From Shewanella livingstonensis (GTDB lineage Bacteria; Pseudomonadota; Gammaproteobacteria; Enterobacterales; Shewanellaceae), in the NCBI RefSeq assembly GCF_003855395.1, contig NZ_CP034015.1:62001-126000 (forward strand): a stretch of 64,000 nucleotides of DNA. The letters are read 5' to 3'. The position numbers were made by a program, and so were the translations under genes. Below the pieces are notes generated by a model that was not told the origin of the DNA, searched no databases, and was given only the letters and a program-made list of their open reading frames with translations. Shown here in pieces: positions 1 through 64,000 of this stretch (the stretch's first letter is position 1; each line of letters opens with the position of its first letter).

Positions 1-1055
1 GGATGCAACGCATCACGCCCTTTAGAGTCCCATACTATTCCCACACGTTGATCCGATAACTGCACGATGGAACCAACAGGATAAATGCCCACACAACGAA
101 TAAACTCATATACCAGTTTTTGATCGAGATGAAATGGGGTCAAGCTGATGAGTATTTTAAATGCTGCAGCAGGGCTCATGGCTTCTTTGTAGCAACGGGC
201 AGCGGTTAGTGCATCAAAAATATCAACAATACAACTCATACGTCCATGCTGGGGAAGTTGCTCGCCCTTTAAGCCGTTAGGATAGCCTTTACCATCAAGC
301 TTTTCATGGTGCATTAAGCACACATCTTTACTGACTTGTGATAGTCCTTTTGTTTCGTTCATGATTTCCATTGCATAGTATTGATGCAATTTCATGTGTT
401 CAAATTCTTCTGGCGTTAGCTTGCCAGGTTTGTGCAATATTTCGTTATCGACTTGAATTTTACCGATATCATGTAAAATCCCACCTACTGCCATCTGCTT
501 TAACAGTTCACGATCAAGATTGAGGTGTTTGCCAAATGTCACCAGTAAAAAAGCAACATTAATAGAATGTTCGAGTAAATAAGCATCTTTGGTACGTAAA
601 GCAGAGATACACTTAAACGCATCGGCATCGTCCATAACCGACTCAATCATTTTATCGGCGACATCTTCAAATTGATCCACATCGATGGCTTTACCACCGA
701 AGGTTTCGGACATTACTTTTTGGATTAATCCTTTTGCTTCGGCAAGTAATTTTTTAGCTTGTAGCTGCTGAACATCTCGAGTTACCGTGGCTTTACGCAT
801 CAGCGGACTACTAGCAGAGCTTGATCTCGGGGCTTTTTTTAAGCCACAATTATCTGACGACCTATCGACATCGACCCACACCAGTGCAATATTATTTTTC
901 TTCAGTTTTGCGATTGCATCACGATGTTTGATTTGGCCAGGGTTACGAATGGCGACTTTATTGAGCTGATGATCTATCGCCGTAACAAACATGCCTAAAG
1001 CAAGTTTATCTGTGGGGATTTTGATGACGTTGCTTGATTCAACAGAATCATTCAT
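1..1055 (-). CDS. HD-GYP domain cyclic-di-GMP phosphodiesterase (C-terminus outside window)
   Basis: Reading leftwards from ATG 1053-1055, 351 codons are visible and the frame is still open at base 1. The N-terminal ~130 residues resemble the DUF3391 domain that often precedes HD-GYP domains. The HD-GYP core is clear: HDIGK with H195-D196, then HHEKLDGKGYP at about 249-259, which carries the second metal-binding histidines and the GYP signature. Known members hydrolyse c-di-GMP to pGpG/GMP and lower biofilm signalling. No membrane segment or receiver domain is visible, so this is probably a cytosolic enzyme. A GGAG lies 11 nt before the start. Substrate is inferred from family motifs only. 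Confidence 0.88.
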   Translation of the reverse strand, partial: MNDSVESSNVIKIPTDKLALGMFVTAIDHQLNKVAIRNPGQIKHRDAIAKLKKNNIALVWVDVDRSSDNCGLKKAPRSSSASSPLMRKATVTRDVQQLQAKKLLAEAKGLIQKVMSETFGGKAIDVDQFEDVADKMIESVMDDADAFKCISALRTKDAYLLEHSINVAFLLVTFGKHLNLDRELLKQMAVGGILHDIGKIQVDNEILHKPGKLTPEEFEHMKLHQYYAMEIMNETKGLSQVSKDVCLMHHEKLDGKGYPNGLKGEQLPQHGRMSCIVDIFDALTAARCYKEAMSPAAAFKILISLTPFHLDQKLVYEFIRCVGIYPVGSIVQLSDQRVGIVWDSKGRDALH

Positions 1056-1111
1056 TGTACAAGTTACTCCAGGAGAGAAAACTAAAAGCGAGATCAAACT
1101 TACATATTTTT

Positions 1112-1157
1112 AACTATATTTTGAACTATATTTTGAACTATATTTTGAACTATTTTA
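1112..1157. repeat. 12-bp tandem repeat, about 3.8 copies
   Basis: The unit AACTATATTTTG occurs at 1112-1123, 1124-1135 and 1136-1147, followed by a partial copy to 1157. It sits in the divergent gap (1056-1416) between the HD-GYP gene and menF, starting 57 bp upstream of the HD-GYP start codon. The exact copies suggest recent slippage. The rest of this 361-bp gap is AT-rich and I see no clear operator or terminator in it. Confidence 0.9.
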
Positions 1158-1416
1158 CTCAGTTCAGCTAATTTTTACTTCATATGACCATATTAATGTT
1201 GATTATGCTTTTAAAGCACCTGAACAATACATATAACCCCACCATTGCAACTTAGGAGGCTATAAGTTTAACAACGGAATTGAATCGCTAAATAATACCC
1301 CCGATACTTGTCGAATACAAAAATCACTAACGTAACTGACTATATTAGCAATTCAGATCACACGCTTTAACCTTGCCAATTGACACTGTTTCATCGGTTT
1401 ATTAACGTTAACCCTC

Positions 1417-2799
1417 ATGCTGTTATACGAGAGGCGCAGATTGACAGGTCACTTTTTTTCATCACAATTTAGCGAATTAATCACTAAGATCGAACAACTG
1501 CGCAACATACCGATCTGTGATCCTATTGTGCAACTGTCTGTTAACGCTCCAGCACTGCCATTAATATCGTGGTTAAGTGCTCAAACATTATACCCCAAAG
1601 TTTATTGGCACGGCCGTGATAGAAACGAAGATGTCGCCGCCATAGGCTCATGCAAGACGTTTTATTTTGCTGACCAAATCGACGATAATGCTTTAGCACA
1701 AATTTATCAGCAACAGCGAAGCAAAACCAATCATCAAGATATTCGTTACTACGGCGGTTTAGCCTTCGATCGTACAGTAGAATGTTGGCCTGAATTTGGT
1801 CGTGCACACTTTATATTGCCCAGAATTGAATTACGCCGCAGTGGGAATCACGTTAGGGTATTAGTGAACCTTAATTTTGAAAATGGTGAAACTGAAGCCG
1901 AAATCCAAGCTGCACTTGATGCTATAAAAACAGTGCAAAAACCACGTCCCTTATCGCCGCCCAACAAACTCACATTAATGGGTCGGAGTGATTTACCTAA
2001 TTTTGCCCGCTGGAAGGAATTAGTTGAACAGGTCACCCAAGCTAATTTCATCAAATCGATACCCAAAGTCGTATTATCACGCCACAGCCAAATTGATGTA
2101 GATGATAATATTGACCCCTGGACAGTGCTAGCTTGCTGGCAAGGGCGTAATCCAAATAGTTTCCAATTTGGATTCCAATTTAGCCCTGAACGCGCCTTTA
2201 TATCTTGCTCACCAGAACGATTATACTTACGCCGTCAGCAAGAACTGTTTACTGAAGCATTAGCGGGAACGACGATTAGAGGACTTAATCCAGATGAAGA
2301 TAATTTATTAGCACAAGCGTTATTAGATGACATTAAAAATAGCCACGAGAACCAATTAGTCAGAGAACATATTGTCGATGTGCTAACGCCATTGAGCCAA
2401 TATGTAGGTGCTGATGAGCAACCCAAAATTTTTAAGCTTAATCATATTCAACATTTGCACCGCGCTATCCGAGCTCAGTTAAAACCCGGTGTGAGTGATT
2501 TTGAATTATTACGGGCTTTGCATCCAACGCCTGCTGTAGGAGGTTTACCACGCGATGCTGCACTGAACTTTATTCGTCAACGAGAAGGTTATGCTAGAGG
2601 CTGGTATGCTGGGGCTTGTGGGTATTTAAATCGCCATGAATCAGAGTTCTCTGTCGCAATTAGAAGTGCACTCATAGAGCCTAGAAGAATTAATTTGTTT
2701 GCTGGAGCAGGCATTGTAGCAGGCTCAGATCCTGAGGCAGAATGGCAAGAACTGGAAAATAAGTTAGCCACCGTTTTGTCTATTTTGATCGACTTTTAA
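1417..2799 (+). CDS. menF: Isochorismate synthase MenF
   Basis: 460 residues, close to the usual family length. It converts chorismate to isochorismate, the committed step of menaquinone synthesis. The C-terminal chorismate-binding domain shows the expected blocks: KVVLSRH near 218, SPERLYLRR near 270 followed by EALAGTTIRG, HPTPAVGGLPRD near 368, GWYAGACGY near 394 and AGAGIVAGSDPEAEW near 430. Menaquinone carries electrons in anaerobic respiration, a central trait of Shewanella. No menDH or other men genes are adjacent. The ATG at 1417 has only a weak ribosome site; a start a few codons downstream is possible. MenF is preferred over salicylate-specific or EntC-type enzymes because of overall motif similarity and no siderophore genes nearby. 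Confidence 0.9.
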   Translation: MLLYERRRLTGHFFSSQFSELITKIEQLRNIPICDPIVQLSVNAPALPLISWLSAQTLYPKVYWHGRDRNEDVAAIGSCKTFYFADQIDDNALAQIYQQQRSKTNHQDIRYYGGLAFDRTVECWPEFGRAHFILPRIELRRSGNHVRVLVNLNFENGETEAEIQAALDAIKTVQKPRPLSPPNKLTLMGRSDLPNFARWKELVEQVTQANFIKSIPKVVLSRHSQIDVDDNIDPWTVLACWQGRNPNSFQFGFQFSPERAFISCSPERLYLRRQQELFTEALAGTTIRGLNPDEDNLLAQALLDDIKNSHENQLVREHIVDVLTPLSQYVGADEQPKIFKLNHIQHLHRAIRAQLKPGVSDFELLRALHPTPAVGGLPRDAALNFIRQREGYARGWYAGACGYLNRHESEFSVAIRSALIEPRRINLFAGAGIVAGSDPEAEWQELENKLATVLSILIDF

Positions 2800-3058
2800 T
2801 CTTCCACTACTGTCCATCACCAATGAGGTTAACCTCAGCAAAATCTTTCGCTTGAGCAAAACACATGCTATTATCCGGCCCCCGTGTTTGCCAATACCTT
2901 GCTATTGCCTTGAAATAGGCCGGCTAACGGGTGTGCTTAAAGCAAGCACTGCATATAAACTAAAATAATAATATTCTCTATAACAGACATTAGCTTATCT
3001 GTTTAACTGCGGCTAAATAGCCTCATTAGCACAAGCAAGTACTGTTAATCAAATTAAT
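2800..3058 (+). other. Leader region upstream of yhhQ
   Basis: This is the non-coding gap after menF. A short inverted repeat, GTGCTT/AAGCAC, lies near 2933-2949 (GTGCTTAAAGCAAGCAC), and CCCGT (2881-2885) can pair with ACGGG (about 2956-2960), so a folded leader is possible. I cannot assign a known RNA family to it. The part next to yhhQ is annotated separately as a riboswitch. Confidence 0.35.
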
Positions 3059-3096
3059 AGCGGGTTCCCTCACCCCGTGCTAACCAATTAAAAAGG
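3059..3096 (+). promoter_or_regulatory. Candidate preQ1 class I riboswitch controlling yhhQ
   Basis: The 38 nt before the start codon follow the small preQ1-I layout. AGC-GGG (3059-3064) pairs with CCC-GT-GCT (about 3074-3081) around a C-rich loop, then comes an A-rich tail ending in AAAAAGG. The loop CCT (3068-3070) can pair with AGG of the ribosome site (3094-3096), forming the pseudoknot that would hide it. GGGTTC...ACCCC resembles the GGUUC...ACCC core of known preQ1-I RNAs. The downstream gene is the queuosine-precursor transporter, the expected target. The fold was judged by eye; the GT bulge in stem P1 is atypical. Confidence 0.55.
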
Positions 3097-3103
3097 CCAC
3101 AAT

Positions 3104-3784
3104 ATGTTGACATTAACCCAGGCGAAATATCGCCGAGCACTGATGCTATTAGTCAGTTTTCATATCTTAATTATTTGCGCAAGTAACTACCTTGTTCAAT
3201 TACCATTCCAGCTATTTAGCTACCACACTACTTGGGGTGCTTTTAGCTTTCCTTTTGTATATTTAGCTACCGACTTAACTGTTAGAGTGTTTGGTCAGCA
3301 AGCCGCTAGAAGTATTATTCTCAAAGCCATGGTACCAGCACTTGTGGTGTCGTATTTAGTTGGCGTATTGTTTCATCAAGGTCAATTACAAGCGCTTGAC
3401 GCCTTAGCCGAGTGGAATAATTTTGTGTTCCGCATTGCCTTTGCCAGCTTCGTGGCATACTTGATTGGCCAACTAATGGACATCACTGTATTTGCTAAAT
3501 TACGTCAAGCAAAGGCTTGGTGGGTCGCCCCCGCAGCATCAACATTAGTGGGTAACTTAGTCGATACCTTAGTGTTTTTCAGTGTGGCATTTTATGCCTC
3601 AAGTGATGTGTTTATGGCAACTCATTGGCCAGAAATAGCCACAGTTGATTACGCCTTTAAATTGATTGTGAGCTTAGGGTTGTTTCTACCCGCATATGGC
3701 GTGTTATTGAAAGTTCTGCAAGACAAGATTCTGCTTAATAGTGTTACCGATAATGACGGCGCTATTGTTCAAGTATCTAAATAA
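3104..3784 (+). CDS. yhhQ: Queuosine precursor transporter YhhQ
   Basis: 226 residues, nearly all hydrophobic with about six membrane spans, matching the COG1738/DUF165 family. E. coli YhhQ imports 7-cyano/7-aminomethyl-7-deazaguanine for queuosine tRNA modification. Recognisable blocks are FPFVYLATDLTVRVFGQ near 49-65, FIGQLMDI-type motif near 121-130 and GNLVDTLVFF near 150-159. Ribosome site AAAAGG lies 7 nt before the ATG and appears to be part of a riboswitch. The gene is monocistronic; menF is 304 bp upstream and the next + strand gene is an RNA. Confidence 0.88.
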   Translation: MLTLTQAKYRRALMLLVSFHILIICASNYLVQLPFQLFSYHTTWGAFSFPFVYLATDLTVRVFGQQAARSIILKAMVPALVVSYLVGVLFHQGQLQALDALAEWNNFVFRIAFASFVAYLIGQLMDITVFAKLRQAKAWWVAPAASTLVGNLVDTLVFFSVAFYASSDVFMATHWPEIATVDYAFKLIVSLGLFLPAYGVLLKVLQDKILLNSVTDNDGAIVQVSK

Positions 3785-4191
3785 TCATAATTATCGTTCA
3801 GGTAGACAAGTGAAAGCATCGTCGACTTTAATAACTGCGCCGACGATGCTTGACTCATTTAATGTGCTACATGTTTCTCAGGTTCGTGCGGTATAAATCC
3901 GCTAAAGAACATGAATATGATCTTTAGCGGATTTATACGAAGATTCCACCGATCGTTGGCCAATGTGTTTACTTTCGAAGTTAATAACAATCATAAACCG
4001 TAACCTAATCTTGAAGAAAACTAACCTTTAACACCATTATAAGCGCATCAACATAATCATATTTTATAGCGTTAATTTAAATACAACCACAGAGCAACAA
4101 AGCAACGGAATAATTTAACTATAAAAATCAACCGCTAAGCCTTAATTTATAATTAATTGAATGTAAAGATGAGATTTATAACGTTAAACAC
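3785..4191. other. Intergenic region with two inverted repeats after yhhQ
   Basis: The first hairpin pairs AGCATCGTCG (3815-3824) with CGACGATGCT (3841-3850), 10 bp with a 16-nt loop. The second pairs 3891-3908 with 3921-3938, a perfect 18-bp stem with a 12-nt loop. Neither is followed by a T-tract, so they are not classical terminators, although the first could still end yhhQ transcripts. The remaining ~250 bp are AT-rich with nothing I can identify. Confidence 0.7.
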
Positions 4192-4220
4192 TTGCAAACG
4201 ATAATGAGAATGATTACTAT
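4192..4220 (+). promoter_or_regulatory. ryhB promoter overlapped by a Fur box
   Basis: A -35 box TTGCAA (4192-4197) and -10 box TACTAT (4215-4220) are separated by 17 bp. The 19-21 bp starting at 4200 (GATAATGAGAATGATTACT) closely follow the Fur consensus GATAATGATAATCATTATC and cover the spacer and -10. Iron-loaded Fur would therefore repress transcription, as expected for ryhB. Confidence 0.82.
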
Positions 4221-4226
4221 TAAGTC

Positions 4227-4347
4227 GCGTTCCAAAACTCAGCTTAATAATTAGAGACTTCATCACCTTTAATTAGTATTCAGAGTTCGCAAGCACGACA
4301 TTGCTCACACACTCTTTGTGGCCGGATTAATCATCCGGCTTTTTTTT
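4227..4347 (+). ncRNA. ryhB: RyhB iron-responsive small RNA
   Basis: The core AAGCACGACATTGCTCACA (about 4291-4309) is nearly identical to the conserved pairing region of E. coli RyhB. The predicted start is about 4227, 7 nt after the -10 box. The end is an intrinsic terminator at 4321-4347, giving about 120 nt; I recall a RyhB of about 119 nt being reported for S. oneidensis. RyhB is known to silence iron-using protein mRNAs with Hfq when iron is scarce. It lies in the gap before the 3' end of the opposite-strand histidine kinase gene. The exact 5' end is inferred from promoter spacing. Confidence 0.88.
4321..4347 (+). terminator. Intrinsic terminator of ryhB
   Basis: GCCGGAT (4321-4327), loop TAATC, ATCCGGC (4333-4339), then eight T (4340-4347). 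Canonical form, and the 3' boundary of the RNA. Confidence 0.93.
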
Positions 4348-4361
4348 ACCTGTTTTTTGAG

Positions 4362-6506
4362 TTATTGAATTCTATCGCCAAAATGTAAACCCTCATAAGG
4401 CCCAAGTTGCTGATCATCTTTCGCTTTATGATAAAGCCCAATGGTAAATATAGTACCTTTTCCAACCGTCGAGCTCACTTCTATCGTCCCGCCAAGTCGT
4501 TTAATAATGCCATAACTCAAAGAGAGACCTAAACCAGTACCATCTTTACGTGTGGTATAAAATGGATCAAAGATACGACTCAAATCTTCTTTCGTTATTC
4601 CCATACCTTCATCTTCAACTTCAATTTTAACCCCAATAGCCTTACCATCTTCTAGCCAGTCGTAAGTTCGTAGCCAAATCCGACCTTTGTTCTCTATCGC
4701 ATGAGCAGCATTCACCATTAAGTTAATCAGTACTTGTAATAGCTGGGGACGATTGACTTCAACAGAGCCTGTAGCGGTGAACTCCTTGATCAGTGTGACT
4801 TCTTGCTGCTCAATAGAATGGCGGGCTAATAGCAGCATCTCTTCAACAATTTGAGTCACTGGTTGTAATGTTATAGGTGCGTTGAACTCCCCTGGACGGC
4901 TATATTGCAACAGGCTTCGAATAATCGTCGTAATCCGGCCCACTTGCTGGATCACCAATTCAATTTCTTCTTCAACTACCGCAGCATTATCACCAAGTTC
5001 ATATTTTAATAGCTCCATATTGCCCAAAATAACCGCGGTAGGATTATTAATTTCATGGGCGATACCCGCTATCAGTTCTCCCAATGCGGTGAGTTTTTCG
5101 TTAGTAACCAGTTGTTGCCGGGTTGCATGTAATAACGCCACATTACGCTCGAGCTCCTCAGTTTTATCTTGCAAACTGCGGGTACGCTGCTCAACTTTAA
5201 TTTCAAGTTGCTCTGCAGCGGCTTGAATTTGGGCATTACGCCTTTGTAATAAATCCAACATATTGTCAAATTGCTCAGCTAAATGCGCCAGTTCGTTATC
5301 GCCATTGATATCTAATTTACCAATCCTGATGTTGCGCCCTGATTGCACTGCAGTAACCACTTGATGAATATATTCAATTGGCTGTAACAAGCTGTTTGCA
5401 CCTCGATATACCAGAAAGCCTGAAATCAATAATACGAACACTAAAATGGTGCCCAGCTCGATAATATTGAGTAAATAATTGTGCAGAAAAGGCGATTCAG
5501 AAAAACCCGCATATACCATCCCAATCCTTTTACCGCGCACATCTCGTAAAGGCAAATAACCAGAGATATACCAATCATTAAGCACAAAGGCACGATTTAT
5601 CCAGGTTTGACCTTCAACAAGTACTTGCTGATAAACCTCATCAGACACCAGTGTGCCTAATGCTCGATTGGATTTACTCCTGTCTTTTGGAAATTGTTCC
5701 AACGGCACATTGGTGCTAATTCGAATATTATCTAGAAAAAGGGTAACGGTACCGATTGAGCGTTCAGGCAAGGTGCCTTTACCGTAGACGAGATCCCGAA
5801 TATTATCGACTATGGCGGTATTGCGGTTAAACAACATGCCACCATCTAAATACCAAAACACATTTCCCGAGAGATCAGCTATGGGTAATAAAGTTCGACT
5901 TAATAATCCACGAGTCTCGATATTTTGTTGCGGTTGTTTGGCATGCGATGTCGGAACCAGGGTAATTTGAGCCTGAGTTGCTAAACTGGCATTAATTCTT
6001 TCAAGACGTTTGGCTGATAATACCATAAAGCCTGAAAAAGCTTTTTGTTGAGTTTGGTGCAACATCATGCGTAAGTCTGGGTCAGCGGCAGCATCTGCGA
6101 CACTAATTAACCGGAGAAAGTCTAATCCTGACGTTTGTTGTTGCTGTGCTAATAGTATATTTAAGGCATTAATTGCATTGGGGTTCGGTTGTTGTTCCGT
6201 GTGTTTTAATAGCCTAAATGCGTGTTGAAAGTCCCATGATGCACTGATTGAATCTAAGCGGTCTTGTTGTCTTTCCTGCACCTGTACTAAAGTGCTATTG
6301 GCGACAACTAAGTCTGCCTTTACCTTCATAAACAATTGCTTGCCTGTGTAGATTACATTCCAGTAAATAGTAATAAACACCAAGCTAATCAACGTTAATA
6401 AAATAGGCAGCGATGTCAAAAACAAAATACGATAACGTACTTTGGCTTGCATTTGCTGCCAACTAATACCAAAAATCCGGGTAAAAACACCTGTAGAATG
6501 CACCAC
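4362..6506 (-). CDS. Membrane sensor histidine kinase (partner of the sigma-54 response regulator)
   Basis: 714 residues. Membrane segments lie at about 26-52 and 348-368 and bracket a ~295-residue periplasmic sensor region that looks Cache-like. A HAMP region (about 370-425) and a coiled coil (425-475) follow. The HisKA motif GIAHEINNP has phospho-acceptor H484. The ATPase domain has NLMVNAAHAIE (N box), DEGMGI (G1) and GTGLGLSLSYG (G2). Its ATG at 6504-6506 lies 2 nt after the stop of the response-regulator gene, so the two form an operon with the regulator first. The ligand is unknown. Adjacency to tungstate-transport genes suggests, but does not prove, that it senses an anion or cofactor state. 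Confidence 0.9.
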   Translation of the reverse strand: MVHSTGVFTRIFGISWQQMQAKVRYRILFLTSLPILLTLISLVFITIYWNVIYTGKQLFMKVKADLVVANSTLVQVQERQQDRLDSISASWDFQHAFRLLKHTEQQPNPNAINALNILLAQQQQTSGLDFLRLISVADAAADPDLRMMLHQTQQKAFSGFMVLSAKRLERINASLATQAQITLVPTSHAKQPQQNIETRGLLSRTLLPIADLSGNVFWYLDGGMLFNRNTAIVDNIRDLVYGKGTLPERSIGTVTLFLDNIRISTNVPLEQFPKDRSKSNRALGTLVSDEVYQQVLVEGQTWINRAFVLNDWYISGYLPLRDVRGKRIGMVYAGFSESPFLHNYLLNIIELGTILVFVLLISGFLVYRGANSLLQPIEYIHQVVTAVQSGRNIRIGKLDINGDNELAHLAEQFDNMLDLLQRRNAQIQAAAEQLEIKVEQRTRSLQDKTEELERNVALLHATRQQLVTNEKLTALGELIAGIAHEINNPTAVILGNMELLKYELGDNAAVVEEEIELVIQQVGRITTIIRSLLQYSRPGEFNAPITLQPVTQIVEEMLLLARHSIEQQEVTLIKEFTATGSVEVNRPQLLQVLINLMVNAAHAIENKGRIWLRTYDWLEDGKAIGVKIEVEDEGMGITKEDLSRIFDPFYTTRKDGTGLGLSLSYGIIKRLGGTIEVSSTVGKGTIFTIGLYHKAKDDQQLGPYEGLHFGDRIQ

Positions 6507-6508
6507 GT

Positions 6509-7897
6509 TTAGACTTCCTCGAAACCTTGCTCTGGGTGATTAAACCAGTCTTTAAATTTCCGGTCTAAGGTTTTTCGAGACACACCTAAATCGCGTGCTG
6601 CGGCGGATTTATTACCATTATGGTTACCAACCACTTTAGTAACATGTTGCTTTTCAACTTCTTTCAATGGCCAGTTTAACGGGTAGCCCATGGCATCGTT
6701 AACCGTAACCGACATCGGTTTTTTCCAATATTCCGCAGGAGGTTTACCTAATAAGATACAACGTTCAATCATATTGCGTAGTTCACGAATATTGCCGGGC
6801 CAATCATGTTGCTGTAGTACTTGTAGGTCTTCGTGGCTCCAAATAACATCTTTTATGCCTAGCTCTTGTGACAACTGCAAAGTAAAAAAATGAGTCAGTT
6901 CAACAACATCATCAGGACGAGAGCGCAGAGATGGAATAACAATATTCAACACATTTAAACGATAAAATAAATCGCGCCTAAAACGCCCCGCTTCAACTTC
7001 ATCAATCAGTAAACGGTTAGTTGCCGCAATAACGCGCACATTTATATCAATTTCTTTTTCACTTCCAACAGGCCGAATAGCACGCTGCTCAAGTACTCGC
7101 AGTAAGGCTGTTTGCATATTCATCGGCATTTCGCCAATTTCATCTAAGAATATAGTGCCGCCAGAAGCATAACTGAATAGCCCTTCTCGATTACCTTTTG
7201 CGCCAGTAAACGCGCCCGCAGTATGACCAAACAACTCACTGGCTAATAATTCCGGGGCTATCGCGCCACAGTTAACGGGGACAAAAGCACCACTTCGGCC
7301 ACTGAGTTGATGTAACTGTCTGGCCACCAGCTCTTTACCGGTACCAGATTCACCTTCAATTAATACCACTGCGTTAGTCGGGGCGATGCGTTCTATGACT
7401 TCTTTAACATCACGAATAGCTTCACTGTTGCCGATAATAGTGGATGATTGTCCGTGCGATAATTCTCGCCTAAGCATAAAGTTTTCGCGCTTAAGTAAAC
7501 GTTTTTCGATACAACGATCGACAGCGGTGACCATTTGCTCTAAGTGAAATGGTTTCATAATAAAGTCAGACGCACCCGCACGTAATGCTTTGATGGCTAC
7601 ATCCATATCAGCATAACCGGTCATAAAAATAATATCGGATTGACGCTCGGGATCATTCAGCGCTTCATGCCACTCGATACCGGAACGGTCGGGTAAGCGA
7701 ATATCCACAATCAGTAAATCAAAATGACCATGGCTGCGTAACTCTTCTGCTTGAGCAATGGTAGAGGCGGTTTCAACTAGGGCAAACTTTTTTGCCAAGG
7801 CTTTCATCAAAAAACTTCTCATACCTGGTTCATCATCAACGATAAGAACTGACATGGTGGTCTTGCTTACTGGGGAAATATGTTCATTTGGACTCAT
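6509..7897 (-). CDS. Sigma-54-dependent response regulator (NtrC/DctD family)
   Basis: 462 residues in three domains. The receiver (about 15-125) has phospho-acceptor D65 within IVDIRLPD. The AAA+ sigma-54 activation domain (about 150-385) carries Walker A GESGTGKE, the sigma-54 contact loop GAFTGA and Walker B GGTIFLDEIGEM. The C-terminal Fis-type helix-turn-helix is GNKSAAARDLGVSRKTLDRKF (about 429-449). M15 (MSVLIVDDE) is an alternative start. Such proteins bind upstream sites and activate promoters of the -24/-12 class. One such element lies 190 bp away in front of the divergent tupA gene, making that operon the obvious target candidate. Confidence 0.93.
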   Translation of the reverse strand: MSPNEHISPVSKTTMSVLIVDDEPGMRSFLMKALAKKFALVETASTIAQAEELRSHGHFDLLIVDIRLPDRSGIEWHEALNDPERQSDIIFMTGYADMDVAIKALRAGASDFIMKPFHLEQMVTAVDRCIEKRLLKRENFMLRRELSHGQSSTIIGNSEAIRDVKEVIERIAPTNAVVLIEGESGTGKELVARQLHQLSGRSGAFVPVNCGAIAPELLASELFGHTAGAFTGAKGNREGLFSYASGGTIFLDEIGEMPMNMQTALLRVLEQRAIRPVGSEKEIDINVRVIAATNRLLIDEVEAGRFRRDLFYRLNVLNIVIPSLRSRPDDVVELTHFFTLQLSQELGIKDVIWSHEDLQVLQQHDWPGNIRELRNMIERCILLGKPPAEYWKKPMSVTVNDAMGYPLNWPLKEVEKQHVTKVVGNHNGNKSAAARDLGVSRKTLDRKFKDWFNHPEQGFEEV

Positions 7898-8084
7898 AAA
7901 TGGACTCTTATGTGGACATTTTGACGCGCTTTACAACACTGTATCACCTAAACCAAATGACTTGGTCACTATGAACCACAGAAAAGTGATCGTGGGACAA
8001 TTTGTCTAACATAAATGTTTACAGCTTGGGAGCAAGTTCACAGTTTCGATTTTATGCGTGAACTGTATTTGCATTAACACTGCT

Positions 8085-8100
8085 TGGCATCTAACTTGCT
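8085..8100 (+). promoter_or_regulatory. Candidate sigma-54 (-24/-12) promoter for tupABC-mobA-mobB/moeA
   Basis: TGGCATCTAACTTGCT at 8085-8100 fits the RpoN consensus TGGCACG-N4-TTGCW with exact GG-to-GC spacing (GG 8086-8087, GC 8098-8099); the mismatches are C6 to T and G7 to C. The expected start is near 8110, leaving a ~80-nt leader. Upstream are two symmetric candidates for activator binding: GACAA-T-TTGTC (7996-8006) and AGTTCAC...GTGAACT (8035-8041/8058-8064). A sigma-54 activator is encoded divergently next door. Confidence 0.55.
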
Positions 8101-8190
8101 TATTGCATTGGTAATTAAGCAAGATGGCTTAATGTTTTGTACAAGAATTCAGTATGAACATCATGATTATTAATATATCAAGGAGCGGCA

Positions 8191-9015
8191 ATGTTAAAAC
8201 TCAAAGCAAGCGTTAGTATTCTGTTGGCGGCATCGGTACTCAGCGGAGCAATGTTCAGCCAAAGTGTACTCGCAAATGAAGTGATCAAATTAGCGACCAC
8301 TACTAGCACTGAAAACTCAGGATTACTGGGTGCGCTGTTACCAAAATTTGAAGCAGAATCAGGCTATAGTGTACAGGTGATTGCTACGGGTACAGGTAAA
8401 GCATTGAAGCTGGCAAGTCAGGGAGATGTTGATGTAGTCATGACTCATGCGCCAGAAGCCGAAGCAAAGTTTGTCGCTGACGGTTACGGTATTGAGCCTC
8501 GCGGTATTATGGAAAATGATTTCATTGTATTGGGCCCTAAAAATGACCCTGCAGCGGTAAAGTCGAGCAAAGATGCTACCGAAGCATTCAGTAAAATTGC
8601 TCATAAGCCAAGCAAATTTGTATCTCGTGGTGATAACTCTGGCACCCATATGAAAGAACTCGCGATTTGGAAAGATGCTAGCGTTACCCCTGATTTTAAT
8701 GGCTATACTTCTGTTGGCCAAGGCATGGGTAAAACCTTATTGATGGCTAATGAGTTCCAAGCTTATACATTAGCAGATCGCGGTACGTATATTGCTTATA
8801 AAACTAAACTAGACCTTAACATTAGTTTTGAAGGCGGTGCTGAGTTGGCTAACCCTTATCAAATTATGTTGATTAACCCAACAAAATACCCAGACCTTAA
8901 TCATAAAGGTGCCAGAGCGTTAAGCGATTGGTTTATCAGCCCTGCAACACAAACCTTGATTAATAATTATAAAGTGCAAGGAGAGCAATTGTTTAAGGCA
9001 ACGTATAAAAAATGA
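8191..9015 (+). CDS. tupA: Tungstate ABC transporter substrate-binding protein TupA
   Basis: 274 residues with an N-terminal signal peptide (cut likely after VLA-N near residue 29). The mature start IKLATTTSTENSGLL carries the TTTS anion-binding motif typical of TupA. GDVDVVMTHAPEAE and SRGDNSGTHMKE are further family blocks. TupA binds tungstate in the periplasm with higher affinity than molybdate. AAGGAG precedes the ATG. The stop overlaps tupB by 4 nt, so the two are translationally coupled. WtpA or generic phosphate-type binding proteins are less likely given the TTTS context and the neighbouring molybdenum-cofactor genes. Confidence 0.87.
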   Translation: MLKLKASVSILLAASVLSGAMFSQSVLANEVIKLATTTSTENSGLLGALLPKFEAESGYSVQVIATGTGKALKLASQGDVDVVMTHAPEAEAKFVADGYGIEPRGIMENDFIVLGPKNDPAAVKSSKDATEAFSKIAHKPSKFVSRGDNSGTHMKELAIWKDASVTPDFNGYTSVGQGMGKTLLMANEFQAYTLADRGTYIAYKTKLDLNISFEGGAELANPYQIMLINPTKYPDLNHKGARALSDWFISPATQTLINNYKVQGEQLFKATYKK

Positions 9016-9719
9016 GTGACGGCTGGTTAGCCCTATTGCAGCAAGCATTTAGCTTGCTGCTCTCTTTTGACCCTCATGTGTGGGCAATTATTAACATCTC
9101 ATTTTCGGTGTCTTTTGCCGCATTGTTGATCACTATTTTTCCGTCAATAATGTTAGGCTTTATCCTTGCCTTTAGCCATTTTAGAGGCCGCTGGGTGGTG
9201 TTAAATCTTGTGCAAACATTACAGTCTATTCCCACTGTAGTGATCGGTTTATTAGTGTATTTATTGTTAACACGCAATGGTGCTTTAGGTGACTTAAAAT
9301 GGCTCTTTACCCAAAAAGGGATGATTTTAGGCCAAATGTTAATTTGCGCTCCAGTATTAATCGCCTTGTCGCAGGCTGCTTTTGCCAGTGTGGATCGTAG
9401 AGCGTGGGAAACATCGCGCACACTAGGAGCATCATGGCTACGTGCGGTTTGGACCTTATGTCGTGAACTTCGAGGGCCACTGTTGTTAGCGATTATCGCG
9501 GCATTTAGCCGTATTTTAACAGAAGTAGGTTGCTCGATGATGGTAGGGGGTAATATTATGAATGTTACCCGTAATATCCCCACCGCTATTGCGCTGGAAA
9601 CGAGTAAAGGTGATTTTGCGCAAGCTATCGCACTAGGATTAGTGTTATTAATATTAGCAATAGTATTAAACTTTATCTTAGGTTCATTGCGAGGCAAGGC
9701 CCTCCCAAGGAGCCACTAG
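9012..9719 (+). CDS. tupB: Tungstate ABC transporter permease TupB
   Basis: 235 residues, strongly hydrophobic with about five to six membrane spans. The ABC permease signature region AFSRILTEVGCSMMVGGNIMNVTR (first 20 residues at about 164-183) matches the EAA-loop-like region of TupB/ModB-type permeases. The ATG overlaps the tupA stop (ATGA) and the ATP-binding subunit begins 2 nt after the stop. It forms the membrane channel for tungstate in the TupABC complex. Confidence 0.88.
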   Translation: MSDGWLALLQQAFSLLLSFDPHVWAIINISFSVSFAALLITIFPSIMLGFILAFSHFRGRWVVLNLVQTLQSIPTVVIGLLVYLLLTRNGALGDLKWLFTQKGMILGQMLICAPVLIALSQAAFASVDRRAWETSRTLGASWLRAVWTLCRELRGPLLLAIIAAFSRILTEVGCSMMVGGNIMNVTRNIPTAIALETSKGDFAQAIALGLVLLILAIVLNFILGSLRGKALPRSH

Positions 9720-9720
9720 G

Positions 9721-10470
9721 ATGACATTATCTCATCATTCAAACACACAGTTGGCGAGTATTCATGCGACCAAGTTACTAGTGACATTTAATCAGCAGAT
9801 ATTATTTAGCGCCGACAATTTACATTTCAGTCAAGGAGATGTGATTTATTTACAAGGCGACAACGGTTCAGGTAAATCGACCTTAATGAAACTCCTTGCA
9901 GGGTTAATTAAACCAGGCCAAGGCCAGATAACGAGTCAGGGGTTTGCCTCTCAAGCTTGGTGGAAAACCTCGTCTATATTGGGTAAAGCAGTCTACTTAC
10001 ATCAACATCCTTATCTTTTTGACGGCTCAGTAAAGTACAACTTAACCTACGCCTTAGATCAACGAGCTTTAGCGCCTGAGCAACGTAAAAAACGTATTCA
10101 ACAAGCTATTAATATGGCTCAATTAACCGATTTACTTAATCATAATGCGTGCGATCTTTCTGGTGGTGAGCGACAACGCCTTGCCATTGCAAGAGCGTGG
10201 ATTGCACAACCGAAACTATTAATGCTCGATGAACCTATTTCAAATATGGACAAGCACTCACAGCGTTTAGTCCTCGCAATGATCAACCAACTAAAACAAG
10301 ACGGCACAGGACTGCTAATTAGCAGCCATCAAACTTGTGGCCTGACCGCGTTGTGTCAACAACATTGGCATATAAAGCAGCGCACAATTCATACCAGTAT
10401 TCATGTACCGCAAACAGATGATTTACATGATACCCACACAACGGAATTACATTATGGCACCACAAATTGA
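9721..10470 (+). CDS. tupC: Tungstate ABC transporter ATP-binding protein TupC
   Basis: 249 residues with a complete ABC ATPase: Walker [10 protein letters not shown] near 46-54, a Q-loop near 100, signature [15 protein letters not shown] near 142-156 and Walker [13 protein letters not shown] near 163-174, followed by the H-switch in SSHQ. It powers tungstate import. The short C-terminus overlaps mobA by 17 nt, continuing the operon. AAGGAG lies 8 nt before the ATG. Confidence 0.9.
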
Positions 10471-11044
10471 TGCGGTGATTTTAGCTGGCGGCATGGCTAG
10501 ACGTATGGGCGGAAATGACAAAGGCTTAGTTGATCTTAATGGCCAAGCAATGATTTGCCACACTATTGATAAGCTAACGACTCAAGTGAATCAAATTGTT
10601 ATTAACGCTAATCGTAACCAGGCTCAATATGAGCAGTGGGGCTATAAGGTTTTTAGCGACCAAGACAGTGGCTATTTAGGTCCCTTGGCTGGCATGGTCA
10701 CCGCCTTAAAACAGACTCAAGCTGACTATCTTCTGGTGGTTCCATGCGATTGCCCTATGTTACCGACTGACTTAGTCGCGAGATTATTGACAGCTTTAGA
10801 GCAACAACAGGCTGATCTTGCAGTTGCCAGTGATGGTGAGTATGAGCAACCCGTTGTATTACTATTAACACCTCACTTAGCAACATCGATGCAGGCATTT
10901 TTAGATGCGGGTGAACGTAAAATTGATTTATGGTATCGCCAACATAACGTTGCTGTAGAAAGCTTTGCCGACCAACCCAATGCATTCGTCAACATTAATA
11001 CACCAGAACAAAAACACCAGTTAGCAGCGCAAATTGCCAAGTAA
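10454..11044 (+). CDS. mobA: Molybdenum cofactor guanylyltransferase MobA
   Basis: 196 residues, as in E. coli (194). It transfers GMP from GTP to molybdopterin to make the guanine-dinucleotide cofactor used by DMSO-reductase-family enzymes. The N-terminal GTP-binding motif is [18 protein letters not shown], and the metal-binding segment DCPMLPTDL lies near 95-104. I place the start at ATG 10454 ([13 protein letters not shown]) rather than an in-frame ATG 51 nt upstream, because conserved similarity begins there and the upstream part lies inside tupC. It overlaps tupC by 17 nt; mobB/moeA follows after 17 nt. Confidence 0.92.
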
Positions 11045-11061
11045 TTCAGTAGAGGTATTTC

Positions 11062-12879
11062 ATGACAGCATTATTTTCTAACCCATTACCGATCCCCGTT
11101 TTAGGCTTTTGTGCATACAGTGGCACCGGCAAAACGACTCTACTAAAGCAGCTAATCCCATTACTTAATCAACGCGGCTTACGCTTAGCGGTGATCAAGC
11201 ATGCACATCATAATTTTGATGTTGATATTCCGGGTAAAGACAGCTTTGAGATGCGTAAAGCGGGGGCCAGGCAAGTATTGGTGGCGTCTCATGTACGCTG
11301 GGCATTAATGACTGAAGACCCTGTTGATGACGACCCACAGCTACAACATTTGTTACGTCAAATTGAAGCAGATAAAGTTGATATAGTGTTGGTGGAAGGC
11401 TTTAAAAAACTAGCATTACCTAAAATTGAATTACACCGCGCGGCGCACAATAAACCTTTGATTCACATGCATGATGAAAACATTGTCGCTATTGCTTGCT
11501 GTGATGAAACAATAGTACCTGATTCATTAACGCGCTTAGACTTAAATAATGTGGCGCAAATTGCTGATTTTGTTCAGCACTATCAACAAAATTGGCAAGC
11601 TGCAGCCATTAAGGTGCCTATTGATGCGAGTAACGCAACAACAATAGACAACTCGGAAAATAACTCAAACGGTATTAGCGTATCCCAAGGTATAGCTGCT
11701 GTATTGGCGCAAGTAAAACCAACGAATCAAACCGAATTGGTTGACCTTATTGATATCGATAACCATGTGTTAGCACAAGATATTATTTCTGAAATTAATG
11801 TACCGCAACAAACTAACTCTGCAATGGACGGTTATGCATTTGCATTCAACAGCATACCTAGCACCACTCTGAAGATTGTCGCAGAAGTGTTAGCTGGGCA
11901 TAACTACCCTAATATTTTGCAAGACGGTGAAGCGGTACGGATTATGACTGGGGCGACGGTGCCACAAGGCGCTGATACCATCCAAGCGCGAGAACTAACA
12001 TGTGAGCAAGGGCAGCAATTAACGCTGCTTGAACCAGAAAGCATCGTTAAAGGCCAGCATGTTCGCTTAGCAGGTGAAGATATTGCCCAAGGGGAAGTCG
12101 CTTTAGCTGCCGGCACCCGATTGGGCGCAGCAGAACTTGGACTAATGGCCTCACTTGGTTTTCATCGATTACCTTTATTTAAACGCCCCATTGTGGCGGT
12201 ATTTTCTACCGGTGATGAAGTTAGCCAGCCTGGCGATTTACTGAAACCCAATTGTATTTATGATGCCAATCGCTACACCATTTTATCAATGGCGAAAAAG
12301 CTCGGTTGTCAGGTAATTGACCTCGGCATTATCGATGACAACGAACAAACGCTGACCAACACGCTCAGTGACGCGGGATCTAAAGCTGATATTGTGATTA
12401 GTTCAGGCGGCGTGTCCGTGGGCAACGCCGATTACATTAAAATGGCACTGGCAAATGTAGGTAGCACTCATTTCTGGCGGATCAATATGCGTCCAGGACG
12501 CCCGCTAGCAGTAGGTCATATCAATCAGAGTTTATTCTTTGGCTTGCCAGGTAATCCTGTGGCAGTAATGGTGGCATTTCTGCAGTTTGTTCAACCTGCT
12601 ATTCGTAAATTGGCTGGTGAAGTAAACTGGCAACCTGCATTTATGCCAGCCATTGCTAGCCAAGCATTGCGAAGTAAAACCGGCCGCACTGAATTTTTAC
12701 GTGGTATTTATACTATCGGCCCCGATGGTAAAATCCATGTCAGTACCACGGGGGCACAAGGGTCAGGCATGCTCAGTTCAATGGTCAATGCCAACTGCCT
12801 TATTGTCATTGGTGATGACAATGACACGGTACCCGCAGGTGGCTCAGTATTTATTCAGCCATTTGCCGATTTACTCTAA
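11062..12879 (+). CDS. moeA: MobB-MoeA fusion: molybdopterin-guanine dinucleotide adaptor / molybdopterin molybdotransferase
   Basis: 605 residues, about the sum of MobB (~175) and MoeA (~410). The MobB part begins with the P-loop GFCAYSGTGKTTLL (about 14-27) and has VEGFKKLALPKIE near 113-125. A low-complexity Asn/Ser-rich linker (about 185-207) leads into MoeA, with NSAMDGYAF near 251, TGATVPQGADTI near 295, SSGGVSVGNADY near 450 and FGLPGNPVAVMV near 494. MoeA inserts molybdate (or tungstate) into adenylated molybdopterin. Fusing it to MobB places metal insertion and nucleotide attachment on one chain. It is the last gene of the tup-mob operon. Confidence 0.92.
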   Translation: MTALFSNPLPIPVLGFCAYSGTGKTTLLKQLIPLLNQRGLRLAVIKHAHHNFDVDIPGKDSFEMRKAGARQVLVASHVRWALMTEDPVDDDPQLQHLLRQIEADKVDIVLVEGFKKLALPKIELHRAAHNKPLIHMHDENIVAIACCDETIVPDSLTRLDLNNVAQIADFVQHYQQNWQAAAIKVPIDASNATTIDNSENNSNGISVSQGIAAVLAQVKPTNQTELVDLIDIDNHVLAQDIISEINVPQQTNSAMDGYAFAFNSIPSTTLKIVAEVLAGHNYPNILQDGEAVRIMTGATVPQGADTIQARELTCEQGQQLTLLEPESIVKGQHVRLAGEDIAQGEVALAAGTRLGAAELGLMASLGFHRLPLFKRPIVAVFSTGDEVSQPGDLLKPNCIYDANRYTILSMAKKLGCQVIDLGIIDDNEQTLTNTLSDAGSKADIVISSGGVSVGNADYIKMALANVGSTHFWRINMRPGRPLAVGHINQSLFFGLPGNPVAVMVAFLQFVQPAIRKLAGEVNWQPAFMPAIASQALRSKTGRTEFLRGIYTIGPDGKIHVSTTGAQGSGMLSSMVNANCLIVIGDDNDTVPAGGSVFIQPFADLL

Positions 12880-12894
12880 TCCGCACTAAACACA

Positions 12895-12931
12895 CCTCGA
12901 TAGTCATAATAGTAATATTAGGCTATCGAGG
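12895..12931 (+). terminator. Hairpin after mobB-moeA, weak terminator
   Basis: CCTCGATAG (12895-12903) pairs perfectly with CTATCGAGG (12923-12931) around a 19-nt loop, 16 bp after the stop codon. No T-tract follows, so intrinsic termination is uncertain. Confidence 0.4.
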
Positions 12932-13144
12932 AGGGAGAGCTTTAATCCACACGATAAATTCCTTATCATTAATCTAAAACCCTGCTCGCAATCGTATCAA
13001 GACATCGAATACAACGATTAACTGACTTGAGCATCGACAATAGATAGCTACTGAGCTAATTCGTTTTTTATCTCGCGGGTGATACACTCAAAAATCCAAA
13101 GGCACAATGCTGCTTTGATAACATCATCCGCTTAAGGTATGGCT

Positions 13145-13603
13145 ATGGCACTTTCTCGCAAAAATTGGAACTATATTATTATCGGTGCCAGTGTGTTTAT
13201 GATTGCGGTACTGTCTTTTATCAATGATAAAACGGCAAATGCTCCCGATGATGCAGTGGCTCTATTCGATTCGCAATTACCTTTAAAGCAATTGCATCTC
13301 GATGATATATGGCTAAGTCTACAAGACGGCCAATGGCAATGTCATGCCCAGGTACTTAATTGCCAACAATGGGCGCAGTCGTGGCAAAACATTAGTGTGT
13401 CGCCATTACAAAAACAACCAGAGCATAGCCTTAAAGAGCAAACGCTAACTATCGCAATTAATAATGTCCACACGGCACAACAATGGCGTTATTTTCCAAA
13501 CGAAGGCCTATTGCAATCGTCTAACCAGAATTGGTATCAAGTACCGCCAAGTTTACGTGCCAATTTACAACCGATTCTTGCCGTTGCTCCTCAATCAAAA
13601 TAA
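13145..13603 (+). CDS. Hypothetical membrane-anchored protein upstream of mutM
   Basis: 152 residues. One N-terminal membrane segment (about 9-27, [15 protein letters not shown]) is followed by a ~120-residue, probably periplasmic, Gln- and Trp-rich domain with two cysteines ([11 protein letters not shown]). I do not recognise the family. ATG 13145 is chosen over ATG 13139 because AAGG (13134-13137) is 7 nt from the former but only 1 nt from the latter. The gene ends 8 nt before mutM and is likely co-transcribed with it. I recall a similar small gene before mutM in other Shewanella, but cannot check this here. Confidence 0.7.
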
Positions 13604-13611
13604 GAGTCTTT

Positions 13612-14427
13612 ATGCCTGAATTACCAGAAGTTGAAGTGACCCGACTAGGGATTAGCCCTTATCTCATTGATCAAACTGTCAGTGAACTTATTGTCCGTAA
13701 TGGTTCACTACGCTGGCCAGTGCCTGACGTTGCACAGAATATTGTCGGTCAACGAATTAACAATGTTCGTCGTCGTGCAAAATATTTATTAATCGATACC
13801 GATGCCGGCATCACCATAGTGCATTTAGGCATGTCAGGTAGTTTGCGTATTTTGCCGCGTCATACTCCGGTTGAAAAACATGACCATATTGATTTGGTTT
13901 TAGACAATGGCCGCATGTTGCGATTTAACGACCCACGTCGTTTTGGCGCTTGGCTATGGTATGAGTTACCAGAAGAAGCCCATCCATTGCTATCAAAGCT
14001 TGGCCCAGAACCACTAAGCCCTCATTTCACACCATTACAATTGCAAGCAGCACTTGCCGGCAAGAAAAAAGCGATTAAGCTGTGTTTAATGGATAATCAC
14101 ATCGTGGTGGGAGCCGGTAATATTTACGCCAACGAAGCTTTATTTGCTGCGGGTATTCATCCGCAAGCTGCAGCCGGAAGTATTGATTTAGAACGGTTAA
14201 CCATTTTAGTCACTGAAGTAAAACAAATTTTGGCTCATGCGATTGAGCAAGGTGGCACAACATTAAAAGATTTTACTAATGCTGATGGTAAGCCAGGATA
14301 TTTTTCGCAAAAACTGCATGTTTATGGTCGTGGCGGTGAAATGTGTACTAGCTGTGGCAACTTATTGAGCGAAATAAAGCTCGGTCAACGGACAACGGTA
14401 TTCTGTGGGTTGTGCCAGCAGCGTTAA
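13612..14427 (+). CDS. mutM: Formamidopyrimidine-DNA glycosylase MutM (Fpg)
   Basis: 271 residues. It removes 8-oxoguanine and ring-opened purines and nicks the DNA by beta/delta-elimination. The start at 13612 is fixed by the invariant MPELPEVE, where Pro2 becomes the catalytic N-terminal nucleophile; an upstream in-frame ATG at 13531 would destroy this. [18 protein letters not shown] and [12 protein letters not shown] are all present. The C-terminal zinc finger has CTSCG ... CGLCQ (four Cys). Expression probably runs through from the membrane protein gene 8 bp upstream. Confidence 0.96.
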
Positions 14428-14472
14428 TACAAACATAATCATTACAACAAGCAGTGCATTTAATGAGTATAT

Positions 14473-14496
14473 AAAAAGGGGAGCCAAATGGCTCCC
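14473..14496 (-). terminator. Terminator of the coaD-wzi operon
   Basis: GGGAGCC (14479-14485), loop AAAT, GGCTCCC (14490-14496). On the minus strand the stem is followed by TTTTTAT, so it terminates the leftward operon; it may also slow + strand transcripts from mutM. Confidence 0.85.
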
Positions 14497-14517
14497 TGAT
14501 GTAATCAACAATACACG

Positions 14518-16005
14518 CTAAAATCTATACTCATAAGTTGAAAAAACAGTACCTTGTGTATCATCATCTTTGACTTCGAATTCAGAGTTAGCAACGCTAC
14601 CACCTAACGTCAACATGCCATTAAACATCGGCAAACGATATGACAACTCTAGCATCATAATATCTTCTTTCAAAGGTTTCGGAGCCCAATCAAAAAGACT
14701 ATTTAAACCATCTTTATTCAACTGAGCAAAACGCAGTATAGAGGTAAAGCTATGGCTGTTTTCAAACTGCCCTATAAGCCCTAATACATAGGTTTGTGCA
14801 TCACTGTCATAGGTACTGCCGTAGGTACGACCATAATAACGAGAGCCACTTTGGTACGTTGAGTGCTCATAAAAACAATTATATTGAGATTCTGTATCGC
14901 AATTCACCATAGTGTCTGAATATTCAAAAAACACTTTATATTGCTGTTTTGAAAAATTAAATCGCGAGTCGACACCGAACATCTGTCCGCAATCAGACAT
15001 ACTAGTGGCACCGCCGGATGCATTTTCACAAGTTTGCTCTACATACAAACCAAGCGGAATACCGAACCAAATATCACTGTAGCGCACGTCAAAACCAGTC
15101 ATTTGATTGGTTTTACTAATACACTCTTCACCATCTTGGCAATCTTGTGGATTTGTAATTGATTCAAACGCACTATCAAAGCTGCATTCTTGGTCTTCTC
15201 CACAAAACATCGTTGTCCAAGATAAGCCAATTTCAAGCTGCTTTAACGGTTTAATCGAACCTCGCAGAGACCATAACAACGCATTTGGAGCATATCTTTC
15301 TTGTTCGGTCATACTCACACCCGCTGTCACTGTCCACGCACCTAACCAAGAGAGTAAAGGGGTTTCAAATGCTTGCGGATTATGTCGACTTATGGTTAAA
15401 GATTGCATCGGTCTTGCGTTAGTAGACATATGCAAAGAGGAATCGAATCCAGGCCCCCACCATTGAGCAGCAGCACCAAACGTTGCAACCCAGTTGCCTA
15501 ATATTAGCGCGATGTAATTATCATCAAAACGCACATTTTTATTATCACTAGGATCATAATTCGCTGATGCTGAAAGTTTATAAGCAAAACGCTCACCAGT
15601 GTATTCGTGTGAGCCTTGTAACTGGCCTTTTTCACGATAGTCGGAACCAAAATGTTGGAAACGCGCTGAATCTGATGCTGCAGCCACTTTAATACTGGTG
15701 TTGCCACGATTACCAACAGCATTTTGATAGTAAAAATTAACTCGAGCGAAAGCATCAACTAAATCAGGCGTTAACAACGCGGGCTCAGCTTTAACCAAAT
15801 CAGCTCCAATACCGAACCACATTAATGGAAAGGTATTAATTGGCGCATTGATCACCCCAGCATCCGCTAATACTTGAATATCTGCTCGCAAATAAATATC
15901 TGAAGTGTCAACCCATGGTGCAGCCTGAGCTGCATTCGTATAGATGAACATAGCGCTTAACCCTAATGCAGCGGTTAGCTTTGTGAAGCGAAATCCCTTT
16001 GCCAT
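14518..16005 (-). CDS. Capsule assembly Wzi family outer-membrane protein
   Basis: 495 residues with a signal peptide (LGLSAMFIYTNAAQA-A, cut near residue 28). The mature N-terminus PWVDTSDIYLRADIQVLADAG is typical of the Wzi family (Caps_assemb_Wzi), which forms beta-barrels that anchor surface polysaccharide. The rest is Tyr/Phe/Ser-rich with alternating patterns, and the protein ends in aromatic F (YEYRF), a sign of outer-membrane barrel insertion. It starts 4 nt after coaD. The nearby yjb-type exopolysaccharide and LPS genes fit a surface-glycan role. In Shewanella, members often occur without a full capsule locus, so the ligand is unknown. Confidence 0.82.
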   Translation of the reverse strand: MAKGFRFTKLTAALGLSAMFIYTNAAQAAPWVDTSDIYLRADIQVLADAGVINAPINTFPLMWFGIGADLVKAEPALLTPDLVDAFARVNFYYQNAVGNRGNTSIKVAAASDSARFQHFGSDYREKGQLQGSHEYTGERFAYKLSASANYDPSDNKNVRFDDNYIALILGNWVATFGAAAQWWGPGFDSSLHMSTNARPMQSLTISRHNPQAFETPLLSWLGAWTVTAGVSMTEQERYAPNALLWSLRGSIKPLKQLEIGLSWTTMFCGEDQECSFDSAFESITNPQDCQDGEECISKTNQMTGFDVRYSDIWFGIPLGLYVEQTCENASGGATSMSDCGQMFGVDSRFNFSKQQYKVFFEYSDTMVNCDTESQYNCFYEHSTYQSGSRYYGRTYGSTYDSDAQTYVLGLIGQFENSHSFTSILRFAQLNKDGLNSLFDWAPKPLKEDIMMLELSYRLPMFNGMLTLGGSVANSEFEVKDDDTQGTVFSTYEYRF

Positions 16006-16009
16006 AAAA

Positions 16010-16755
<746 letters not shown>

Positions 16756-17031
16756 ATGAAAAAATCAGCTATCGCTATCGCGTTAACATCAGCTTTATTA
16801 ATGATCGGTTCTGCTTATGCAGCAGAAACTGGTAACACTCAGCCAAAAGATGGCTCTTCTATTGTTAGCGGTCCAGTTGTTGCAGCTGCTGCTATTACAG
16901 TTGCTGTTATAGCAACTGCAGTTAATGACAGCAATGAAGAAAGTGGTAACAACACAGGTACAGGAACTGGTACTACAACGACTAGTACTGGTACTGGTAC
17001 TGGAACGACTACGACTTCAGTTACAAACTAA
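16756..17031 (+). CDS. yjbE: YjbE-like small secreted protein of the exopolysaccharide operon
   Basis: 91 residues. The signal peptide (MKKSAIAIALTSALLMIGSAYA-AE) is followed by an Ala/Val-rich hydrophobic stretch (about 38-55) and a tail of Gly/Thr repeats (GTGTGTTTTSTGTGTGTTTT, about 68-87). E. coli YjbE has the same plan: signal peptide, Ala/Ser core and poly-Thr tail. ATG 16756 is chosen over an in-frame ATG 33 nt upstream because the signal peptide starts there. It leads the yjbEFGH-like operon, known in E. coli for extracellular polysaccharide, and is separated from yjbF by a strong terminator. The function of YjbE itself is unknown. Confidence 0.75.
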   Translation: MKKSAIAIALTSALLMIGSAYAAETGNTQPKDGSSIVSGPVVAAAAITVAVIATAVNDSNEESGNNTGTGTGTTTTSTGTGTGTTTTSVTN

Positions 17032-17046
17032 ATTCGTAAGACTATT

Positions 17047-17075
17047 AAAAAAGCACATTTTTAATGTGCTTTTTT
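17047..17075 (+). terminator. Intercistronic terminator between yjbE and yjbF
   Basis: AAAAAAGCACATT (17047-17059), loop TTT, AATGTGCTTTTTT (17063-17075). The T-rich second arm makes it a good intrinsic terminator. It should let yjbE be made in excess over yjbFGH, with read-through feeding the rest. Confidence 0.85.
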
Positions 17076-17123
17076 ATTTTCTTTTTTTTGCCGTTACTTT
17101 GAAGCTTAAGGAATTGAGCTCGT

Positions 17124-17843
17124 ATGTCTTCAATTTTCAATAACAAAAATCTACTCACCTTGTTTTTCTTTTTAGCCCTTACCGGATGCAGTAATACCTT
17201 TGTGCAAATAGGCGGTATGCTTAAAGAAAGCATTGTTGGTCTTCCTGATGATAATATTTCTGCAAGTGAAATTGAAAACAGTCCATATTCAAGTGTTTAT
17301 GTCAAAATAGAAGACTCTCATCAAGCTTATGTACTCTTAGCTTTGGCTGAAGCACCGCAAACTATGCCTACAACAATAATCACAACTCAAAATGTAGAGT
17401 TAAAGTGGATATCATCAGATGCCGGTATGTTGGTTACTCGTAATGGTCGTTTATTGAAAACGGTAAACCTATTTGAAGGTAATCGTATCAACATTAACAG
17501 CAATCAAACTGATCCTGTTGCATTAGGGCTTCATCTTGCCAGCACACCTATAAAATGGCAAAGCACCATTGATTGGCAACCCGATTACCATGTCAGTTAT
17601 CAACAGCTATCTACGTTTAGCTTTGTTGCAGATGAAACACTTACCATTAATGATAAACCCATTACTCTCAAAAAGTTTAATGAGCATGTTATCGTTCCTG
17701 ATATAGATATTGAATACGACAATCAATTTTGGATCGACCCCTCGAACGGACAAGTCATCAAAAGCTATCAAAAAATCGCCCCTAATTTAGCATATATTGA
17801 TATAACCGTGCTGAAACCTTATGAATTTAAGGACGTAAAATGA
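17124..17843 (+). CDS. yjbF: YjbF/GfcB-family lipoprotein
   Basis: 239 residues. The lipobox LTGC places the lipidated cysteine near residue 22, after a hydrophobic signal (LLTLFFFLALTGC). The body has the family motif VELKWISSDAGMLVTRNGRL (about 91-110). Homologues (YjbF, GfcB) occur in exopolysaccharide and group 4 capsule operons. They are outer-membrane lipoproteins of unknown biochemical role. The stop overlaps the yjbG start by 4 nt (ATGA), indicating translational coupling. Confidence 0.83.
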   Translation: MSSIFNNKNLLTLFFFLALTGCSNTFVQIGGMLKESIVGLPDDNISASEIENSPYSSVYVKIEDSHQAYVLLALAEAPQTMPTTIITTQNVELKWISSDAGMLVTRNGRLLKTVNLFEGNRININSNQTDPVALGLHLASTPIKWQSTIDWQPDYHVSYQQLSTFSFVADETLTINDKPITLKKFNEHVIVPDIDIEYDNQFWIDPSNGQVIKSYQKIAPNLAYIDITVLKPYEFKDVK

Positions 17844-18619
17844 AACTATTAATTCAATTATGTTCAGTGGTGGTATTAATACTCTGTTCACAAAATATCA
17901 AAGCTGAAACAGTCATTACAGTGAGTCAATCTAACTCTGCTAAACAACCGGTATCATTACAATATAAGCAATCACCTCGTTTAGTTCAGGTCATAAAAGA
18001 CAGCCTCGAAAATAGTGCCCCGTTAGCAAACCAACATAAGTCATTAGCCATTTACTGGTTAGCAGCTGGGCTATATGACTATTCAACAGAAGCGGAGTTT
18101 CAGCAGAAACAGCAACAGATTATTCATTTGCTCAAAACTCAATACGACGATATGGAAACGCCTCAAAATATTAAGGCGTTAAAATCACTATCGGCATGGT
18201 TCACAGCTAATAAGTTTATGAAGCGCGAACTTATTCAACTTGATTACGATTCAATTAGACTAGAAGATGAGTTAAACCCACTTTTAACAGGCCGCTATTT
18301 ACTTACTTTACCAAGCAAACCAGAACATGTGTTGGTACTTGGAGCTGTTGAACAAAATGGTTCTCAACCCTTTATTGTCAGACAAAGCGCTACTGAGTAT
18401 CTTAATAATGCAATACCGTTAAATGACTCAGAAAGTAGCTACGCTTGGCTTATTCAACCTGATGGAAAGTTAGAACATTATCCTATTGCTTATTGGAATC
18501 AACATCATATTGATATCGCACCAGGTGCCATTATCTATCTTGACTTTCAAGGTGTTAGAGATAATGAACAACAGTTGAATCAGCAAATTCTCGAATTATT
18601 AAGACATTGGATACGTTAA
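17840..18619 (+). CDS. yjbG: YjbG/GfcC-family periplasmic protein
   Basis: 259 residues with a signal peptide (cut near NIKA-E, residue 22). Order and size match E. coli YjbG and the capsule protein GfcC, a periplasmic protein with two ubiquitin-like (SLBB-like) domains. Residues 140-175, GRYLLTLPSKPEHVLVLGAV, are typical of the family core. The C-terminal WIQP/YLDFQG region (about 203-245) also fits. It overlaps yjbF at the 5' end; yjbH starts 2 nt after the stop. It probably acts in polysaccharide export. Confidence 0.8.
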   Translation: MKLLIQLCSVVVLILCSQNIKAETVITVSQSNSAKQPVSLQYKQSPRLVQVIKDSLENSAPLANQHKSLAIYWLAAGLYDYSTEAEFQQKQQQIIHLLKTQYDDMETPQNIKALKSLSAWFTANKFMKRELIQLDYDSIRLEDELNPLLTGRYLLTLPSKPEHVLVLGAVEQNGSQPFIVRQSATEYLNNAIPLNDSESSYAWLIQPDGKLEHYPIAYWNQHHIDIAPGAIIYLDFQGVRDNEQQLNQQILELLRHWIR

Positions 18620-18621
18620 CC

Positions 18622-20808
18622 ATGAGTCACGCAAAGCAGACTATTTATTCTCTTTTCGCCATTCCTTTCATGGTAAGCGGCTTGTTTTTTTGCGCTGCGG
18701 CACAAAGCGATGAACTATCAACACAAAAAATCACTCCTTCACAATACGATTTTGGCGGTGTAGGCCTGATTCAAATGCCAACAGGCAGAATGGCAGCAGA
18801 AGGTGAATTTAGTGTTAATGCCACCTTCAACGAAGACTACTATCATGGTGCATTATCACTGCAACTGTTTCCTTGGTTAGAAACTACGATTCGCTATACT
18901 CAAGTACCCGATGTGCTTTACAGCAATGATCCTAACTTTAGTGGTGATACCTATTACACCGATAAAGGCATCGACGTAAAGTTGCGTTTATTAGAGGAAA
19001 GCTACTGGATACCTGAAACCTCTATTGGGGTAAGAGATATTGGTGGCACAGGCCTATTTGATAGCGAATATATTGCAATGACTAAAGGCTTTGGTCCCTT
19101 TGACGCCACTGTTGGTGTCGGTTGGGGCTATATAGGCAACCGCGGTAATTTAACCGATACTAACAAATCATCATCTGTCGATTGTAATCGCAATACAGGC
19201 TTTAAAGGTAAAGGTGGTAATGTTGACTTTGAACGTTGGTTTAAAGGTTGTAGTGCTATTTTTGCCGGTGTTGAATATCAAACCCCTTGGGATCCTTTAC
19301 GCATAAAGGTTGAGTACGATGGTAATGACTATAAGTCTGACTTTGCAGCTTTACAAACCGGTAATCCACTTAATCAAAGTAGCCCAATAAACTACGGTTT
19401 ATTATATCGAGTCAGTAACTGGGGTGACTTTAAATTAAGTTATGAGCGTGGTAATACTTGGACATTAGGCTTTAGTTTAGCCACTAATTTTAATAGCTTA
19501 AAATCGAACTGGCGTGATACGCCCAAGCAAGCTATTGAAGATAAACCTGATATGGCCGACCGCAAAGTTGATTTACCTGAATTAAATAAGCAACTCGCTT
19601 TTGATGCTGGTTATAAGGGCGCTAAGATTTACATCAAAAATGATCAAGTGACCATAGTTGCGACACAAACAAAATATCGCGACAGAAAAAACGCTCATGA
19701 TCAGGTAGGACGCATTTTAGCAAACCAGTTTCCAGATGCGAAAACCTTCAACATAATTGAAAGTACGGGTCATTTGCCTACGACAGAAACACAGATTGAT
19801 GCTAAACAATTTAAAGATGCAGTACAGCACAACTATATTAATGCCAACATTGAAAATAGCACCAAAGTTGTAGAACCTACTTTGCCAACTGAAACGCCGG
19901 ATTGGGAAACACCCGACCAATGGAACTATGGTTTTGCACCCAAACTTGTGCAATCTTTTGGTGGTTCAGAAAACTTTTACCTGTTTAATTTTGGTATCAA
20001 TGGATCTGCAAGCCGCTGGATAACTGACAATATTGAAGTAAGTAGTTCGATGTATATAAACATACTCGATAACTATGACCAGTTTAAATATTTGACTCCA
20101 CCAGACGGTACTGATTTAAAGCGCGTCAGAACGTTGATTAGACAATACGTGTCGGACAATCCTGTGCGTGTAGATAATCTGCAGTTCACTTGGTTAGATA
20201 AATTAAGTGAGAATATCTATGCACAAGCCTATGTTGGTTACTTAGAAATGATGTTTGCTGGCGTGGGTACTGAAGTTCTTTATCGTCCAATGAATAGCGA
20301 ATGGGCATTTGGGATTGATGCAAACTATGTGAAGCAGCGCGATCCTGATAATATATTTGGCCTTTTTGAAAATGAGATCAATTTTGACCCCGACTTAGGC
20401 ATATCTTACCGAGCTCAAACAGGCACATTCACGGGTCATGCTAGCGTATACTATCAACCAAGCTGGTTCGATGATGTATTGCTTAGGGTCAGTTACGGTC
20501 AATACTTAGCAGAAGATCGCGGGGTCACTGTCGATTTATCTAAACAATTTGATAGCGGCGTCATTGTGGGTGCATTTGCTTCTAAAACTAACTTATCTGC
20601 TGACCAATTCGGTGAAGGTAGTTTCACTAAAGGGTTTTATATCTCGATCCCATTTGATGCAATACTACCAACGCCTGTAACCAATCGCGGTAACCTTGCA
20701 TGGCAACCACTCACGCGAGATGGAGGGCAAAAGCTAGGACGTAAATTTGAACTCTATAGTGGCACTGACGCAAGGGCGCCTTGGCTAAATAAGCCTTCAA
20801 CAAAGTAA
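18622..20808 (+). CDS. yjbH: YjbH/GfcD-family outer-membrane lipid-free barrel protein
   Basis: 728 residues with a signal peptide from ATG 18622 (IYSLFAIPFMVSGLFFCAAAQ). This start is preferred to ATG 18607, which would overlap yjbG. The conserved start of the mature domain is FGGVGLIQMPTGRMAAEGEF (about 45-64), the hallmark of the YjbH (DUF940) family. The rest is barrel-like with many short aromatic strands, and YVKQRDPDNIFGLF lies near 570. YjbH/GfcD is thought to be a double-barrel outer-membrane exporter for exopolysaccharide. Last gene of the operon. Confidence 0.87.
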   Translation: MSHAKQTIYSLFAIPFMVSGLFFCAAAQSDELSTQKITPSQYDFGGVGLIQMPTGRMAAEGEFSVNATFNEDYYHGALSLQLFPWLETTIRYTQVPDVLYSNDPNFSGDTYYTDKGIDVKLRLLEESYWIPETSIGVRDIGGTGLFDSEYIAMTKGFGPFDATVGVGWGYIGNRGNLTDTNKSSSVDCNRNTGFKGKGGNVDFERWFKGCSAIFAGVEYQTPWDPLRIKVEYDGNDYKSDFAALQTGNPLNQSSPINYGLLYRVSNWGDFKLSYERGNTWTLGFSLATNFNSLKSNWRDTPKQAIEDKPDMADRKVDLPELNKQLAFDAGYKGAKIYIKNDQVTIVATQTKYRDRKNAHDQVGRILANQFPDAKTFNIIESTGHLPTTETQIDAKQFKDAVQHNYINANIENSTKVVEPTLPTETPDWETPDQWNYGFAPKLVQSFGGSENFYLFNFGINGSASRWITDNIEVSSSMYINILDNYDQFKYLTPPDGTDLKRVRTLIRQYVSDNPVRVDNLQFTWLDKLSENIYAQAYVGYLEMMFAGVGTEVLYRPMNSEWAFGIDANYVKQRDPDNIFGLFENEINFDPDLGISYRAQTGTFTGHASVYYQPSWFDDVLLRVSYGQYLAEDRGVTVDLSKQFDSGVIVGAFASKTNLSADQFGEGSFTKGFYISIPFDAILPTPVTNRGNLAWQPLTRDGGQKLGRKFELYSGTDARAPWLNKPSTK

Positions 20809-20813
20809 ATGCT

Positions 20814-20850
20814 AATATGGGGATATTAAGGTGATTAATATCCCCATATT
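20814..20850 (+). terminator. Hairpin after yjbH
   Basis: AATATGGGGATATTA (20814-20828) pairs perfectly with TAATATCCCCATATT (20836-20850), 15 bp with a 7-nt loop, 5 bp after the stop codon. There is no T-run, so it may act as an mRNA 3' stabiliser as well as a terminator. Confidence 0.6.
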
Positions 20851-21228
20851 TAATGAATAGTAGCTTTAAGTGAACCATAACAAATACAAATCAATAGACT
20901 TAAGATTGACACTGGCATTGCTGTCTACTTCAACAAAGCTCAAAATATAAAGCTCAAAATATAAAATCAAAAAACTCTATAATAATCCGCTTGAAACCCC
21001 CTACCTACCCGTGAACTTGTAGATAGTAACAACAGCAATCAATTCAATTGTTAACTGCAGTTACCATTGTTAGTGCAACACTATCAATAAACCGTCTTGA
21101 GTTGATATACTCTGTAAAAGCTCTTACTCCATTCATATTGATGGTTAAGACAATCGTTAAAATTTACAATAGTATAAGCCCCATCATACGATGGAATTGA
21201 GTTAATATTTTATCTTTCAGACATTCAT
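20851..21228. other. Gap upstream of the LPS gene cluster, with a 14-bp tandem duplication
   Basis: AT-rich and non-coding. AAAGCTCAAAATAT occurs twice in tandem (20935-20948 and 20949-20962). I see no JUMPstart/ops element and no clear promoter that I would defend. Confidence 0.6.
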
Positions 21229-22230
21229 ATGAAAAAAATCTTAGTCATTAAGCACGATAAAATTGGTGATTTTGTACTGACATGGCCAGCACTTTATCTA
21301 CTCAGAAAAGCACTCCCAGAGGCAACCATAGATGTATTTGTCGCTCCTGTGGTTAAGTCTTTTGCTGACGCCTGTCCGTACGTAGATAATACCCTTATCG
21401 ACTCAAAAGATGATGCTAGTATTGCAGAACAAATTGCACAGCAACATTATGATGCTGTAATCGTGCTTTTATCAGAATTTCGAATTTATAAAATCCTTAG
21501 CAAAAGCAATATTCCATATAAATTAGTACCTAAACATAATTGGTATCAATATTTATATAAACATCGGGCAAGCAATGAATACTTAAACAGTGAAGGTTGC
21601 TGGCGAGGTGCATGCATGCTGGTAGAGCACTTCTTAACTCATCACGGTTATGCTATTCCTAAGCTACCTTCTAGATTTTGGGATATGAGTGCCCGCAAGG
21701 AATATTGGCAGCAATACTACCAAATGTTAGCTAATGAAAAGCTGATTTTTATTCATCCAGGTACTGGCGGTTCTTCTGGTTGCGTTCCTATAGAAAAACT
21801 AGTTAAGCTGATAATAAATATCGATAAAAAGACTCAACCGGCATGTCACTTCATTTTAACATTCAATGGAAGTGAACTGGAGCTTGCACAAGAAATTCAA
21901 ACGTTACTGGCCAATACATCAATTAAAATATCCCTAGCGAAGCCGTTAGATCGTTTGATTGATTTTTCCGAGTCATTAGTCGCAGCAGACATGTTTATTG
22001 CAGGCTCCACAGGGCCTTTACACATAGCGGGCTTACATAATGTACCCACTGTTGGATTTTACGCAGGAAGACGCTCAACACCTCATATTAGATGGGGAAC
22101 ATTATCTGAGCCAAGCAAGCGATTTGCTTATACGCCTCCAGTCGGAAAAAGAACCGGTCGTAATATGGCATTAATCGATTTTGATCAGGTATCGAATGAC
22201 ATAGCCGACTTTTTGAACAAACAATCTTAG
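21229..22230 (+). CDS. GT9-family (ADP-heptose:LPS heptosyltransferase-like) glycosyltransferase
   Basis: 333 residues in two Rossmann halves. The N-terminal VIKHDKIGDFVLTWPALYLL (about 6-25) is the GT9 acceptor-binding motif. The C-terminal domain has FIHPGTGGSSGCVP near 182 and the donor-site motif ADMFIAGSTGPLHIAG near 262, where heptosyltransferases usually have D-T-G-P-H-A; here S replaces D. It probably adds a heptose or similar sugar to the LPS core at the inner membrane. It starts the LPS region and is separated from hldD by a MITE-like element. Acceptor and exact sugar cannot be assigned. Confidence 0.82.
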   Translation: MKKILVIKHDKIGDFVLTWPALYLLRKALPEATIDVFVAPVVKSFADACPYVDNTLIDSKDDASIAEQIAQQHYDAVIVLLSEFRIYKILSKSNIPYKLVPKHNWYQYLYKHRASNEYLNSEGCWRGACMLVEHFLTHHGYAIPKLPSRFWDMSARKEYWQQYYQMLANEKLIFIHPGTGGSSGCVPIEKLVKLIINIDKKTQPACHFILTFNGSELELAQEIQTLLANTSIKISLAKPLDRLIDFSESLVAADMFIAGSTGPLHIAGLHNVPTVGFYAGRRSTPHIRWGTLSEPSKRFAYTPPVGKRTGRNMALIDFDQVSNDIADFLNKQS

Positions 22231-22233
22231 ATT

Positions 22234-22502
22234 CTAAGGCCTGTTGATCTTTCAAGATTGTTTTTGCAGCGAATGGGTGACCATTTGTACAAGGCAGAGA
22301 CTTTGAGTTGTAATTATTCTACATAAAAAGTCGATAACGCTGTAAAAATGGTCAACAAACGCTGCCCGGAGGGTTCGGCTAAAAACGTTTTACTCTTTGT
22401 TGAATGCATTTTGCTTAGATGACTAGGCTGCAATCCATTTGCCGCGATTAAAACGTTTTTAACTCGAACAAAATTCAATCAGCAAAGATCAACAGGCCTT
22501 AG
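22234..22502. mobile_element. MITE-like non-autonomous element (~267 bp) with 19-bp terminal inverted repeats
   Basis: CTAAGGCCTGTTGATCTTT (22234-22252) is repeated in exact inverse at 22484-22502. The ends can be read as TIR AGGCCTGTTGATCTTT flanked by TA, which would fit a TA target duplication. Inside are a second imperfect inverted pair (GCAGCG...TGACCATTT near 22267-22286 and AAATGGTC...CGCTGC near 22346-22365) and a direct repeat AAAACGTTTT (about 22383 and 22450). No open frame for a transposase is present. It fills almost the whole gap between a GT9 gene and hldD and ends 51 bp before the hldD start. Confidence 0.8.
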
Positions 22503-22552
22503 CAATGTGTTAAATTAAGCTCATCGCGAGCAACAATAATGGAAATACGAAT

Positions 22553-23506
22553 ATGATAGTTGTGACAGGCGCAGCCGGGTTTATTGGTAGTAATTTAGTA
22601 AAACAACTTAATGCCATGGGCCGAAATGACATTATTGCGGTAGACGACTTAACCGACGGCACCCAGATGTTCAATTTAGCCGATTGTGAAATTGCTGATT
22701 ATCTTGATAAAGATGATTTCATCAAGCAAATCAAAGCGGGCGATTTTGATAACAAACTTGAAGTCATTTTCCATCAAGGCGCTTGCTCATCGACCACCGA
22801 GTGGGATGGCAAGTTTATGATGGCCAATAATTACGAGTATTCAAAAACATTATTGCATTACAGCCAAGCCAATAACTGCCAATTTATTTATGCATCTTCA
22901 GCGTCTGTTTATGGTGGCAGCGAAAAGTTTATTGAGCAACGTGAACTTGAAAAGCCACTCAATGTTTACGCTTACTCTAAGTTCTTATTTGATCAATATG
23001 TAAGACAACAAAAACTCACGGCTCAAGTGGCGGGATTACGTTATTTCAACGTCTATGGCCCACGTGAACAACACAAAGGCGGCATGGCCAGTGTGGCGTT
23101 CCACTTTAACAATCAAATTAACGCTAATGGCGTGTGTCGTTTGTTTGAAGGTGTTGATGGTTATGAAAATGGTCAGCAACTGCGTGACTTTGTGTTTGTC
23201 GAAGATGTGGTTAAAGTCAATTTATGGTTGTGGCAGAACCCATCTGTATCGGGCATATATAATTGCGGAACCGGCCAAGCTCAAAGCTTTAATGATGTTG
23301 CCAATGCCGTCATTGCTTATCATGGTAAAGGGCATATTGAGTACATTCCTTTCCCAGACAAGTTGAAAGGTGCTTATCAGAGTTATACCCAAGCTGATTT
23401 AACTCAATTAAGAGCTGCTGGTTACCAAGCTGAGTTTAAAACAGTTGAGCAAGCCGTACCTGAATATTTAGATTGGCTTAAAACCCAACATTTTATTGGT
23501 CAATAA
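22553..23506 (+). CDS. hldD: ADP-L-glycero-D-manno-heptose-6-epimerase HldD
   Basis: 317 residues (E. coli 310). It epimerises ADP-D-glycero-heptose to the L-glycero form used for the inner core of LPS. The short-chain dehydrogenase fold shows the NADP-binding GAAGFIGSN (about 6-14), [26 protein letters not shown] (about 75-87) and catalytic YAYSK (about 141-145). [18 protein letters not shown] is characteristic. Its native promoter region has been replaced or displaced by the repeat element ending 51 bp upstream. Confidence 0.96.
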
Positions 23507-23540
23507 CGGTTTATCACTCTCACGAGCCGAAAAATAGTTT

Positions 23541-23586
23541 AACAGAAACATGCTATGGTATTTTTTATCCAGCGCATGTTTCTGTT
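23541..23586. terminator. Hairpin between convergent hldD and glycerol-phosphate genes
   Basis: AACAGAAACATGC (23541-23553) pairs with GCATGTTTCTGTT (23574-23586), a perfect 13-bp stem with a 20-nt loop containing a T-run. It lies between convergent genes and could end transcripts from either side. Confidence 0.6.
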
Positions 23587-23606
23587 TCATAGAAATGACT
23601 AACTCA

Positions 23607-23999
23607 CTATCTAATTTCTTTAACGATCTCTATCAACATAGTTGTTGAAATAGCAGGGGTTCTTGGTAAATATACGACTTTACACAAATGTGATAGATGA
23701 TCAAAACGACCTTGCCAATCATCCCCCATAACTAAGTAATCAGCTTTGTATTTTTGAATGTATTCAGCTTTAAGCTCTAAAGACTCTTCTAAAAATACGT
23801 GGTCAACACACGCTAACGCTGCAACAATTCTCATGCGGTCTATTTCATCGCAAATAGGATTTCGTTGTTTTTTACTAAAATTGAGCGCATCAGATGACAC
23901 CCCAACGGTCAATGTACCGCCGAGCTCTTTGGCTCTTTCTAAAATATTTAAATGACCAATATGAAACATGTCAAAAGTACCGAATGTAATTATGTTCAT
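23607..23999 (-). CDS. Glycerol-3-phosphate cytidylyltransferase-like protein (TagD family)
   Basis: 130 residues, the size of TagD (129 in B. subtilis). GTFDMFHIGHLNIL (about 7-20) contains the HxGH catalytic motif, and RTPAISTTMLIE (about 112-123) is the C-terminal RTxxISTT signature. The known reaction is CTP + glycerol-3-phosphate to CDP-glycerol. It lies 8 bp after a CDP-glycerol glycerophosphotransferase-like gene on the same strand, so the pair can both make and use CDP-glycerol. Another polyol-phosphate substrate is possible. Confidence 0.87.
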   Translation of the reverse strand: MNIITFGTFDMFHIGHLNILERAKELGGTLTVGVSSDALNFSKKQRNPICDEIDRMRIVAALACVDHVFLEESLELKAEYIQKYKADYLVMGDDWQGRFDHLSHLCKVVYLPRTPAISTTMLIEIVKEIR

Positions 24000-24007
24000 C
24001 TAAATCC

Positions 24008-25066
24008 TTAGCTTAATAAATAGTCCACAATTCGCTGACTACAAAGACCATCAACCACACCCACTAACTCTGCCGTATATTGCATTCTTTGGGGTGAAAA
24101 TAACTCTGGTTGTGCAATCTGCTGGTCAACAACCTGCTTTAATTGTTTATATGTTTTGGCGTGCGCAGCGATATCTGCGTAGCGGTATAAATCTTGATCA
24201 ACACGATTTTTAAACCTAAATTTAAAAATCCCTCGATAAGACCAACGTAAATGATAAAAATCACACCATACAACCGGTTTATTTAAGGCGGCAAACTCAA
24301 ATAATGCCGAAGATGCATCACTAATTAATACGTCTGCTGAAGCCATAAACGGTAATAAATTTGCTTCTTCAGCGGGTGCTAAATATACATTATCAAAACT
24401 TGCCCAATGAGTAAGCAATGCTTTTTGTTTTTTATAATTGGATTTACTCAATGAAAAATAATGTGGTTTAAGCAAAATATTATATTCAGAAAATTGAGAG
24501 GGCCAATTTTTAGCCATTGCTTCAATGCTGCTTGGGTAAAATGTTGGCGCGTATAATAAGGTTTTTTTTCGAGTGTCTAAGCCTAAAGAGGCTAAATCTA
24601 AACCCGGCTCCTCGCCACGAACAATAGGGTCTAATTTTGCATAACCCGTATCAATAAACACTTTCTTAGGAAACATATTTTGTAACCGCTTCAAACGGTA
24701 TTGCCCCTCAACAAAGCGAACCTCAATATCGCCTTTTGAGACAGTATAATATACCGATTTAGGCCCAACGCCATGTTGCATCAACGCAGTTTTACTAATA
24801 CCATTTAATCGCGATACTGATGCAAATGCATTACCAAAGATAATCCATTTAGGCTTATTCAATAAATAGAACTCAAGCGCTTCTGCTTCATCATTAACCC
24901 ACACCACATTAAGTTGGTGCTTGTTCACGAGTGATTCTAATACCGACTGCTGATCAACACTCTTGTATATTACATAGGTAACAGACACCGAACGATTTTG
25001 GAGTTCAGCCGCTACAGGGAAATATTGTGGTAAATAATAGGGATGTAACACATCAAAACAAATCAT
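24008..25066 (-). CDS. CDP-glycerol glycerophosphotransferase-family protein (TagB/TagF-like)
   Basis: 352 residues, the size of the catalytic domain of TagB/TagF. Visible family features are QHGVGPKS (about 133-140), GYAKLDPI near 165, LLYAPTFYP near 190, LLKPHYFSLS near 222 and SDVLISDASSALFEFAALNKPVVW, of which SDASSALFEF (about 265-275) is the CDP-binding signature. No N-terminal membrane helix is evident, so it probably acts peripherally at the inner membrane. With the TagD-like gene it should add glycerol-phosphate to a glycan, here most plausibly LPS core or O-chain. Confidence 0.85.
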   Translation of the reverse strand: MICFDVLHPYYLPQYFPVAAELQNRSVSVTYVIYKSVDQQSVLESLVNKHQLNVVWVNDEAEALEFYLLNKPKWIIFGNAFASVSRLNGISKTALMQHGVGPKSVYYTVSKGDIEVRFVEGQYRLKRLQNMFPKKVFIDTGYAKLDPIVRGEEPGLDLASLGLDTRKKTLLYAPTFYPSSIEAMAKNWPSQFSEYNILLKPHYFSLSKSNYKKQKALLTHWASFDNVYLAPAEEANLLPFMASADVLISDASSALFEFAALNKPVVWCDFYHLRWSYRGIFKFRFKNRVDQDLYRYADIAAHAKTYKQLKQVVDQQIAQPELFSPQRMQYTAELVGVVDGLCSQRIVDYLLS

Positions 25067-25284
25067 CGCAAGTCAATTCCTATTAATTATTCCGCATCAG
25101 AGTTTACAAAGATCACTAGTATAAATGATAACACGCCTCAATCTACCTCTAATCCTCTCTACTGACTAATCCGATATCAAATGAAATCAATACTTCTACT
25201 AGGTTTTCTCAAGGTATTGATTTAAAAAGCGCTCTTTTCAAGGTATTATTTAAGGTATAACGATCAACAAAGCAGCCTATTCAC

Positions 25285-26400
25285 ATGCCAATAGTTTCTA
25301 AAAAGCAATTACAAACGTGTCAACGCTTACTGTTTATTTCGCCAGTTGCGTTAGGTGACTTTCTTTACTTAAAAACCTTTCTTATCGCTTTAAAAAAGCA
25401 ATATGCTCATATCGAAATCGACATCTGGTTAGATGATATTCGTTGTAATAGTGATAGTTGGCGCTTATCTCGAAGTAAAATTTTACAGCAATGGATGGAT
25501 ACTGAGGGCGCATTTTCGTTAACTTATGGCTGCACAGATTCAAAACAAGCCATGCAAAGCCATATTGAACAAGCTAAACTTCGTCAATATGACATTATAT
25601 TCTGCCATTCCGTCAGTAAGAGTCGACAATATTCGCACATAGCGCGCAGTATAAGTAGCAGTGCTTTTATTGTATCGAGTATCCCTAAAAGTGCTTCATT
25701 TGGATGGCTCAACAAACTATTTTTTAGTCACTCTAACCACACTTTCATATTGAATGAAAACAGCCTTCCCAAGGCTCACCATATTACCGATAGATACAAT
25801 ATGGTATTTAATCAGGTTTTAGGGCTTAATCTAACGTCTGAGCAATTAATGCCTACCTTAAAGGTTCCTGCGGCTATTGAACCTATTACTCAGTCGTGGC
25901 TAAGCAGCAAGTTTAGTGACTTAAAAAAACAAGGAAGATTGCTTTTTTTAAACCACTTATCGACTAACGACAAAAAAGATTGGAAGTTAACGCAATTATT
26001 TTCTCTTATTGAAAAAATATCGGCTATTGATGCGACTCAACGCTTTGTCGTCAATGTGACTAAAGAAAACTTTGATTCTGTTAGTATGGAAACCGAAAAA
26101 TTTACCACTCGAACAAATATACAAACGGCTGTTTTTACCGTGAACGAGCATTTTTTTGAACTACCGTCACTCATTGCACACGCTGATTTTGTCATCACAG
26201 TCGATACCGCTATATTACACTTTGCTTTTGCCGCTCAACGTCCTTTATTAGCCATGATGCGTGAGAAAAAACCTTATTGGGCACCACCGGAAAGCGAAGT
26301 GTCGCACGTAATGTATGCAACTGAAGGTAGAGGTTATATCGAGGATATTAGCGTTGACCAAGTATTCCAACAATATAAAAAAATGAACTCACTCAGTTAA
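25285..26400 (+). CDS. GT9-like glycosyltransferase of the LPS cluster
   Basis: 371 residues. The N-terminus LLFISPVALGDFLYLKTFLI (about 15-34) is the GT9 GD-motif block, and the C-terminal VITVDTAILHFAFAAQRPLLAM (first 20 residues at about 303-322) corresponds to the donor-binding motif with D310 in place. The middle is divergent from standard heptosyltransferases. A GT8-like gene follows after 41 bp, so the two are likely one operon. Role in LPS-core assembly is inferred from fold and location. The promoter region (25067-25284) contains three AAGGTAT(T/A) words of unknown meaning. Confidence 0.75.
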   Translation: MPIVSKKQLQTCQRLLFISPVALGDFLYLKTFLIALKKQYAHIEIDIWLDDIRCNSDSWRLSRSKILQQWMDTEGAFSLTYGCTDSKQAMQSHIEQAKLRQYDIIFCHSVSKSRQYSHIARSISSSAFIVSSIPKSASFGWLNKLFFSHSNHTFILNENSLPKAHHITDRYNMVFNQVLGLNLTSEQLMPTLKVPAAIEPITQSWLSSKFSDLKKQGRLLFLNHLSTNDKKDWKLTQLFSLIEKISAIDATQRFVVNVTKENFDSVSMETEKFTTRTNIQTAVFTVNEHFFELPSLIAHADFVITVDTAILHFAFAAQRPLLAMMREKKPYWAPPESEVSHVMYATEGRGYIEDISVDQVFQQYKKMNSLS

Positions 26401-26441
26401 AAACTTAACACCAAAAACATAAATTTAAACAAGGTGAATCG

Positions 26442-27290
26442 ATGAAGAAGGCTATTTTTACACTCGCTATTGGCGATAATCCAATGTATCGCGCTGCCGT
26501 TGCCAGCTTTAAAGCTTATGGCGAAAAAATTGGCGCTGATGTCATCGTTTCAGATCAACTGCATTATAAAATTCATGTCAGTAACCCTAAATTTGACTCA
26601 AGCCCGGCATGGTCTGAAAAGCTGTATATTTCAGAGATACTCAAAGAATATGATCGAGTACTATATCTAGATGCAGATATTATCGTGACGCCATGGGCAC
26701 GAGATATATTTGAACTATATTCAGACCTTGATACAGTTTATATGTTCAATGAGGGACGTCATCGCGATCGAAATGAGCAAGCGGTGCAAATCAATAATAT
26801 CTTAGGCGAAGTCGATTGGCCAAAAGAAGACAATAAAATAGTTTATTACAACTCTGGAATGTTTCTGCTATCGAAAGAAACCGGCCTATTTGATAAAGCC
26901 AATATTGAAGAAATGCAGGCCATTTGTAACAACGTTAAATTTTACGACCAAACCTATATTAACTATCTCATCAGGAGAGATAATATAAAAAGCATAGGTG
27001 TAGAAGCAAACTTTAACCGTATGCAGCTTTTAGGGCATGATGATTATCAAAAAGCAGATTTCATTCATTATTCTGGTAGAGGTTATCGCCAAGATATCCC
27101 GATGAGAGAATTGAAATACATCATCGATTTCTGCGATATGTTCAACGATACATTAACAAATGAACAAATTCTTGAGTATAAAAAACAAGCTTGGAATTGG
27201 TACATACTCAAACAACATCAAAAAACAAAGCTACCTGTAGCACTTCTAAGTGCGATATTTGGTTTATTCCGCGGCAAGTATAAATATTAA
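26442..27290 (+). CDS. GT8-family glycosyltransferase
   Basis: 282 residues. The DxD metal/nucleotide-sugar motif is in VLYLDADIIV (about 70-79), followed by YYNSGMFLL near 143 and the C-terminal HYSGRGYRQD (about 206-215), the usual HxxGxxK-like position of GT8 enzymes (LgtC/GatL type). Family members transfer galactose or glucose from UDP-sugar with retention, often to LPS core. Ribosome site AAGGTG lies 8 nt before the ATG. It closes the rightward pair and is followed by a strong terminator. Confidence 0.8.
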   Translation: MKKAIFTLAIGDNPMYRAAVASFKAYGEKIGADVIVSDQLHYKIHVSNPKFDSSPAWSEKLYISEILKEYDRVLYLDADIIVTPWARDIFELYSDLDTVYMFNEGRHRDRNEQAVQINNILGEVDWPKEDNKIVYYNSGMFLLSKETGLFDKANIEEMQAICNNVKFYDQTYINYLIRRDNIKSIGVEANFNRMQLLGHDDYQKADFIHYSGRGYRQDIPMRELKYIIDFCDMFNDTLTNEQILEYKKQAWNWYILKQHQKTKLPVALLSAIFGLFRGKYKY

Positions 27291-27310
27291 ACCCGAATTC
27301 AGATAATGAC

Positions 27311-27334
27311 AGCTCGCTTAAAAGCGAGCTTTTT
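27311..27334 (+). terminator. Intrinsic terminator after the GT8 gene
   Basis: AGCTCGCT (27311-27318), loop TAAA, AGCGAGCT (27323-27330) then TTTT. It overlaps the stop codon of the convergent heptosyltransferase gene. Confidence 0.88.
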
Positions 27335-28364
27335 ACTGCTTAATGAATTGATCAAACTGAGCCTTTACCTGATCAACTTCTATCATCACCATTAAATGCT
27401 CACCTTTAGCACGCGTGCCCCATTTCACTGGGGCATCAAATTGCTTCGCTATCACTTGTGGGTAAACACTGACAGTGTACTGGCGATAAAGGTAAGGTCC
27501 AGTTCGCCCTGGGTTTGAGTGAGCATATAGACCAATCACTGGCGTACCTTGAGTAACAGCCATATGCAAAGGTCCGGTGTCAGGTGCGAGCACTAGCTTG
27601 GCTTGTTTTAACACTGCAAGTAGCTGAGTCAAAGATGTCTTGCCTACTTGGTTGTCCAATGGCTGTTGGCTATGAGATTGAATCACATCCGCTAGATTTT
27701 TTTCTAACGCTGTTGGACCGCCGCACAACATTACTCTGAATCCCTGCGTAATAGCATAATCAGCAACGGCAGCGTAACGCTCTGGCAGCCAGTTACGTTC
27801 GGCCTTACTGGCTGCTGCGCAAATCACCATGACTTTACCATCGCCCACCAGTTGTTTGGCAAAGTCGGTGTCGGTTTGTGGTACAGGAATATTCCAACTT
27901 GGCGTTAAGTCTTCTACACCAATGGCTTTAGCAAAGCCCATAAAACCATCTAATACATGCGGTGTGGCCAAGGGAGCAACGGCGTGATTAGTCACCAACC
28001 ACTGGCCTTCTTTGGCTCTGGCCTTATCAAATCCGACCCGAATTCGCGCCTTGATCATTAATGAGGCTATGGTCGCACGAAGTGCAACTTGCATATGTAG
28101 CAGCACATCAAAACGTTGGCCTTGTAAATCACGACGTAACTGAATATAGCTACGCCAGCCCTTGGACTTGTCGAAAATAACAAACTGGACTCCAGGCAAA
28201 TGCTTGAGTAATTGATATTCAACCTTACCAATAATCCACGTAATACTCAGGTCTGGATACTGTTTTTGAATAGCCTGCACCATTGCTACTGCGTGGCAAA
28301 CATCACCAATGGCAGACAAACGCAGTAAACATAATGAACGTATCGCACTAAAGTCAGCTTTCAT
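27333..28364 (-). CDS. ADP-heptose:LPS heptosyltransferase (GT9; WaaC/WaaF-like)
   Basis: 343 residues. LCLLRLSAIGDVCHAVAMVQ (about 11-30) is the canonical acceptor-site block and KLVLAPDTGPLHMAVTQGTP (about 257-276) contains the ADP-heptose-binding D-TGPLHMA. ICAAASKAERNWLPERY lies near 180. It is a more typical heptosyltransferase than the two other GT9 genes in the window. Being divergent from kdkA and near waaA makes an inner-core heptosyltransferase (WaaC-type) likely, but I cannot separate WaaC from WaaF or WaaQ by eye. Confidence 0.86.
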   Translation of the reverse strand: MKADFSAIRSLCLLRLSAIGDVCHAVAMVQAIQKQYPDLSITWIIGKVEYQLLKHLPGVQFVIFDKSKGWRSYIQLRRDLQGQRFDVLLHMQVALRATIASLMIKARIRVGFDKARAKEGQWLVTNHAVAPLATPHVLDGFMGFAKAIGVEDLTPSWNIPVPQTDTDFAKQLVGDGKVMVICAAASKAERNWLPERYAAVADYAITQGFRVMLCGGPTALEKNLADVIQSHSQQPLDNQVGKTSLTQLLAVLKQAKLVLAPDTGPLHMAVTQGTPVIGLYAHSNPGRTGPYLYRQYTVSVYPQVIAKQFDAPVKWGTRAKGEHLMVMIEVDQVKAQFDQFIKQ

Positions 28365-28474
28365 TGATTATCCAATATGCTTGAGTGAAGAATTAAGGCG
28401 GTGAAGGCAAGTGAGTGATCTTAAGGTATAATGTTATTTCGATCCACAATCTAACCAATGCTATTGATCATTAG

Positions 28475-29203
28475 ATGCAAATAAAAAACACCCAACTTGG
28501 CCATATTGCATGGTGTGAAACCACAGCCCAACACTTAGCACCGCAAGACTTCGCGGTTGATGGTTGGCGAGAAAAAAATGCAGTGGTGGGTCAGTCCAAA
28601 GGCCGTTACACCACATGGTTTGTCAAAACCGATAACTCGGACAGCCCGCAAACATGGGTATTACGCCATTATTGGCGCGGTGGAATGATAGAAAAATTCA
28701 GCAGAGATGCCTACTTCTATACCGGCCTACAACGAACCCGTGCGGTGTCAGAGTTAGCAATTCTTGAAGTTTTATATCAAGAAGGATTTGCAGTTCCACG
28801 CCCTATTGCGGCAAATGTTGAACGTTTTGGTTTATGGTATCGAGCCGATATAATTATTGAACATGTTGCTGGTGCAAATGATTTAGTGGCTTACTTAAGC
28901 CACAACCCAATGACAGAATCGCAATGGTATTTATTAGGTGAAACCATTGCCAAATTTCATCAGCGTGGGGTATATCACGCCGATTTAAATGCCAAAAACA
29001 TCTTACTGGCGCATGGGGAATTCTATTTGATTGATTTTGATCGAGGTGAATTACGTACACCACAGCCTACATGGCAACAAGCCAATTTAGACCGCTTGCT
29101 ACGTTCTTTTAACAAAGAGCACGCTAAACTGACTACGCTGCAATTTAGTCAACAGCATTGGCTGCAATTACTTGCCGGTTACCAAAGCATAAACCCAATC
29201 TAA
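28475..29203 (+). CDS. kdkA: 3-deoxy-D-manno-octulosonic acid kinase KdkA
   Basis: 242 residues. The small eukaryote-like kinase fold has catalytic HADLNAKNIL (about 168-177) and the metal-binding IDFDRGELR (about 188-196). KdkA phosphorylates the single Kdo of lipid A-Kdo at position 4, a step known in Haemophilus, Vibrio and Shewanella relatives that carry one phosphorylated Kdo rather than two. It is convergent with waaA, which adds that Kdo, and divergent from a heptosyltransferase, so context agrees. Confidence 0.92.
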   Translation: MQIKNTQLGHIAWCETTAQHLAPQDFAVDGWREKNAVVGQSKGRYTTWFVKTDNSDSPQTWVLRHYWRGGMIEKFSRDAYFYTGLQRTRAVSELAILEVLYQEGFAVPRPIAANVERFGLWYRADIIIEHVAGANDLVAYLSHNPMTESQWYLLGETIAKFHQRGVYHADLNAKNILLAHGEFYLIDFDRGELRTPQPTWQQANLDRLLRSFNKEHAKLTTLQFSQQHWLQLLAGYQSINPI

Positions 29204-29229
29204 AGCTAACTCTGGTATGGCGTAGTGAT

Positions 29230-29259
29230 AAAAATAGACGCTAATGAGCGTCTATTTTT
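29230..29259. terminator. Bidirectional terminator between kdkA and waaA
   Basis: AAAAATAGACGCT (29230-29242), loop AATG, AGCGTCTATTTTT (29247-29259). Symmetric A/T tails give U-tracts on both strands, as expected between convergent genes. Confidence 0.92.
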
Positions 29260-29293
29260 ATACGTTTATGTTCAAATGACTGACAGCAAAATG

Positions 29294-30556
29294 TTACACG
29301 ATGAGCTCGTTAATGAGGGTAAACTGCTTTAAAAGCGCGCCCCGATTTTGCTCAACGACTGCTAATCCAGCAAAGGACGCAGATTGATACATATGGTTAT
29401 CGGTAAACTTATTTTGTAATTCTTGCGCCAATTCATCTGCAGAACTAATACAGGTTAATGCACCAGCATCGGCAAGTAACTGGGTTATTTCAGCAAAATC
29501 CCAATGGTTGGGGCCAACATACACTGGTAACCCCATAGCAGCAGGTTCTAGTGGGTTATGACCACCATTATTAATCAATGTCCCGCCAACAAATGCCTGA
29601 TCCGCTGTACCATATAACATCACTAGCTCTCCCATAGTATCGCCAAGCAATACTTGAGTTTTCGCATTTACCTCATCATTCATACTGCGTCTCGCTAACA
29701 CCAATCCAGATTGGGTAATGGTAATAGCGGCTAAATTAAATTGCTCAGGATGTCGGGGCGCCATAATCAATAATGCATTAGGGAAACAAGCTAATAGCTG
29801 TTTATGAGCACTCAAAATGGCCTCAAACTCGCCGGGGTGAACACTCCCTGCAACCCAAATAGGTGAATTAACCCGATCCCACTTGGCTCGAAGCGTGTTG
29901 GCTTGCTGTTTTTTGATAGGATCAATAGTGAGATCAAACTTCAAACTGCCACACACATGTATGCGCTGACTAGTCACTCCTAGGGTAATAAACCGTTCAG
30001 CTTCAGCTTTAGTTTGTACGGTAATCAAGTGGAGTTTGTTTAACATCGGCACAGCCAAACGACGCTTTTTAGCATATTTATCAGCGGACTTTTGCGATAA
30101 GCGTGCATTGGCTAAAATCAGAGTCACGTTTTGCTGCTCTGCAAAGTGGACTAAGTTTGGCCACAACTCGGTCTCCATGATAATGCACACTTTGGGCTGT
30201 AATTGGCGTAAAAAACGTTTAATTGCATATGAAAAATCAAACGGTAAATAGCAATGCTGGACCGTATCGCCAAATGCTTTAGTCACTTCAGCAGACCCTG
30301 TTGGACTGGTTGTAGTAACGGTAAATACGTAATCTGGGTGCGCAGTCATCAGCAGCTTAATCAACGGAATCGCCGCTAACGTTTCTCCCATCGACACACT
30401 GTGGATCAACACATCAGTTTTGGTTAACTTAGCAAAACCAAAACGTTCAGACCAACGGCTACGATAGTCGACACTTTTTATGGCACGAAATGCTAAATAA
30501 AGAATCACCAGCGGAAACAACAAATATAGGAACAAAGAATAAACAATACGGTTCAT
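29294..30556 (-). CDS. waaA: 3-deoxy-D-manno-octulosonic acid transferase WaaA (KdtA)
   Basis: 420 residues, standard length. It transfers Kdo from CMP-Kdo to lipid IVA. There is an N-terminal membrane anchor (about 5-24), then HSVSMGETLAAIPLI (about 52-66), METELWPNL near 127, GSLKFD near 205 and the C-terminal GGHNPLEPAAMGLPV near 313 that binds the nucleotide sugar. Together with kdkA this predicts a monofunctional enzyme giving a single phosphorylated Kdo, but monofunctionality cannot be read directly from sequence. Confidence 0.95.
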   Translation of the reverse strand: MNRIVYSLFLYLLFPLVILYLAFRAIKSVDYRSRWSERFGFAKLTKTDVLIHSVSMGETLAAIPLIKLLMTAHPDYVFTVTTTSPTGSAEVTKAFGDTVQHCYLPFDFSYAIKRFLRQLQPKVCIIMETELWPNLVHFAEQQNVTLILANARLSQKSADKYAKKRRLAVPMLNKLHLITVQTKAEAERFITLGVTSQRIHVCGSLKFDLTIDPIKKQQANTLRAKWDRVNSPIWVAGSVHPGEFEAILSAHKQLLACFPNALLIMAPRHPEQFNLAAITITQSGLVLARRSMNDEVNAKTQVLLGDTMGELVMLYGTADQAFVGGTLINNGGHNPLEPAAMGLPVYVGPNHWDFAEITQLLADAGALTCISSADELAQELQNKFTDNHMYQSASFAGLAVVEQNRGALLKQFTLINELIV

Positions 30557-30673
30557 GTAAGATGGGTCATCGATTTTTGCTTGTCAGATAAGCACAATGT
30601 TAACATACTCATATTAAGTCGGCTTAACGAATTATTTGAGTGACAATAAGTCAATAATGAATATGGAAATCAC

Positions 30674-31330
30674 ATGAAAACCCGCGATAAAATCATTTTT
30701 GCCAGCTTAGAACTATTCAATGAACACGGTGAGCGTAGTATTACCACCAACCATATTGCTGCGCATTTAGGCATTAGCCCAGGCAACTTGTACTATCATT
30801 TTCGTAATAAAGAAGACATCATCAATTGCATATTTGGTTTATATGAGAGTCATTTAGAATCAGGCTTTAAACCTTATGATGACGTGCCTATTACCATTGA
30901 ATTATTAATGGGTTACTTTGATGCCATGTTTTATACTTTATGGCAGTTTAGGTTTATGTATGCCAACTTAGCTGACATTTTAAGCCGTGATGATGCGCTA
31001 AAAAAACGCTACTTGCATGCTCAACAACAAGTGCTTAATCGTTCAAGTGATGTACTACGCAAACTCAAAAAAGACGGTTTCCTAGACGTCGATGATAATA
31101 AAGTCACCGCACTTGCCGACACTATTAAAATGATGGTTAGCTTCTGGATTAGCTATCAGTTAACTCAATCCAGCACATCAACGATTACCAAAGCCACCCT
31201 ATACGATGGGTTATTAAGAGTATTGATGATTTTTCAGGCTTACTCAACTCCCACGTCAAGCGCGACATTCTGCCGTTTAGAACAGCATTACTTAGACATA
31301 GCCAGTCAAGAACGCCATAACGCTGCGTAA
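30674..31330 (+). CDS. TetR-family transcriptional regulator
   Basis: 218 residues. The N-terminal helix-turn-helix is classic: ERSITTNHIAAHLGISPGNL (about 20-39) followed by YYHFRNKEDII. The C-terminal ~150 residues form the ligand/dimer domain and are not specific enough to assign an effector. It sits between waaA (divergent) and kbl. A gene of this type next to kbl-tdh is, as I recall, common in Shewanella. It could regulate itself or neighbours; no operator palindrome stands out. Confidence 0.88.
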   Translation: MKTRDKIIFASLELFNEHGERSITTNHIAAHLGISPGNLYYHFRNKEDIINCIFGLYESHLESGFKPYDDVPITIELLMGYFDAMFYTLWQFRFMYANLADILSRDDALKKRYLHAQQQVLNRSSDVLRKLKKDGFLDVDDNKVTALADTIKMMVSFWISYQLTQSSTSTITKATLYDGLLRVLMIFQAYSTPTSSATFCRLEQHYLDIASQERHNAA

Positions 31331-31665
31331 TTAAATCCTGACATTATCGCTTATCTCGTCTGCGTAACTGATCTTCCAATCAGTAAATAACTAACTACAA
31401 TTGAGTTGGTTACTTGCTGATTACGTAGGGGGTTGTCACCCTCGTCCTCAACTTCGTTACTGGCAATGTTAAAGATTAGTTTTTTTAATGTGAATAAGTC
31501 GCTAGACCTAAACTAACTCATGTTGGTCTGACGTCTTAAAAAAACGCTGTAGAGCGGCAAAAATAAAGGTTAGAATGCCAACAACTCCAAAACACCCTGT
31601 CATTTATCGCAGTGTTTTACTGCGTGATTTGGATAAGCATAATAACCATATTTAGGAGAACACAG
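31331..31665 (+). other. Long leader region of kbl-tdh with a stem-loop
   Basis: 335 bp with no coding frame I would accept. An 18-bp stem pairs 31379-31396 with 31404-31421 (one mismatch, two G-U) around a 7-nt loop; it could terminate the TetR gene or be part of a leader. Ribosome site AGGAGA (31654-31659) precedes the kbl start. Confidence 0.5.
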
Positions 31666-32859
31666 GTGACATCTACCTCTTTTTACGACCGAATTAATCA
31701 GCAAATTGTCGATGTAAAAGCCGATGGCTTATACAAAAGCGAGCGCATCATTGCTTCAGCTCAACAAACCGCCATTCAAGTTAACAGTGAAGAAGTGATT
31801 AATTTCTGCGCCAATAACTATTTAGGCTTAGCCAATCATCCTGATCTTATCGCAGCAGCAAAAGCCGGTTTAGACAGTCATGGTTTTGGTATGGCGTCGG
31901 TACGATTCATCTGTGGTACTCAAGATATTCATAAGCAATTAGAAGCTAGCCTAAGTGAATTTTTAGGCATGGAAGACACTATTTTATATTCGTCTTGCTT
32001 CGATGCTAACGCAGGTTTATTTGAAACCTTATTAGATGCTGAAGATGCCATTGTGTCTGATGCGCTTAACCATGCCTCAATCATTGATGGTGTGCGTTTA
32101 TGTAAAGCTAAGCGTTTTCGCTATGCCAACAACGACATGGCCGACTTGGAAACTCAGCTTATTGCAGCCCAAGCAGCTGGCGCTCGCAATATCTTAGTCG
32201 CAACCGATGGTGTGTTTTCGATGGACGGCGTAATCGCTAACCTGAAAGGCGTATGCGATTTAGCGGATAAGTACGGTGCATTAGTGATGGTAGATGACTC
32301 TCATGCTGTTGGCTTTATCGGTCAAAATGGTCGTGGAACTCATGAATACTGCAACGTCATGGATCGGGTCGATATTATTACCGGTACATTAGGTAAAGCG
32401 TTAGGTGGCGCCTCGGGTGGTTTTACTGCAGCGAAAAAAGAAGTCGTTGAATGGTTACGTCAGCGCTCGCGCCCTTACCTATTTTCAAATTCATTAGCGC
32501 CTTCTATTGTTAGCGCGTCAATTCGTGTACTGGAAATGCTAAAAACCGGTCAAGATTTACGTGAAGCCGTTTGGGAAAACAGTCGCTATTTCCGTGAGCA
32601 GATGTCGGCGGCTGGCTTTACCTTAGGTGGTGCAGATCATGCCATTATTCCGGTTATGATTGGCGATGCTAAATTAGCGGGTGATTTTTCCAACCGTTTA
32701 TTGCAACAACATATTTACGTGGTTGGATTCTCATTCCCTGTCGTGCCTAAAGGCCAAGCACGAATTCGAACCCAAATGTCTGCAGCGCATACTCGCGCAC
32801 AACTTGATCATGCTATTGGTGCCTTTACCCGTATTGGTAAAGAAATGGGCATTATCTAA
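31666..32859 (+). CDS. kbl: 2-amino-3-ketobutyrate CoA ligase (glycine C-acetyltransferase) Kbl
   Basis: 397 residues from a GTG start (E. coli 398). AGGAGA lies 6 nt upstream and homology begins at [13 protein letters not shown]; the longer frame from ATG 31612 has no support. This PLP enzyme cleaves 2-amino-3-ketobutyrate with CoA to glycine and acetyl-Co[17 protein letters not shown] (about 44-59), [10 protein letters not shown] (about 207-216) and [14 protein letters not shown] (the PLP lysine, near 240) are all present. tdh follows after 24 nt, completing threonine degradation to glycine. Confidence 0.96.
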
Positions 32860-32883
32860 TTCTACAGAACATAGGTCATCAAT

Positions 32884-33909
32884 ATGAAAGCGTTAAGTAA
32901 GTTAAAGCCTGAAGAAGGCATCTGGATGGTCGATGCACCAAAACCAGAAATGGGTCATAACGACCTACTAATCAAAATTCGTAAAACGGCTATTTGTGGT
33001 ACTGACGTCCATATCTACAACTGGGACGAGTGGTCACAAAAAACCATTCCAGTACCTATGATTGCGGGTCATGAATATGTCGGTGAAGTGGTCGGTGTTG
33101 GCCAAGAAGTGCGAGGTTTTAGCATTGGCGATCGCGTCTCTGGTGAAGGTCATATTACCTGTGGTCATTGCCGTAACTGTCGTGCTGGTCGTACCCACTT
33201 ATGCCGTAATACTTCAGGTGTTGGCGTCAACCGTGACGGCGCATTTGCCGAATACTTAGTCCTACCTGCATTTAACGCTTTCAAGATCCCTGCAGATATT
33301 TCTGATGACTTAGCGGCTATATTCGATCCTTTCGGTAACGCAGTTCACACCGCATTGTCGTTTGATTTAGTTGGCGAAGACGTATTAATTACTGGCGCGG
33401 GTCCTATTGGTATTATGGCTGCTGCTGTGTGTAAACATGTCGGAGCTCGTCATGTGGTAATTACCGATGTAAACGAATACCGACTTGATCTAGCCCGAAA
33501 AATGGGCGCGACTCGCGCTGTTAACGTCGCTACAGAAAACCTTAAAGATGTCATGAAAGAACTAGGCATGACTGAAGGGTTTGATGTAGGTTTAGAAATG
33601 TCAGGCGTACCCTCTGCATTCCACGCCATGTTGGACACCATGAACCACGGCGGCAAAATTGCCATGCTAGGTATTCCTGGTGGCGAGATGGCAATTGATT
33701 GGAGCAAAATCATTTTTAAAGGTCTGATCATTAAGGGTATTTACGGCCGTGAAATGTTCGAAACTTGGTACAAAATGGCAAGCTTAATCCAATCGGGCTT
33801 AGATTTGTCTCCTATCATTACGCATCACTTTAGTGTTGATGACTTCCAAAAAGGCTTTGATGCTATGCGTTCAGGTCAATCTGGTAAGGTCATCTTAAGC
33901 TGGGATTAA
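32884..33909 (+). CDS. tdh: L-threonine 3-dehydrogenase Tdh
   Basis: 341 residues, the same length as E. coli Tdh. It oxidises threonine to 2-amino-3-ketobutyrate with NAD+. Catalytic zinc ligands are in [15 protein letters not shown] (C38) and AGHEYVGEV (H63/E64). The structural zinc cluster is [15 protein letters not shown] (about 94-108). The NAD-binding [10 protein letters not shown] is near 170. It forms the kbl-tdh operon. Confidence 0.97.
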
Positions 33910-33935
33910 CTATTAACGTCTAGCTCATCCACACT

Positions 33936-33967
33936 AACAAGGGGTTGTATTTGTACAACCCCTTGTT
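33936..33967 (+). terminator. Hairpin after tdh
   Basis: AACAAGGGGTTGTA (33936-33949), loop TTTG, TACAACCCCTTGTT (33954-33967): a perfect 14-bp stem, no T-tract. Probable 3' end of the kbl-tdh mRNA. Confidence 0.65.
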
Positions 33968-33971
33968 GCAA

Positions 33972-33995
33972 ACTAATACTAATACTAATACTAAG
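33972..33995. repeat. 6-bp tandem repeat ACTAAT, four copies
   Basis: Three exact ACTAAT units and a final ACTAAG directly follow the tdh hairpin, 35 bp before glpE. Simple slippage repeat; no function visible. Confidence 0.85.
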
Positions 33996-34030
33996 CCTAA
34001 CGCTATTAGTCCACTTTCATAGGTAATAAC

Positions 34031-34339
34031 ATGTCTGGTTTTAAACATTTGTCGATTAATGAACTTATCCATATGTCCACCGAATCTAACGACATACAAG
34101 TTGTTGATATTCGTGATGCTGCAAGTTTTACAGCTGGTCACATTGAAGGTTCAACCAATTTAACCAACGAAAATCTAGCAGACTTTATTGGCGCTGCTGA
34201 TATGGACAAACCTTTAGTGGTAGTGTGTTATCACGGTATGAGCAGCCAAAGCGCGGCAACTTACCTAAATGAACAAGGTTTTGATAATGTTTATAGCCTA
34301 GACGGTGGTTTTAGTGCGTGGAGCTTAGCTAACTCATGA
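34031..34339 (+). CDS. glpE: Thiosulfate sulfurtransferase GlpE (single-domain rhodanese)
   Basis: 102 residues. The active-site loop is C66-Y-H-G-M-S-S, equivalent to C65 of E. coli Glp[21 protein letters not shown] (about 24-43) is the rhodanese N-terminal block. It moves sulfane sulfur from thiosulfate to cyanide or thioredoxin in vitro. It overlaps glpG by 4 nt (ATGA). As in E. coli, the two are together, but glpR is not the next gene. Confidence 0.92.
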
Positions 34340-35187
34340 TAGAAATTGGCCAACTACCTAATGCACGTGCAGCACAAGCGTTTATTGACTACCTCAAAGG
34401 GTTAAATATTCAATGCCATGCTGTGACTCATTCTCAGGGTGTTGGCCTAGAAATTATTAACCCAGCTGATGAAATCCAAGCTCGAGCTGAGTTAATTGAG
34501 TTTGCTAAAAACCCATACGATAGTAAATACTTGCAAGCCTCTTGGGACAACGGTGCAACGGATACCAAATTTGACTATGGCCCAGGAACTAAAGGCTTAA
34601 TTCAACAGTTTATGACCGGTGCAGGCCCACTGACATTAGTGTGCTTTTTTGCTTGTGTTGCCGTTTTCGCGGGCATGAACCTTGGCTTTGCTGATGCTAT
34701 TTTTACAAAATTATCTTTTTTTAACGCTGTTCCAAGCAGTGATATAAGCCAAATTTGGCGAGTATTCACTCCAAGTCTAATGCACTTTTCTGCAATGCAT
34801 ATTATTTTCAATATCCTGTGGTGGTGGTACTTAGGTGGTAAAATTGAAACCCAATTAGGCACCCGACCATTACTCTTCCTATTAGTCGTCGCAGGTACTT
34901 TACCTAATATTGTGCAGTTTTACATGACAGGACCTAACTTTGGCGGGCTGTCTGGTGTGGTTTACGCTGTGGTGGGTTACACCTGGCTAATGGGTATTCG
35001 AAACCCCACTTGTGGTATTAGTTTGCCGCAATCTTATATGGGATTTATGCTTGTTTGGTTAGTTTTAGGCTTTACTGATATTCTGGGAATGCCTATTGCT
35101 AATGGTGCCCATATTGCAGGGCTCTGTGTTGGCTTAGCTCAAGCATTATTTGATAGCAGAAAATCTCAACTGGCTAAAAGCAGCTAG
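34336..35187 (+). CDS. glpG: Rhomboid intramembrane serine protease GlpG
   Basis: 283 residues (E. coli 276). A cytosolic N-terminal domain (about 1-90) precedes six membrane helices. The catalytic dyad is S206 in [13 protein letters not shown] and H259 in [12 protein letters not shown]155 and N159 of the oxyanion region (MHIIFN) are also present, each exactly five residues later than in E. coli. It cleaves membrane-protein segments within the inner membrane. Confidence 0.96.
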
Positions 35188-35209
35188 AAACCTGCTGCTC
35201 ACCAATAAT

Positions 35210-35236
35210 AAATGCCACTTACAGTGGCATTTACTT
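35210..35236. terminator. Terminator between convergent glpG and elbB
   Basis: AAATGCCACT (35210-35219) pairs with AGTGGCATTT (35223-35232), then ACTTT. Moderate intrinsic terminator; the A-rich left flank gives U residues on the other strand as well. Confidence 0.7.
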
Positions 35237-35281
35237 TGGCATTAATCCACTCATACTCACGCAGTATTTCACACCTAATCG

Positions 35282-35935
35282 TTACGCCATTTCAAGTACT
35301 TTATTAACCAGTTTTTCAATACCTATGTGTGCTTCTAAAATTGATGTTGCTAGCATGTAAGCAGGCGTACTGACTATTTTATTCACTTCATCAACAACAA
35401 TATCTTCTACTTGGGCGTTTTTATGCTTACCGCCCATTTCATTAAATGCATGCGCGGTCTCAACATCAGTGCCTATGGTGCCAATGGCTCCTTTGCCATA
35501 AATATTAGGGATCATCACAGGTGAAATACACACAAAACCCACCGGTTTATGTGCTAACCCAAACTCACGAATAAAGTTTTCTACAATAGGCTGAATATCG
35601 CAATTACTGCCAGTGGTGGCGAAATTAGATAAATTTTTAGCGGCACCAAAACCACCAGGAATAACCAAACCATCAAATTGACTAACATCTAACGTGCTGG
35701 CATTAAGTACTTCACCACGTGCTATTCGCGCAGACTCAACTAGTACATTACGCGTTTCGTCGGTGTTAACCTCACCAGTTAGGTGATTCACCACATGCAT
35801 TTGAGTAATATCTGGCGCAAAACATTGATAATGTGCACCTGCTCGCGTTATCGCCAGCAGGGTTAATACCGCTTCGTGAATTTCAGTTCCGTCAAATACC
35901 CCACAGCCACTCAATAAAACAGCAATCTTTTTCAT
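35282..35935 (-). CDS. elbB: DJ-1/PfpI-superfamily protein ElbB (glyoxalase-like)
   Basis: 217 residues, identical in length to E. coli ElbB. The start at 35935 follows a strong GGAGG at 5-6 nt; an upstream in-frame ATG at 35950 lies before that site and is rejected. KKIAVLLSGCGVFDGTEIHE (about 2-21) and FDGLVIPGGFGAAKNL (about 85-100) are typical, and the nucleophilic elbow Cys lies in VGFVCISPVM near 133-142. E. coli ElbB was described as a weak glyoxalase and linked to isoprenoid synthesis; its physiological role is unsettled. Confidence 0.92.
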   Translation of the reverse strand: MKKIAVLLSGCGVFDGTEIHEAVLTLLAITRAGAHYQCFAPDITQMHVVNHLTGEVNTDETRNVLVESARIARGEVLNASTLDVSQFDGLVIPGGFGAAKNLSNFATTGSNCDIQPIVENFIREFGLAHKPVGFVCISPVMIPNIYGKGAIGTIGTDVETAHAFNEMGGKHKNAQVEDIVVDEVNKIVSTPAYMLATSILEAHIGIEKLVNKVLEMA

Positions 35936-35950
35936 GACACCCTCCTTCAA

Positions 35951-36466
35951 CTTTTAATTGATAATGTAAAATTTACAACAAAAAACCAACAAAACGATTG
36001 ATCTGATTAAAAATCGTGCTAACTTAGAACGTCGAAATTAGTAGATGCGCTTTTTTTAGTCATAAAACATCATTAAAATTCATTGTGACTTAACTGACAT
36101 CAATAAAAAAGTCCACAAATTAGTAATATTTATTAGAATTAATATTTAGCTCACAAAAATAAAAATAAAACATACAATTCAACTAGTTACTGATTTCATT
36201 TCAAGCCGTAAGAAAATCTATCCAGCAACGTTGATTATTTCACTCACAGACTTATCCACAGGCTGGGAGCCTTTTAGTGTGGCTGATTGTTGGCTTTTCT
36301 CGATAAAATTATCCATAAAACCTCAATGGTTACGCCACTTGTCTGCCATGATGGTTATTGAGCACTATATTGGATAAATAACTGACAATCTCTTAAGCAT
36401 CTTGAGGTGCTGTGGGTATAATGTCATCCTATTAGTCTCGCAAAATAATGAACACGAATATTAATT
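35951..36466 (+). promoter_or_regulatory. Upstream region of polA with DnaA-box matches
   Basis: 516 bp, very AT-rich. A perfect DnaA box TTATCCACA lies at 36252-36260, with a near-match TTATCCATA at 36309-36317, about 150-210 bp before the polA start. They could allow DnaA control of polA or be chance words. No coding frame and no terminator are evident. Confidence 0.4.
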
Positions 36467-39223
36467 ATGCCAACGATTCCCAATAACCCGCTCATCCTCG
36501 TTGATGGATCATCTTATCTTTATCGCGCTTATTATTCGCCGCCTCATTTAACCAATTCAAAAGGTGAAGCTACAGGCGCCGTTTATGGTGTTGTTAATAT
36601 GCTTCGTAGCTTGCTCAATCGCTACAGCCCAAGTCATATTGCTGTCATTTTTGATGCTAAAGGCAAAACCTTCCGTAACGATATGTATGGCGAATATAAA
36701 GCCCAGCGTCCACCGATGCCCGATGATCTGCGTAGTCAAATAGAACCGTTACACAAAATCATTCACGCTATGGGTTTACCATTGATCAGTATTTCTGGTG
36801 TCGAAGCCGATGATGTTATTGGCACCATCGCCCTTCAAGCGAGTAAAGAAGGCCGAGCAACGTTAATCAGTACCGGCGATAAAGACATGGCGCAGCTCGT
36901 CAATGAGCATGTCACCTTAATCAATACCATGACAGATACCATTATGGGACCCGAAGAAGTCAAGACGAAGTACGGTGTTAACCCAGATAGAATAATCGAC
37001 TTCTTAGCACTAATGGGTGACAAATCTGACAATATTCCAGGTTTACCCGGCGTCGGCGAAAAAACCGCTTTGGCCATGTTAACCGGAGCAGGCAGTGTTG
37101 CCCAGTTACTTGCCGATCCACAGAGTGTTGTCGACATGGGTTTTCGGGGCTCAAAAACAATGCCGACTAAAATTATTGATAATGCCGACATGTTAAAGCT
37201 ATCTTACGAGCTAGCCACCATTAAAACGGACGTAGAACTAGAACAAGACTGGCATGAGCTCAATGTTAAGCCACAAGATCGTGATGAACTGATTAAATGC
37301 TTTGGTGAAATGGAGTTCAAGCGTTGGTTAGCTGAAGTATTAGATAACAAGCAACCTCGTGGCACCGTTAACGACGATAGTGATGAAGAAATCATCGTAT
37401 CGCCAACTATTGAAGCTGAATATGAAACGATTCTGACTATGGAAGCTCTCGACAAATGGATCGAACAGCTTAATAGCGCCGACCTGATTGCGATTGATAC
37501 TGAAACCACTAGTCTCAATTACATGGAAGCAGAACTTGTCGGTTTATCATTTGCTACCGAAGCAGGTAAAGCAGCTTATTTACCATTAGCACATGACTAC
37601 CTTGACGCACCAGAGCAAATAGATAAAGCCAGTGCACTTGCAAAGCTGCGACCGATACTTGAAAGTGAAACGCCACAGAAAGTGGGCCAAAACCTTAAGT
37701 ATGATATGAGTATTTTAGCCAATGCTGGAATTACTCTCAAAGGCATACGCTTTGATACCATGCTCGAATCCTATGTGTTTAATTCAGTGGCATCGCGCCA
37801 CGACATGGATGGTTTAGCGCTTAAATATCTTGGCCATAAAAATATTAGTTTCGAAGAGGTCGCTGGTAAAGGTGCAAAAAAATTGACCTTTAACCAAGTT
37901 AATTTAGATATAGCTGGCCCATATGCTGCTGAAGATGCCGATATCACCCTGCGTCTACATCAACACCTATGGCCAAGATTGGAAAAAGAACCTGAGCTAG
38001 CTTCGGTATTTACCGAATTAGAACTACCGTTAATTCAAGTATTATCAGACGTTGAGCGCCAAGGTGTATTGATTGATTCAATGTTACTGAGTCAGCAAAG
38101 TGGTGAATTAGCCAAAAAACTCGATGATCTTGAAAATAAAGCCTACGAAATTGCTGAAGAGAAGTTTAACTTAGCCTCGCCTAAGCAACTGCAAACGTTA
38201 TTTTTTGAAAAACTGGGTTACCCAGTGAAGAAAAAAACGCCTAAAGGCGCGCCATCAACAGCTGAAGACGTGTTAGCAGAACTGGCACTTGATTACCCTT
38301 TACCGAAAATTATCCTTGAACATCGCAGTCTAGCCAAACTAAAGAGCACTTATACCGATAAGCTACCACTAATGGTTAACGCTACTACAGGTCGAGTTCA
38401 TACCAGTTATCACCAAGCTAATGCTGCAACTGGCCGCTTGTCATCAAGTGAGCCAAACTTACAGAATATTCCCATTCGTACCGAGGAAGGCCGCCGTATT
38501 CGCCAAGCCTTTATCGCTCCCGCGGGTCGTAAGATTTTAGCAGCCGATTATTCACAAATTGAATTACGGATCATGGCGCACTTATCCCAAGACGCAGGTT
38601 TATTAACAGCTTTTGCTGCAAATAAAGATATTCATAAAGCTACTGCAGCGGAAGTTTTTGGCGTACATTTCGAAGAAGTGACGACAGAGCAGCGTCGCCG
38701 CGCTAAAGCGGTTAACTTTGGCTTAATTTACGGTATGTCAGCATTTGGTTTAGCCAAGCAGTTAGATATTCCACGTAACGAAGCCCAAACCTACATCGAC
38801 ACTTATTTTGCTCGCTATCCAGGCGTGCTCAAATACATGGAAGAAACCCGTGCCATTGCGGCTGAACTAGGTTATGTATCAACGTTATTCGGACGTCGGT
38901 TATATTTGCCTGAAATCAACGACCGCAACGCCATGCGTCGCCAGGCTGCTGAACGCGCTGCGATTAATGCGCCAATGCAAGGTACTGCAGCAGACATTAT
39001 CAAAAAAGCCATGATTGCCATTCACCAGTGGATTAACCAAGACACTCAAGGTGAAATAACCCTGATAATGCAAGTACACGATGAATTAGTGTTTGAAGTG
39101 GATGAAGCTCAAGCTGAAACGCTCAAAACTAAAGTGTGCGACTTAATGGCGCAAGCAGCATCATTAGACGTCACCTTATTGGCAGAGGCAGGCATTGGCA
39201 ATAATTGGGATGAAGCCCACTAA
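36467..39223 (+). CDS. polA: DNA polymerase I PolA
   Basis: 918 residues (E. coli 928), all three domains intact. The 5' nuclease (about 1-290) starts with [17 protein letters not shown] and includes EADDVIGT. The 3'-5' exonuclease (about 330-520) has [20 protein letters not shown] and AAEDADITL. The polymerase (about 530-918) has motif [14 protein letters not shown]-helix [15 protein letters not shown] and motif [12 protein letters not shown]. It fills gaps in repair and removes Okazaki primers. The gene order polA-spf-engB is the same as in E. coli. Confidence 0.98.
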
Positions 39224-39282
39224 TTATAGATTTTTATTGATTTGCGCTATGTTTACTACAAGTAGCACCAGCTGTTAAGCAT

Positions 39283-39316
39283 AAAATGTCGTATTCATTG
39301 AGATACGGCATTTTTA
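39283..39316 (+). terminator. Intrinsic terminator of polA
   Basis: AAAATGTCGTAT (39283-39294) pairs with ATACGGCATTTTT (39303-39315, one G-U), loop of about 8 nt, with a T-rich end. 60 bp after the polA stop. Confidence 0.8.
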
Positions 39317-39514
39317 TTAACTTATGCAAACTGTTTTATCACGTGATATAAACCTTAAAAAATTAACCTACAACCAATATCCTGCCTAATACCACAACAT
39401 ATTCACCGGCTCAGTTAACAAACTTACTTTGATTTGCTCACATAGTCACAGTTATTATATCTTTTTATAGGAAACAGTTTTTCATTTTAAGGCGGATACG
39501 CTATTATATTCTTC
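39317..39514 (+). promoter_or_regulatory. Promoter region of spf
   Basis: A -10 box TATTAT at 39502-39507 is 7 nt before the predicted RNA start at 39515; the -35 is weak (TTTTCA near 39479-39484, 17-bp spacer). E. coli spf is repressed by CRP, but I found no convincing CRP site here; the nearest words have the wrong spacing. Confidence 0.5.
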
Positions 39515-39624
39515 GTAGGGTACAGAGGTTAAGATGTTCAATCTTTCAAACCTTTATTTCACTAGCGATAGTGACTAGCCAAATTCGGCGCCCCAGCAAT
39601 CTAGGTTGCTGGGGCTTTTTTTTT
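39515..39624 (+). ncRNA. spf: Spot 42 small RNA
   Basis: The first 20 nt, GTAGGGTACAGAGGTTAAGA, match E. coli Spot 42 almost exactly, and TGTTCAATCTTTCA continues the match. Length is about 108 nt (E. coli 109). The end is a strong terminator: GCCCCAGCAA (39590-39599), loop TCTAGG, TTGCTGGGGC (39606-39615), then nine T. Spot 42 is an Hfq-dependent regulator of galactose and secondary-carbon metabolism. It has the conserved position between polA and engB. Confidence 0.95.
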
Positions 39625-39689
39625 GATTTTTTTCCATCATTAAAAATATTTAGAGTAAATACTTTAATGTTGATAAAAAAACAGTTATT

Positions 39690-39809
39690 ATGTCGTTATT
39701 GAGCGCCATCAAATTGAGTTGATGGCACTTGAGTCTTGTTGAATTTAGCTTCTCCCCAAAAGAGCTAATTTATTTGTACCGATGGCCGTTTGGTTATCGG
39801 TTTTTTTTT
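39690..39809 (+). ncRNA. Candidate unassigned small RNA downstream of spf
   Basis: Between spf and engB lies a segment with three successive stem-loops ending in its own terminator. Stem 1 is GCCATCAA (39705-39712)/TTGATGGC (39719-39726); stem 2 is TTAGCT (39745-39750)/AGCTAA (39763-39768) with a C-rich loop; stem 3 is CCGAT...ATCGG (39779-39800) with nine T (39801-39809). A TATTAT box lies at 39686-39691, but the -35 is weak and the box sits close to stem 1. No coding frame. I recall a second sRNA near spf in Vibrionaceae (VSsrna24); whether this is related is unknown. Confidence 0.5.
39779..39809 (+). terminator. Intrinsic terminator of the candidate sRNA
   Basis: CCGATGGCC...GGTTATCGG stem (39779-39800) with nine consecutive T. 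No annotated gene lies between this and the spf terminator 155 bp upstream, which is why an RNA gene is suspected. Confidence 0.85.
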
Positions 39810-39851
39810 GCTTAAAAATCACCATTATTACAATATAGAAAACACAGATGC

Positions 39852-39876
39852 AAAAAAGCCGACATCGCTGCCGGCT
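39852..39876 (-). terminator. Terminator of engB
   Basis: On the minus strand AGCCGG...TCGGCT is followed by TTTTTT (plus-strand A-run at 39852-39857). It lies 35 bp after the engB stop. Confidence 0.85.
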
Positions 39877-39910
39877 CTTAGTTTTACTAATCTATAATAT
39901 CACTCGACCA

Positions 39911-40597
39911 CTACTCTGGTGCTAATTCCGACGCTGACGCTTGCTCAGCCTTCTGTTCAGCTAACCATTCAGGATGGCACCAATCGTTTAAAATACTCAA
40001 TACCTTAGGCTTACCTGTGCCTTTGAGTGACGACAAAGTCTCTACCTGTACTTTATCACCAAAACTCTTTAGGGCTGCACGCACATCATTAACCGTCTTC
40101 ATTTTGACGCTTTGAGTCAATTTATCGGATTTAGTTAATAAGGCTAATACTGGAATATTGCTCAATACTGCCCACTCAATCATTTGCATATCGAGATCTT
40201 TCAGCGGATGACGAATATCCATCAATACCACCACACCGCTTAAACAGGCACGCTTTTGTAAGTACTCGCCCAGCGCCTCTTGCCATTTATTTTTTAATGC
40301 TAGAGGGACTTGTGCAAAACCATAACCTGGTAAATCGACTAAACGACGATCATCATCTAACTGAAATACGTTAATTAATTGGGTTCGACCCGGTGTTTTA
40401 CTGGTTCTGGCTAAACTTTTTTGTTCAGTAAGCGCATTTAATGCACTGGATTTACCAGCATTAGAGCGCCCTGCAAATGCAATCTCAATCCCGATATCCC
40501 CAGGAAGATACTGATCTAAATGCGCAATGTCTGGCGCACTGATTAAAAACTTAGCCCTACGGAAATCGATACGAGATTCTGTCACTCTTAACTCCAA
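39911..40597 (-). CDS. engB: Ribosome-biogenesis GTPase EngB (YihA/YsxC)
   Basis: 228 residues. The TRAFAC GTPase motifs are complete: G1 [12 protein letters not shown] (about 43-54), G2 [10 protein letters not shown]3 DLPGYGFA, G4 LTKSDK and a G5-like SSLKGTG. It is needed for large-subunit assembly. The opposite strand orientation relative to polA and spf is the same as in E. coli (yihA). Confidence 0.95.
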
Positions 40598-40694
40598 TTA
40601 AATTACTTCTAGTAAACGCATTACCATAAATTTTTAACAATTGCTTACTTTTGCACATTTTCGTGTAAAATATTAGCCTGATCACATTATATAC

Positions 40695-40775
40695 CCAAGC
40701 AACGCTGATATGTGTGATGTAGTCATAAATGATCTAGCTCTTCACGAGCATCGTAAACTACATCAGAGCGCTTGG
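40695..40775. repeat. 81-bp long interrupted palindrome upstream of cytochrome c4
   Basis: Outer arms CCAAGC (40695-40700)/GCTTGG (40770-40775), middle arms TGATGTAGT (40715-40723)/ACTACATCA (40757-40765) and inner GCTC (40737-40740)/GAGC (40746-40749) would fold into one long rod. There is no T-tract on either strand. It lies 75 bp before the cytochrome gene. It could be a mobile mini-repeat or a structured leader. Confidence 0.7.
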
Positions 40776-40849
40776 AAAAAACATTTTACCACGCTTGCGG
40801 GTCTTCCTAGTAAGCTCAGGACAATAAATTAACTAGAAGTTGGAACGCC

Positions 40850-41473
40850 ATGAAAAAGTTAGCTCTTGCGCTGTCTGTAGTCGCCGCTATGTCATCATCA
40901 GTTATGGCTGAAGGTAATGCTGAAGCAGGCAAAACTAAAGCAATCGTATGTTCTGCCTGTCACGGTGCTGACGGCAATAGCATGATTGATATGTATCCTA
41001 AATTAGCAGGACAACACCCTGCCTATCTTGAAAAACAATTAACAGAATTTCGTCTTGCTGCTAAAACAGGTGGCGCAGAGGGTCGTATGAACCCAATTAT
41101 GATTGGTTTTGCAATGGGGCTCAGTGATGAAGATATCGCTGATGTTTCAGCATTCTTTGCAAGCCAAGTACAAGTTGTCGCCGACGTTACCGACGTACCT
41201 GCTGCAGGTGAAAAACTGTATAAAGGCGGTGACGCCGCTCGTGGTATTACTGCATGTGTTGCCTGTCATGGTCCTGAAGGCCAAGGCGCTGCTGCTGCAG
41301 GCTTCCCTGTCGTAGGTGGTCAGCATGCTAACTATATCAAAATTCAGCTAACACAATTTCGTGATGGAGTTCGTCACAACGATTTAAATGGCATGATGCA
41401 AGATGTAGCTAAAAAATTATCTGATGCTGATATCGAAGCATTATCTAAATATATTTCAAGTATTAAGCATTAA
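40850..41473 (+). CDS. Diheme cytochrome c4
   Basis: 207 residues with a Sec signal peptide (LALSVVAAMSSSVMA-E, cut near 20). There are two heme-binding motifs, CSACH (about 36-40) and CVACH (about 139-143), one in each of two similar halves. Distal methionines are likely in RMNPIM and LNGMMQ. This is the cytochrome c4 family, periplasmic electron carriers to terminal oxidases or nitrite/peroxide reductases. Ribosome site is weak (GTTGGAACG). Monocistronic with its own terminator. Confidence 0.93.
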   Translation: MKKLALALSVVAAMSSSVMAEGNAEAGKTKAIVCSACHGADGNSMIDMYPKLAGQHPAYLEKQLTEFRLAAKTGGAEGRMNPIMIGFAMGLSDEDIADVSAFFASQVQVVADVTDVPAAGEKLYKGGDAARGITACVACHGPEGQGAAAAGFPVVGGQHANYIKIQLTQFRDGVRHNDLNGMMQDVAKKLSDADIEALSKYISSIKH

Positions 41474-41502
41474 TACCCTTGAATTTTTGCGAATAAAAAA
41501 AT

Positions 41503-41523
41503 GGGCTTTCGAGCCCTTTTTTT
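41503..41523 (+). terminator. Intrinsic terminator of cytochrome c4
   Basis: GGGCT-TTCG-AGCCC (41503-41516) followed by seven T. The TTCG loop is an extra-stable tetraloop. Confidence 0.93.
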
Positions 41524-41747
41524 ACACTACAAAGTTGACGTTGACGTAAGCTTCATCGATTATTACTTGACATTGTTCACACTTTTAGCGTTAAATACAC
41601 CCCGTACCGAGACAAACCCAGCTGTTTGCAACATAAAACTAATAACATCAAGCAGGTTTCGGACTGATACATTTAAGATATAAGAATAAAGTAAATTTAT
41701 AATAATAATAATTTAAGACCACTCACTAATAATAACAATATGAGTCG

Positions 41748-42207
41748 CTGTTTCACTTTGAAATGCTGGTCGTAAAATTTGTAAGGAATAGACCGATTGG
41801 TCGACATGCTGTTTAGCACTGCCTTACACAACAGAGTGACTGATAACCCAGAGTATTATTTGAAGATTCAAATAATAGCAAACAAAGCTTATTGCTGAGG
41901 ATGCATTAACTGGAGGCTTTATCGCTCGAAGGTACAAAGTAACAAGGATGGTTAACTAATGTCATTGAAGACAATTAGGATATTGATGCGTCATTGAAGA
42001 CCATCTACAGAAGCTGTAGTCAGGACGGCAACAGAATATAAAAAAGCGTCATAGATGACCAATAACAACTAAAAACGGCATGGAAAGCAGAATAAATAAA
42101 GATCTGACCGGGATAGTCACATAGCAAGTACGGATACTTGGAATCAGAATAAAGTGCGTTAAGCACTATTTTTATGAGGTGGCAGTTTATACTGCCACCT
42201 TTTTTTA
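41748..42207 (+). ncRNA. csrB: CsrB-type CsrA-sequestering RNA
   Basis: The stretch has no credible coding frame but ten GGA motifs (41785, 41899, 41912, 41946, 41978, 42023, 42082, 42111, 42132, 42140), several in hairpin loops: CAAGTA-CGGA-TACTTG (42125-42140) and TGAC-CGGGATA-GTCA (about 42105-42119). It ends in a strong terminator. This spacing of GGA loops is the hallmark of CsrB/CsrC RNAs, which bind many CsrA dimers and lift CsrA repression of carbon storage, motility and biofilm genes. The 5' end is uncertain; CAATAT near 41737 may be the -10, giving about 460 nt. Confidence 0.78.
42177..42207 (+). terminator. Intrinsic terminator of the CsrB-type RNA
   Basis: AGGTGGCAGT (42177-42186), loop TTAT, ACTGCCACCT (42191-42200), then a T-run to 42207. 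A smaller hairpin AGTGC-GTTAA-GCACT (about 42152-42166) with ATTTTTA precedes it. Confidence 0.93.
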
Positions 42208-42314
42208 TTCCTAAAAAGTATTAATCTTGACATGATTTCAAATACTTACTTTTAATTAGCTGCATTCACTATATAATCATTTATTAAGTCAATACTTAGG
42301 TGCTGCTGTATTTG

Positions 42315-42977
42315 ATGAATGTATGTCCGCTTTGTAATCATTGTGCTGGTTTTTTTGTTCAAGACAAAAAAAGAGCGTTCTACAGCTGCGAACGATGTGG
42401 TTTAGTCTTTGCTAACCCAAAATCAAACCTGATGCCAGATCTTGAGCGCCAACGTTATGGTCAGGCGCAAAAGTCATCGAAACAAAAGCCATTATCACAA
42501 TTTATTCTGCCACTATTAGTTCAAATATCTCAGCAACAAAGTGGTGTACTTACTGGCCTTAATTTTGGTCGTTTACTTGATGACCAAAGTAGGCAGTCCA
42601 TTGCAAATGCAGGCCATATTGTTAATGAGTACGATCCATTTTTTGCTGCAGATCAGTCGGTACTAAAACAAACTTATGATTTTGTGTGTTGTTATCGAGT
42701 ATTTGAGCACTTTCGTCATCCTCATCGAGAATGGATATTGCTCAATCAATTGATTAAACCCGGCGGCTGGTTAGCAATAAGCACTCCCTTATTGACTGAT
42801 AAAGAGCATTTTGCCAAATGGCATTACAAAAACAATCCAACTCATGTAAGCTTTTATCAGCACTCCACATTCGAATATTTAGCATTAAATAGTGATTTTG
42901 AGCTATTATTTGCATCGAAAGATCTGGTTTTGATGCAAAAATCATCAGAATCTGATATAAAGCGCATCCTTATTTAG
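42315..42977 (+). CDS. Class I SAM-dependent methyltransferase with N-terminal zinc ribbon
   Basis: 220 residues from ATG 42315; a GTG at 42300 is possible but has no better ribosome site. A zinc-ribbon-like start (CPLCNHC ... CERCG) is followed by a reduced methyltransferase fold: the usual glycine-rich SAM motif I is not obvious (TGLNFGRLLD), whereas CCYRVFEHFRHPHREW and LIKPGGWLAISTPL match motifs II-III. The family occurs in Shewanella and Vibrio; the substrate is unknown. The weak SAM site leaves activity open. Confidence 0.72.
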   Translation: MNVCPLCNHCAGFFVQDKKRAFYSCERCGLVFANPKSNLMPDLERQRYGQAQKSSKQKPLSQFILPLLVQISQQQSGVLTGLNFGRLLDDQSRQSIANAGHIVNEYDPFFAADQSVLKQTYDFVCCYRVFEHFRHPHREWILLNQLIKPGGWLAISTPLLTDKEHFAKWHYKNNPTHVSFYQHSTFEYLALNSDFELLFASKDLVLMQKSSESDIKRILI

Positions 42978-43032
42978 TGTCTTGTAGAAATTGCTCTGCA
43001 AGAACGTGTTTAGAAAACCTAACGAGAACATC

Positions 43033-43581
43033 ATGGCTCGCAGTAAAAAAACTCGCAAAGGCGGCGAAAACGGCGCTAAGTTTGCACCAAGAGTAAAAAA
43101 AGTTGATCGCAATGCGGTCGATGGTAAAAAATCAGAAACCGGCCGAAAATCAGGCAGCCGCCATAATGAAGCGATGCTTAAACAAGCAGCGGGTAGCGCA
43201 ACGGCTAAAAATAAAGATGCACGTCATGGCAGTAAAAAGCCGGTTGCATTAATATTACCGACATCAATAACTAAGCCATTAGTGGTTAAGCCTAAACAGC
43301 CTAAACTGACTGACGAGCAAAAATTATTGCAACTTGAAGACGATCCAAGATTGAATCAGCTACTAGACCAACTTGAAGAAGGTCGTAATTTATCTGACAC
43401 CGATCAAAAGTGGTTGAATATTCAGCTAGATAAAATTGAACAACTGATGTTGAGTTTAGGCCTAACCGAAGGTGATGATACGCCAATGGAAAGCCCTAAA
43501 AAGCAACTGAGTGATGATGAACTATTGAGTCGTTTTGAATCAGGTGCCGATCTGCTTAAAGATTATCAGCAGAAAGATTAA
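43033..43581 (+). CDS. yihI: Der GTPase-activating protein YihI
   Basis: 182 residues (E. coli 169). The lysine-rich N-terminus MARSKKTRKGGENGAKFAPR fixes the start at 43033; an upstream in-frame ATG at 42991 extends beyond the homology. The acidic C-terminal half LEDDPRLNQLLDQLEEGRNL (about 103-122) is the conserved helical block. YihI stimulates the GTPase Der and so tunes 50S ribosome assembly. It forms a rightward pair with the DUF2489 gene, separated by a hairpin. Confidence 0.9.
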   Translation: MARSKKTRKGGENGAKFAPRVKKVDRNAVDGKKSETGRKSGSRHNEAMLKQAAGSATAKNKDARHGSKKPVALILPTSITKPLVVKPKQPKLTDEQKLLQLEDDPRLNQLLDQLEEGRNLSDTDQKWLNIQLDKIEQLMLSLGLTEGDDTPMESPKKQLSDDELLSRFESGADLLKDYQQKD

Positions 43582-43628
43582 TCTGCTTGATGAAAGTAAT
43601 ACCAAGCTATTTCTTGGTTTGATATCAT

Positions 43629-43655
43629 AAAACTGGCGCATATGGCGCCAGTTTT
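43629..43655 (+). terminator. Hairpin between yihI and the DUF2489 gene
   Basis: AAAACTGGCGC (43629-43639), loop ATATG, GCGCCAGTTTT (43645-43655). The T-rich arm end makes it a plausible attenuating terminator. Confidence 0.75.
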
Positions 43656-43676
43656 GTATTCAAAAAAGGATAAATT

Positions 43677-44144
43677 GTGTCTACAACCGCCATCGTTATT
43701 GCTTTACTCATTATTGTAGCCCTTGCAACCTACGCAACACACTTACTGTTAACCCTTAAGCGTCGAACCCAAGCTAATCAACTTGCACTGTCAGAACGTA
43801 AGGCTAAAGCTGAAGAGCGCAGACAGCAAATACTGACTGATATTCGATACATTGCCGCAGCAATGCTAGAAGACCGCTGTGAGCTGTCTGAAGGCGTTAT
43901 GCGCATAGGAAAACTATTTGATGCATTATCCATGTCAGAACAAGTTATGGCCGACTTCCCTAACCTATTTACCCATTACGAGTTGATTAGAAACCATCCC
44001 ATCATGGAAGCCCGCACAGCTTTACCTAAGCAGCAGCGGATGAAATTTGATTTTGAACGGATGAAATCAGAAGCAGAATTAGAACCCGTCATCCTGGACG
44101 AAGCAAAACGCATTGCAGAGTTTAATCAACCAACTACTCACTAG
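43677..44144 (+). CDS. DUF2489 domain membrane protein
   Basis: 155 residues from GTG 43677, with AAGGA 6 nt upstream. One N-terminal membrane helix (about 4-28) is followed by a basic coiled region (LKRRTQANQLALSERKAKAE) and a helical domain with IAAAMLEDRCELSEGVMRIG (about 59-78), the DUF2489 core. The function of the family is unknown. It commonly follows yihI, so a link with ribosome assembly or simple operon hitch-hiking are both possible. Confidence 0.85.
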   Translation: MSTTAIVIALLIIVALATYATHLLLTLKRRTQANQLALSERKAKAEERRQQILTDIRYIAAAMLEDRCELSEGVMRIGKLFDALSMSEQVMADFPNLFTHYELIRNHPIMEARTALPKQQRMKFDFERMKSEAELEPVILDEAKRIAEFNQPTTH

Positions 44145-44591
44145 CACTTTCCCAACAGCTTAGTGGTTGCTCCCTATGATAAACGGCTAACGCATAACCT
44201 TTGCCCAGCTAATATGTAAGGCGTTGCCAATACTCACACAGTTGCTTTGAAACGTAATAAACTCGCCATAAAATGAATAAGAACACTTTTGTTAGTGATA
44301 GCACATTCAAATCAAATACTGGAAAATTAATCTAACTGTTATGGATTAATCCTATCTAATCTCTCTCCGCTTTTATTCTACGTTGAGTGTTAGTATTTGC
44401 TATTTGCTATTTGCTATTTTGGATTAAGCATGAAATTGACACTATGACCGACTATGCTGATATGACCTAAGATAAACTGACATGCCGCAATAGATAAAAA
44501 CGTTTTTGACTGCATTTAATGACGTCGCATTGATGGTGTGTCAACACAATAAAACAAGAAGCCTACAAAGCTCAATAATTGGAATAACATC
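44145..44591. other. Intergenic region with a short tandem repeat
   Basis: 447 bp, non-coding. TATTTGC is repeated three times (44394-44414) with a partial fourth. I see no terminator or operator I would defend; it should hold the promoter of the acyltransferase gene. Confidence 0.6.
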
Positions 44592-45146
44592 ATGTTCAGT
44601 ACATTTTGCTCAGGATTACTCAAAATACTGGGTTGGAAAATAGATGGTCAACTCGATAAAACTACGCCATGCGTCATCATTGTTGGCCCACATACCAGTA
44701 ACTGGGATTTCATCATTGGTATTATCGCCCGCAGCGCCTTAGGCACCAAAATCCACTTTTTAGGTAAGCATCAGCTGTTTATTCCACCTTGGGGATGGCT
44801 TTTTCGCGCCATGGGTGGCAGCCCTGTCGATAGACGTAAATACAATAACTTGGTTGATGGCGTGGTGCTGTTATTCCAACAAGATCCACTGTATAAACTG
44901 GCCCTAGCACCAGAAGGAACTCGCGGCCCAGTAACCCGTTGGAAAAGTGGCTTTTACCATATTGCCGTTAAAGCTAATGTGGATATTGTGCCAATAGGAT
45001 TAGATTTTAGCCGTAAAGCGATTGTGATTGCCAAGCCTTTAAGACCGGCGGGAGATATTGAAGCAGAAATAAACCAACTAATGGATTTTTATCGTTCAAT
45101 CAAAGGAGTTCATCCAAAATTAGTGCCTGATTATCAACAAAACTAG
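44592..45146 (+). CDS. 1-acyl-sn-glycerol-3-phosphate acyltransferase-like protein
   Basis: 184 residues. The HX4D catalytic motif is HTSNWD (about 34-39), motif II FLGKHQLFIPPWGWLFRAMGG, motif III APEGTR (about 102-107), and motif IV IVPIGLDF. This PlsC-superfamily protein is shorter than housekeeping PlsC (~245 residues) and has no clear N-terminal membrane helix. It resembles the small acyltransferases common in marine gammaproteobacteria. Acyl acceptor unknown. Confidence 0.83.
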   Translation: MFSTFCSGLLKILGWKIDGQLDKTTPCVIIVGPHTSNWDFIIGIIARSALGTKIHFLGKHQLFIPPWGWLFRAMGGSPVDRRKYNNLVDGVVLLFQQDPLYKLALAPEGTRGPVTRWKSGFYHIAVKANVDIVPIGLDFSRKAIVIAKPLRPAGDIEAEINQLMDFYRSIKGVHPKLVPDYQQN

Positions 45147-45217
45147 GGCCTAATCATTACATTTTAACGAACTCATACAGCTCAGTTGAAATGCTATCAG
45201 AGCATCACTTACCAATA

Positions 45218-46672
45218 CTACAATACGCTTTCTAAACTTTCTGTGGCCAATACGTAACTGCCACCTAAACGGGTAATATGGGTTGGGGTGTGGATCCGTA
45301 CTAAAGATAGCACTAACCGAGTCGACTCTTGCGAGATAAACACCGGTGATTCTCCCCAAAAGGTGACTCCTGCCAAATCAAACCGACTACGAGTACTGGT
45401 GAGCACACCCGAAAAATGACTATCGGTGGCACTAACAGTACTGCGCGTAATCATCATATTGTTCAACGCAGCACCTAAACGGCTAGACTTAATAGCCACG
45501 ATAGAATCACTAATACTGAGCTGATTTACAGTAACATTATCTATAAACACCAATTTACAGTCTTCAATAATTAACTGCTCATATTGGCCTGAAAAATATT
45601 GTTGGCTATCTTGATAGCATTTACCCACACGATGACTTTTATTTTCAGGCGGTGGCTGGCGGGGTGAAGGAGGAGTTACAAGACTAGTGAGTAACAGCTG
45701 ATTAAAGATATGTTGGTGAGACTTCATCGGTACATGCCCTGCACCAGCAATAACCTTTAGCTGTGCAGTAGGTAATACATGCAGTAGCGCTTGAGCGGTC
45801 CGCAGTGGCGCAACTTGATCATCGGCACCCCAAATTAACTGCGTAGCGGGCATCTGTTGGTAATTAAGCACAGAGAAGTTTTGTTCCATTAGCGCTAATG
45901 CCGCATTAGTATTCGTTTGTTCGCCAATGGTCATATTACGAATAGACTCGTTACGGCTTAACAACTTAGTGGGATCGAATCCCGTTCCAGTTTTCTCTAA
46001 TATTTTATCCGCAAAATTATCAACCCGCGCCAACACCCGGCGTAATCCTTGGGGTAATTCACTGTTAGCCATATCTCGTTTCGAAATCTGCTTTAAATAG
46101 GCGGTACGGTCTAAAATACCCGCCGCATCAACTAACACAAGTTGCTTAATATTACCTGGATATTGGCTGGCATAGTATAAACTGATCGCCGCCCCCATCG
46201 AATGTCCCACAAGATGTACCTGAGCATTGTGATGGCGATAATGGTTAATAACCCAATCGATAACTTTGGCATATTCTTTTGGCGAGTAGGTAAATACCGC
46301 CCCTTGTGATAAGCCAAAGCCGGGTAAATCGATAGCAACAACATGGTACTGCTTAGCTAGTGCAGGAATAACCGTTAACCAATCTTTAGAGGCTAAATCT
46401 CCCAAACCATGAATAAGCACAACGGTATCACTATGCTCAAGCCCAGCTTGCACCACAAACAGCGGCGCTTGGTGACTGGGTGCCATCACTCGTTCAAATT
46501 GATAGTTTGCAGGATAATCCGCTAACTCTGCGGCGGTTAACGGTTCGGCTGTCACTGGCTTTGCAGCGCCTATTGAACGAACTTGCCTATTGATATCATT
46601 AAACCAATTAGCTTGCACGGGCATCGCCGACCACAGCAACAGCAATGATACTAATACCAATAATTTAACCAC
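45218..46672 (-). CDS. Exported alpha/beta hydrolase with a C-terminal repeat-like domain
   Basis: 484 residues. A signal peptide (LLLLWSAMPVQA, cut near 21) precedes an alpha/beta hydrolase domain (about 60-320) with oxyanion HGLGD (about 88-92), nucleophile elbow GHSMG (S158), an acid in WGADDQVAP and H in GAGHVPM. After a Pro-rich linker (TPPSPRQPPPENK, near 333-345) come ~135 residues of short Ser/Thr/Ile strands with a pentapeptide/beta-helix look (IEDCKLVFIDNVTVNQLSIS). I know no standard hydrolase with this tail; it may bind a surface polymer. Substrate unknown. Confidence 0.8.
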   Translation of the reverse strand: MVKLLVLVSLLLLWSAMPVQANWFNDINRQVRSIGAAKPVTAEPLTAAELADYPANYQFERVMAPSHQAPLFVVQAGLEHSDTVVLIHGLGDLASKDWLTVIPALAKQYHVVAIDLPGFGLSQGAVFTYSPKEYAKVIDWVINHYRHHNAQVHLVGHSMGAAISLYYASQYPGNIKQLVLVDAAGILDRTAYLKQISKRDMANSELPQGLRRVLARVDNFADKILEKTGTGFDPTKLLSRNESIRNMTIGEQTNTNAALALMEQNFSVLNYQQMPATQLIWGADDQVAPLRTAQALLHVLPTAQLKVIAGAGHVPMKSHQHIFNQLLLTSLVTPPSPRQPPPENKSHRVGKCYQDSQQYFSGQYEQLIIEDCKLVFIDNVTVNQLSISDSIVAIKSSRLGAALNNMMITRSTVSATDSHFSGVLTSTRSRFDLAGVTFWGESPVFISQESTRLVLSLVRIHTPTHITRLGGSYVLATESLESVL

Positions 46673-46699
46673 TGCAGATATCGCCTATCAGACAGCTTA

Positions 46700-47986
46700 T
46701 CAATGTTGTTCGGTGCATTGCTTTATGCTGCGAATGTCAGTACCTGTTGGGTTTTGAAATGCACGTAAACCAAACTCGGGCAATATCGCAAAAATATGGT
46801 CAAAAATATCCGCTTGAATGGCTTCATAATAGGTCCAGCGAATATCATTAGTAAAAATATACAGCTCAATGGGTAAGCCTTCGGTCGTTGGTGCAAGCTG
46901 CCTAACCATCAAAGTCATGTCTTTATGTATTTTGTCATGACGACGTAAATACTCTTGTAGGTAGGCTCTGAATGTGCCGATATTGGTTAACCGACGACCA
47001 TTCACTTTCATTTCAATATCACTGATATTGGCATTAGCGACACTGATTTCACTGAAGGTTTGGGGTAAGTATTCTTTTAAGTAATTGACCTTACCTAGGC
47101 GTAAACGTTCTTCATCAGTTAAAAATTGAATGCTATTCACATCGATATTAATTGACCGCTTAATGCGCCTGCCGCCTGACTCGGACATGCCGCGCCAGTT
47201 CTTAAATGCATCTGACACTAATGCATAAGCTGGGATCATGGTGATGGTATTGTCCCAGTTTCGTACTTTAACGGTGGTCAACGTGACATCTTCAACCGCG
47301 CCGTCTGCAGCGTATTTATCCATTTGGATCCAATCGCCTTTACTCACCATGCGGTTAGCCGCTAACTGAATACCTGCAACAAAGCCTAAAATAGTGTCGC
47401 GAAACACCAACATAACCAAACCGGTTGCAACACCTAAACCACTAAAAAAATAAATAGGCGACTGGTCGGCTAAAATAGCAAAGACCACAATTAACCCAAT
47501 AAAGAATAAGAATAGTTTAGTTAGCTGAACAAAGCTTTTTACCGGTAAACGACGATTAACGTGATTAAGATCAGCAATTTCATCGATGGCATTTAATCCG
47601 CTATACACGGCTCTAATCATAAAAAACACTAACAACGCGCTAAGAAAACGGTCAATAAAAGCGCTAATCAATTCATGCTCGGTGAGTACTATAGGGACCA
47701 ATAAATCGAGGATTAAAATGGGGATCAAAATAGCGAGACGTTCAAACACATTAAAGCGCATGAAAATATCGTCCCAGGTCACCGAAGACCGGCGGATCAC
47801 TGCATTCACACCGTGAACTACAAATCGATGGGTAATGTAATAACTTAAACCTGCCACAATCACACAAGCCAAAATTAATATCGATGTCGCGACACCATCC
47901 GATGGTTGGCTATTAATACCCAAACGGGTTAACCAAGCCGCAATTTCAATCCGCACTTCTGTATTCACAAACAAATCCTTAGCCAC
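46700..47986 (-). CDS. ybdG: MscS-family mechanosensitive channel, YbdG type
   Basis: 428 residues (E. coli YbdG 415). About five membrane spans precede the pore helix region GLGVATGLVMLVFRDTILGF (about 184-203), and the cytosolic beta domain has GDWIQMDKYAADGAVEDVTL (about 219-238), TTVKVRNWDNTITMIP and FKNWRGMSESGGRRIKRSI. These blocks are close to those of E. coli YbdG, a small-conductance channel in osmotic protection. The start lies 28 bp downstream of no gene; it has its own promoter region (47987-48240). The hydrolase gene follows after 27 bp. Confidence 0.9.
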   Translation of the reverse strand: MAKDLFVNTEVRIEIAAWLTRLGINSQPSDGVATSILILACVIVAGLSYYITHRFVVHGVNAVIRRSSVTWDDIFMRFNVFERLAILIPILILDLLVPIVLTEHELISAFIDRFLSALLVFFMIRAVYSGLNAIDEIADLNHVNRRLPVKSFVQLTKLFLFFIGLIVVFAILADQSPIYFFSGLGVATGLVMLVFRDTILGFVAGIQLAANRMVSKGDWIQMDKYAADGAVEDVTLTTVKVRNWDNTITMIPAYALVSDAFKNWRGMSESGGRRIKRSINIDVNSIQFLTDEERLRLGKVNYLKEYLPQTFSEISVANANISDIEMKVNGRRLTNIGTFRAYLQEYLRRHDKIHKDMTLMVRQLAPTTEGLPIELYIFTNDIRWTYYEAIQADIFDHIFAILPEFGLRAFQNPTGTDIRSIKQCTEQH

Positions 47987-48240
47987 GTTTGCCCTTTACT
48001 CAATCAAAAGACTTAAATTAAACCGCATAAATGCAAGCAAACATTCACAGGCTTATCAGTGTGCTCATTATGCATGGTGTTGATGTATAACGTTACCGAA
48101 ACATCGACTCTATCGGTCAAGATGATAAATTTAATGCAAGTTACTATTTTCATAATTATGTTAACAGTTACAATGAATGTGAGTATACCCACACAAGATT
48201 AAACAAAAATTAGCTTTGACGCGGTGGCAATAAAAGACAA

Positions 48241-48264
48241 TAAAAAAGGACCTTGCGGTCCTTT
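48241..48264 (-). terminator. Terminator of the hutCUH transcript
   Basis: AAAGGACC (48245-48252), loop TTGC, GGTCCTTT (48257-48264). On the minus strand it is followed by TTTTTTA. It lies 50 bp after the hutH stop. The adjoining gap (47987-48240) holds only the divergent promoter of the channel gene. Confidence 0.85.
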
Positions 48265-48313
48265 GTCAAATTACTCTAAACATATCCTATTCATGACATG
48301 TAGTTTCACTCAA

Positions 48314-49852
48314 TTAAAAACTCGGTAACATGCCCTGCGGTAGCAATCGGTTAAAACTGGCGCTATACAACAAGTCGACCGAGTTCTCGATATCAGGTGA
48401 AAAATAACGGTCTTTATCATAAAACGATACGATTTCACGCAATTCAGCTTTGGCCTTAGCCACTGCAACACTTGGTTGTAGCGGCGTTCTAAAATCTAGC
48501 CCTTGCGCAGCAGCTAACAACTCAATAGCCAATACTCCACGGGTATTTTCGCTCATGTAGCGTAAACGTCGTGCAGCAAACGTCGCCATCGACACGTGAT
48601 CTTCTTGGTTTGCCGACGTTGGCAAACTGTCTACAGAAGCAGGATGTGCATAGGTTTTGTTTTCCGATGCAAGTGCAGCCGCGGTGACCTGAGCAATCAT
48701 AAAGCCAGAATTCACCCCACCGTTATCGACTAAAAATGGCGGTAGCTTAGACAAACTAGAATCAATCAACAACGCCATTCTGCGTTCCGAAATAGAGCCC
48801 ATTTCAGCAATCGCAATCGCGAGGTTATCAGCCGCCATCGCAACGGGTTCGGCATGGAAGTTACCGCCCGAAATAATATCGCCCGTATCTTGGAACACCA
48901 ATGGATTATCAGTAACGCCGTTTGCCTCAGCGCCAAGCACTTCTGCTGCTTGACGAATTTGAGTTAAGCACGCACCTAATACCTGTGGCTGACAGCGCAG
49001 TGAATATGGGTCTTGCACTTTTTCGCAATTGGTATGGCTTAGGCTAATTTCCGATTCGTTAGTGAGCAAATGACGGAAAATGGCTGCTGAGTCAATTTGG
49101 CCTTTTTGCCCACGCGCAGCATGAATGCGCGCATCAAATGGACTACGGCTGCCCATAGCGGCTTCAACACTCATGGCACCAATAATTGAACTGGCGGCAA
49201 ACAAGTCTTCTGCATTAAACAAACCTTCAAGCGCCAGCGCTGTTGAGGCTTGCGTACCATTCAGTAACGCTAACCCTTCTTTGGCCGCTAATTCAATAGG
49301 TTTTAGCCCAGCAATCTCAAGACCTTCCGCTGCTGAGATAATCAGCCCCTGATAGCTCATTTCACCTTCACCTAGCAAAGGTAAACACATGTGAGCTAAT
49401 GGCGCTAAGTCACCCGATGCCCCGACTGAGCCTTTTTCTGGCACACATGGATACACTCCGGCATTCACTAGCTGAATGAGAAACTCGATAACCTCTAAAC
49501 GAATACCTGAAAAACCGCGGCTTAATGAGTTAATTTTTAACACCATCATTAAGCGCACGGTAGCATCTTGCATGTATTTACCAATGCCAGCTGCGTGGGA
49601 CAATACAATAGAGCGTTGCAATAATTGCAGATCTTCTGGAACAATTTTAGTGTTGGCTAACAAGCCAAAGCCAGTATTGATACCGTAAACAGTACGGCCT
49701 TCACGTAATACTTGCTGGACGATTTCAGCACTTTGATTAATGTCTTTAATCGCTTCTTTCGCAAGGGTCAGCTTGACACTATTACGGCTGATCGCACGAG
49801 TCTGCGCTAATGTCAGCGTACCTGGAATAAGTTCAAATGAATAAGTCGACAT
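48314..49852 (-). CDS. hutH: Histidine ammonia-lyase HutH
   Basis: 512 residues. It deaminates histidine to trans-urocanate. The Ala-Ser-Gly triad that cyclises to the MIO electrophile is A145-S146-G147 in [22 protein letters not shown] (about 56-63), [11 protein letters not shown] and SADQ-type ANQEDHVSM are also present. It starts 3 nt after hutU and is the distal gene of the leftward hut operon. Confidence 0.97.
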
Positions 49853-49855
49853 GGA

Positions 49856-51526
49856 TTAAGCTCCTAACATTGGCAGGTCTAAGCCTTGCTCTTTGGCACA
49901 ATTTTTTGCAATGTCATAGCCAGCATCTGCATGACGCATTACCCCAGTAGCAGGGTCGTTCCACAATACTCTGCCTAAACGTACCGCAGCTTCATCGGTT
50001 CCGTCGGCCACTATCACCACCCCAGAATGTTGACTAAAGCCCATACCAACGCCGCCACCATGATGCAATGACACCCAAGTTGCACCACTAGCCGTATTGA
50101 GTAAGGCATTCATTAATGGCCAATCTGACACCGCATCAGAGCCGTCTAACATGGCTTCTGTTTCACGATTTGGGCTGGCAACTGAGCCAGAATCTAAGTG
50201 ATCACGACCGATAACAATTGGTGCCGATAACTCACCGTTTTTGACCATTTCATTAAAAGCTAACGCTAAGCGGGCACGATCTTTAAGCCCTACCCAGCAA
50301 ATACGTGCAGGTAAGCCTTGAAACGCAATCCGCTCACGCGCCATGTCTAACCAATTGTGTAACTGCGGATTATCTGGAATAAGCTCTTTGACTTTGGCAT
50401 CTGTTTTGTAGATATCTTGCGGATCGCCAGACAAGGCTACCCAACGGAATGGTCCAATGCCTTCACAAAATAACGGTCGCACGTATGCTGGTACAAACCC
50501 AGGGAAGTCGAACGCATTCGTGACGCCTTCTTCAAAGGCCATTTGGCGAATATTATTACCATAATCTGTGGTTGCGGCACCAGCTGCCTGCAATGCCAAC
50601 ATTGCTCTAACTTGCACCGCCATTGATTGCTTCGCCGCTTTAACGACTGCTGCTTCGTCAGTTTTACGCATTTTAGCAGCGTATTCTAAGCTCCAGCCTT
50701 GAGGTAAATAGCCGTTTAATGGGTCGTGCGCGGAGGTTTGATCGGTGACCACATCAGGCACAATGCCGCGGGTCACTAGCTCAGTAAACACATCGGCAGC
50801 ATTGGCTAATAAGCCGACTGAAACAGGCTTGCCGCTTTGGTTTGCTGCGTAAATCATCGCTAATGCTTGATCTAATGAAGTGGCTTTTTTGTCGACGTAA
50901 CCAGTACGCATGCGAAAATCGATACGGGTTTCATCTACTTCGCAGGTTAATACCGAATAACCCGCCATAGTACCAGCCAGTGGTTGTGCGCCACCCATGC
51001 CGCCTAAACCGCCGGTTAAAATCCACTTACCCGCTGACGAGCCATTAAAGTGCTGTTTAGCCATGGCGACAAACGTTTCGTAAGTGCCTTGCACAATGCC
51101 TTGCGAACCAATATAAATCCACGAACCCGCAGTCATTTGGCCATACATGGCCAAACCTTTCTTATCCAGTTCGTTAAAGTGTTCCCAGTTAGCCCAATGT
51201 GGCACTAGGTTTGAATTAGCAATAATGACCCGTGGCGCATTGCTATGAGTGGTAAACACCCCAACAGGTTTACCCGACTGCACCAATAAGGTTTGATCGT
51301 CTTCAAGGCGTTTAAGCACTTCAATAATTTTGTCGTAACTTTGCCAGTCGCGCGCGGCGCGGCCAATGCCGCCGTACACCACTAAATCTTCAGGGCGTTC
51401 GGCAACATCAGGGTGTAAGTTATTCATTAACATACGCATCGCGGCTTCGGTTAGCCAACTTTTACACTGTAATTGAGTACCGTGCGGCGCAATAATGCGA
51501 CGGCTTGGATCATGTCTTTTATCCAT
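49856..51526 (-). CDS. hutU: Urocanate hydratase HutU
   Basis: 556 residues, standard. It hydrates urocanate to imidazolone-propionate using tightly bound NAD+ as an electrophile. [19 protein letters not shown] (about 173-191) is the dinucleotide-binding signature, with QGLPARICW, and [16 protein letters not shown] near 497 also diagnostic. It is encoded 94 bp after hutC, a gap without a clear HutC operator, so hutU may be transcribed with hutC or from its own promoter. Confidence 0.97.
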
Positions 51527-51620
51527 ATGTTCCTCTTCAACCGATTAATTCGATTTGGTTTTTTATTGGTCTTGGTGTGTATGTTTAATGTCTTACGGTT
51601 TTCATTTTCGATACCACCTT

Positions 51621-52364
51621 TTAACGCGCAAACGTTAAATGGCCGCCTAGTTTAAATTTGCTACCCGGATGAACTAAACGAGCAAAACTGACCACACCTT
51701 GGCGTGACCAGGTACGACGTAAAATTTGTAAACAGGGTTCACTCGCCGTAATAGCTAAACGTTGCTGCAACAGCTCATTAGCCATAATGGCTTCAACGGT
51801 ATGTTTAGCCTCTGTCAGTGGCGCCACCGCCGATAAATATTCATGGGGTGTATGTAAGTTAAAATCTTGTTGTAGGTAATCAGGCGCAAGTAGTGGGTTT
51901 ACATAACGCTCTTCAACTTGTAGTGGTAAGCCTTGTTCGCAATGTACCAACACCGAATAAAATACAGGGCTGCCCAATTCCAGCCCCAGTGCATTAGCCA
52001 CCGCAGTGCTGGCCTCGATTTGTGTCAATTCAAGCTGGTTAACACTGTAGCCATGGCCACGGTCTTTTATCTCGTCGGCAATATTACGAATAGCCAGCAA
52101 TGACGATTGCGACTTTAATCCGGCAACAAACGTACCCACTCCCTGAGTGCGCTCTAACACGCCCGAGTCCACCAGCTCAGTTAACGCCCGCCTTGCTGTC
52201 ATACGGCTACAGGCGAACAATTCAGTTAACTGATTTTCAGACGGCACGCGGTCGTTTTCTTGCCATTCGCCCGTTTCAATACGGCTCAAAATGAATTGTT
52301 TTATTTGGGCAAACTTTGCTTGGGCCATATCAGCAGCTCTCAGTTTTTGAGACAATAATGTCAT
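51621..52364 (-). CDS. hutC: Histidine utilization repressor HutC (GntR/HutC family)
   Basis: 247 residues. The N-terminal winged helix-turn-helix (about 16-80) has ENDRVPSENQLTELFACSRM and TARRALTELVDSGVLERTQG, typical of GntR. The C-terminal UTRA ligand domain (about 95-240) should bind urocanate, the known inducer. It is divergent from hutI with a palindromic operator between them, and upstream of hutUH on its own strand, so it probably represses both directions and itself. Confidence 0.93.
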   Translation of the reverse strand: MTLLSQKLRAADMAQAKFAQIKQFILSRIETGEWQENDRVPSENQLTELFACSRMTARRALTELVDSGVLERTQGVGTFVAGLKSQSSLLAIRNIADEIKDRGHGYSVNQLELTQIEASTAVANALGLELGSPVFYSVLVHCEQGLPLQVEERYVNPLLAPDYLQQDFNLHTPHEYLSAVAPLTEAKHTVEAIMANELLQQRLAITASEPCLQILRRTWSRQGVVSFARLVHPGSKFKLGGHLTFAR

Positions 52365-52394
52365 TGCTGTTTAAAAACACATCATTCATCCTAC

Positions 52395-52408
52395 CTTGTA
52401 TATACAAG
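52395..52408. promoter_or_regulatory. HutC operator in the hutC-hutI intergenic region
   Basis: CTTGTATATACAAG is a perfect 14-bp palindrome and nearly the same as the Pseudomonas HutC site CTTGTATGTACAAG as I recall it. It lies 30 bp before the hutC start and 53 bp before the hutI start, well placed to block both promoters. A degenerate half-site pair (ACAAGTATTGT, about 52415-52425) follows. Confidence 0.82.
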
Positions 52409-52461
52409 TTAAAACAAGTATTGTTTAGCAATCAATAATTAATGCATTTTTAGGGGTTTTC

Positions 52462-53694
52462 ATGTCGTGGGATCAAGTGTGGATTGATGTAAACGTGGCC
52501 ACCATGGATACCAATATCCAAGGGGCTTACGGTGTAATACCTCAAGCGGCTATCGCAGTAAAAGATGGCAAAATTGCTTGGGTTGGCCCGCGCAGTGAAC
52601 TACCTGAATTTGATGTACTGGCAACCCCAGTTTACAGAGGCAAAGGTGGCTGGATAACACCAGGGCTTATCGATGCACACACCCACTTAGTCTTTGCTGG
52701 TAACCGCGCTAACGAATTTGAACAACGTTTACAAGGCGCGACTTACGCCGAAATAGCTCGCGCAGGTGGTGGTATTCTCTCAACGGTTAATGCTTGTCGC
52801 GATGCTGATGAAGCTGAACTATTTGAGCTAGGCCGACAACGCTTAAACGCTCTCGCCAGAGAAGGCGTCACCACGGTTGAAATTAAATCCGGTTACGGTT
52901 TAAACACCGAAACAGAGCTTAAACTATTGCGCGTTGCACGTGAGCTAGGCGAGCATCATCACATTGACGTTTGCACCACCTTCTTGGGCGCACATGCTAT
53001 TCCGCCAGAATATAAAGACAATGTAGATGCCTATATCGACCTCGTTATTAATGACATGCTCCCCGCGGTAATCGCCGAAAACCTTGCTGATGCCGTTGAT
53101 GTATTTTGTGAAAATATCGCCTTTAATCTTGAGCAAACTGAGCGAGTATTAACTGCGGCTAAACAGGCCGGTCTGCAGATTAAACTGCATGCTGAGCAAT
53201 TAACCAATATGGGCGGCAGCGCCTTAGCAGCCAAGCTTGGGGCTAAATCGGTCGATCATATTGAGTTTCTAGATGAAGCAGGTATTAAAGCCATAAGCGA
53301 AAGCGGTACCTGTGCAACCTTGTTACCCGGCGCATTTTACTTTTTACGTGAAACCCAATTACCACCAATCGACTTACTGCGCCAATACAAGGTGCCAATG
53401 GTTATTGCCAGCGATTTTAATCCGGGGTCATCGCCTATTTGCTCCACCTTATTAATGCTCAATATGGCTTGCACCTTATTCAGACTCACCCCTGAAGAAG
53501 CCTTACAAGGTGTAACCATTAATGCTGCAAAAGCACTGGGTATCGACAATAATGTCGGCAGTATTACCGTGGGTAAACAAGCCGATTTTTGCTTGTGGGA
53601 TATCACCACTCCAGCACAACTGGCCTATGCCTACGGGGTTAACCCGTGCCAAACCGTAGTCAAAAAAGGTCAAGTCGTTGCCCTGCCGCGCTAA
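52462..53694 (+). CDS. hutI: Imidazolonepropionase HutI
   Basis: 410 residues. This metal-dependent amidohydrolase opens imidazolone-propionate to N-formimino-L-glutamate. Metal ligands are HTH in [12 protein letters not shown] (about 74-85), H in [12 protein letters not shown] in KLHAEQL and D in [15 protein letters not shown] precedes the start. With hutH and hutU it covers the first three steps of histidine breakdown. The fourth-step enzyme (hutG or hutF) is not in the window. Confidence 0.97.
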
Positions 53695-53730
53695 TCTGCA
53701 CTCTATTTATCCATCATACTAATGACTCTC

Positions 53731-53764
53731 CACCGTCGTTAATGCATTATCACTAACGACGGTG
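53731..53764 (+). terminator. Hairpin terminator after hutI
   Basis: CACCGTCGTTA (53731-53741) pairs perfectly with TAACGACGGTG (53754-53764), then TTTACTCATTT. Directly after it ACTCATTTGAT is tandemly repeated (53768-53778, 53779-53789, partial third). Confidence 0.7.
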
Positions 53765-53951
53765 TTTACTCATTTGATACTCATTTGATACTCATTCTAC
53801 ACTCACATCCAAACAGACACTCGCGAGCTAAGCCATCATCCAATACTAATAATAAGGTGATTTTAAGGTCTATTTCATTTAGTCTAGGTAAATTATGAAC
53901 GATCGTTCAATATCGTTTAATCTAAATTTAGCCACCATTATTAGAGGTGTT

Positions 53952-54728
53952 ATGAAAATCCGTGCATTATTATCACTCGCTACAGCATGCTTGTTACTTA
54001 ACAGCAGCAGTGCTTTCGCAGCTGAATCAGAAGAACCACACACTCAACTCACTAAACCTAAAGTGATTATTTTTGATGTGAATGAAACCTTGTTAGATCT
54101 TGAAAATATGCGCGCCTCTGTGGGTAAAGCGCTTAATGGTCGTGAAGATTTGCTGCCATTATGGTTCTCAACCATGTTGCATCATTCTTTAGTAGTTTCA
54201 GCTACAGGTGATTACCAAACGTTTGGTAGCATTGGCGTTGCTTCATTGCAAATGGTCGCCGAAATCAACGGTATTGCCATCACACCAGAACAAGCTAAAA
54301 CCGCCATTCTAACGCCACTTCGTTCATTACCCGCTCACCCAGATGTTGCAGAAGGTTTAGCTAAATTAAAAGCTCAGGGCTACAAACTAGTCACCTTAAC
54401 CAATTCATCATTAGAAGGCGTAACCTTACAGCTTAAAAATGCTAATTTAAGCCAGTATTTTGATGCCAACTTAAGCATAGAGTCTGTTGGAGTATTTAAA
54501 CCGCATTTAAAAACGTACCACTGGGCCATTAAAGATTTAGGCGTTAATGCAGATGAAGCGTTAATGGTTGCCGCACACGGTTGGGATATTGCCGGTGCAG
54601 ATAAAGCAGGCTTACAAACCGCCTTTATTCGTCGCCAAGGTAAAGTGTTGTTCCCGCTAGCAGCTCAACCAGACTACAACGTACTGGATGTAAACGAACT
54701 AGCCAGTACCCTAGCTAAGTTCAACTAG
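53952..54728 (+). CDS. Exported haloacid dehalogenase type II-like HAD hydrolase
   Basis: 258 residues from ATG 53952, with GAGG 5 nt upstream and a signal peptide right after it (LLSLATACLLLNSSSAFA-A). The longer frame from 53895 would bury that signal. HAD motifs: FDVNETLLDL (nucleophile D near 43), TNSSLEG (motif II), VGVFKPHLKTY with K (motif III) and AAHGWDIAGADKAG (motif IV). Type II 2-haloacid dehalogenases have this pattern. Periplasmic location is unusual for the family but recurs in marine bacteria. Natural substrate unknown. Confidence 0.85.
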   Translation: MKIRALLSLATACLLLNSSSAFAAESEEPHTQLTKPKVIIFDVNETLLDLENMRASVGKALNGREDLLPLWFSTMLHHSLVVSATGDYQTFGSIGVASLQMVAEINGIAITPEQAKTAILTPLRSLPAHPDVAEGLAKLKAQGYKLVTLTNSSLEGVTLQLKNANLSQYFDANLSIESVGVFKPHLKTYHWAIKDLGVNADEALMVAAHGWDIAGADKAGLQTAFIRRQGKVLFPLAAQPDYNVLDVNELASTLAKFN

Positions 54729-54900
54729 CCTTAACGATTATCGCCTAGTATTAGCTGGGCGATAAATTTACACAGCAATGAGTATTTCCTCTAGCCACAT
54801 CAACCTCCCCCTCATGACTCCTTGCATAGCCCCTTGCCATTAACCATTAATTAACATTTAATGAATGCTGATTAATCGTCGTCATAAAAAGGGAAAACAG

Positions 54901-56562
54901 ATGAAAAAGGAATATTTAGCGCTATCAGTGGCATTAAGTTTGGCTAGTTTAAGCGCAAACACCATGGCACAAACCACACTGATGCATCACGTTAATGGCT
55001 ACACGCTCGTTGACGGAAAACTGCAAACCTTCAATGCTATCCAATTTACTGACGACAAAATTGATCGACTATTTACCTTAAACCAAGCCTTACCGAGTGC
55101 AACTGATATCACCACCATTGATGGTAAAGGTAAAACCTTACTGCCAGGGTTAATCGACGCCCACGGTCATGTGTTAGGTTATGGCTTAAGCTTATTAACC
55201 GCCGATTTAACCAATACCAGTAGCGAGCAAGATGCCGTTGCACGCGCCCAAGCATTCAGTAAGAAAAAACCCACTAATGGCTGGCTAATGGGCCGCGGTT
55301 GGAACCAAGAGTTATGGGACAGCAAACAATTCCCGACTAAAGAAAGCCTAGATAAAGCCTTTAAAGCTAATCCTGTATCATTTGGCCGAGTTGACGGTCA
55401 TGCCATTTGGGTTAACAGCAAAGCGTTAGCGCTCGCGGGAATTTCGTCAACCACAGTGGCACCAGAAGGCGGTGAAATTGTCAAAGACGAGCAAGGTAAT
55501 CCTACTGGTGTATTAATCGATAATGCGATGAACTTAGTGTTTAACATCGTCCCCGATCTCAATCAGCAGCAATTACAATCAACCTTAACCCTAGCGATGG
55601 ATAGCCTAGCGTCATACGGGCTAACCAGTGTGCACGATGCCGGCATCAACATCGACAACATCAAGGCATACCAACAATTAGCAGCGAACAATGCCATGAG
55701 CGTGCGGGTTAATGGCATGCTGTCGGTTGAAGACCCTCGCTTTACTAGCATTTTAAAACAAGGCCACATCACCACTGCCGATAACATGTTTAAAGTCGAC
55801 AGCGTTAAAATATCAGCCGATGGCGCGCTTGGCAGCCGTGGTGCGGCATTAATCAAAGAATATTCAGACCAACCCGGCCATAAAGGCTTAATGCTGTATT
55901 CAGACGAGCAACTCGGCAAACTAATTTTACAGTCGATGCAAGCAGGCTTTCAGGTTAATACCCACGCCATTGGCGACAATGCTAATCAAGTGGTACTCGA
56001 TAAATACCAAACCGCCATAGCAGCAACCGACTCAAAAGCATTACGCCATCGCATTGAACATGCACAAATTCTCGATTTAGCCGACATACCGCGTTTTGCC
56101 CAACTTGGGGTTATCGCATCGATTCAAGCAACCCACGCCACCAGCGACAAAAACATGGCAGAAAACCGTTTAGGTAAAGCCCGCTTGGCCGGTGCTTATG
56201 CATGGCGCAAGCTGTTAAACGCTAATGCCGTCATCGCCAATGGTTCAGACTTCCCTATTGAATCGCCCAACCCATTTTTTGGATTGCACTCATCCGTAAC
56301 CCGCCAAGACCATGTTAACCAACCACTCGACGGCTGGCTCGCTACTGAAAAACTATCACGCATCGAAGCACTCAAAAGCTTCACCATCGACGCCGCCTAC
56401 GCAGGCCATCAAGAGCAGCTTTTAGGCTCATTAGAACCCGGTAAAAAAGCAGACTTTATCCTAGTCGAAGATGACTATTTTACAATCGGCCCACAACAGA
56501 TCTGGCAAAACAAAGTCATCGCCACCTGGGTCAACGGCCGCAAGGTATTTGCAAAAGAGTAA
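54901..56562 (+). CDS. Exported amidohydrolase (YtcJ/amidohydrolase-3 family)
   Basis: 553 residues from ATG 54901, chosen because the signal peptide starts there (YLALSVALSLASLSANTMA-Q). Metal-site motifs: LLPGLIDAHGHVLGYG (HxH, about 81-96), NTHAIGDNANQ near 356, RHRIEHAQ near 382 and ANGSDFPIESPNP (D) near 444. HGH is used where many members have HxH. Family members hydrolyse N-acyl or formamide-type bonds; the substrate cannot be told. SD GGGAA lies 7 nt upstream. Confidence 0.88.
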   Translation: MKKEYLALSVALSLASLSANTMAQTTLMHHVNGYTLVDGKLQTFNAIQFTDDKIDRLFTLNQALPSATDITTIDGKGKTLLPGLIDAHGHVLGYGLSLLTADLTNTSSEQDAVARAQAFSKKKPTNGWLMGRGWNQELWDSKQFPTKESLDKAFKANPVSFGRVDGHAIWVNSKALALAGISSTTVAPEGGEIVKDEQGNPTGVLIDNAMNLVFNIVPDLNQQQLQSTLTLAMDSLASYGLTSVHDAGINIDNIKAYQQLAANNAMSVRVNGMLSVEDPRFTSILKQGHITTADNMFKVDSVKISADGALGSRGAALIKEYSDQPGHKGLMLYSDEQLGKLILQSMQAGFQVNTHAIGDNANQVVLDKYQTAIAATDSKALRHRIEHAQILDLADIPRFAQLGVIASIQATHATSDKNMAENRLGKARLAGAYAWRKLLNANAVIANGSDFPIESPNPFFGLHSSVTRQDHVNQPLDGWLATEKLSRIEALKSFTIDAAYAGHQEQLLGSLEPGKKADFILVEDDYFTIGPQQIWQNKVIATWVNGRKVFAKE

Positions 56563-56629
56563 GCTGCATTGAGTAGGGTTTATTGATAAGTAAGATAAGT
56601 AGAATTGGTTTTAATAACGTTTCAGCCTG

Positions 56630-56701
56630 TGTGCAAAAGTGACACAGGCATTGCTTGTTGTACGTTTTAACACCATAATAGCCATGTGACACTTTGGCAC
56701 A
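56630..56701 (+). promoter_or_regulatory. tacAT promoter flanked by two inverted operator-like sites
   Basis: TGTGCAAAAGTGACACAGG (56630-56648) and CATGTGACACTTTGGCACA (56683-56701) are the same motif in opposite orientation (15 of 19 positions). Between them lie -35 TTGCTT (56651-56656) and -10 CATAAT (56674-56679) with a 17-bp spacer. This is what autorepression by a ribbon-helix-helix antitoxin or toxin-antitoxin complex would look like. Confidence 0.72.
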
Positions 56702-56716
56702 ATTGGAGATTATATT

Positions 56717-56989
56717 ATGGCGACTACTTTACCTCGCATCACTGCTAGAGTTGATGTCGACACCCAAGATTTACTGACAAAGGCAGCAGCAATCGCTGGT
56801 ATGTCGAGTATTAATTCATTTGTGCTAAGTGCCGCAATCGAAAAAGCCAAACAAATCATTGAGCGTGAACAAGTACTAAAACTAAGTCAAACAGATGCGA
56901 TGTTGCTTATGGAAGCACTAGACAGTCCAGCAACACCAAACTCAAAACTCAAAACGGCTTCGGAACGTTACGAAAGCAAAACCCAATAA
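56717..56989 (+). CDS. tacA: TacA-like antitoxin (DUF1778, ribbon-helix-helix)
   Basis: 90 residues. The N-terminal ribbon-helix-helix PRITARVDVDTQDLLTKAAA (about 5-24) followed by SSINSFVLSAAIEKAK is the DUF1778 pattern. The disordered C-terminus should wrap and neutralise the acetyltransferase toxin. It overlaps the toxin gene by 1 nt (TAATG) and has GGAG 10 nt before its start. Paired with the operator repeats upstream, conditional cooperative autoregulation is likely. Confidence 0.88.
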   Translation: MATTLPRITARVDVDTQDLLTKAAAIAGMSSINSFVLSAAIEKAKQIIEREQVLKLSQTDAMLLMEALDSPATPNSKLKTASERYESKTQ

Positions 56990-57483
56990 TGAATACGGTA
57001 CTTTTAGATAAAGCTAAACACGATAGAAACCGATTCAACTGTGGTATTGACGCTCTTAATAACTACCTAAAAGTCATGGCGAGTCAGCAAGCGAAGAAAG
57101 ACAACAGCAGAACTTTCATTTTAGAAGATGATAACGATAACTCGTATATCATTGGCTTTTATACCTTAACAATGACACCCATTGACCTAAAGGCTCTGCC
57201 GGATAAGCTGCAGAAAAAATACCAATCATCAACCTCTGGCGGCCTTATAGCCCGCTTAGCAATCGATGACCGCTATAAAGGCCAAGGCTTTGGCGAATGG
57301 TTACTTATTGATGCACTACGAAAACTGCTAGCGGCAAGTGATAGCGTAGCATTCCCAGTCGTCATTGTTGACGCAAAAGATGGCGCAAAACACTTCTACG
57401 AACGCTATGGATTTCAGGCTTTTCAAGACGCAGAAAACAAACTGTTCATCACCATTGCAGATGTAAGAGCAAGTTTAAACTAG
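56989..57483 (+). CDS. tacT: TacT-like GNAT acetyltransferase toxin
   Basis: 164 residues. The GNAT fold has acetyl-CoA-binding RLAIDDRYKGQGFGEWLL (about 89-106, with Q/RxxGxG/A as KGQGFG) and a catalytic-type Tyr in HFYERYGF (about 137-144). N-terminal DKAKHDRNRFNCGIDALNNY (about 7-26) is characteristic of TacT/AtaT toxins, which acetylate the amino group of charged tRNAs and halt translation. The target tRNA cannot be read from sequence. Confidence 0.88.
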   Translation: MNTVLLDKAKHDRNRFNCGIDALNNYLKVMASQQAKKDNSRTFILEDDNDNSYIIGFYTLTMTPIDLKALPDKLQKKYQSSTSGGLIARLAIDDRYKGQGFGEWLLIDALRKLLAASDSVAFPVVIVDAKDGAKHFYERYGFQAFQDAENKLFITIADVRASLN

Positions 57484-57499
57484 CTTGAAAACTTAAACC

Positions 57500-57680
57500 C
57501 AAGAATTTACCACTGGAAAACCATTTAACGGGTTCATCATGGCATTCACTCTCCGACACGCACAAGTACATCCCTGTAGCTCGGCCGCCCCGTCCATGGG
57601 GCGGACGGTCGACTCGCAAATTACCATGACCAACCTTTCCGGCATATTCGGAGCCTGTTGGCTTTAAAAACTTTAACAAA
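57500..57680 (-). repeat. Multi-hairpin repeat element, copy A (minus orientation)
   Basis: Higher in GC than its surroundings. CCGCCCC (57585-57591), loop GTCCAT, GGGGCGG (57598-57604) is followed on the minus strand by TACA-GGGA-TGTA (57567-57578). The same two-part pattern, a CATGGA-centred palindrome then a TACAGGATGTA hairpin, recurs in plus orientation at 58979-59230. An open frame across it (57449-57679) looks spurious. Edges are approximate. Confidence 0.65.
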
Positions 57681-57767
57681 GTGTAGCTCGGCTTATTTCG
57701 CTTAAACGGACAAAAACCACATAAGTTTAGACATTTGTGTAACGTCGTTTATTTGATCTTTTTCTTA

Positions 57768-58646
57768 TTAAATTAGATCTCGTAGTCGTACAAATGGATT
57801 ACCAGTTTCCGCTGCACGACGAACTTTTTTAGATAGTACGCTCTTAAATCCAATGTTTCTCATTAACATTTCACTCAAATCTAAACCATCCATACAAATA
57901 AGACTGTTTCCCCGACCAAACGCATGTAGGCCCTGTTCAGTAAAGCCGCTATTACTCACGAATAAACCTCTAGACCATGCTGCCTTGTCTTGAACCTTAG
58001 CGTTGAATGAGCGCAAATCTGCTGCGTTTACTGGCAAATTAGTCCATTTGGCTTCAAGAAGGTATGTTTCCCCATCAAGCTCGAAGCTTCCATCAATTTG
58101 TTCACCTACCAAGCGGAAAGATGCTCTGCCAGACATACCACTTATGTCGAAAAGCTTTTTAAGAAATATTTCGAATGCAAAACCTCTAGGGTGGGGAGCC
58201 ATTACCGCCAACTTCATTAATGAATCGAAAAGCTCTTTTGCTGCACTTTCATCGAATGCCTCTTCCTGTTGAGTATAAAAAACTCTATTTTTCGTCGTCG
58301 GTGTTTTTCCACCCAGACGTACCAAGAGTTCATTAAATTCAATTACTAATACAGGATTATCCTCTTTTTTACCTGCTCGTTTACGTTTAGTCTCTCGATA
58401 TTTCCATAATGAATTCAGAACTCTTAAAACATCCTCGGTTTTAGACTGCTTGAAATAACTACGCAACCTTTTACCTTTGCTTGTACCTATATCGTAATAT
58501 CTATCATCATCAATGTTAATTCCTAGCTCGTCATTAAAGAATTCAGAATAAGTCTGATTTGAAAAATCTAAAACATATCCTCCACCCATCTCAAGAATGT
58601 CATCGAGTAAATCAAAATCTAGTCTATTAAGCGTATATGTACTCAT
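57768..58646 (-). CDS. Stand-alone Mrr-like PD-(D/E)xK restriction endonuclease, probable defence effector
   Basis: 292 residues. The C-terminal domain (about 150-270) is Mrr-cat-like: E159 in GFAFEIFLKKLF, D185 in EQIDGSF and E198-A-K200 in YLLEAKW, a complete PD-(D/E)xK site, followed by FVSNSGFTEQGL. The N-terminal ~85 residues (FSNQTYSEFFNDELGINI, GTSKGKRLRSYF) resemble, from memory, an accessory domain fused to other defence proteins. No methyltransferase, helicase or partner gene is nearby, so it may act on modified DNA or as a suicide nuclease. It is bracketed by repeat copies A and B and adjoins a toxin-antitoxin pair. Confidence 0.8.
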   Translation of the reverse strand: MSTYTLNRLDFDLLDDILEMGGGYVLDFSNQTYSEFFNDELGINIDDDRYYDIGTSKGKRLRSYFKQSKTEDVLRVLNSLWKYRETKRKRAGKKEDNPVLVIEFNELLVRLGGKTPTTKNRVFYTQQEEAFDESAAKELFDSLMKLAVMAPHPRGFAFEIFLKKLFDISGMSGRASFRLVGEQIDGSFELDGETYLLEAKWTNLPVNAADLRSFNAKVQDKAAWSRGLFVSNSGFTEQGLHAFGRGNSLICMDGLDLSEMLMRNIGFKSVLSKKVRRAAETGNPFVRLRDLI

Positions 58647-58978
58647 AAAAATACTTTTCTTCTTAGTTTGGTACTGAACTTGACTTATGCCTAATAACTT
58701 GTAGAACGTATTACTCGATAAAGTCGGCTGTTTAAGTTATTGATTAATATCATCCTACATTTGCTATCTTATTGATGTAAAGCGATAAAATTACTCTACA
58801 GGAATAAAACAAACCGAGTTTGCATGTTTAATTGATATCGAGCGTGGTAAGTAAAATATATCTCAAACATTATCAATGTATTAACAGTCAGATGTATTGA
58901 TGCTCACTCAATTCCTGTAACTCTAAATATCGTTTTTAAAAGCAACTCAATAACATTGAGGACGTTGAAGAAAATAGC
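58647..58978. other. AT-rich region upstream of the nuclease gene
   Basis: 332 bp, non-coding, clearly AT-rich. It should hold the nuclease promoter (minus strand). I see no operator, terminator or small gene in it. Confidence 0.5.
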
Positions 58979-59230
58979 GTGAGTCCAGACATGGATGTCT
59001 GGCTAGCTTTCGAGGTACAGGATGTACCACCGAAAGCGTTAGCATTTTCGAATAAGGCCGAAGAACACCAAAACGAAGTCAAAAGCTGGATTCAACCACG
59101 TCGCGAAATTATCGCTTTTCAGATAATTTTGATGTGGCGGCTGGGAGTTCCAAGAGGGAACAGCCGTTGGTTTCCTCTTGGTCTGGTGTGGGCGAAGCGC
59201 CACGACGTTAGTGGCCGCAGGCCATAAAAC
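58979..59230 (+). repeat. Multi-hairpin repeat element, copy B (plus orientation)
   Basis: CCAGACAT (58985-58992)/ATGTCTGG (58995-59002) is followed by a nested stem: GCTTTCG (59006-59012) with CGAAAGC (59031-59037), enclosing GGTACA-GGA-TGTACC (59014-59028). A third stem pairs AAATTATC (59106-59113) with GATAATTT (59122-59129). It shares the CATGGA and TACAGGATGTA cores with copy A in opposite orientation. The 82-residue frame across it (…EEHQNEVKSWIQPRR…) recalls spurious proteins annotated many times in Shewanella genomes; treat it as non-coding. Confidence 0.7.
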
Positions 59231-59324
59231 CTAAAGAATAAAAGAATTACTGAAATAACAGCAAGAAATTGACCATGTCATCACAACCTAAATACCGACA
59301 TGGCCAAAAAGCTGAATAAACGAA

Positions 59325-59564
59325 TTAACCTTGGGTAAACAACTGATACAACTTATCTTTTAACACCAACCGGTCAAGCTTTGCTTGCTCAATAAACTCA
59401 TCACTAGTCGGAGTATTGCGTAACTCCAGCTTTCGAATTTCAGAATCTAATTGATGATACCGCTTCGCATCTTCAGCAAACTCAGTATCATTGGCGGTTA
59501 ACAATGAAATCTTGTCTTGATACTCAGGGAAATCAACTAATAACGCATGGCTTTCACCTAACAT
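59325..59564 (-). CDS. YdcH family protein (DUF465)
   Basis: 79 residues, almost entirely helical, with FAEDAKRYHQLDSEIRKLEL (about 28-47) and KDKLYQLF at the C-terminus, typical of the DUF465/YdcH family of small coiled-coil proteins. GGAGAG precedes the start. The biochemical role is unknown. The gene marks the return to core genome after the accessory patch. Confidence 0.88.
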   Translation of the reverse strand: MLGESHALLVDFPEYQDKISLLTANDTEFAEDAKRYHQLDSEIRKLELRNTPTSDEFIEQAKLDRLVLKDKLYQLFTQG

Positions 59565-59745
59565 ACTTCTCTCCTTTTCATGTCAATGTCTAATAATGTT
59601 AGACCATATTTACACCTTATCGTCAAACTTACCCTCGTACTTTCAAATACCCAGCACATAAAAACTGCAACAGCTTAACCTCCATAACTGTTAGAATATG
59701 CTTATATTCGTACTTGAATGCCGCTATTAACTTAATGAGTAATCA

Positions 59746-61611
59746 ATGAAAAAACTTCTTAATGGCTTAATCATTAGCCTGCTCGTCACTGCATGTTCAG
59801 ATCCTGCAACACCGGAAAATAATTCAAACTCAGCAACAGCAAGTGAGACTGCCACTAAGCTCAGTCTTAAGCAGCAAGTAGAGTCGATTACTAAAGATTA
59901 CTTTGTTCTCAGACCTGAAATAGCCACTTACTACGGCGTGAGTGATGCAAGCATCAATGCCAAAGTGATGTCTAAGCTAACCGACTACAGCCCATCTGGT
60001 GAAACCCACCGTCGTAAAGGACTAAAATCAATACTGAGTCAACTCAACGACATTGATATAGCAAGCTTAACGCCCTCAGAAACAATCAGCTTAAACGCGA
60101 TAAAGTCTGAAGTGAAAGGCGCTTTATTACCTGCTCAAGTCGTTAATTATGGCAACGTGTTAGGCGAGTATGGCGTATGGTTTTTGCCCTATGCAGTTAA
60201 CCACTTATCTGGTTTGCAAATAGAATTCCCCGGTTACATGGAAGACAAATTTGCCGTCACCAATACCGCCGAAGCCGAGGCTTATTTAACTCGCTTAAGC
60301 ATGTACCCTGCCGCTATGGGCACATTGGTCGATAAACTCAATCACGATGTGGATATGGGCGTCATTCCACCAGACTTTGTTATTGATAACACTCTGCGTG
60401 GATTACAAGCCCAAATCAGCGGCCCAGCAAGCAGCCATCCTTTAGTGACCAGCTTCAACGCTAAACTTAACGCAGCAAAAGTGGCCGATAGTGATACATT
60501 GGTAAAGTCTGCTACTGAACTGGTCGAGACTAAATACTATGCCGCCACCCGCCAACTGATCAACGCCTTAGAAGCCCTGCGCCCAAAGGCGACTCATGAA
60601 GCTGGCATTGGTCGTTTACCTCAAGGGGCGAAGTTATATCAAACGCTTATCCAGCATTTAGGCAATTCGACCAAAACTGCCGATGAAATTCATCAACTCG
60701 GTTTAGCTGAAGTGGCCCGGATTACTGCCGAAATGGACGGACTACTCAAAGAAGTCGGTTATGTTGATGGCACCGTCGGCGAGCGCATGCAGGTGTTACT
60801 CAACGACCCACAATATCTTTACCCTAATACCCCTGAAGGTAAGCAACAGCTAATGGCCGATATTGATGCCGACTTAGCCTTGGTTGATGCAAAATTACCA
60901 GACTGGTTTGGTCGCTTGCCTAATCAAGATGTGGCTATTGAAGTGGTACCAGACAGCCGCGCGGCTTCTACTAGCGGCGCGTTTTATGATGCGCCATCAC
61001 AAGACGGTTCACGCAAAGGCACTTTCTGGATCAGCTTGTATGACACAGCATCATTGCCATCTTATTCATTACAGACCTTGACCTACCACGAGACTAATCC
61101 AGGCCATCATTTACAAACCATTATTGGCTTATCTGATGAATTACCGCTGCTAAGCACAGTGTTTTATTCCAATGCCGCTGGCGAAGGTTGGGCTTTATAT
61201 GCCGAGCGTTTAGCAGCCGAAATGGGCATTTATGCTAATGATCCTATCGACAACATTGGCCGTTTGCAGTCAGAGCTACATCGTGCGGTTCGCCTGGTGG
61301 TTGATACAGGCATGCACGCCAAAGGCTGGAGCCGTGAACAAGCCATTGATTACGCGGTGGTAACTGAAGGGATTCATTTATCTGAAGCCACCGGAGAAAT
61401 TGAGCGCTATACCGTTTGGCCAGGCCAAGCTCTTGGCTATAAATTAGGTGAGCTGAAAATTATCGAACTACGTACCAAAGCCAAGCAAGTCTTAGGTGAT
61501 AAGTTTGATATTAAAGTATTCCACGATCGCTTATTAGAAAATGGCGCATTACCATTAGATTTAATGGAGCAAAAAATTAATCAGTGGTTAGCCAGCGAAA
61601 CAGCAGCGTAA
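59746..61611 (+). CDS. DUF885 lipoprotein (M32-like metallopeptidase family)
   Basis: 621 residues. The lipobox LLVTAC places lipidated Cys near residue 17. The DUF885 domain spans most of the protein, with the zinc-peptidase motif YHETNPGHHLQ (HExxxGHH, about 446-456), and a downstream glutamate in NAAGEGWALYAERLAAE. Families with this motif are distant gluzincin relatives, presumed carboxypeptidases. It probably sits in the outer membrane facing the periplasm or outside. Substrate unknown. Confidence 0.88.
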   Translation: MKKLLNGLIISLLVTACSDPATPENNSNSATASETATKLSLKQQVESITKDYFVLRPEIATYYGVSDASINAKVMSKLTDYSPSGETHRRKGLKSILSQLNDIDIASLTPSETISLNAIKSEVKGALLPAQVVNYGNVLGEYGVWFLPYAVNHLSGLQIEFPGYMEDKFAVTNTAEAEAYLTRLSMYPAAMGTLVDKLNHDVDMGVIPPDFVIDNTLRGLQAQISGPASSHPLVTSFNAKLNAAKVADSDTLVKSATELVETKYYAATRQLINALEALRPKATHEAGIGRLPQGAKLYQTLIQHLGNSTKTADEIHQLGLAEVARITAEMDGLLKEVGYVDGTVGERMQVLLNDPQYLYPNTPEGKQQLMADIDADLALVDAKLPDWFGRLPNQDVAIEVVPDSRAASTSGAFYDAPSQDGSRKGTFWISLYDTASLPSYSLQTLTYHETNPGHHLQTIIGLSDELPLLSTVFYSNAAGEGWALYAERLAAEMGIYANDPIDNIGRLQSELHRAVRLVVDTGMHAKGWSREQAIDYAVVTEGIHLSEATGEIERYTVWPGQALGYKLGELKIIELRTKAKQVLGDKFDIKVFHDRLLENGALPLDLMEQKINQWLASETAA

Positions 61612-61670
61612 TCAACTTTAATTCGAAATACTAAACCTCAACTCAGAATAATATTGTTTGAGCAGGTTAC

Positions 61671-61714
61671 ACAATAAAGCCACAGGGCGAATACTCGTGC
61701 TGGGGCTTTATTGT
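61671..61714. terminator. Hairpin between convergent DUF885 and esterase genes
   Basis: ACAATAAAGCC (61671-61681) pairs perfectly with GGCTTTATTGT (61704-61714) around a 22-nt loop. It can act in both directions. Confidence 0.7.
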
Positions 61715-61753
61715 CATTTATCGTTTTGCTGCTTGGTTTAACTTAGATCAGTT

Positions 61754-62959
61754 TTATTTAGCTTGGTTTTGAAACGCGGCTAATTGTTTAGTGTATTTGT
61801 TTTGATAAAACGGATGGTCGGTACTTGCTAACGCTTGTTGTTCCGCTTCGATAGCCTGAGTCATTTTACCTGTAGCGGCATAAACGCTGGCTAACTCATG
61901 GTAGGCCGAATGTGCTTTAGGGTAGGATTTCAGCGTATCTTGATAAACCCCAATCGCTTGCTGTGGTGCAGCTTTAACTAAACTATTACCTAAGGCTAAC
62001 AGCGAATCAATTGCTGGCACATCAAAGCCATAAACCTCATCAGACAGTCGCTTATAATAGGCTAGAATCGCTTTAGATCCTTGTTGCGATACTTCTGAAT
62101 CCGCCTCTAGAACAGTATGAACATCGTTAAATATCTTCTCGATGCCTAATGCCGTCGCCAAGATAGGCTGAGTCATATAATAGCTGCCGTCAAAACGCTT
62201 TATTTGATAGTTCAATTTGGCATTGGCATTGGTTTGAATAATATCTTCAAGCCTAGCAAACGAATCCAGCTGCCTTTGCTCAAAGTCGCTATCACTGGTA
62301 CTCACAAATAGAAATCTTGGTTTGCCTTGCATGTTTTTGAGCATTTTAGGCGCATCATTGAGCACATAAGCAAAGTCTGTTGATAATACCGGGCTGGCAG
62401 CAATATAGGCATTAAATAAACTAGGACGATTAATTAAGCTGTATAGCACTAAACCTGCATTGCCAGTAAAGCCGTTAAAAATACGAAAGCCATTGGTGCG
62501 ATAGCGTTTATCAATTGCAGGCAGTAAATCTTGCTCAAAAAAATCCAATAGCGCTTGATCGCCTTGCTGCTCTATCGCACGCTTTTTTAGTTCCCCCAAG
62601 CCTTGATGTCCATCGGGAGCAGTAACAATAATGGTTTCTAACCATGGCCAACCACCGTTATGGCTCATCCAGTCGTGCATACCTGTTAAATACAAATGGC
62701 TGCGCGGATGTAAGTCAAATAACACCACATAACGCTTATCCGTTTGCTTAGTATAACTGTCTGGTAAGGTCACCAAAAAATCAGCTTGCTCGCTAAATAG
62801 AGCGGACTTCACACTCAAGGTTTCGGTCGTTGGCGGCAACATTTCAGTAGCAAACACCGCACTAGCATGAAAAAAGCTCAGTAATAATGCGCATATAGAC
62901 AGGCTTTTAGCCCATAAGCTCGGCCATTTTACATAACGTTTTTTCCCTATTGTAAGCAT
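61754..62959 (-). CDS. Exported esterase-fold protein with TPR-like tail, nucleophile serine not seen
   Basis: 401 residues with a signal peptide (LSICALLLSFFHASAVFA-T). The fold follows the putative-esterase (Esterase D-like) family: YVVLFDLHPRSHLYLTG near 77-93, IIVTAPDGHQGLGELK and YRTNGFRIFNGFTGNAGLVL (about 153-172). Where active members have GxSxGG, this protein has G-F-T165-G-N-A-G. C-terminal residues ~330-395 form two TPR-like repeats (YKRLSDEVYG, SAYHELASVYAATGKM, AIEAEQQALA). It may be a non-catalytic binding protein or use Thr. The start lies 212 bp from divergent mtnC. Confidence 0.78.
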   Translation of the reverse strand: MLTIGKKRYVKWPSLWAKSLSICALLLSFFHASAVFATEMLPPTTETLSVKSALFSEQADFLVTLPDSYTKQTDKRYVVLFDLHPRSHLYLTGMHDWMSHNGGWPWLETIIVTAPDGHQGLGELKKRAIEQQGDQALLDFFEQDLLPAIDKRYRTNGFRIFNGFTGNAGLVLYSLINRPSLFNAYIAASPVLSTDFAYVLNDAPKMLKNMQGKPRFLFVSTSDSDFEQRQLDSFARLEDIIQTNANAKLNYQIKRFDGSYYMTQPILATALGIEKIFNDVHTVLEADSEVSQQGSKAILAYYKRLSDEVYGFDVPAIDSLLALGNSLVKAAPQQAIGVYQDTLKSYPKAHSAYHELASVYAATGKMTQAIEAEQQALASTDHPFYQNKYTKQLAAFQNQAK

Positions 62960-63171
62960 GGTACCTTCCTGGTGAAACGTGACAGTTAAGTTAACCCGAA
63001 GCTACCAGACCACATCACACAAGGCAATTTAGCAATATCTAAACTTAGCTCACATCTTGCATTCAAAGTCATCTAACTAGGGTGCAATATCACGAATAGC
63101 ACTAGCCTTAGTCGTCAATAAAGCTTAGGATCATCATTACGTTAATTTATTGTTTTGGAGTAACAAATCTT

Positions 63172-63852
63172 ATGAGTATTAGAGCTATTATCGTTGATAC
63201 CGCCGGTACCACTACCGATCTTAACTTTATTCAGGATGTGTTATTTCCTTACTCACGAAAAGCGATGGCTGAATTTCTTGAGCAAAACCAGCATAACGTT
63301 GTGGTTGATTACTGCATCAGCGATGTTAAAGATATTGCCTTAGAACCAGACGCGACACTCGAACGAGTCACTGAGATTTTACAGCAATGGATCGATGAAG
63401 ACCGTAAACTAACACCACTTAAAACCCTACAAGGATTAATCTGGAAACAAGGTTATAACCGCGTAGAGTTTACTGGCCACATTTACCCTGACTTTATCGA
63501 TAGCATTGAGCGCATTAAAGAAAAAGGCATTCGTATTTACAGCTTCTCTTCTGGGTCTGTCGAAGCGCAAAAACTGTTATTTAGCCATACTGAAGCAGGT
63601 GACTTAACCAGCTCTTTCAATGGCCATTTTGATACCCGTACGGGCAATAAGTTAGACAAACAAGCCTACTGCAACATTTGCAATACCATTAGTTTAAAGC
63701 CGAAGCAGATTTTATTTGTATCAGACGTAGCAGAAGAGCTTGTTGCTGCAGAAGCTGCCGGCATGACAACTTGCCAAATGATCCGCTTTGCTGACCAACG
63801 CCAAGCTAAGTGTAAAAAAATCAGTAGCTTTAGCGAGCTTACCTTCGATTAG
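63172..63852 (+). CDS. mtnC: Enolase-phosphatase E1 / acireductone synthase MtnC
   Basis: 226 residues. This HAD-superfamily bifunctional enzyme of the methionine salvage pathway converts 2,3-diketo-5-methylthiopentyl-1-phosphate to acireductone. Nucleophile D9 is in [12 protein letters not shown], motif II is [10 protein letters not shown] (about 120-129) with K in NKLDKQAYC, and motif IV is [16 protein letters not shown] (about 180-195). The first motif reads DTAGT where most MtnC have DIEGT; I recall the same in S. oneidensis. TGGAG lies 10 nt before the ATG. No other mtn genes are visible. Confidence 0.94.
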
Positions 63853-63870
63853 CACTGCCTTATCAAATAT

Positions 63871-63899
63871 AAAAAAACGACCTTCTTGGTCGTTTTTTT
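63871..63899 (+). terminator. Intrinsic terminator of mtnC
   Basis: AAAAAAACGACC, loop TTCTT, GGTCGTTTTTTT (63871-63899). Symmetric A/T tails make it usable from both strands. The last 100 bp of the window show no gene. Confidence 0.93.
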
Positions 63900-64000
63900 A
63901 TGCCTGCAAAGTGCCTGTTAACTGGGAAATGCAGGTGAAATACATTTTTTCACTTCAAAATGATAACCATATTCCGCATTGATATCGGGTGTTATTTCAA

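Follow-up and report, generated by a model that had tools for sequence, protein, structure and literature searches.

Between the Spot 42 gene (spf) and engB on the chromosome of Shewanella livingstonensis lies what is very probably an independent gene for a trans-acting small RNA (sRNA) of ~113 nt, equipped with its own promoter and terminator, probably controlled by a transcription factor of small regulon, and acting most likely by Hfq-assisted pairing with mRNAs. The first-pass annotation of the 64,000-nt stretch of DNA analysed here (the window) had suggested such a gene, and this is now supported by stems that are conserved and co-vary, by a core present in nearly every Shewanella genome and by promoter elements belonging to the sRNA itself. 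Shewanella is a model for extracellular electron transfer and, to our knowledge, few base-pairing sRNAs have been characterised in the genus. The new sRNA is unusually conserved in its core and operator, nearly genus-wide; the operator offers a handle for finding the regulator, and the locus invites the question why sRNA genes recur in the polA-engB interval.

The gene order in the window is polA (36467-39223, plus strand), Spot 42 (39505-39623, plus strand), the new sRNA segment and engB (39911-40597, minus strand). Spot 42, which adjoins the new gene and lies outside it, is identified by Rfam family RF00021 (87.5 bits against a cut-off of 80), and engB by its open reading frame, the same protein finding engB beside related loci in tblastn searches. 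The T-run of the spf terminator ends at 39624, just as the annotation had it, and a second intrinsic terminator (39778-39801, with nine T at 39801-39809) follows with no gene in between: among the open reading frames that overlap 39625-39910, whichever the strand, the longest runs to 43 codons and begins within spf. The new gene occupies 39697-39809 on the plus strand (113 nt), as delimited by its fold, a block of conservation and covariation; its 3' end lies in the T-run and its probable 5' end at 39697/39698, within the range suggested beforehand (39690-39700), which is consistent with a conserved -10 box at 39686-39691. That engB is convergent speaks against a role for the RNA as a cis-acting leader. 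By eye, a minus-strand inverted repeat followed by a T-run can be seen at 39852-39873; this is probably the engB terminator.

Folding of the RNA at 39697-39809 gives -35.5 kcal/mol (z = -4.62, with none of 200 shuffles as good) and the three stem-loops that had been predicted for the segment. Without the terminator the z score is -3.10 (one of 200 shuffles as good) and for the terminator folded by itself it is -4.50 (none of 200 equally stable), whilst the preceding stretch, 39625-39696, has structure no greater than chance (z = -0.97). Stem-loop 1 (39699-39732, plus strand, as are the elements that follow) is variable in sequence. It leads into a near-invariant core at 39729-39768 made up of a linker, TTGAGTCTTGTTGAA, and a C-rich hairpin, TTTAGCTTCTCCCCAAAAGAGCTAA, which we propose as the base-pairing region; the unpaired part of the linker is UCUUGUUGAA and the hairpin carries CUUCUCCCC. 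Stem-loop 2 (39746-39767) has the stem TAGCTT / GAGCTA and the loop CTCCCCAAAA, with 98.9% of cells paired across 46 sequences, and the C-rich TCTCCCC to which attention had already been drawn (39751-39757) forms part of this hairpin's loop and top. Stem-loop 3 (39778-39809), recognised by fold and covariation, is the intrinsic terminator with its nine T.

Conservation of the stems across Shewanella had been set beforehand as a test of the proposal, and the stems are both kept and co-varying. RNAalifold, applied to 46 diverse sequences, returned three helices with 22 pairs, 13 of which show at least one two-sided compensation: all seven pairs of helix 1, one of six in helix 2 (a single pair because this helix hardly varies) and five of nine in helix 3. 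On the consensus structure 95.3% of cells are paired against a shuffled mean of 89.3%, doubly changed cells number 91 against 26.4 and the covariation score is 0.346 against 0.226; for further pair types the observed value was reached by 19 of 500 shuffles, and for the other measures by 0 or 1. Controls with slid alignments score far below the observed pairing, which has the advantage in that comparison that the consensus structure was derived from the same alignment.

The core, scored by script with up to six edits allowed in 22 nt, was found in 115 of the 117 Shewanella genomes searched and is nearly as widespread as Spot 42, for which there is a match in 116; a BLAST match to 39640-39830 is present in 114. 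One genome missed by BLAST (G101) possesses a diverged copy of the sRNA (E = 8e-15). In another (G017, locus L070) spf and engB are present and neither operator nor sRNA was found between them, making it the sole one of the 116 genus genomes more than 90% complete to lack both. In G102, which is 52% complete, neither spf nor the sRNA element was seen. The closest relative of the window in the genome set (G086) is 97% identical across the 191 bases compared. When 44 other Shewanella sequences were aligned with the window (45 in all), identity to the window was 0.96-1.00 across 39729-39768, 0.88-0.90 in the operator region (39649-39668) and 0.88 in the T-run. The variable segments of the RNA gave 0.4-0.8, and sequence belonging to neither operator, RNA nor terminator mostly 0.1-0.5. 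A named species collection, which may omit the records nearest the window, contained the core pattern in 71 stretches, 70 from Shewanella and one from Parashewanella, and no meaningful match to the sRNA was found in a plasmid collection. There is a short open frame in the window's core (TTG TTG AAT TTA GCT TCT CCC CAA AAG AGC TAA), but the idea that the segment encodes a micropeptide has next to no credibility: it has no ATG, in 22 of 115 loci the TTG and the later codons no longer share a reading frame, and conservation tracks the hairpins.

Upstream of the RNA stands an 18-bp near-palindrome, TTAGAGTAAATACTTTAA (39650-39667), a candidate transcription-factor operator centred at about -40 and overlapping the -35 region, and 18 bp after it comes a -10 box, TATTAT (39686-39691, plus strand). 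The operator, with the consensus TTAGAG[CT]A[AT][AT]TACTTTAA (position 8 also scored as T), matches in all 114 Shewanella loci reaching that far, in 110 of them with 18 of 18 letters and in four with 17 of 18. A -10 of the form TANNNT is present at the fixed offset in 111 of the 114, and the distance from operator to 5' stem motif is identical in 105 of 113 loci; in six of those 113 the script did not find the 5' stem motif at the expected distance. Judged by its sequence, the sRNA gene has a promoter of its own.

These elements bear directly on whether the segment might be a 3' extension or read-through product of spf with no promoter of its own, an explanation that we consider very improbable. 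The RNA lies on the same strand as spf and starts only ~72 nt beyond its T-run, but the spf terminator is strong, and the -10 box and 18-bp element are kept at fixed spacing. In one Shewanella genome (G052, locus L089) ~8.57 kb lies between spf and the sRNA, with operator, -10 and sRNA intact after the insert, and relatives of similar architecture in group f6 occur with no polA or engB within 1.5 kb (f and g labels denote numbered family-level and genus-level groups in our order-level genome set). Gene layout, structure, conservation, promoter elements and separability from spf can all be read directly from the genomes compared. Seen by eye, the L089 insert itself (~420-8990 after orientation) looks like an export cluster of the bacteriocin type, its genes encoding an HlyD-like protein, an ABC exporter, a GG-leader peptide and small membrane proteins.

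The sRNA gene is probably controlled by a dedicated transcription factor, since the near-palindrome is present in 114 of 114 genus loci and also after spf in 16 of 30 non-genus genomes. In these 16 (four f25, two f10, four f6, five f15 and one f1/g2) spf is followed at 11-244 nt by the operator with no more than one mismatch; the remaining 14 have no operator site at that place. In the f25, f10 and f6 intervals inspected a -10 box and then a candidate RNA lie downstream, the C-rich core not being seen in f10. Within the window's own genome the sole zero-mismatch match to the operator is that upstream of the sRNA, two-mismatch matches being about as numerous as with a reversed control, and 58 of 60 genus genomes contain one or more exact matches to a somewhat relaxed pattern, with few control matches.

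Additional operator sites hint at what else the factor might control. Five Shewanella genomes and one f6/g38 genome have sites ~240-300 bp upstream of a DUF1302 operon (loci L143, L147, L149, L159, L332, L336); in the window's own genome the site, at G000:C1:2308412, carries mismatches. Clustered sites precede an operon encoding a membrane protein and DUF5692 in three Shewanella and two f1/g2 genomes (L144, L152, L153, L329, L330), and two of the three Shewanella sites stand opposite an HlyD operon. Of the names used for these neighbourhoods, DUF1302, DUF5692, DUF2835, OEP, HlyD, hydrolase and malate synthase are Pfam names on single representatives, and DUF1329, YCF48, RND and others were assigned by eye. 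Single one-mismatch sites near fadL- and fadD-like genes may be due to chance. Two f1/g2 genomes (L334, L335) have a CsgD/LuxR-like gene ~1.6 and 6.5 kb away from operator sites, which is only a lead to the operator's factor. A further palindrome, seen by eye in f6, overlaps the -10 box and looks repressor-like; activator and repressor are both compatible with the arrangement.

Expression, the transcription factor, Hfq dependence, pairing and targets belong to a mechanism that we infer. Transcription would start at around 39697/8 from a sigma-70-type promoter whose -10 is good and whose -35 is poor. A factor with a very small regulon would bind the 18-bp element over the -35 and set expression, whether by class II activation or by repression. 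The gene's own terminator would release the RNA with a U-tail resembling an Hfq-type 3' end; the U-tail and the A/U-rich stretch before the terminator are compatible with Hfq, nothing more. Most likely with the help of Hfq, the unpaired linker and the loop of the second hairpin would then pair with target mRNAs. The invariant, unpaired linker and the C-rich loop would seem the natural pairing regions, and the C-rich loop would suit purine-rich ribosome binding sites.

Three hunts for targets were made, none of which produced a supported candidate. The complement of a 14-mer from the core occurs at 24 places in the window's own genome with up to two mismatches (reversed control, 11), the sRNA gene itself among them and none convincingly at a start site. 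When four genomes were searched with a Shine-Dalgarno anchor, TGGGGAGA preceded ATG at 39 places against 21 for the control; 30 of the 39 were read, and start sites noted by eye were those of birA-, algH- and DUF3373-like genes in the window's own genome and of a cstA-like gene in G106. The third hunt looked at conservation of the best candidate, the DUF3373 site: the mean z score was -0.59 (30 of 42 genomes having the gene), and the candidate was rejected, as in most of the 30 species the site is just a typical ribosome binding site rich in purines.

Rather than mRNAs, the partner of the new RNA might be its neighbour: as a sponge, it would pair with Spot 42 and titrate it. In all twelve duplexes inspected UUUAGCUUCU of the core can pair with AGAGGUUAAG, close to the 5' end of Spot 42, and in a cruder test across 111 loci the mean pairing energy was -31.4 kcal/mol against -26.2 when Spot 42 was simply shuffled. 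When only the unpaired part was used and the shuffling was by dinucleotides (44 loci), however, the mean z score is -0.77, barely above shuffles; both sides are nearly invariant, so that covariation is uninformative, and several f6 relatives are found in genomes with no Spot 42 match at E <= 1e-4. We regard a sponge as improbable and favour pairing with mRNAs.

Relatives of the sRNA are also found outwith the genus. A covariance model built from 46 Shewanella sequences (R1) matched at E <= 0.01 in 57 of 394 order-level genomes, comprising 30 from the genus, three from its sister genus f1/g2, five from f15/g16, eight from f6 and 11 others. The loci of 19 of the 27 hits outside the genus were fetched. 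In 11 of these polA and/or engB lie beside the match (L193-L200, L203, L208, L210); by eye, four more (L201, L202, L204, L206) combine the core with a -10 box and an operator-like palindrome but show no polA or engB within 1.5 kb, and another four (L205, L207, L209, L211) resemble chance terminators. The matches in f15/g16 and f1/g2 sit 110-156 nt after weak Spot 42 matches. Features common to the groups are a TGTTG-like linker, an AGCTT(C)TCCCC hairpin and a terminator. As a separate observation, f6 contigs G121:C32, G269:C1, G337:C1, G243:C1, G417:C1 and G185:C1 contain two model matches each, ~2 to 90 kb apart, and G256 has two on separate contigs.

A second model (R2, 26 sequences, its own members matching by construction) gave matches at E <= 0.001 in 77 of the 394 genomes. 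Five non-model genomes have an R2 match 51-144 nt after spf: G406 and G454 (f25) and G166 and G433 (f6), whose genera are represented in R2, and G135 (f20/g21), whose genus is not. In f25/g35 only four of the 21 genomes with spf have a match at the locus, and two of those four are model members. As the R2 consensus structure retained only the terminator, its matches at E of ~1e-5 to 1e-3 in f2, f3, f7, f8, f9, f11, f16, f18 and others, and one f25 match away from spf (G397), may be due to chance. At L297 (f20/g34) a C-rich hairpin (CCAATCCCCCCTTATTGG) unlike R1, followed by a terminator, was noticed ~230-300 nt after spf; this is perhaps a further spf-linked sRNA.

No Rfam family matches the new sRNA above threshold. 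The best sub-threshold match, to Hrs13 of Erwinia amylovora (RF02631), scores 23.3 bits (E = 0.0009 for 286 bases) against a cut-off of 52 bits, its alignment being mainly to the terminator and skipping the loop of the C-rich hairpin; hrs13 is reported at ansP/EAM2411, not polA-engB (PMC4070566). SdsR, Qrr and anti-hemB were likewise set aside, their matches being below cut-off and largely to the terminator. E. coli CsrC is reported from an interval downstream of spf (PMC3295665). GGA is absent throughout 39697-39809, which argues against a CsrA sponge of the CsrB/CsrC type.

The open literature, supplementary sRNA lists aside, yielded no earlier description of this Shewanella RNA, and no RNA-seq or Northern data on the locus were found in it. 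In S. piezotolerans 209 sRNAs have been predicted (PMC5471319); the main text of that paper makes no mention of spf, Spot, engB or polA and its sRNA list sits in the supplements, so absence of the new sRNA from print is not established.

Three further known RNAs invite comparison. Spot 42 is its neighbour on the same strand, of similar size and likewise ending in an intrinsic terminator, but the two differ in sequence and have separate promoters, and no match to RF00021 was found in 39625-39910 at E values up to 5. The second is the Vibrionaceae sRNA near spf that the first-pass annotation had mentioned, correctly: this is VSsrna24. According to PMC3295665 it was first a computational prediction in Aliivibrio salmonicida and was then shown on Northern blots and by 5' RACE; it lies 262 nt downstream of spf, is ~60 nt long and glucose-repressed, and is said to be confined to the Vibrionaceae. 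It is also mentioned in V. cholerae (PMC13250501). Like the new sRNA it lies downstream of spf and before engB, probably with a C-rich stretch ahead of its terminator. We compared ten f21 loci, taken as Vibrionaceae-like from their genome layout. In eight of the ten, CTCTCC occurs 294-420 nt after spf, ahead of a terminator, and this C-rich element may be VSsrna24. That the new sRNA is the Shewanella counterpart of VSsrna24 nonetheless seems rather unlikely, even though both occupy the same interval. Neither operator nor first hairpin was seen at the Vibrionaceae-like loci, and R1 with filters off overlapped the C-rich stretch in four of ten at 6.5-11.4 bits (E 0.67 to 9.7), a background level no better than on spf terminators, so that no homology was found in these ten loci; f21 genomes are also absent from the R2 matches at E <= 0.001, and the reported ~60 nt compares with ~113 nt here.

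The third RNA is ErsA of Pseudomonas aeruginosa. Two sources (PMC8575079, PMC5819304) give it as a 132-nt RNA of the polA-engB interval that is sigma-22 dependent and in which a U-rich unstructured domain separates stem-loop 1 from stem-loops 2 and 3; further sources on its location and domain order are PMC3349714 and PMC7264166. Hfq dependence is described for several targets in PMC8575079, from which PMC5819304 seems to differ for amrZ. Compared by description only, ErsA and the new sRNA share both the interval and the order hairpin, linker, hairpin, terminator, above all in the f6 relatives, where the linker is long and U-rich as in ErsA, whereas that of the Shewanella sRNA is short. That the new sRNA is a distant homologue of ErsA, from an old lineage predating or accompanying Spot 42, is a tentative possibility, the likeness being one of described hairpin order, which is weak evidence, and the sigma-22 dependence reported for ErsA standing against the sigma-70-like -10 box conserved at the new sRNA. 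With similar reserve, we suggest that the polA-engB interval of gammaproteobacteria could house an old sRNA lineage apart from Spot 42, laid out as stem-loop, linker, C-rich hairpin and terminator, with members in the Shewanellaceae and no fewer than three other family-level groups (f6, f15 and f25, perhaps f20) and with ErsA, and perhaps VSsrna24, as diverged members. In the groups compared here it would be governed by one transcription factor through the nearly invariant 18-bp operator and form an arm of an envelope/lipid response. The other conserved target of that factor would be the DUF1302-DUF1329-YCF48-RND operon, and the sRNA would accordingly supply the post-transcriptional arm of the response.
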